This document shows, piece after piece, positions 1 through 21,169 of a stretch of 21,169 nt of DNA. The translations under genes were made by a program, and so were the position numbers. Numbering within the stretch: position 1 is the stretch's first letter; every line of letters starts with the position of its first letter. Origin of the DNA: a virus. The stretch spans positions 1 to 21,169 of IMG/VR virus record IMGVR_UViG_3300006641_000225. One strand, written 5' to 3'. The notes beneath the pieces are model-generated. The model was given only the letters and a program-made list of their open reading frames with translations, ran no database searches and was not told the origin of the DNA.

Positions 1-924
1 GTCTTTCGCGCGCGCGCCGAGCCGTCCCGCGTCCGCGCTCGTGGCCACGTCGTCAAGGGTGCGCTGCCATGACCCGAGCACTTCCTGGTTCCTCTGTCCG
101 AAGAAATCCCGCATGACGTTCGCGGACTGAGGCACACCCATCAGCCGTTTCTGCTCTTGGATGAGGCTATCCAGCCCCGTTGCCTCGGCCGGCGTCAACC
201 GGATGCCCTGCTGCTGCGCTTTCTGGATCGCCGACGTTGCCGCCTGCGAGGAATATTTGGCCACGTCCGGCGCCGCGTATCGGGACGCCCATGCGCCGAA
301 TCCCGCGCCGATCCCCTGCCCCAAGCCGCTCAACAGACCCTCTCTCACGGCCGACGTGGGGTCGATCTGGGCGGTTTCATCTCCAAGCAGAGACTTGCCG
401 ATCGCCTGGCGCCCGAGCTCGCCGGTTGCCGCCGCGCCGCCCGTCAGCCCGACCGATGCCGCCGCGCCAAGCGGTCCCGTGATCATCATCGGAGCCGACA
501 TGATGCCGGCCGCAAGGCCAGCGCCCGCCGGGAGCATCTGCCCCACGCCGCTGCCGACGTTGGCGAGGCGACCCCAGCCGCTCGGCGGCTGCACCTCAAG
601 CATCTGGCCATCGTCCGACTTGTGATAGATGCGCCCGCCCGCCGACTTGCCAAAACGCTTCTCTGCCGCGTCCACCGGTTCGCCCGGATAGAGTTGCTTG
701 GCCGCGAAGCGTATCCACGCCCGCTCATCCGGTGCGAATGAGCCGATCGCCTGTTGCGTGAACCCAAGCGTGCGATCTGGATTGTACGTCAGCGCCTTGT
801 CAGGCACCGGCGCATTGCCCTGCGTTCCGGTGCCGAGAACGCGGCTGAAATAGTCCGTCCCGGAGACCGGTTCGACCTGTCCCTCATCCGTCGCGCTCAG
901 AGCCCGGCTGAAATAGTCGGTCAA
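1..924 (-). CDS. Probable DNA-ejection / internal virion protein, C-terminus beyond window
   Basis: The first 308 codons are visible and the gene continues past the left edge. I chose the TTG at 924 as the start. It overlaps the TGA of the upstream gene (923-921), has AAGGAG eight bases upstream, and no in-frame ATG lies nearby. The N-terminus carries a duplicated DYFSR motif (residues 3-7 and 24-28). Gly/Ala-rich hydrophobic stretches follow at about 121-170 and 195-212, then a region around 240-265 (RLTPAEATG, then LIQEQKRLMG). Large podovirus proteins ejected with the DNA often have glycine-zipper-like hydrophobic stretches of this kind, and some phage proteins carry similar TPAEATG segments. 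The position at the end of the structural operon, after two other Gly/Ala-rich proteins, matches the T7 order of internal virion proteins. The role is inferred from context and composition; a lytic domain in the missing part is possible. Confidence 0.62.
   Translation of the reverse strand, partial: MTDYFSRALSATDEGQVEPVSGTDYFSRVLGTGTQGNAPVPDKALTYNPDRTLGFTQQAIGSFAPDERAWIRFAAKQLYPGEPVDAAEKRFGKSAGGRIYHKSDDGQMLEVQPPSGWGRLANVGSGVGQMLPAGAGLAAGIMSAPMMITGPLGAAASVGLTGGAAATGELGRQAIGKSLLGDETAQIDPTSAVREGLLSGLGQGIGAGFGAWASRYAAPDVAKYSSQAATSAIQKAQQQGIRLTPAEATGLDSLIQEQKRLMGVPQSANVMRDFFGQRNQEVLGSWQRTLDDVATSADAGRLGARAKD
842..918 (-). repeat. Duplicated 14-bp segment encoding the DYFSR motif
   Basis: The 14-base sequence CGGCTGAAATAGTC (plus strand) occurs at 842-855 and 905-918, a spacing of 63 bases or exactly 21 codons. 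Both copies lie in the same frame of the ejection-protein gene and give DYFSR twice near its N-terminus. Flanking bases diverge, so the duplication is old or the motif is under selection. Confidence 0.75.
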
Positions 925-2315
925 ATGCCGAACTCCTTTTTGACCTTCATGTCGACTTCCCGGTCGATCATGGCCTTGTCGGCACCGGGCATGGTGCGGC
1001 GCACCTCGGACTCGATCTGCCGGGCCCGATTGTTGATGATGCCGCGCATTTGTTCCAGCGGGATACGATTGGCGGCTTCGTTGGCGTCGCCTTTGAAGCT
1101 ATCTTTTTTAAGATGGTTCAGACGCGCGATCCCAAGCGCAATCGTCTCCTCGGCGCGATCAATCTTGGCCTTGAACGTCACCGGGTCGTCGCCGTCGAAA
1201 ATGCCGCTGCCGGCGTTCGGCAACTCGGCCAGATTGCGACGCATTTCCTGATCCGTGACGGTCGCGCCCGAGTTGGCCTTGATCGCGGCGTTGATGTTCG
1301 CCGCCGCATCCCGCCGGAACGTCGCGAACTTATAGAGCTTTTCCTGAGTCTGCGGCGGCAGGGTACCGGCCTTCGCCGCCAGCGACGCGCCCCACATGCC
1401 GGCTTGCGTCTTGTACTGCAGCATTTCAGGGTCGAACGACGCGCGGATGTTGCGAAGACTGCCGAGGCTTTCCGTCGCCGCAATGTATTTCTTATCGACT
1501 TCGTTCTGGCCTTCCTTCCCAAGCGCTTGAGCGTTCGCGGCATCGTTGAACATCTTGCCGGCCTCGCCCTTGCCGCCGAGCGCGAGCGCGCCGCCTAGCG
1601 CGCGGGCTTTCGACTGCGGCATGGGACCAAATGGCGTTTGAACCATCGGATCGTCTGGCGCGGACGGTGCGGACGGCGCCACCGGCTGAGAGACTTGCGC
1701 CGGGACGATGTTAGGGTCAGGCGCCGCCCCATCATACGACTGCGGACGGATCGGGCTTTCCGGTGTCGGTACCGCCGGCTGCGATCCCATGATCTGGCGA
1801 AGCAGGCCCGCCGTGACGGCGCTCATCTCATCCTTGGCGCTGGCCTGCCCGACCTGAGCTTTATAGAGCGGGTCATTCAACGCCCGCCACGCGGTCAAGG
1901 CCTTGGTATTTTCCAGCTCTTGGCCGCCCTGGGCGCGCATGAGCGCCATCTTCTGCTGCAGCTCCAGCGGCATGAGCGATTTGCGCTCGCCGATGTCCAG
2001 CTCTGACTTGTATCGGGCCTTCCCGAGATCCCCAAGAAGGCCGATGCCCTGCTCCGGCGCCATGACGCCCATAGCCTGGGCGAGCTGCGGCGGCAAGCCG
2101 GGCATGCCCTGCAGCTGCGGCTGCAACTGGCGCCACGCTTCCATGCGTCTCTGCCGCTCGTCTTCCTGCCGAAGCTGCTGCTGGCCCATGAGCCCCTGCA
2201 TGATGCCCTGCTGTGCGCCCTGCGAGCCGCCGCCGCCGAGCAGACCGAGCCCGCCCATGAACAGAGGGTTGACCGCGCCGCGCGTCAGGAAGTCAAAAAA
2301 GCCCATCTCGGCCAT
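921..2315 (-). CDS. Probable internal virion / DNA-ejection protein (464 aa)
   Basis: The 464-residue protein begins with a hydrophobic Gly-rich segment (about 14-30) followed by a Gln/Met-rich region to about 160. A Pro/Ala-rich linker lies near 180-225. An alpha-helical C-terminal half includes a stretch around residues 320-385 (FRRDAAANINAAIKANSGATVTDQE). Variants of that stretch (an arginine-rich helix, then a GA-VTD-E turn and an ELPNA-like segment) recur in podovirus ejection proteins as I know them. The start has GAGGGG seven bases upstream, partly overlapping the previous stop. The gene sits between two other Gly/Ala-rich proteins at the end of the virion operon, where T7-like phages keep proteins that leave the capsid with the DNA. 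No enzymatic motif is visible. Confidence 0.62.
   Translation of the reverse strand: MAEMGFFDFLTRGAVNPLFMGGLGLLGGGGSQGAQQGIMQGLMGQQQLRQEDERQRRMEAWRQLQPQLQGMPGLPPQLAQAMGVMAPEQGIGLLGDLGKARYKSELDIGERKSLMPLELQQKMALMRAQGGQELENTKALTAWRALNDPLYKAQVGQASAKDEMSAVTAGLLRQIMGSQPAVPTPESPIRPQSYDGAAPDPNIVPAQVSQPVAPSAPSAPDDPMVQTPFGPMPQSKARALGGALALGGKGEAGKMFNDAANAQALGKEGQNEVDKKYIAATESLGSLRNIRASFDPEMLQYKTQAGMWGASLAAKAGTLPPQTQEKLYKFATFRRDAAANINAAIKANSGATVTDQEMRRNLAELPNAGSGIFDGDDPVTFKAKIDRAEETIALGIARLNHLKKDSFKGDANEAANRIPLEQMRGIINNRARQIESEVRRTMPGADKAMIDREVDMKVKKEFGI
933..938 (-). promoter_or_regulatory. Ribosome binding site fixing the TTG start at 924
   Basis: The sense strand reads AAGGAG, then eight bases, then TTG. 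The site lies inside the last codons of the upstream gene. It is the main reason for calling a TTG start here, since the frame has no ATG close by. Confidence 0.6.
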
Positions 2316-2325
2316 GTCGTGCCCC

Positions 2326-3153
2326 TCACTGTCCGTAGCGCGTCCAAGGCGTCCACGAATTCCCGTAACCCATCGGCGCGCCGTTCATCATGTTCGAGAA
2401 CCCGCCCCATGCGCCGGGAATGCCGGACATGAGCCCGAGGCCCATCATTCCGCCGCCAAGCGCCTGTTGCCACCACGGCGTATTCTCGCGCGTCGTCGTC
2501 ACGCCGCTCGTGGTGCCGCCCATGCCCGCGATGCCCGCAAGCATCGGGAACATTTCCTGATAGGGACGCAAGCCGGCAAGGCGCTGCTGTTCCCATTGCA
2601 TTCGCGCCGCGTCGAGGTTGCGTTGGTCGTAGCCCTCGCGCATCTGCCCGCCCATGATCTGGTCAAGCGAGGCTTGCCGATCCATTCCGAACAGGCCTTG
2701 CGCCGCGCCCATCTGTCGGTTGCGCTCGTTTTCGTAGGATTGGAACAGTTGCGGCGCGAGTGCGTCGCCAACGCCGCGCGCGAGCGAGCCCTGGTGCAGC
2801 GTCGAGCCGCCCATGCCGGATTTGGCGAAGCTGGCGTTGATGGCAGGCATCACGTCCGCCATGGCACGGGATTTCAGCCCTTCCATGTAGGGGTTGCCGG
2901 CGTCCAGGTATTTGCCGCCCATGACCGACTGCAGATAGTCGCGGGACATTCCGCCGGCCCCGCCAAGACCGTCGAGGCCCGCGCGCGTCTGGTCGCTCAT
3001 CTGGGCCACGGTCGGACCGCCGTAGGTCTGAAACGCCATCGGGCTATTCAGCCAATCGTCGAGCCCGCCGAGGGTTTGCTTCAAGAGCGGATTGGCGGGC
3101 CCCCACGGGTTGCGCTCGCCGGTTTGCGTCTGTGTCTGGCTCTTGCCACCCAT
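2326..3153 (-). CDS. Probable internal virion protein, T7 gp14-like position (275 aa)
   Basis: The 275-residue protein is rich in Gly, Met, Ala and Gln. It starts with a polar TQTQT stretch and an NPWGPANP segment, has a long helical middle (about 115-205), and ends with a Gly/Met-rich hydrophobic stretch (about 210-255) that could insert into a membrane. The ATG overlaps the preceding stop by one base (TAATG), so translation is probably coupled. Size, composition and place, directly after the GNAT-like protein and before two larger ejection-type proteins, resemble T7 gp14, which forms the outer-membrane part of the ejection channel. This is inferred from order and composition, not from a clear sequence match. 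Confidence 0.55.
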   Translation of the reverse strand: MGGKSQTQTQTGERNPWGPANPLLKQTLGGLDDWLNSPMAFQTYGGPTVAQMSDQTRAGLDGLGGAGGMSRDYLQSVMGGKYLDAGNPYMEGLKSRAMADVMPAINASFAKSGMGGSTLHQGSLARGVGDALAPQLFQSYENERNRQMGAAQGLFGMDRQASLDQIMGGQMREGYDQRNLDAARMQWEQQRLAGLRPYQEMFPMLAGIAGMGGTTSGVTTTRENTPWWQQALGGGMMGLGLMSGIPGAWGGFSNMMNGAPMGYGNSWTPWTRYGQ

Positions 3154-3554
3154 TAGAGCACCTTTCTGAGTTGCGACCCGTCAGGGGTATAGCCGCGCGC
3201 GCGAAGCAGACGACGCCACCCGCGCCGGCCGGGAATGACCAGAGATTTGCAGCCGTGTGAGCGTGCCCAATCTTCGATCTGGTCGAGATACCAGATCATG
3301 GGCAGCAGCTTCTCGCCTGCGAACAGCACGATGCGGGCTTCATTGGCCGACCATTCCGCAAGCAGCACGCCGCACGACTTCTTGGGGACCGTGGCGATCC
3401 ACGTCGCCACGTGTCCCTTCGATATCGCCGTACGGGCGCTATCGAGCGTCCACCCGTCCTCGGGGTGCCGGCGGATGGCTTTGGCCACCCAATCCTTGAC
3501 CCATGGCCAAATGCGATCTGCATAATCCACCGGGACGGGATAGACGGCGATCAT
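3153..3554 (-). CDS. GNAT-fold-like phage protein, T7 gp13-like position (133 aa)
   Basis: The 133-residue protein resembles a small GNAT acetyltransferase fold. A segment around residues 70-90 has a strand then a helix (IVLFAGEKLLPMIWYLDQIE). The C-terminal part (about 100-125) reads SLVIPGRRGWRRLLRARGY, like the end of GNAT proteins where GW-LL---GY is common. I see no clear acetyl-CoA pyrophosphate-binding loop (Q/R-x-x-G-x-G/A), so enzymatic activity is doubtful. T7 gp13 is similar in size (138 aa), is often annotated as GNAT-like and precedes the internal virion genes in the same way. A role in virion assembly is therefore plausible. The gene starts at an ATG four bases after the preceding stop with only a weak ribosome site, consistent with coupled translation. 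Confidence 0.55.
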   Translation of the reverse strand: MIAVYPVPVDYADRIWPWVKDWVAKAIRRHPEDGWTLDSARTAISKGHVATWIATVPKKSCGVLLAEWSANEARIVLFAGEKLLPMIWYLDQIEDWARSHGCKSLVIPGRRGWRRLLRARGYTPDGSQLRKVL

Positions 3555-3558
3555 GGTC

Positions 3559-3855
3559 TTAGTCCGTGGTTCCGTTCATGGTGCTGGTGCCGATCGTGAT
3601 CGGCGCCTCGCTTGTCGTGCCGAGGCTCGCCGTTGCAACGACGCGTGGTTTCACCCGCTCGACCTGCTCCGGTGCAATTACCCTCGACGCCTCGAATTCC
3701 GCGAGCTTCTTCTCAAGGCTCGCGATCTTCTCGGCGTTGGCAGAAATGACCTTCTTCGCCATCTCCACCTGAGCCCCGAGCGCGGCCACGGCGTCGAGCG
3801 CCGCGTTGCGCTGGCTGGTCACGATCGAAAGCTGCAGCTGTGTTGCTTCGCTCAT
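3559..3855 (-). CDS. Small coiled-coil protein, function unknown (98 aa)
   Basis: The start at 3855 overlaps the upstream stop as ATGA and removes an implausible seven-residue extension. Residues 1-60 form a predicted helix with heptad-like hydrophobics, ending in a Lys/Glu-rich stretch (EKIASLEKKLAEFEA). The C-terminal 35 residues are Thr/Ser/Pro-rich and probably extended. It lies between tail fibre genes and internal virion genes. It could be a minor structural or assembly protein; I do not recognise the family. Confidence 0.6.
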   Translation of the reverse strand: MSEATQLQLSIVTSQRNAALDAVAALGAQVEMAKKVISANAEKIASLEKKLAEFEASRVIAPEQVERVKPRVVATASLGTTSEAPITIGTSTMNGTTD

Positions 3856-4058
3856 CGGTTGCCATCTCCCAAGCATTTGTATTCAGCGGATGAATTCGTC
3901 GTCGATACCGCATAGGCCATCACCTGATTGCCAGCGGCCTTGCAAGCCGTCAGGGTGCCGAACCCACCGGCAACGGTGACGGATTGCAGCGTCTTCGTCG
4001 GGTCCTGGTCGCCGTTCGGCGTCGTCAGGTAGATTGCGAGGATAAGAACGTATTTCAT
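3852..4058 (-). CDS. Small secreted-looking protein with two cysteines (68 aa)
   Basis: The protein begins with a hydrophobic stretch MKYVLILAIYL, then a polar region and two cysteines (39 and 62) set in TACKAAG and EYKCLG contexts. Similar small proteins (short hydrophobic N-terminus, an AC-AA segment, a C-terminal Cys) are widespread in phages and proteobacteria, usually as hypothetical proteins. The two Cys could form a disulfide after export. The start is clear: GGAGG lies five bases before the ATG and is nested near the stop of the fibre gene. Its stop overlaps the next start (ATGA). Function is unknown. Confidence 0.65.
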   Translation of the reverse strand: MKYVLILAIYLTTPNGDQDPTKTLQSVTVAGGFGTLTACKAAGNQVMAYAVSTTNSSAEYKCLGDGNR

Positions 4059-4070
4059 TGATGCCTCCGA

Positions 4071-5768
4071 TCAGGTTCCGATCAGTCCGTGCCCGTTGGT
4101 CGCGTGCATGTCGTCGATAAGGGCATAAACGCGTTCGGCGAGCTGCGCCAGCGTCACTGTGGCAGTGTTGAACGTCGTCCTAGTCGGGGTTCCTGTCGGC
4201 AAAGCCCATCCTGTCCGACGTGTTTTCAATATCTGCGTTCCGTTCAAGTTGACTGTCTGACCGCCCTTCACGCGCAGCACTTCCGCGAGCGCTCCCGCCG
4301 TCATGGCTTTGATCACCACGTCGGAAACTTCGGCCGAAGCCGTCACCGTCGTGAACTCGCCCGCGATCGACGCCATGGCGATGGCCTCGCCCGCGAGACT
4401 TTCGGCAAGAAGGCTGATGCCCGTGCCAAACCCCGCCGCGACTGTGCCAGAACTTGCATGCTCAAGGGTCAGGATGCTGCGCACGACGTTCGTGTCCGAC
4501 GTGCGATTGTGCATATGCACCCGCGTCGCCGGAGAAGTCGTGCCGATGCCGACATCGCCGGCCTTGTCGATCGACATCCTGTCGGACGGCGTCGTCGAAG
4601 CTGCAGGCGTTGTCCGAAGCAGGATGCGGCCCGGCGTAGCGCCCGAGGTTGCGTTGTCGTCGGCGGCTAGAAGGATATCCGCCACACGGCCCCAAGCCGA
4701 CCCATCGGATACGGCGCCGACGATGGCGAGCGCGTTGTCTCCGGACGACACCGCCGAATGTGCCCCAACCGTTGTAGTCCTGGATTTATGCCCGACGATT
4801 GCCGAAGATGCGCTGTTGGCCGCATAGTAAAAGCTCTGCATGGACGTCTGCTGCGAGCTTCCGATCACGGCAAAATTCGCCGATTGGCTGGCCGCCGACG
4901 ACATCGCCAAGCCCGTGATTGGCGCCGTGTATCCGATAACCTGCTTGCCGCTCGCATCGACAACCCACGGCGTCGAGTCCGGCGCCGACGCGTCTTCGAT
5001 CAGGATCGTATTACCCGAGCCGGTGTTGTTGATATGCAATAGACCGTTCGGGGTCACGGTCGTAGGGTTGCCAATCACGACTTCGCCCGAAGACGCGATG
5101 CGCATGCGCGTCGTCGGCGTGATTGCGCCGCTCGGGGTCGTGCGGAAGTCGAGATGCGCAGGCGTCGATCCAGCCGCAAACGTCGCCGACGCGAGCGCAA
5201 CGATCTGCGCAGCTTCATTGAGAAACGCCGTCGAGCCGGGCGCCCCGAGCGAGCCGACGAACGAAATCCGTCCAAGCGCATCACCGCTCTGAACTGCCGC
5301 CGCATCTTCGTCGCTCGCTATCTCCGTCGTCGCCCGGCTTTTGCCGAGCACGAGATAGGGCGCGAGCGCGTCTGCCGAATGCCGAAGGATGCTGAGCGAG
5401 GCATCCGTGCCCGTCGTCGGGATCTGCACCTTGGGCTCGATGCCGATGCCGACCGGAAGGGACTGGTTCGATACGTCAGCCGTGAAGATGAGGCGCCCGT
5501 TGCTGTCGAGCGTCGCGCGCCGCGTCGAATTCGAGAAGAATTCGAGTTGGTTACCGTTTCCCAGCGCGTATGACGTGGCGCTTTCGGTCGTGTCAGAGCC
5601 GGGCGACCCGACCGTCCAGGCCGATCCCGTCCACGTGTCGCCAATGTCGCCGGTGTTGTCGGGAGCCACAGAGTAGCCGGACGGAGGCGTGAACGTGTCG
5701 AGCGGGTCCACGTCCACCTTGTACTCGCAAACCCCGGTCGCGGTGACGATGATGCACTGAGTTGTCAT
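4071..5768 (-). CDS. Tail fibre / receptor-binding protein with repeated IG modules (565 aa)
   Basis: I set the start at the ATG at 5768, which overlaps the stop of the glycine-rich fibre gene (ATGA). The open frame runs further upstream but encodes Arg-rich sequence antisense-like to codon bias. The 565-residue protein has an N-terminal segment (1-60) that may attach to the tail, then beta-rich Ser/Thr/Ala/Gly sequence. Two related modules occur at about 205-248 and 380-422, each with RTTP, RM-I, a G-V-IG turn and an LH/VH-NxT ending. The second contains GIGTTSPATRVHM, a motif common in phage fibres. It ends in a short helix (TLAQLAERVYALIDDM) and a GHGLIGT tail that may trimerise. No S74 chaperone domain is evident. 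It probably contacts the host surface. Confidence 0.75.
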   Translation of the reverse strand: MTTQCIIVTATGVCEYKVDVDPLDTFTPPSGYSVAPDNTGDIGDTWTGSAWTVGSPGSDTTESATSYALGNGNQLEFFSNSTRRATLDSNGRLIFTADVSNQSLPVGIGIEPKVQIPTTGTDASLSILRHSADALAPYLVLGKSRATTEIASDEDAAAVQSGDALGRISFVGSLGAPGSTAFLNEAAQIVALASATFAAGSTPAHLDFRTTPSGAITPTTRMRIASSGEVVIGNPTTVTPNGLLHINNTGSGNTILIEDASAPDSTPWVVDASGKQVIGYTAPITGLAMSSAASQSANFAVIGSSQQTSMQSFYYAANSASSAIVGHKSRTTTVGAHSAVSSGDNALAIVGAVSDGSAWGRVADILLAADDNATSGATPGRILLRTTPAASTTPSDRMSIDKAGDVGIGTTSPATRVHMHNRTSDTNVVRSILTLEHASSGTVAAGFGTGISLLAESLAGEAIAMASIAGEFTTVTASAEVSDVVIKAMTAGALAEVLRVKGGQTVNLNGTQILKTRRTGWALPTGTPTRTTFNTATVTLAQLAERVYALIDDMHATNGHGLIGT

Positions 5769-6949
5769 CCGAGCACCTCGATAATCACCATGCTGCCGGC
5801 TGCGCCCGGCCCGCCGTTGGCTCCCGTTGCATTCGTGAAGGCAACCGCGCCGCCACCGCCGGCCCCCGGCCCCGTGCCCGTGCCGCCGACCGTCGCGCCC
5901 GACGTCGTCAGGCTGGTGATCGTCGACCCACCGCCCCAGAACGACCCCGCGCCCGTGCCGCCGACAAGCGTTGAGCTGACTTTGAGCTGCTGGCCATGTG
6001 AGCCGGCCGCGCCGGGGATCTTCACCGTTCCGGTCGATGGCGCGACGCCGGCAGCGCCGCCAATGCCGAAGGCGCCGGCCGCTGCCGTGGCCCCGCCACC
6101 GCCGCCGGCCGCCGCGAGAATGCCCGTCCCGCTGCCGAGCCGACTGAAGCCGCCGACGCCGCCGCGCCCGGTGGTCGAGGCGCTGGTCGCCCCGAGCCCG
6201 CCCGCACCGATCTGGATATCCAACTTGCCTGATGCGTTCACGGCGGCATCGAGCGTCGCCTTGGAGTAAAGGGCCACCGCAGTGGCTCCCGAGCCACCAC
6301 CACCACCGGCTGCGTAGGTCGTTCCCGACGCCACCGCGCGCCCGCCGCCGCCGCCGCCACCCGTGCAAAACACGAGCGCCGAGATCAGATTGCTCGGTAT
6401 CGTGTAGCCGAGCGATCCGGTTTTCGAGCTGGTGTAGGACACGAGATTGAGGTTGGTCAGCCGCCCCGTGAGCGCCGTCGAGGCGAGCCGCTTCATGGTG
6501 CCGGCGCTGTCGTCCCACGCCAGCAGCGTATCCGCCGCGTCGAGGCTCGATAGGGTCGAGACGAGGCCGAAGTGATTGATGAGGCCCTGGATCGAGAGCT
6601 TGCCGTGCGCCGTCGCGCTGTTGTCGTAGACCGGAAACCGGTCGTTCAGGTCATAGTCGGCCGTCCCGATCGTGGTCAGTGCGTTGAAATTCAGCGATAT
6701 CGTGCGGTCGGCCGTCAGATTGCCGCCGCCCGTGAGGCCCGTTCCGACCGAGATCGCGCGCAAGCGATCCGCGGCTCCAAAGGTCGCGAGATCCCACGTC
6801 GTGACGACGTAGCCGTTGCCGGTGGGGTTGACGCGGACGAGCTTGTCGGCATCCGAAATCCCCGCCAATGCCGGAAGCAGAGCCAACTTGCTCTGCACGT
6901 CGGCGAAGACCGTCAATAGCTCTGTGATATCGTCTGCCGTCTCAGCCAT
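5765..6949 (-). CDS. Tail fibre protein with polyglycine-rich tip domain (394 aa)
   Basis: The ATG at 6949 overlaps the upstream stop by eight bases (ATGGCTGA), which favours it over an upstream extension. Residues 1-60 form a short helical and linker region, and 66-88 contain ISVGTGLTGGG then TADRTISL, a typical fibre segment. The C-terminal 200 residues (about 192-394) are Gly/Ala/Ser/Thr-rich with runs of Gly at 197-203, 215-219, 282-286 and 364-367, and end in SMVIIEVLG. Repeated Gly stretches ending in a V-I-I/V-E strand are typical of the glycine-rich tail-fibre tip domain. By analogy with the polyglycine sandwich of T4-like gp38 adhesins it may present receptor-binding loops. It is directly coupled to the second fibre gene by ATGA. 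Confidence 0.75.
   Translation of the reverse strand: MAETADDITELLTVFADVQSKLALLPALAGISDADKLVRVNPTGNGYVVTTWDLATFGAADRLRAISVGTGLTGGGNLTADRTISLNFNALTTIGTADYDLNDRFPVYDNSATAHGKLSIQGLINHFGLVSTLSSLDAADTLLAWDDSAGTMKRLASTALTGRLTNLNLVSYTSSKTGSLGYTIPSNLISALVFCTGGGGGGGRAVASGTTYAAGGGGGSGATAVALYSKATLDAAVNASGKLDIQIGAGGLGATSASTTGRGGVGGFSRLGSGTGILAAAGGGGGATAAAGAFGIGGAAGVAPSTGTVKIPGAAGSHGQQLKVSSTLVGGTGAGSFWGGGSTITSLTTSGATVGGTGTGPGAGGGGAVAFTNATGANGGPGAAGSMVIIEVLG
6341..6361 (-). repeat. Glycine-codon run (GGC repeats) in fibre gene
   Basis: The sense strand reads GGT, five GGC, then GGG: seven consecutive glycine codons. Changes of whole triplets by slippage would alter Gly number without breaking the frame. 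Confidence 0.7.
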
Positions 6950-7409
6950 GGAACCGACCCGTCCAAATCTTATAGTGCAGACGGTACGGGGGCACATTGA
7001 ACGGCTGCGGCGAGCCGGAAACACGTTTCCGTCGATACATGCAGACCTCGCGAAGATAAACGATTGTGCCCGCGATGTAAACCGAATGGGCGAGCACGTG
7101 GTTGTCGGCCGTCTTCTCGATCAATGCACGTGCAACATTGGTCCCGGAGAGATCGGACCAATAAGTATCCGTCCCGAGATATCCGTTCGATACGAGACGG
7201 CAAGCGCCCATGAAGAATTCCGACCCCGCCAGACACGTCCCTATCTGCTGATCCGTAATCGTGAACACCGGCGTTGCCCGCTCGGCGAAAAATTTGTTGC
7301 CGATGATCTGGTTCCTATCCCAAAGCGCCGGCCGCTCGTGCGTGTCGAGCACCACGGTCCCATCCGCCCGTGTTACCGTCATTCGACCGCTGGCGATCTC
7401 GACGCCCAT
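6942..7409 (-). CDS. Small tail-associated protein, unknown family (155 aa)
   Basis: The ATG overlaps the preceding stop as TGATG. The 155-residue protein begins with a beta-rich segment (about 1-50: GVEIASGRMTVTRADGTVVLD), has mixed middle sequence with two Cys near 59 and 70, and ends with a basic/aromatic stretch (YRRKRVSG through PPYRLHYKIW). It lies in a set of three small genes between the lambda-J-like protein and the fibres, so it is probably a distal tail or baseplate-like component. I do not recognise the family. Confidence 0.6.
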   Translation of the reverse strand: MGVEIASGRMTVTRADGTVVLDTHERPALWDRNQIIGNKFFAERATPVFTITDQQIGTCLAGSEFFMGACRLVSNGYLGTDTYWSDLSGTNVARALIEKTADNHVLAHSVYIAGTIVYLREVCMYRRKRVSGSPQPFNVPPYRLHYKIWTGRFHG

Positions 7410-7705
7410 CAGATCTTAGCCTCTGCCGTGATCGTCGTTCCGGCCGAAGGGATCGGCGGGCCGTCGTTCGACCGGAACGTGATATTGTGGATCTGCCCGA
7501 GAAAATTGCGCATCGAATTGCGTTGCGTCTCATTGATCGAGCCGGGGTTCAACACCTTGGCGGCAAACGTCAGTGTTTCCCCGGAGACGACGCCGCGCCC
7601 GGTCCCGTCGTTGTCGATCGCAGTCCTGAGGTATCGGTTGTCCGATGAGAACCCGTTGACCGGGCAATAGAAGCCCGTCGCATCGATGAGAATGGCGGTT
7701 GGCAT
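7409..7705 (-). CDS. Small tail-associated protein, unknown family (98 aa)
   Basis: The ATG overlaps the upstream stop (TGATG), and AGGAGG lies about ten bases upstream inside the end of the previous gene. The 98-residue product has no signal peptide or membrane segment. It looks like a small soluble alpha/beta domain, with a strand-rich start and a Gly/Pro/Thr-rich end (PPIPSAGTTITAEAKI). Overlaps on both sides put it in the tail cluster. The function is unknown. Confidence 0.6.
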   Translation of the reverse strand: MPTAILIDATGFYCPVNGFSSDNRYLRTAIDNDGTGRGVVSGETLTFAAKVLNPGSINETQRNSMRNFLGQIHNITFRSNDGPPIPSAGTTITAEAKI

Positions 7706-8160
7706 CAGGCTGCAACCTCCTGGTCGAGAACGTGTACCTCATAATAGACCCTGAGCCCGGCCGTGCCGAAGCCGATTGAGCCGACGAATTCGAGATAGAT
7801 GTTGGTCCGATCCCATGAACGCTTCACGAAGATCGGTTCGTCTGCGTTGGTCAGGAACGCCACCGACCCGGCCCACGGCACATTCGGCGTTGCCGTCGCC
7901 GAGCGCCCCAGCCAGCCGATCGTCATCGGGTGCCACGGCTGGCCATGCGCCCCGATCGTGAACTGCGTTGATCCCGCATAAGTCAGGATCGCGCTGCCCC
8001 GGAACTCCCGCACCGAGCCCAGCACCGGACGCGCCGAGTGGAATACGACCCGAGACGGGTCAACGTCGGGATCGTCGAACACGTCGTTGGCCGACGCGCC
8101 GTTGCCCGGCACGTAGATCGCTGCCTTCCCTGTCGCGTCCGCTCTAAACCGGAATGCCAT
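7705..8160 (-). CDS. Beta-rich tail-associated protein, unknown family (151 aa)
   Basis: The ATG follows GAGG by a few bases and lies six bases after the preceding stop. The 151-residue product looks beta-rich, with many alternating hydrophobic/aromatic strands (SAILTYAGSTQFTIGAHG, IYLEFVGSIGFG, LRVYYEVHVLD) and no membrane helix. It may be a small tail or fibre-attachment domain. The family is not recognised; the role comes only from its place directly downstream of the lambda-J-like protein. Confidence 0.6.
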   Translation of the reverse strand: MAFRFRADATGKAAIYVPGNGASANDVFDDPDVDPSRVVFHSARPVLGSVREFRGSAILTYAGSTQFTIGAHGQPWHPMTIGWLGRSATATPNVPWAGSVAFLTNADEPIFVKRSWDRTNIYLEFVGSIGFGTAGLRVYYEVHVLDQEVAA

Positions 8161-8166
8161 GCTGCC

Positions 8167-9228
8167 TCAGAAGTCGATTTGAAACGACTTGTTGTCGAGA
8201 TCGATGATGAATTTGCTATCCGCCGATCGCAGCAAGCCCGCCGTGACCGTGCCGAGGTTCGCCGTGATCGCCGAAAGCGACGCGGCCGAGATCGCAACCG
8301 CCCGGATCGTGCCGTCGACGATGACGTTGCCGTTGATGCCGACCGTCGAGACCCCGTTCACCGTCCCGATGCCGAACACACTCACGGGGTTGACGGTATT
8401 GGTCGGATGCGCGACCAGGAACCGATCTGCGACCACCGTGAACTGCGTGCCTTCGTTGTTCCCAGAGAGATCGATCAGGCCGGTGACGTGATTGTTGCGG
8501 TTGAGCGAGACCGTGAAGCGGCCCGACAGGCCGTCGACCGACTCGACGAGTTGATTGACGGTGTATTCCTGCCCACCGATCGCCGTCCGCACCGTAAGAA
8601 GCTGCGTTGCGAGCGCTTCCGTCAGTGTCGAGCGGGTCGTGCGCTCCTCATCGATCGCCGACTCCGTCTGTCCGACGCGGGCGAGGATGCTGATCAACTG
8701 TTGCGCGAACGCTTCGTCACCGTCCGCCCGCACCGTGCGCTCTTCAGCGACCGCCGCCTCAGCGTCTCCGATGCGCGCGAGCATCAACTCAAGCTGCGTG
8801 GCGAACGCATAGCCCTCATCCAACCGCGTCTGCTGCTCAACGCGGATCGAAGCGGTATTCCCGAGCCCCAGCAGACCGTCCCGAATGATCGTTTTCGCCG
8901 TGCGCGATGAGGCCGCGATCGCATCGTCCAGGCTTTCCTGCATCGTGTCGAAAAGCGCCTGCAGATCCGTCTGCAGAGACCGGATGAACGCCACCTGCGT
9001 CGTCAGCGTCTCGCCGTCGAGCGAGTCGAGCAGGTCGATCACTTCCTGGAGACGCGCGTTGATCTCATCAATTGCAGCCTGCAGCCGGGCGAGCTCGCTC
9101 GCATTGCTGGTTTCGGTCGCGAGCGCTTCATTGGTCGTGCGTCGAAGCTGGTCGACGAGATCGCGGCCCCAGGCGTAAAGATCCTGCTGAGACTGGCCGC
9201 GCGGCTGGGGAAGGTTAGCGATCGCCAC
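8167..9228 (-). CDS. Coiled-coil tail protein with lambda-J-like C-terminal region (353 aa)
   Basis: The GTG at 9228 is preferred: GGGGGAG precedes it closely and it overlaps the nozzle gene by 14 bases. An ORF start further upstream adds only Arg/Ser-rich sequence. Residues 15-230 are strongly helical and coiled-coil-like, with three imperfect repeats of about 31 residues at 131-224 (EER-x-x-R, then EA-A-QL and ARVG). Residues 263-353 resemble the C-terminal region found in lambda J-type tail proteins (DUF1983-like): FTVVADRFLVAHP, then FGIGTVNG, GINGNVIVDGTI and a final DSKFIIDLDNKSFQI. In J-type proteins this region lies next to the receptor-binding tip. Here it probably forms a fibre stalk linked to the nozzle. 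The DUF assignment is from memory of motifs. Confidence 0.7.
   Translation of the reverse strand: MAIANLPQPRGQSQQDLYAWGRDLVDQLRRTTNEALATETSNASELARLQAAIDEINARLQEVIDLLDSLDGETLTTQVAFIRSLQTDLQALFDTMQESLDDAIAASSRTAKTIIRDGLLGLGNTASIRVEQQTRLDEGYAFATQLELMLARIGDAEAAVAEERTVRADGDEAFAQQLISILARVGQTESAIDEERTTRSTLTEALATQLLTVRTAIGGQEYTVNQLVESVDGLSGRFTVSLNRNNHVTGLIDLSGNNEGTQFTVVADRFLVAHPTNTVNPVSVFGIGTVNGVSTVGINGNVIVDGTIRAVAISAASLSAITANLGTVTAGLLRSADSKFIIDLDNKSFQIDF
8557..8838 (-). repeat. Three imperfect ~31-residue helical repeats
   Basis: Within the coiled-coil tail protein, residues 131-161, 162-193 and 194-224 align by eye. Each unit opens with EQQTR or EERT, has a Glu-Ala/Phe-Ala-x-QL core and ends in ARIG, ARVG or RTAIG. 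They probably lengthen the stalk. Confidence 0.6.
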
Positions 9229-11305
9229 CGGCTCCCCCGTCGTGCTCGATGCCCACCGCTTCCGTCCACGTGACGCCGCCCGCAATGTTGACGGTCCATG
9301 ACACCCAACGGGCTTCAATGCGGGTCAGGCATGCGCCATACGCATTCATGGGCGCGCCCGTCAGGCTCGCCGCCGCCGTCCCGGTCGGGATGTGCTCGGT
9401 GGGATAGGATGCCGCCTCGCATTGCACGGACGACACGAGAATGCCGCTGGTGCTGTCGCCCGAATACGTCGGAGAGTTGGTCGCCTCATCGTACAGCTGC
9501 AGGATCGCATTCGATGTCGTAGACGACGTTGCCGCCGCCGTGATCCAAATCAGATACCAGCTGCTCCCGAGGTGACGGATACCCGATCCGCTCACGCCCG
9601 ACGTTGCATCGATCACGCCCAAGGTGAGATCGAAATTCGCGGTCGGCGCGGAACTGAAGGCTGTTGCCGAAAGCTGCAGCCGCGCCCCGCGTCCAGCGCC
9701 TTTGACGATCGCGCTCAGCGTGTACGTCGTGCCAGAAACGAATGTGGGGGTTTGTCGCGCGAAGTGGGTATTTGTAGCGGTACCGTCGTCGATCAGAGAC
9801 GTGCCGTTCGTGCCCCCGAGATGATCCGCCACGCCTCCGGCCGTCGTCGAACGCACCTCGAACCAATCCGCGCCCGTCAGATCGTCCGCGTAGGTGAGCA
9901 TGTTTGTCCGGGTCGCGCCGACCGTCGCTTGTGCCCGCCCGAGGTTGTGCCGACGATAATTCAGCGTCACCGCCACACCCTTGGCCGTATCGACGAGCGG
10001 GACCGTGCGGCTGAGCCACGTGTTGCGACCAGGTCCGATCTCGGTTTCCGACGTGGCAATCGATGCCGGCCGGTTGTCCCCGGTGTAGAGGCTGAGATAT
10101 CCGCCCGTGTCCACCGCCGCCCATTGCTTGCGGCTTTCGCGCATGAGCGGGCTATCGAGCGACGCGGATATGCTGTCGATATTGGCCGATCCGAACAAGG
10201 CAATCAGGGCCGCGCTATCGTCGAGCGACGTGCCCTCGCGGCCCATTTCCCAGGCCATCATCAGCGCTTCGTCGTCCCAGGACCACCGATTGTCCGCATA
10301 GGACCATATAAGCTGCTCATTCGGGGTTGACGAACCGTTGGCGGGATAGGCGATGATCACGGCCCGCTTTGACAGATCGAGCGAAGCGGAAATCCGGTGC
10401 CGGTAGGAGTAATTCAGCCTGTCCAGAAAAAATTTGTTGACCTTGCCTTCGCCGACGTTCTGGCTCCGGAGCCCGTCGAACAGGAAAAACCCCTCCTCGC
10501 TCACATAGAACGTGTGCGGGCCGAACGGGATGACGCCGTGCGGGCTCATGGCGCCGCGTTGGGTTTCGACCTCATCCTTCTGAAACACCGTCGAGCCGCC
10601 CGTGTAGACAATGCGGCTGATCATGCGTTCCTGAAAGATCGCTCCGGCCTCTCCACCCCTGATCTTGACGAACCCGCCGCCCGCCGCCGGCATCTCGGTT
10701 TCGCCAGACTGCCGCGCTGTGTCCGGCGTCCACCATGTGCAATCGTTAAAGGCGCTCCACCGAAGCGTCCGGCCGAAGCCCACGAGCACATGCGGCCCGA
10801 CGCGGCCGATGGCGTCCACCGTGCGCGGGGCATAGGTCTCCTGTCCCGCGACCTGTCCGGCGTCGGGCACATCGGTGAACGTCGCGTCCTCGCCCCACCG
10901 GAACTTCTGCAGCGGCACGCCACGCGCACCCGCGAGGATATTGTCGCCGAACTGCTCGAAGCTCCACACCCACTCGGCATCGGCCGTCGCATAGCCGGCG
11001 CTCCGGGACAGATCGGCCGGCACCCGGTTGGCCAGGCGATAGATGGCCCGCGCCTCGGCTAGAAACAGATGCTGCTGCGCCGCACCGCCAAGCCCCGTGT
11101 AGCACGAGAACGCCCCAATCACGGTTCCCGACGTGACGCGGGCGTTGTCGTCATAGCGCGCCAGCGCGGGCTTGGCCGTGTACCGGCCGCCCTTGCTGAT
11201 CACGCCCTTCGCCGTCAGAAGCCCCGCGCCCGTCTTCGGCGCGTCCGGCGTCCATTCGCCGAACTCGACCCGTTGCATTCGAGCGAATGGGCGTTCTTCA
11301 GCCAC
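9215..11305 (-). CDS. Tail nozzle/stabilisation protein with inserted lectin-like domain (696 aa)
   Basis: The start is a GTG that overlaps the upstream adaptor stop by eight bases. Residues 1-460 look like the beta-propeller nozzle or DNA-stabilisation proteins of short-tailed phages (P22 gp10/T7 gp12/SU10 nozzle class): repeated strand motifs, many Trp, and segments such as HTFYVSEEGFFLFDG and QLIWSYADNRWSWDD. Residues about 463-645 form a separate module beginning TNMLTYADDLTGADWFEV, with YTLSAIVKGAGRGA, SSWYLIWITA and ending CEAASYPTEHIPTG. This is the signature of a carbohydrate-binding-like domain common in phage spikes. The last 50 residues (ARWVSWTVNIAGGVTWTEAVGIE) return to the sequence expected at the end of the propeller protein. 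The gene directly follows the adaptors, as expected for a protein that closes the tail channel. Confidence 0.75.
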   Translation of the reverse strand: MAEERPFARMQRVEFGEWTPDAPKTGAGLLTAKGVISKGGRYTAKPALARYDDNARVTSGTVIGAFSCYTGLGGAAQQHLFLAEARAIYRLANRVPADLSRSAGYATADAEWVWSFEQFGDNILAGARGVPLQKFRWGEDATFTDVPDAGQVAGQETYAPRTVDAIGRVGPHVLVGFGRTLRWSAFNDCTWWTPDTARQSGETEMPAAGGGFVKIRGGEAGAIFQERMISRIVYTGGSTVFQKDEVETQRGAMSPHGVIPFGPHTFYVSEEGFFLFDGLRSQNVGEGKVNKFFLDRLNYSYRHRISASLDLSKRAVIIAYPANGSSTPNEQLIWSYADNRWSWDDEALMMAWEMGREGTSLDDSAALIALFGSANIDSISASLDSPLMRESRKQWAAVDTGGYLSLYTGDNRPASIATSETEIGPGRNTWLSRTVPLVDTAKGVAVTLNYRRHNLGRAQATVGATRTNMLTYADDLTGADWFEVRSTTAGGVADHLGGTNGTSLIDDGTATNTHFARQTPTFVSGTTYTLSAIVKGAGRGARLQLSATAFSSAPTANFDLTLGVIDATSGVSGSGIRHLGSSWYLIWITAAATSSTTSNAILQLYDEATNSPTYSGDSTSGILVSSVQCEAASYPTEHIPTGTAAASLTGAPMNAYGACLTRIEARWVSWTVNIAGGVTWTEAVGIEHDGGAGGDR

Positions 11306-12017
11306 GCGGGTTCACCATCGCTGCCATGGGCGTGGGCTTGATCGTCGGCGAGCCGTCCTGCCGCGTCTGGACGTTGACCGGTGCCAGCGGCGATTGCCGG
11401 TGATTGTCCATGGCCGCCTTCAGGTCCGCCAAAGCGGCCTGCTCCATGATCTGGGCGCGCTGATACAGGTCTTGATTGCCGAGCACGTCGAGCGCGATGA
11501 TCGCCTTCGCGCGGGATCGGATCAGAACCTCGCCATCCGTCATCCACGCATTCGTGTCGCTGCCCGCCGAGAGGGGAGCCAGCTTCTTGACGCCCGTCAA
11601 ATAGATGTTGAACACGCCGTTTGGGATCGGCCCCAGGCGGATGCTGGCGCCCTCCCGAGCGTAAAACCGCGGCGTGCCGTTTGCGACTGTCGTCGAATAA
11701 AAGTTATCCAGCCACAGATACGACGTACCGGCCAGCCGATTAGCCGCGCCGCTGGTTCGGTTGATCACGCTATCTATCGTGAGTAGATCCTCGCCCGACG
11801 TGATCGAGCCACCCGCCGCCGTTTTCAGGTTCGTGGGCAGCGTGTAGGTCTCTGTCCCGGATACAGTATCGATCCGAAAATGCCCCCGGTTGAACGTGAA
11901 CGGCTGCGACTGATACGTCTTGATTGCAGACTGGATCGCGTCCGTGATTTGGTCCAAGAGATCGTACCACGTGGTCTCGTTGGCGATGCGGTCCCGCATG
12001 GTTGCAAGCGTTGTCAT
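11298..12017 (-). CDS. Head-tail adaptor protein, second tandem copy (239 aa)
   Basis: I chose the ATG at 12017, which overlaps the upstream stop as TGATG; a TTG three bases earlier is less likely. The 239-residue product is a clear paralogue of the preceding gene: 32 of 60 residues are identical in the N-terminal block (TLATMRDRIANE through TYTLPT), and 31 of 54 in the block around RLGPIP through DTNAWM to DVL. It has an extra C-terminal tail of about 35 residues, rich in Pro and polar residues. The family looks like the gp11/SU10-type adaptor that forms a ring under the portal. A position just before the nozzle gene fits. Confidence 0.72.
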   Translation of the reverse strand: MTTLATMRDRIANETTWYDLLDQITDAIQSAIKTYQSQPFTFNRGHFRIDTVSGTETYTLPTNLKTAAGGSITSGEDLLTIDSVINRTSGAANRLAGTSYLWLDNFYSTTVANGTPRFYAREGASIRLGPIPNGVFNIYLTGVKKLAPLSAGSDTNAWMTDGEVLIRSRAKAIIALDVLGNQDLYQRAQIMEQAALADLKAAMDNHRQSPLAPVNVQTRQDGSPTIKPTPMAAMVNPRG

Positions 12018-12664
12018 CAATACCCCCAGGGTCGAATGCGACGCGGCAGAACGTCGGTTGATTTTCTCCGCAGTGCGATGAGCGCATCGCGCTCGGCGAT
12101 CGCCGCTGCACTCATCAACTCCGTGTCACGCAGAACGTCCCGAGCCAGCAGCCGAACGGCTGTTGCCCGCGTCAACGCCTCGCCGGCCACCATCCATGCG
12201 TTCGTGTCGCTGGATGCAGTGAGGGTCGATAGCTTCTTGGTCCCGTGGATGTAAATCGAGTAGACCGCATCCGGGATCGGCCCGAGCCGAAGCTGATCGC
12301 CAACCCGCGCGAACGCGGTCGGCTGCCCCGTCGTGGTCGTCGAGTTGAGGATTTCCAACTCATCGGGATCGACTGCACGCATGGGCGATCCGGTGTTGTT
12401 GTTCCGGACCACGGCGTTGTCGATCTCGATCAGGTCTTCGCCCGTCGCAAGGGCGGCCCCGGCTGGCGTCAGCAGAGCGGTCGGGAGCGTGTAGAACTCC
12501 TGAGCGGCTACCGTATCCAGGCGGAACCGTGCCTCGTTGAAGGCGAAGCGCTCGGCCTCGTGAAACTCGATTGCCGAGCGTATCGCGTCGTCGAAATGTT
12601 CGAGCAGGTCATACCGCCCGATCTCATTGGCGAGACGCGCCCGCAATGTTCCGAGTGTGCTCAC
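12017..12664 (-). CDS. Head-tail adaptor protein, first tandem copy (215 aa)
   Basis: The GTG start at 12664 has GGGAGG about eight bases upstream and no nearby ATG. The 215-residue product starts with a helical segment (TLRARLANEIGRYDLLEHFDDAIRSAI split by a short turn), then a beta-rich centre with FYTLPT, RLGPIPD and KKLSTL, and a helical end. This arrangement matches phage adaptor proteins (T7 gp11/SU10 class), which bind the portal and nucleate the tail. It lies after the capsid and decoration genes and is followed, with TGATG overlap, by a second copy. Family assignment rests on motif pattern and gene order. Confidence 0.72.
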   Translation of the reverse strand: MSTLGTLRARLANEIGRYDLLEHFDDAIRSAIEFHEAERFAFNEARFRLDTVAAQEFYTLPTALLTPAGAALATGEDLIEIDNAVVRNNNTGSPMRAVDPDELEILNSTTTTGQPTAFARVGDQLRLGPIPDAVYSIYIHGTKKLSTLTASSDTNAWMVAGEALTRATAVRLLARDVLRDTELMSAAAIAERDALIALRRKSTDVLPRRIRPWGY

Positions 12665-12679
12665 TGCGGGCGCCTCCCG

Positions 12680-13078
12680 TTAGGCGTAGCGGGTCGGATC
12701 GAGGACATACTCGATCATGACCGAGGCGGCACCCGTCGTCGCAGCCGTGCCCGTCTGCGTGTAAGCGACCAGGATTTCCGTCGCCGACGTGAGCTTGGCT
12801 GCCTTGCCGGTGTAGCGGGTGAGACCGAGCGCGGTCTCATCCACGTCACCAGCCGCCAAATAGGCGTCGTCGTCCGACGCGTGTCCGACCTTGAGCACGT
12901 TGGTCGTCGCCGCGTTAAACACGGTCGTCACGAGCACCGTGACGGCCACAATGATCGCTCCGGCCGGCACGGCTCCCGCCGAGACGCCAGCCGTAATGCC
13001 GGTCGTGTCAAACGAGATGTCCTTTCGGAGCACGTGGGGCACCCAGGAGTGCGGCCCTTCAGTAGCGCTTGCTGCCAT
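12680..13078 (-). CDS. Probable head decoration or minor capsid protein (132 aa)
   Basis: The 132-residue beta-rich protein is Ala/Thr/Val/Gly-rich, with a hydrophobic core at about 38-55 (AGAIIVAVTVLVTTVFNAAT) and a segment GHASDDDAYLAAGDVDETALG. Similar small proteins encoded next to N4-gp56-type coats carry an NAATTNVL-VG---DDD-Y-AAGDV pattern as I recall them, usually annotated as structural or hypothetical. AAGGAG lies ten bases before the ATG. Its place directly after the coat gene fits a decoration or cement protein that sits on the shell, but the exact role is inferred. The hydrophobic stretch is more likely strands than a membrane helix. Confidence 0.6.
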   Translation of the reverse strand: MAASATEGPHSWVPHVLRKDISFDTTGITAGVSAGAVPAGAIIVAVTVLVTTVFNAATTNVLKVGHASDDDAYLAAGDVDETALGLTRYTGKAAKLTSATEILVAYTQTGTAATTGAASVMIEYVLDPTRYA

Positions 13079-13096
13079 TGTCAGATCACTCCTTTA

Positions 13097-14167
13097 TCAG
13101 CTCGCCGCAGCGGCGTAGGTCGAAACGACAACCGTGCCGAAATCGACAGAGTTGTACACGGTCTTCTTCATGCCGAAGATGCAGCCCGCCTCGACGCCGA
13201 GCTTGTTCTTGTAGTCGAACAGCTCTTCGTTCCAGTCGAACTGACCGGGGCCGAACTCCTTGCCGAACCCCATGCCCACGGCCTGCGCGCCGCACAACAC
13301 CGCACGCCGCACGCTGGTCTGCGCCGCGCCCGAGGTCGAGTGAACCCCCTGCGTGACACGTGTGGCCTCGTGCAGAATGACGTTGTTGTACATGCCGAGA
13401 GCACCCGTGAAGAGCGGGTTCTTCGAGGCGTTGCCGCCGCTCATTGCCGCCTTCTGGATGTCCACGTACTGACCGGTCGAGGTATTGGTGCGCAGCGACG
13501 TCACCTGATAGGGATGCAGGAACATCACGTAATGCGGCTCACCGCCGATCATGATCGGACGGATGAGAGGCGTCGCGACCTTCGCCTTCTCCACCGCTTT
13601 GTCGATCAGATCGAGGGTGAAAACCTTCGTGCTGTCAGCCTGCACCGCCTGATCGGTCGAAAGCGCACCCGCCCGCAGAATGCGAGTGGAACTCGGCGCG
13701 ACGATCGCGTTGTTGCCGGCGTACCGGGCGTCGGTCTGCACCGTGTAGCCGCAGATGTGGTTGAAGAACGTCGCATCGATGCGATCGCTCCACCAATCCT
13801 TGAGGCCGCTCATCGCTTCCTCGCGGACGCTCCACGGGATACGCTGCTCGCTCATCTTGCCGGCCGAGCGAACGGCGTGGCGAAGCTGATTGATCACGAT
13901 ATCGTCGGTGTAGGTGCTCAGCTCCTCTTCGTTGCCTTCCAACGTCGAGTCACCAACCACACCATCGCCGGCCAGCTGCATGCGCAGCGTCAGTCGAACG
14001 CGATCGCCGGCGCTCTTCTGGGTATCCGCCTTGATCTGGATCAGGGACGAATTATCGGTGCCCATGAACTTTTGCGCGTAGGTCTGCTTCAGCGCTTCAC
14101 GGGCGAGACGCTTTGACCATAGCTTGACGGTCTCAGCGTCATTCAAACCATATGCGGTGTCTGCCAC
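13097..14167 (-). CDS. Major capsid protein, N4-gp56 family (356 aa)
   Basis: The start is a GTG with AAGGAG nine bases upstream (a second AAGGAG lies further out). The 356-residue product shows the pattern of the N4-gp56 family major capsid protein: VWSKRLAREALKQTY (14-28), IQIKADTQKSAGDRVRLTLR with MQLAGDGVVGDSTLEGNEE (43-83), and INQLRHAVRSAGKMSEQR with the DWWSDRID segment (91-130). It ends in EFGPGQFDWNEELFDYKNKLGVEAG. It is a HK97-fold coat by family. Scaffold just upstream and decoration protein just downstream agree. A 144-base non-coding gap with hairpins precedes it, which could favour separate high expression. Confidence 0.9.
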   Translation of the reverse strand: MADTAYGLNDAETVKLWSKRLAREALKQTYAQKFMGTDNSSLIQIKADTQKSAGDRVRLTLRMQLAGDGVVGDSTLEGNEEELSTYTDDIVINQLRHAVRSAGKMSEQRIPWSVREEAMSGLKDWWSDRIDATFFNHICGYTVQTDARYAGNNAIVAPSSTRILRAGALSTDQAVQADSTKVFTLDLIDKAVEKAKVATPLIRPIMIGGEPHYVMFLHPYQVTSLRTNTSTGQYVDIQKAAMSGGNASKNPLFTGALGMYNNVILHEATRVTQGVHSTSGAAQTSVRRAVLCGAQAVGMGFGKEFGPGQFDWNEELFDYKNKLGVEAGCIFGMKKTVYNSVDFGTVVVSTYAAAAS

Positions 14168-14311
14168 GGCGTGGCACTCCTTTTTGAGGTTGCTCCTTTC
14201 AGGTTTCGCCCTTGCCGACGGGCCGCCGTGGCGCGCATGCGCTGCGCGGTGCGATGCGGGATTACCGGCTCCCGCTGGCCGAAAACGCTTTTACGAACGC
14301 TCAAATCAACG
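14168..14311 (-). promoter_or_regulatory. 144-base leader between scaffold and major capsid genes
   Basis: This is the longest non-coding gap in the operon. In transcription order it holds part of a 12-base-spaced AGCGTT series, a hairpin with a 6-bp stem (GCGGGA/TCCCGC, 14256-14275), a second hairpin with a 6-bp stem and GCGCA loop (CGCGCA/TGCGCG, 14232-14248), and two AAGGAG sites before the GTG start. Neither hairpin is followed by a T-run, so a classical terminator is unlikely. An mRNA-processing or translation-boosting role is possible. Confidence 0.4.
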
Positions 14312-14313
14312 CT
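14284..14313 (-). repeat. Three AGCGTT direct repeats at 12-base spacing
   Basis: Sense-strand AGCGTT occurs at 14308-14313, 14296-14301 and 14284-14289, exactly 12 bases apart. The first copy overlaps the scaffold stop codon. Such regularity could mark a binding site for a repeating protein or RNA-binding ring, or be chance. Confidence 0.4.
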
Positions 14314-15331
14314 AGTTCAGAACGCCGGCCGCGCGCATCTTCTGCAGGATGCTCTCGGCTTTATCGGGATCGGTCGTGTACATATTCGCCAGCTCGCCGA
14401 TCGTCGGCCAAGCGCCGTCAGCCGGCGTGCCGCCCGATCCCGTGCTTAGCGAACTTGCAGCCTGCTGACCAGCCCGAATTGTCTCGATCCGAGACGGCGC
14501 CGCCGGTCTCTGAGCCACCGGCTGTGGTGCCGGCTGGGCAACCGGTGCCGCTGCTCGTGGCGCATATCCCCTCTGGCGCGCGATATTATAGGCCAACTCC
14601 GCCGGGCTCATGCCCGTCTGAGCCGCGTGCACGGCGATATTCATTGCGTCTCTCTCGACAAGAGCCTGTCGGAACTCTGCCGCCGTGCGAAACCCGTTCT
14701 GAATGGCCAGATCTTCCACCTTCGGATGCCCATCCGGGAACATGGCCGCATACTCCTGCTGCCGATGCTCGCGCAGAAACGTCACCGCGTTGGTATAATC
14801 CGGCGTTTGAGCCGCAAACTCCCGTTCCGCCCGCGTGACGTAGTTCATCAGCTCTTCTTGCTGGCGTCGGGCTTCGATCGCCTGCTTCTGCGCTTGTGTC
14901 TCTTTCTCCAAGCGGGCCGCCTGCTCGGCGATCGTCTCCACCTGCTTGCGCACGGGGTCGAGATAGGGATCGGCATCCGGCTGATTGCGCGTCTGTCCCT
15001 CTGCAAGAGTGCGCAGAAACTCACTCATGCGCTTGGCCTCGGCCTCGGCCGCTGCCTGGCGCTCGCGCAGCTGCCGCGCCTCAAGACGCGCCTCACCCAA
15101 CGCCGCCTGCAGATTCTTGTGCCGCTTGTCCAATTCCTCATAGGGGAGCGGCTGCGGCTTCTCTGGTGCCTTCTCGGCGGGCTTCTCGGCTTCCGTCTTG
15201 GCCGCTTCGGCTGGCTTCTCGTTCTGAGCGGGCGCGTCGCTCAACTCCCGCGCCATTTCGGCATACTTCGCCGCATCCGGGTCCGGTGCCGGCTGCGTCG
15301 GGGCCTTCTCGATCACTGCTGCGTCAGACAT
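14312..15331 (-). CDS. Scaffold-like head assembly protein (339 aa)
   Basis: The protein has 339 residues and starts with an Ala/Pro/Glu/Lys-rich disordered region (to about 65). A long charged coiled coil follows (about 68-175), rich in Glu, Arg, Gln and Ala, then a smaller helical domain to about 250, a Pro/Ala-rich linker, and a C-terminal helix pair (about 305-339) that could bind the coat. This organisation, and the position between portal and major capsid genes, is the standard of phage scaffolding proteins, which guide coat assembly and are later lost. There is no visible protease motif. The ATG is preceded by GGGAG about eight bases upstream. The assignment is from architecture and context. 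Confidence 0.78.
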   Translation of the reverse strand: MSDAAVIEKAPTQPAPDPDAAKYAEMARELSDAPAQNEKPAEAAKTEAEKPAEKAPEKPQPLPYEELDKRHKNLQAALGEARLEARQLRERQAAAEAEAKRMSEFLRTLAEGQTRNQPDADPYLDPVRKQVETIAEQAARLEKETQAQKQAIEARRQQEELMNYVTRAEREFAAQTPDYTNAVTFLREHRQQEYAAMFPDGHPKVEDLAIQNGFRTAAEFRQALVERDAMNIAVHAAQTGMSPAELAYNIARQRGYAPRAAAPVAQPAPQPVAQRPAAPSRIETIRAGQQAASSLSTGSGGTPADGAWPTIGELANMYTTDPDKAESILQKMRAAGVLN

Positions 15332-15343
15332 TCACAACTCCCT

Positions 15344-15384
15344 GCGGCTTCCGGGCCGCTCCGATGCCGGGATGCGCTCCCGGC
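15344..15384 (-). promoter_or_regulatory. Two tandem hairpins between portal and scaffold genes
   Basis: The 58-base gap holds a perfect 7-bp stem with a GCGCA loop (GCCGGGA/TCCCGGC, 15366-15384), then a 5-bp stem (GCGGC/GCCGC, 15344-15359). No T-run follows. They could act as a partial attenuator, a processing site or an mRNA-stability element that separates portal expression from scaffold and capsid expression. Confidence 0.4.
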
Positions 15385-15389
15385 CAGCG

Positions 15390-17309
15390 TCACGCCGCGT
15401 TCTGCGGCGATCCCATGATCCGTCCAGCCGCCTCGATCGGGCGGATGTTGCTTTCCATCTCCTCGCGGCGAGCCTTGGCCGCCGTCAGAGCCGCGTTTGC
15501 CTGCTTGCCGGCCACGTCCGCCTGAGCGCCAGCCATCGCCAGCTGCTGTTGAGCCTGCGCCATCGGGTCGGGAGGCGCCGGTTCATTGATCGACTTCGCG
15601 ATCTGGGCCGACAGAGACGACGGCAGCGGACTGTATTCGATCATCTGAGCCAGCACCTGCGGCGCGATCGGCATCTCTTTGAGGATCGGCATCATCTGAA
15701 CCAGCATGCCCCAGACGGCTTCCTTCTGGTTCTGGCTCATGGGCGCTTCGTCTACGACGATGTCATACTTGACGACCCCCGGCTGACGCACGAGCGGCCG
15801 GTATTCGATGCCGCGATCGCCATTGATGCGGATCAGGCGGCCGTCGCTCATGTACCTCACGATGTAGTCGAGCAGCACACGGCCCTGCATCTTGCGATAG
15901 CGCCGAAGGCTATCGAAGAACGTGGCCAAGATCGCATAGCCCGAGCGCTTGCGCTGGGCCTCAAGCACGCCGGCCTGCTCCCGCTGCACGAGCCCGAGCA
16001 TTTCCAAATTAATGCCGGAAACCTGCGGCAAGCTCTCAACCGCAAACTCCAGAATGGATTGGATGCCCTGCGGCAGCGGCGGAGCGGTTCGTTCCTTAAT
16101 TCGGTTGCCCGCAATCGCGCCCGGCTGCAGCTCGATCATGCTATCCGGCCGCGCCCAATCGTCCTGCGCCTTCCGCGCGTTGACGAACGCATTTTGCTCG
16201 TAAAACAGCCCGCCCTTGCTGTTGGTGTTGATGATGTGGAGCAACTGCGAAAGCTGCTTGTTGGCCCACATCTGCGGGTCCACCATGGCCTTGACGACGC
16301 CGTACCACGTGTTGCGGTTGCGATCGCGCTTGCCCGTGATGCAGGTGAACGTGAACGCGCCGCAATCTAGCTTCTTCGTCGGCTCCACGAGCACCGAGCC
16401 CGCATAGATCGCCTGCTTGTAGACACGGCGCTTGCCCTTGACAGCAGGAGGCGGCACAAACCCCTGCGTCAAGTAAAGCTCGGCCATCTGCTCAACCTGC
16501 TCAGCCGTCAGATCGGTAATCTGTCCCGACTGCGGGTCTTGCACCGCATAGGCGGGCTCCATGTCCCACCATTGCATCTGGATGACGCGAATAGGCCGGG
16601 TTGCAGCCGATGACGGGTTGCCGTCCGTCGCCCGGTACTGATCGCCGGCAATGTTGTTGTGCAGATCCGAGCCGGTTTCGATCGCCTTGTCCTGCTGGCC
16701 GCGCACTTCGTCGATCTTGCTCGGCCACTTCGATTTGAACTCATCCGGGTCATAGTCGCGCATGCGATACACATAGCGCGCATCCACGAGATTCCGCTTC
16801 TTGGCCGTTGGGTCCCAGCCCATTTCGAGCGGGTCAATCCGGTGCACGAGAACGTCGCCCTCGGCGCTGGTTTCATAGCTCAGCGTCGTCTCGGTCCAGC
16901 CCATACCGGAGATGATCGTGTCAGAAAACGCGTCGCTTTCCTCGTCCTCCGCGTCGCAGTTGTCGCGCACCCAATCGGCCGCCGCGCCAAGCATCTCGCT
17001 GGCCTTGGCGTCGCCGATCTCGCGCGGATAATACTGCACGGCCTGCCGATTAAGCACCTCGGCGCCCATCACCGCAGACACCATCGGATCGACGCGGTTG
17101 AACGTGATCGGAACGCGCATTTCTTCCATCATGGCCGCGCGATCGTCCGCCGACCATTGGTCGCCGCTCGTGAACTCGTACCACCGCTTGGCGTCGGCGC
17201 GCCATCCGCTCTGATGCTGATCCGCGCGGCGCTGCCACTCATTGAGCCGCTTGACCAAGGCTTCCGCATCGCGCGGCGTGTCGACGCTGTCGTCTGCTGT
17301 GTCGCTCAT
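15390..17309 (-). CDS. Portal protein, P22-like family (639 aa)
   Basis: The ATG at 17309 overlaps the terminase stop as ATGA and is preferred over a GTG three codons upstream. The 639-residue protein is close in size to P22 gp1 (725 aa). Visible family traits are an N-terminal helical region with WYEFTSGDQW, then RVPITFNRVDPMVSAVMGAEVLNRQ, a DTIISGMGWTETTLSYE segment, HRIDPLEMGWDP, and a C-terminal long helical Ala/Gln-rich tail (about 570-639). This matches the dodecameric portal ring through which DNA is packed and released. Gene order terminase-portal-scaffold-coat is the usual one. I see no truncation. Confidence 0.88.
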   Translation of the reverse strand: MSDTADDSVDTPRDAEALVKRLNEWQRRADQHQSGWRADAKRWYEFTSGDQWSADDRAAMMEEMRVPITFNRVDPMVSAVMGAEVLNRQAVQYYPREIGDAKASEMLGAAADWVRDNCDAEDEESDAFSDTIISGMGWTETTLSYETSAEGDVLVHRIDPLEMGWDPTAKKRNLVDARYVYRMRDYDPDEFKSKWPSKIDEVRGQQDKAIETGSDLHNNIAGDQYRATDGNPSSAATRPIRVIQMQWWDMEPAYAVQDPQSGQITDLTAEQVEQMAELYLTQGFVPPPAVKGKRRVYKQAIYAGSVLVEPTKKLDCGAFTFTCITGKRDRNRNTWYGVVKAMVDPQMWANKQLSQLLHIINTNSKGGLFYEQNAFVNARKAQDDWARPDSMIELQPGAIAGNRIKERTAPPLPQGIQSILEFAVESLPQVSGINLEMLGLVQREQAGVLEAQRKRSGYAILATFFDSLRRYRKMQGRVLLDYIVRYMSDGRLIRINGDRGIEYRPLVRQPGVVKYDIVVDEAPMSQNQKEAVWGMLVQMMPILKEMPIAPQVLAQMIEYSPLPSSLSAQIAKSINEPAPPDPMAQAQQQLAMAGAQADVAGKQANAALTAAKARREEMESNIRPIEAAGRIMGSPQNAA

Positions 17310-18832
17310 GCCGCCCACGCTGATTTAGGCGCTCGGCGCCGCTGATATCGATCCGGATTGTCGGGAATGCTTTCGGGAACGTGGCCGCATGCGCCCGTCA
17401 TGTACGCATCGGCGCAGTGCGATGCCCAATCATGGTGGGGCTCGCTCAGATACGTGCCGCGCTTGTCGTCCCATTTCTTGCGATAGTTGTCGAGACACTG
17501 GATACCGCGCGCGCAGCGAACCTCGTCGAACCAGCTCGCGGCGAGCAGCCGACGCGCGGCTTCGATCGCCTGTTGCTTGTCGGGGATGCGCGGCACCACG
17601 CGGAACGTCAGCCCTAGCCCACGGGCCACATCGACCGTCGATTGAGCGCCGGGCATAACCCAATGCGAGTTGTCGAGATCGTGCGGGCCGTAGTGCGTCC
17701 CGTATATCCAACCATGCTCGGTCGCGCGGTCGCGGATGACGCGGGCATAGTGATCGACGCCCTCGCCCGTGTTTTCATAGTAATCGATAAAGTGGAACAT
17801 ACCGCCGTGTGTCTGGTAAAACCACACTGCCGTGCTGTCATCCTTGCCGATGTCCCAACACGTGTGCACCGGCCGCGTCGGGTCGATCGCGATCTTGCCG
17901 ATGCGGCCCTGCTCACGGGCCTTGAGCATCTGGGTCTGGAAATAGGCGCCCTGCACAGACGCGTTGAACGCCTCCGGCAGAACGGACGGATATTCCCTCA
18001 TCATGTCGTCAGGCCCGATCGCCTGGCGCTTGATGACGTACCACGCGCGCTGCTCTGGCGAGAGCGCGACCTGGTGCTTGACTTCCAGGTCTCGGAAGTA
18101 GTCGTCCATCTCGCGCGGGATCGTCACCAACGCGGGATCGTCCACATAATCGGGGTGTGCGTGCCACGGTGAGAAGTGCAACTTGAATTGCTGCAGGGAA
18201 AGTTGCCGCCCGAGCTTCGCCACGCGCTCGGCATCGCTCACCAGATCGTAGAAATCGCCGCCCGCGCCTTCGGCCGTGCTCTCGACGAATATCATCTGTC
18301 CGCGATGCACCGTACCGAAGGCACCCGTCCTGATCTCTCGCGCCTTCTCGGGGTGCTTCACGCTGATCTTGCCGAACTCAGACACGTGCAATATCTGCAG
18401 CGTGCCGCCGCGGTGGCTCGTGCCGACGCTCACAGATGATCCGTTCTTCCACTGCAACTCAAAGGCGTTTTCCTTCGTGAGCGGATTAGCCTCGCGCACA
18501 AGCTGGGGCAGCCCATCGTAGGCGTATTTGATCTTCGCGAGCTTGTCCTTGGCGTCGTCAATCGTCAGGTCGACGATGCCGGCCGCCGTTGACGGACGGA
18601 ACGTGCACGTGTCCGCGATAAACAGCGCAATGAATGTGCTGAACCCCAGCTGCCGCGCCTTGGGGATGACGTTGAGGGTGTGCATCTCATCCCATAGCCG
18701 GCGCTGGGCGGCATTCGGCACAAACGACACGGCGTTGCCGGCCGCGTCGCGGATGCGATAGAGGGTGCAGAGCCGCCACCACCGATCGGTGTATAGCTTC
18801 GCAACCTGTTCTCGGGCCGCGTCAAGCGCCAT
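17306..18832 (-). CDS. Terminase large subunit, ATPase and nuclease (508 aa)
   Basis: I chose the ATG at 18832, which overlaps the small-terminase stop by 11 bases; the longer frame adds only ten unlikely residues. The N-terminal ATPase carries a deviant Walker A, KARQLGFST (about 58-66), a Walker B-like LHVSEFG (148-154) and a motif-III-like VESTAEG (183-189). The C-terminal RNase H-like nuclease shows HTCWDIGKDDSTA (first Asp about 327), a middle HYGPHDLDN segment and a late HDWASHCADA with acidic residues near 468-475. The enzyme cuts concatemeric DNA and pumps it into the head through the portal. Its stop overlaps the portal start (ATGA). Size and order are normal for this class. Confidence 0.9.
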   Translation of the reverse strand: MALDAAREQVAKLYTDRWWRLCTLYRIRDAAGNAVSFVPNAAQRRLWDEMHTLNVIPKARQLGFSTFIALFIADTCTFRPSTAAGIVDLTIDDAKDKLAKIKYAYDGLPQLVREANPLTKENAFELQWKNGSSVSVGTSHRGGTLQILHVSEFGKISVKHPEKAREIRTGAFGTVHRGQMIFVESTAEGAGGDFYDLVSDAERVAKLGRQLSLQQFKLHFSPWHAHPDYVDDPALVTIPREMDDYFRDLEVKHQVALSPEQRAWYVIKRQAIGPDDMMREYPSVLPEAFNASVQGAYFQTQMLKAREQGRIGKIAIDPTRPVHTCWDIGKDDSTAVWFYQTHGGMFHFIDYYENTGEGVDHYARVIRDRATEHGWIYGTHYGPHDLDNSHWVMPGAQSTVDVARGLGLTFRVVPRIPDKQQAIEAARRLLAASWFDEVRCARGIQCLDNYRKKWDDKRGTYLSEPHHDWASHCADAYMTGACGHVPESIPDNPDRYQRRRAPKSAWAA

Positions 18833-19295
18833 CGCCACTCGCCTTTGGGAACACCGACACAACGCCGGCCTTGGCCATCACCTCGCCCCAGCCGTCGCCT
18901 GCCGTCATGACGTGCTCGGCTTTGTCGCCCCACACGCGCGGATTGCGGCGCCCTGCCGTCCATTTCGCGGCGTCAATCACCACCTTTGCAATTTCCGCCG
19001 TCACGGGCTGCCCGTCGTCCTGCCGTAGTGTCCCGCGCGCCAACTGCTGTGCAATTTGTGGCACTCGCTCGGCGAATGCGTGTGCGGATGCTTCGCGCGC
19101 GCGCGTGTACAACTGACCAAAGTCCGCGTGTCTATGCGCCCATCTCAAAATCGTTCGCTCACGCGGCATATCGGGGAGCGCTTCGATCTCTGCCAGCGTG
19201 AGGCCTTCGACCACGAGATCGCAGATGCGCTCGCCCATCTCTGGCGTGTAGGTCGATTGATGTCCGCCCTTATCCTTAGGCGTGTCGTCACTCAT
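18822..19295 (-). CDS. Terminase small subunit (157 aa)
   Basis: The 157-residue protein has an N-terminal helix-turn-helix-like region (about 16-52: YTPEMGERICDLVVEGLTLA, a turn, then MPRERTILRWAHRH), followed by ADFGQLYTRAREASAHAFAERV, a pattern shared with Sf6 gp1-type small terminases. It binds the packaging start site on DNA and recruits the large subunit. GAGG, within the end of the upstream stop region, lies a few bases before the ATG. The following large-terminase gene overlaps it by 11 bases. The C-terminal part (115-157) is Gly/Ala-rich and probably contacts the large subunit. Confidence 0.85.
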   Translation of the reverse strand: MSDDTPKDKGGHQSTYTPEMGERICDLVVEGLTLAEIEALPDMPRERTILRWAHRHADFGQLYTRAREASAHAFAERVPQIAQQLARGTLRQDDGQPVTAEIAKVVIDAAKWTAGRRNPRVWGDKAEHVMTAGDGWGEVMAKAGVVSVFPKASGDGA

Positions 19296-19302
19296 GCGGT
19301 CC

Positions 19303-20244
19303 TCACAGTACGGCGGTTACTCCACGAGCATCGCAGGCGCGCCGGTACAGATCGGCGAAGCGGACTCGAATGTCGATCTGAGGCAGGGACGGGCGATCGG
19401 AGCCAGACCAGCCAATCATGAGCGCGAAAATGGGCACGAGCGTTGACACGAGCGCCATAAATGCGGCGATCGCAATCTGTGTCCAGGTCTGCGCGTCCGC
19501 GGATGGTTCAAGCGTTCCCCATGCTACCTGAGCGATAAAATCGGTTTGCGCCACAACTTTCGAGTGCTTGTACTCTGTTTTCGCGCCGGCTTCTCGGGCT
19601 TTGTCCACGAGACGCTGTGTCGCCTCAATGCGGCCCGTCAGGTCGTCCCGCTTCTCGGCGGTTGCGATGCGGGCAACCAACGCGGCGCGCTGATCCATGA
19701 GTGCCTTGCACTTGACCTTGCAACCACCGCGTGCGGTCTCAAGCTCGATGGCTTTGTCCATCGCGGGCAGCTCGCCTTTGAGGCCGTCAGCGGTAACGGT
19801 CGCTGCCCATGCGTTGGCGGCCGTCAGCTCGGCCAGTTGGTCACGCCAGAGCTTGAGGTTGGCTCGGTGGTCCGTGATCGTGTCCTGCGCTTCCGCGTGA
19901 ACGGCATTCTTGATGTGGGTATCCTTGCTCTCAACCGTGCGGACGCCGACCGTATAGGCCAGGTGCGTACCGTACTCGGCGACCGCGAAAAACGCGCCGG
20001 CCGCGATGCACAGCGCGCCGAATGCTTTGCCGCCGTGGCGCATCTCGTGGCGTCCGTAGGTGAGCGCGATTGGAGCGAGCAGTGTCACGAGCACAAGCGC
20101 CAGAGCGTGTCCGCCGCTCATGGACGAGCCAAATGCATACGACATCCAACACGATGCCACGATGCCGACGAGGCCTAGGGTGCGGGCCAGTGCGGGGATT
20201 TCGGCGGGAGAGCTGGCGTGAATCCAGCCAGTAATAGCGCGCAT
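19303..20244 (-). CDS. Four-helix membrane protein with large coiled-coil loop (313 aa)
   Basis: The 313-residue protein has likely membrane helices at about 22-40, 45-63, 74-98 and 255-278. The loop between helices 3 and 4 (about 100-254) is charged and helical, with a C175-x3-C179 pair. If the N-terminus is cytoplasmic, four helices put the loop in the periplasm, where the two Cys could pair. GGAGG precedes the ATG by four bases (GGAGGCGTC). It sits just before terminase and is the first gene after a possible promoter. I do not recognise the family. Envelope functions such as superinfection exclusion or lysis control are possible, but nothing in the sequence proves them. Confidence 0.65.
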   Translation of the reverse strand: MRAITGWIHASSPAEIPALARTLGLVGIVASCWMSYAFGSSMSGGHALALVLVTLLAPIALTYGRHEMRHGGKAFGALCIAAGAFFAVAEYGTHLAYTVGVRTVESKDTHIKNAVHAEAQDTITDHRANLKLWRDQLAELTAANAWAATVTADGLKGELPAMDKAIELETARGGCKVKCKALMDQRAALVARIATAEKRDDLTGRIEATQRLVDKAREAGAKTEYKHSKVVAQTDFIAQVAWGTLEPSADAQTWTQIAIAAFMALVSTLVPIFALMIGWSGSDRPSLPQIDIRVRFADLYRRACDARGVTAVL

Positions 20245-20300
20245 GACGCCTCCGATAGGGGTGAGACGCTGGCACTAGATGACGCGGGAGTGATGCCGAC

Positions 20301-20329
20301 AAATTACACTGTGGCGGGGGTGTGGTCAA
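20301..20329 (-). promoter_or_regulatory. Possible sigma70-type promoter before the membrane protein and packaging genes
   Basis: The sense strand reads TTGACC (20329-20324), then either 15 bases to TGTAAT or 17 bases to TAATTT, near the -35/-10 consensus TTGACA/TATAAT. It begins in the stop region of the 70-aa gene and lies about 60 bases before the ATG at 20244, in an 81-base gap that otherwise holds nothing I can name. If real, it would start a transcript covering the whole structural operon. Confidence 0.3.
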
Positions 20330-20538
20330 CTCGGCCTGTCCAGACGAAACGTCGCCCGTAACGATTTCCCTGGGCGGTCGTCCGCCGCGCCAGCAAAGCC
20401 GCCTGCGCGAGCCCATTGAGTAATCGCGTCCACGACCTCATCAATATTGAGCGTCACCAGCACGCTGTCACTTTGCACCTGTACATGCATTGACAGGTGC
20501 CCCAAAATTACGTCGCGAAGGTCTTCCCTGCCTGTCAT
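20326..20538 (-). CDS. Small hypothetical protein (70 aa)
   Basis: The 70-residue product has a likely N-terminal helix (REDLRDVILGHL), a strand (DSVLVTLNI) and a helix (DEVVDAITQWARAGGF), ending in a basic tail. It looks like a small alpha/beta protein with no Cys or membrane segment. GAGGA lies about eight bases before the ATG, and a possible 9-codon ORF ends one base upstream, so translation may be coupled. The family is not recognised. Confidence 0.55.
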   Translation of the reverse strand: MTGREDLRDVILGHLSMHVQVQSDSVLVTLNIDEVVDAITQWARAGGFAGAADDRPGKSLRATFRLDRPS

Positions 20539-20539
20539 T

Positions 20540-20569
20540 TCACATGTCCTCGACCATCCAAACCGTCAT
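20540..20569 (-). CDS. Possible 9-residue mini-ORF (MTVWMVEDM)
   Basis: ATG at 20569 to TGA at 20540. AGGAG lies six bases upstream, a good ribosome site. The ATG overlaps the stop of a 17-codon ORF (ATGA), and the TGA is one base before the ATG of the 70-aa gene. It could be a leader peptide controlling the downstream gene or a tiny protein. The length alone makes it uncertain. Confidence 0.35.
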   Translation of the reverse strand: MTVWMVEDM

Positions 20570-20619
20570 ATCGTTCTCCTCTGCACCTCCCTAGGTGTTG
20601 CAACGGGGTCAATGCGCAT
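20566..20619 (-). CDS. Possible 17-residue mini-ORF (MRIDPVATPREVQRRTI)
   Basis: ATG at 20619 to TGA at 20566. GGAGG lies eight bases upstream, just after the stop of the 84-aa gene. It fills the gap between that gene and the next mini-ORF, with which it overlaps as ATGA. Chained overlaps plus ribosome sites favour translation, but no homology can be judged at this length. Confidence 0.35.
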   Translation of the reverse strand: MRIDPVATPREVQRRTI

Positions 20620-20636
20620 GCTTCGACCCTCCCTAG

Positions 20637-20888
20637 TCACGATTCCGAGACCACGTGGTTGACGCTCGGCTCATGGCGCGCTCTGAATGTGGCTGTGACG
20701 CCATCCGGGCACACAATAGCTATCTCAAACGGATTTTCGCCGCGCTCCCACCCATCATGACGGGTGTAATCAAGTTCGCAGGCCAATTGCGCGGCTTCAT
20801 TTCGATTGCTTGGCTGCTTCAGCCCTGGAAACCACCGCGCGTCCTCCTCAGTCTCGCCCAGGTCCGGGAAATAGTAGCGCCACAACAT
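20637..20888 (-). CDS. Small hypothetical protein (84 aa)
   Basis: I chose the second ATG at 20888 because GGAGG (20894-20898) lies five bases upstream. The first ATG at 20900 would add four residues. The product starts MLWRYYFPDLGETEEDARWF and has a middle segment DYTRHDGWERGENPFEIAIV then PDGVTATFRARHEPSV. A HDGWE turn followed by beta strands and an acidic end recurs in small phage proteins of unknown function, as I recall them. It follows the zinc-ribbon gene and precedes the mini-ORFs. No enzymatic motif is visible. Confidence 0.55.
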   Translation of the reverse strand: MLWRYYFPDLGETEEDARWFPGLKQPSNRNEAAQLACELDYTRHDGWERGENPFEIAIVCPDGVTATFRARHEPSVNHVVSES

Positions 20889-20893
20889 GCTGT

Positions 20894-20898
20894 CCTCC
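20894..20898 (-). promoter_or_regulatory. Ribosome binding site favouring the start at 20888
   Basis: GGAGG lies five bases before ATG 20888 and overlaps the G of the alternative ATG at 20900-20898. This supports the shorter 84-residue product. Confidence 0.5.
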
Positions 20899-20918
20899 AT
20901 CCCCTCACTCCCCCTTCT

Positions 20919-21167
20919 TCAGTCCCTCTCGAACGCTCTTGCGTACTCGGCTTGTCGCTCCAGATAGGCGTCGGCCTTAGCCTTCGCGACGTATCCTTCG
21001 CCGCCGTACTCCCCGCCGCAGAGCGGGCATGGCTTTTCGCCGTAGTTGACACACACGCACAGGTCTCCGCCGCAGTGACAATTGACAACCTGTTGCCCGT
21101 AGCAGAGTGGGCAACGCACGTGCCCCTTGGGAACGTGCAGATCGTCATCATAGAAATCGTCGTGCAT
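20919..21167 (-). CDS. Eight-cysteine zinc-ribbon-like small protein (82 aa)
   Basis: The ATG at 21167 lies two bases from the window edge, so the ribosome site and a possible upstream extension cannot be seen. The 82-residue product has Cys at 19, 22, 30, 32, 37, 39, 47 and 50, arranged as CPLC, CHC, CVC and CPLCGGEYGGEG. Outer CxxC pairs around inner CxC pairs, with a CxxCxGxxGxG-like end, recall the DnaJ-type zinc-binding domain, which holds two zinc ions. An acidic N-terminus and helical basic/acidic C-terminus (61-82) flank it. It may bind protein or nucleic acid. The role in the phage is unknown; the metal sites are inferred from Cys spacing. Confidence 0.6.
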   Translation of the reverse strand: MHDDFYDDDLHVPKGHVRCPLCYGQQVVNCHCGGDLCVCVNYGEKPCPLCGGEYGGEGYVAKAKADAYLERQAEYARAFERD

Positions 21168-21169
21168 CC

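Follow-up and report, generated by a model that had tools for sequence, protein, structure and literature searches.

The DNA analysed here is a virus record of 21,169 bases, and this whole stretch is referred to as the window. Its structural genes lie on the minus strand in the order large terminase, P22-type portal, a 339-aa protein, a PF13252 capsid protein, a 132-aa protein, two adaptor copies designated A and B, and a nozzle. The portal protein (15390..17318, minus strand) is recognized by PF16510 P22_portal with an E-value of 3e-107, and the 339-aa protein encoded between it and the capsid protein occupies the position of a scaffold. The major capsid protein (13097..14167, minus strand; PF13252, E 2e-89) served as the anchor for finding relatives. 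Between the capsid gene and A, the 132-aa protein (12680..13078, minus strand) holds by synteny the position of a head decoration protein and is kept in relatives; it has a weak match to phrog_20969, named ‘Rz-like spanin’ (E 3e-5), a label that looks wrong for a protein in this position. Adaptor copy A (12017..12664, minus strand; 215 aa, PF24175) starts with a GTG at 12664 and terminates with a TGA ending at 12017. Adaptor copy B (11298..12017, minus strand; 239 aa, PF24175) starts with the ATG of a TGATG stop/start overlap (12015..12019, minus strand) in which B’s ATG and A’s TGA have one base in common. Both the coordinates of the adjacent genes and their TGATG junction are as an earlier, sequence-only reading of this DNA had described them. 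The overlap is consistent with translational coupling, and the list of open reading frames also holds an alternative TTG start one codon upstream of B’s ATG.

Directly downstream of B is a 696-aa protein of the nozzle/stabilisation type (9215..11305, minus strand; phrog_3287 virion structural, E 5e-40), which is a candidate partner of a lower adaptor ring. Nozzle homologues of about 490-510 aa come after the adaptor in relatives as well. The nozzle of the window is some 200 aa longer at its C-terminal end than that of single-copy relatives (about 492 aa), and this extension has matches to phrog_5939 and phrog_11600. Farther along the same strand, a glycine-rich PF21722 protein (5765-7024) and a fibre-like protein with PF09327 Phage_Tail_Tip (8167-9318) are probably encoded by tail fibre genes. 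The A-B pair occurs, identical at the nucleotide level, in two further metagenome contigs, which excludes an artefact of a single record.

A and B are clearly paralogous, with 92 of 202 residues identical (46%; BLASTP, E 1e-57). The local identities first counted by eye were nearly right: 30 and not 32 of the 60 residues near the N-terminus are identical, and the 31 identities of the RLGPIP-to-DVL block fall among 53 and not 54 positions. Each protein belongs to PF24175 SU10_adaptor, A with 62.6 bits (E 9e-17) and B with 62.1 bits (E 1.3e-16) against a curated cut-off of 27, and the two genes sit between the capsid genes and the nozzle gene as members of this family do. The AF2 models of A (pLDDT 94.4) and B (pLDDT 92.2, with 64-68 in the C-terminal tail), each predicted alone as the sequence-only reading had proposed, both adopt the adaptor fold, a helix bundle with an inserted dock domain. 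Foldseek matches the two models to the solved podophage adaptors of SU10, VP1, A4 and GP4 (7z47, 8zkk, 9k09, 8jov; E 1e-7 to 1e-10) and more weakly to the rings of crAss001; unrelated folds for A and B are ruled out by these matches to the same adaptors. A broken or fused gene is likewise ruled out, as both frames are open and are identical in three records, so that the earlier claim of two unbroken copies holds. That both copies are also maintained is borne out indirectly, since each keeps 37-38 of 48 family-conserved positions, a number within the range of single-copy relatives. The A/B dN/dS is about 0.3, at a dS of 1.7 that is near saturation.

In a tree of 126 adaptor proteins, A and B are sisters with a support of 100/96 within a clade of single-copy phages, and they remain sisters (100/98) in a second tree of 60 rows from which the C-terminal tail columns had been removed. 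Because the sisters are nested among phages with a single adaptor, the pair is a lineage-specific tandem duplication; Pfam assignment, fold, gene order and tree thus agree with the duplication of a head-tail adaptor gene originally proposed. The nearest relatives by capsid (L012, L016, L170 and L274, with capsids 67-72% identical to that of the window) have the same gene order and carry at the same place one adaptor gene only, of about 217-230 aa, against the window’s two. Pairs of single-copy adaptors at that capsid distance average 43-47% identity; identity to the close single-copy relatives is 39-44% for A and 31-37% for B. Judged by these identities, A is the conservative copy, with a divergence that is ordinary for its capsid distance, and B is the more diverged one.

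The two copies differ most plainly at their C-termini. In SU10 the C-terminal embracing loop of the adaptor enters between the clip domains of the portal (PMC9509320), and the adaptor C-terminus is likewise at the portal in T1, DEV and P-SCSP1u. Measured from the terminal helix’s last conserved leucine, the tail comprises 15-20 residues in 114 of 116 single-copy adaptors, with a family norm of 17-18, and its end is hydrophobic or aromatic in 106 of the 116. A has a 17-aa tail with the end RRIRPWGY-COOH (RRKSTDVLPRRIRPWGY), a sequence that fits the family’s short putative embracing end. B carries after its last helix a 39-40-aa tail that contains Pro, Gln and Asn and is without an embracing end, a net gain of about 23 residues over the family norm. 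B had been described as having gained a 35-residue Pro-rich tail; the tail is present, but it is 39-40 residues long with 6 prolines, and the change, although an extension, is better put as the loss of a portal-gripping C-terminus plus an extension. With the fold kept and the portal end gone, B might be an adaptor-fold virion protein with a different site of action, serving, for instance, as a collar or fibre-docking piece around the neck, and its flexible tail (pLDDT 64-68) and a dock-domain identity to relatives of 31%, compared with 40% for A, would suit such a role. This is nevertheless quite unlikely, as the identity of B’s helix bundle to relatives is retained and paralogous adaptors, where known, are arranged as coaxial rings (PMC10172136).

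The search for related phages with one or two copies, suggested on first reading, yielded the single-copy relatives described above and two further multi-copy lineages. With the window as lineage 1, these are lineage 2 (L231, L233, L254, L255 and L256, the first copy of the L231 phage being taken from the near-identical contig L235) and lineage 3 (L216 and L264). Each of the eight multi-copy loci has one copy, and no more, with a 17-residue end, and the tails of its other copies have 23-54 residues. One locus (L264:2-2084) contains three tandem adaptor genes of 227, 237 and 228 aa, the first of which reaches the contig edge, and only the third has the embracing end. The embracing copy comes first in lineages 1 and 2 and last in lineage 3. 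A single clade for all copies without the motif is rejected (p-AU 7e-30), so the portal end was lost repeatedly, in separate lineages, at least three times among related viruses; one ancient duplication common to all two-copy phages is ruled out by the tree and the AU test. Within lineages 1 and 2, all six copies that lack the motif have lost Glu44, which follows helix 2, and their partners retain it. An equivalence of this residue with the portal-binding Glu50 of cyanophage P-SCSP1u was not supported, as Glu50 falls about six residues earlier in a hand alignment via T7 gp11. The two-copy loci of lineage 2 have an extra gene for a 520-556-aa protein between capsid and adaptors (L231:2605-4170, L257:1427-3097, L255:1052-2638) that is absent from the window.

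Two-copy loci are rare, with 6 double and 109 single loci among the non-redundant ones that have both flanks, a frequency that serves as a rough guide because the search for extra loci consisted partly of targeted scans. Such rarity would be expected of a transient or redundant duplicate, in which one of the two genes can be dispensed with or encodes an assembly-time variant. We consider this very improbable for A and B, given frames that are intact at 46% identity, the conserved family positions that both keep, an asymmetry that recurs in other old duplications and the low dN/dS, even if the latter is weakened by the near-saturated dS. It is about an even bet that multi-ring podophage necks evolve repeatedly via tandem duplication or triplication of the adaptor, exactly one copy keeping the portal-gripping C-terminus and the extra copies replacing it. 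If this were true, the sorting of embracing ends seen in three lineages would amount to a rule by which ring number, and neck length with it, could be read from sequence.

The expectation that short-tailed phages have one adaptor species holds for most relatives of the window, but multi-ring necks are known from phiCrAss001 and GP4. In phiCrAss001 five stacked dodecameric rings, made from four paralogous proteins, lie between the portal and a hexameric muzzle (PMC10172136). These rings (R1-R5) are paralogous and of the adaptor fold, as is the window’s pair, although the Foldseek matches are weak; the four paralogues are 15-31% identical and belong to the Crassvirales, whereas the window has two proteins, 46% identical, alongside a P22-type portal and a PF13252 capsid. 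Instead of the three or four paralogous ring genes of a Crassvirales-like neck, only two adaptor-family ORFs are found in the 21-kb window, a record that may be a fragment.

The Ralstonia podophage GP4 (PDB 8jov) has two adaptor species with 12 chains each, gp81 and gp82 (PMC11945409), and ‘one to three dodecameric adaptors’ have been described with reference to the GP4 and crAss001 work (PMC11784390). The models of A and B each match both GP4 adaptor chains by Foldseek. The two GP4 adaptors were reportedly found to be two stacked dodecamers in a 2023 study in J Mol Biol. Their homologues in Burkholderia phage BcepIL02, gp53 and gp54, are encoded by adjacent genes of the SU10_adaptor family; only gp54 has a hydrophobic/aromatic motif at its end (APIRTKATFF), and the other copy has a polar tail. 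In GP4 itself, gp81 terminates in RTRAQFF. GP4 and BcepIL02 share with the window two adjacent SU10_adaptor-family genes with the C-terminal motif on only one, but their pair is very diverged and is not the sister of A/B, which is a younger, separate duplication. Common descent of the two pairs is also opposed by the Burkholderia pair barely aligning to the A/B profile. SU10 and T7, in each of which the adaptor is gp11, have the same fold and gene position and a C-terminal portal-embracing element as in A; they build a single adaptor ring from one species, in contrast to the window with its B copy devoid of an embracing end. The T7 adaptor grips the portal with its embracing helix, with the end of the helix before it and with the dock, and its helix 1-2 loop touches the nozzle. 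No profile alignment of the family to T7 gp11 was obtained, and the T7 contact residues are thus not transferable to A and B.

The duplicated adaptors have probably split their work, with A on the portal and B as a second ring in a portal-A-B-nozzle neck. A single adaptor gene underwent tandem duplication within this podophage’s lineage. A would keep the ancestral place as a ring on the portal clip, its C-terminal end wedged between portal subunits, and B, having lost that end, would most likely form a second ring, with A above it and the hexameric nozzle underneath. We infer 12 subunits in each ring, this stacking order, a longer neck, and the portal as the partner of the upper ring.

The sequence-only reading had listed a mixed ring, stacked rings and split roles, among which the evidence favours stacked rings. 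The main rival is an alternating mixed ring, unlikely in our view, in which 6 A and 6 B would share one dodecamer and hard-wire two environments above the 6-fold nozzle and six fibres. Neighbouring adaptor subunits of SU10 do differ in their fibre-dock loops, with one nozzle platform contacting two adaptors (PMC9509320), the helix 1-2 loop of T7 has two alternating conformations (PMC6702177), and at 46% identity A and B could still share subunit interfaces. Stacking of A and B is favoured over alternation by the triplicated locus, whose three adaptors and one embracing end are hard to fit to a two-protein ring, by the 12+12 chains of the two-adaptor phage GP4, and by the fact that each extra copy has lost the portal end, a loss that in a mixed ring would leave half of the portal sites without the conserved embracing end; the crAss001 paralogues are stacked as well. 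Both the window and lineage 2 have their genes in an order that suits the stack, portal...A-B-nozzle, whereas the order in L216 and L264, with the embracing copy last, is at odds with it. Of the podophage necks solved so far, most contain a single adaptor ring, and the paralogues of crAss001 and GP4 are too old to show the origin of an extra ring; the window would represent a younger step of ring gain, with single-copy relatives close enough to compare.

Divergence was also compared by domain. In the dock and helix 4, 22 clade-consensus residues are found only in A and 8 only in B, compared with 8 and 10 in helices 1-3, a contrast with a Fisher p of 0.066; some 9% of control pairs are equally extreme. 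The trend is mostly shared by lineages 2 and 3, with the L264 copies partly disagreeing. That B seems to have diverged in the dock and helix 4 but not in helices 1-3 is no more than suggestive of stacking, and it was rejected as proof because the control pairs make the effect weak. Arg17, in the helix 1-2 loop, is changed in B; this loop is the nozzle-contact region in T7, and the change counts against B as the nozzle-side ring.

No close two-copy pair was found among named phages, and A and B had no match when queried against bacterial genomes. The capsid query of bacterial genomes returned 11 loci, mostly from alphaproteobacteria and each with at most one adaptor. The closest relative in a bacterial genome is the single-copy locus L274, in a Hyphomicrobiaceae MAG, with a capsid 67% identical to that of the window, which suggests an alphaproteobacterial host.
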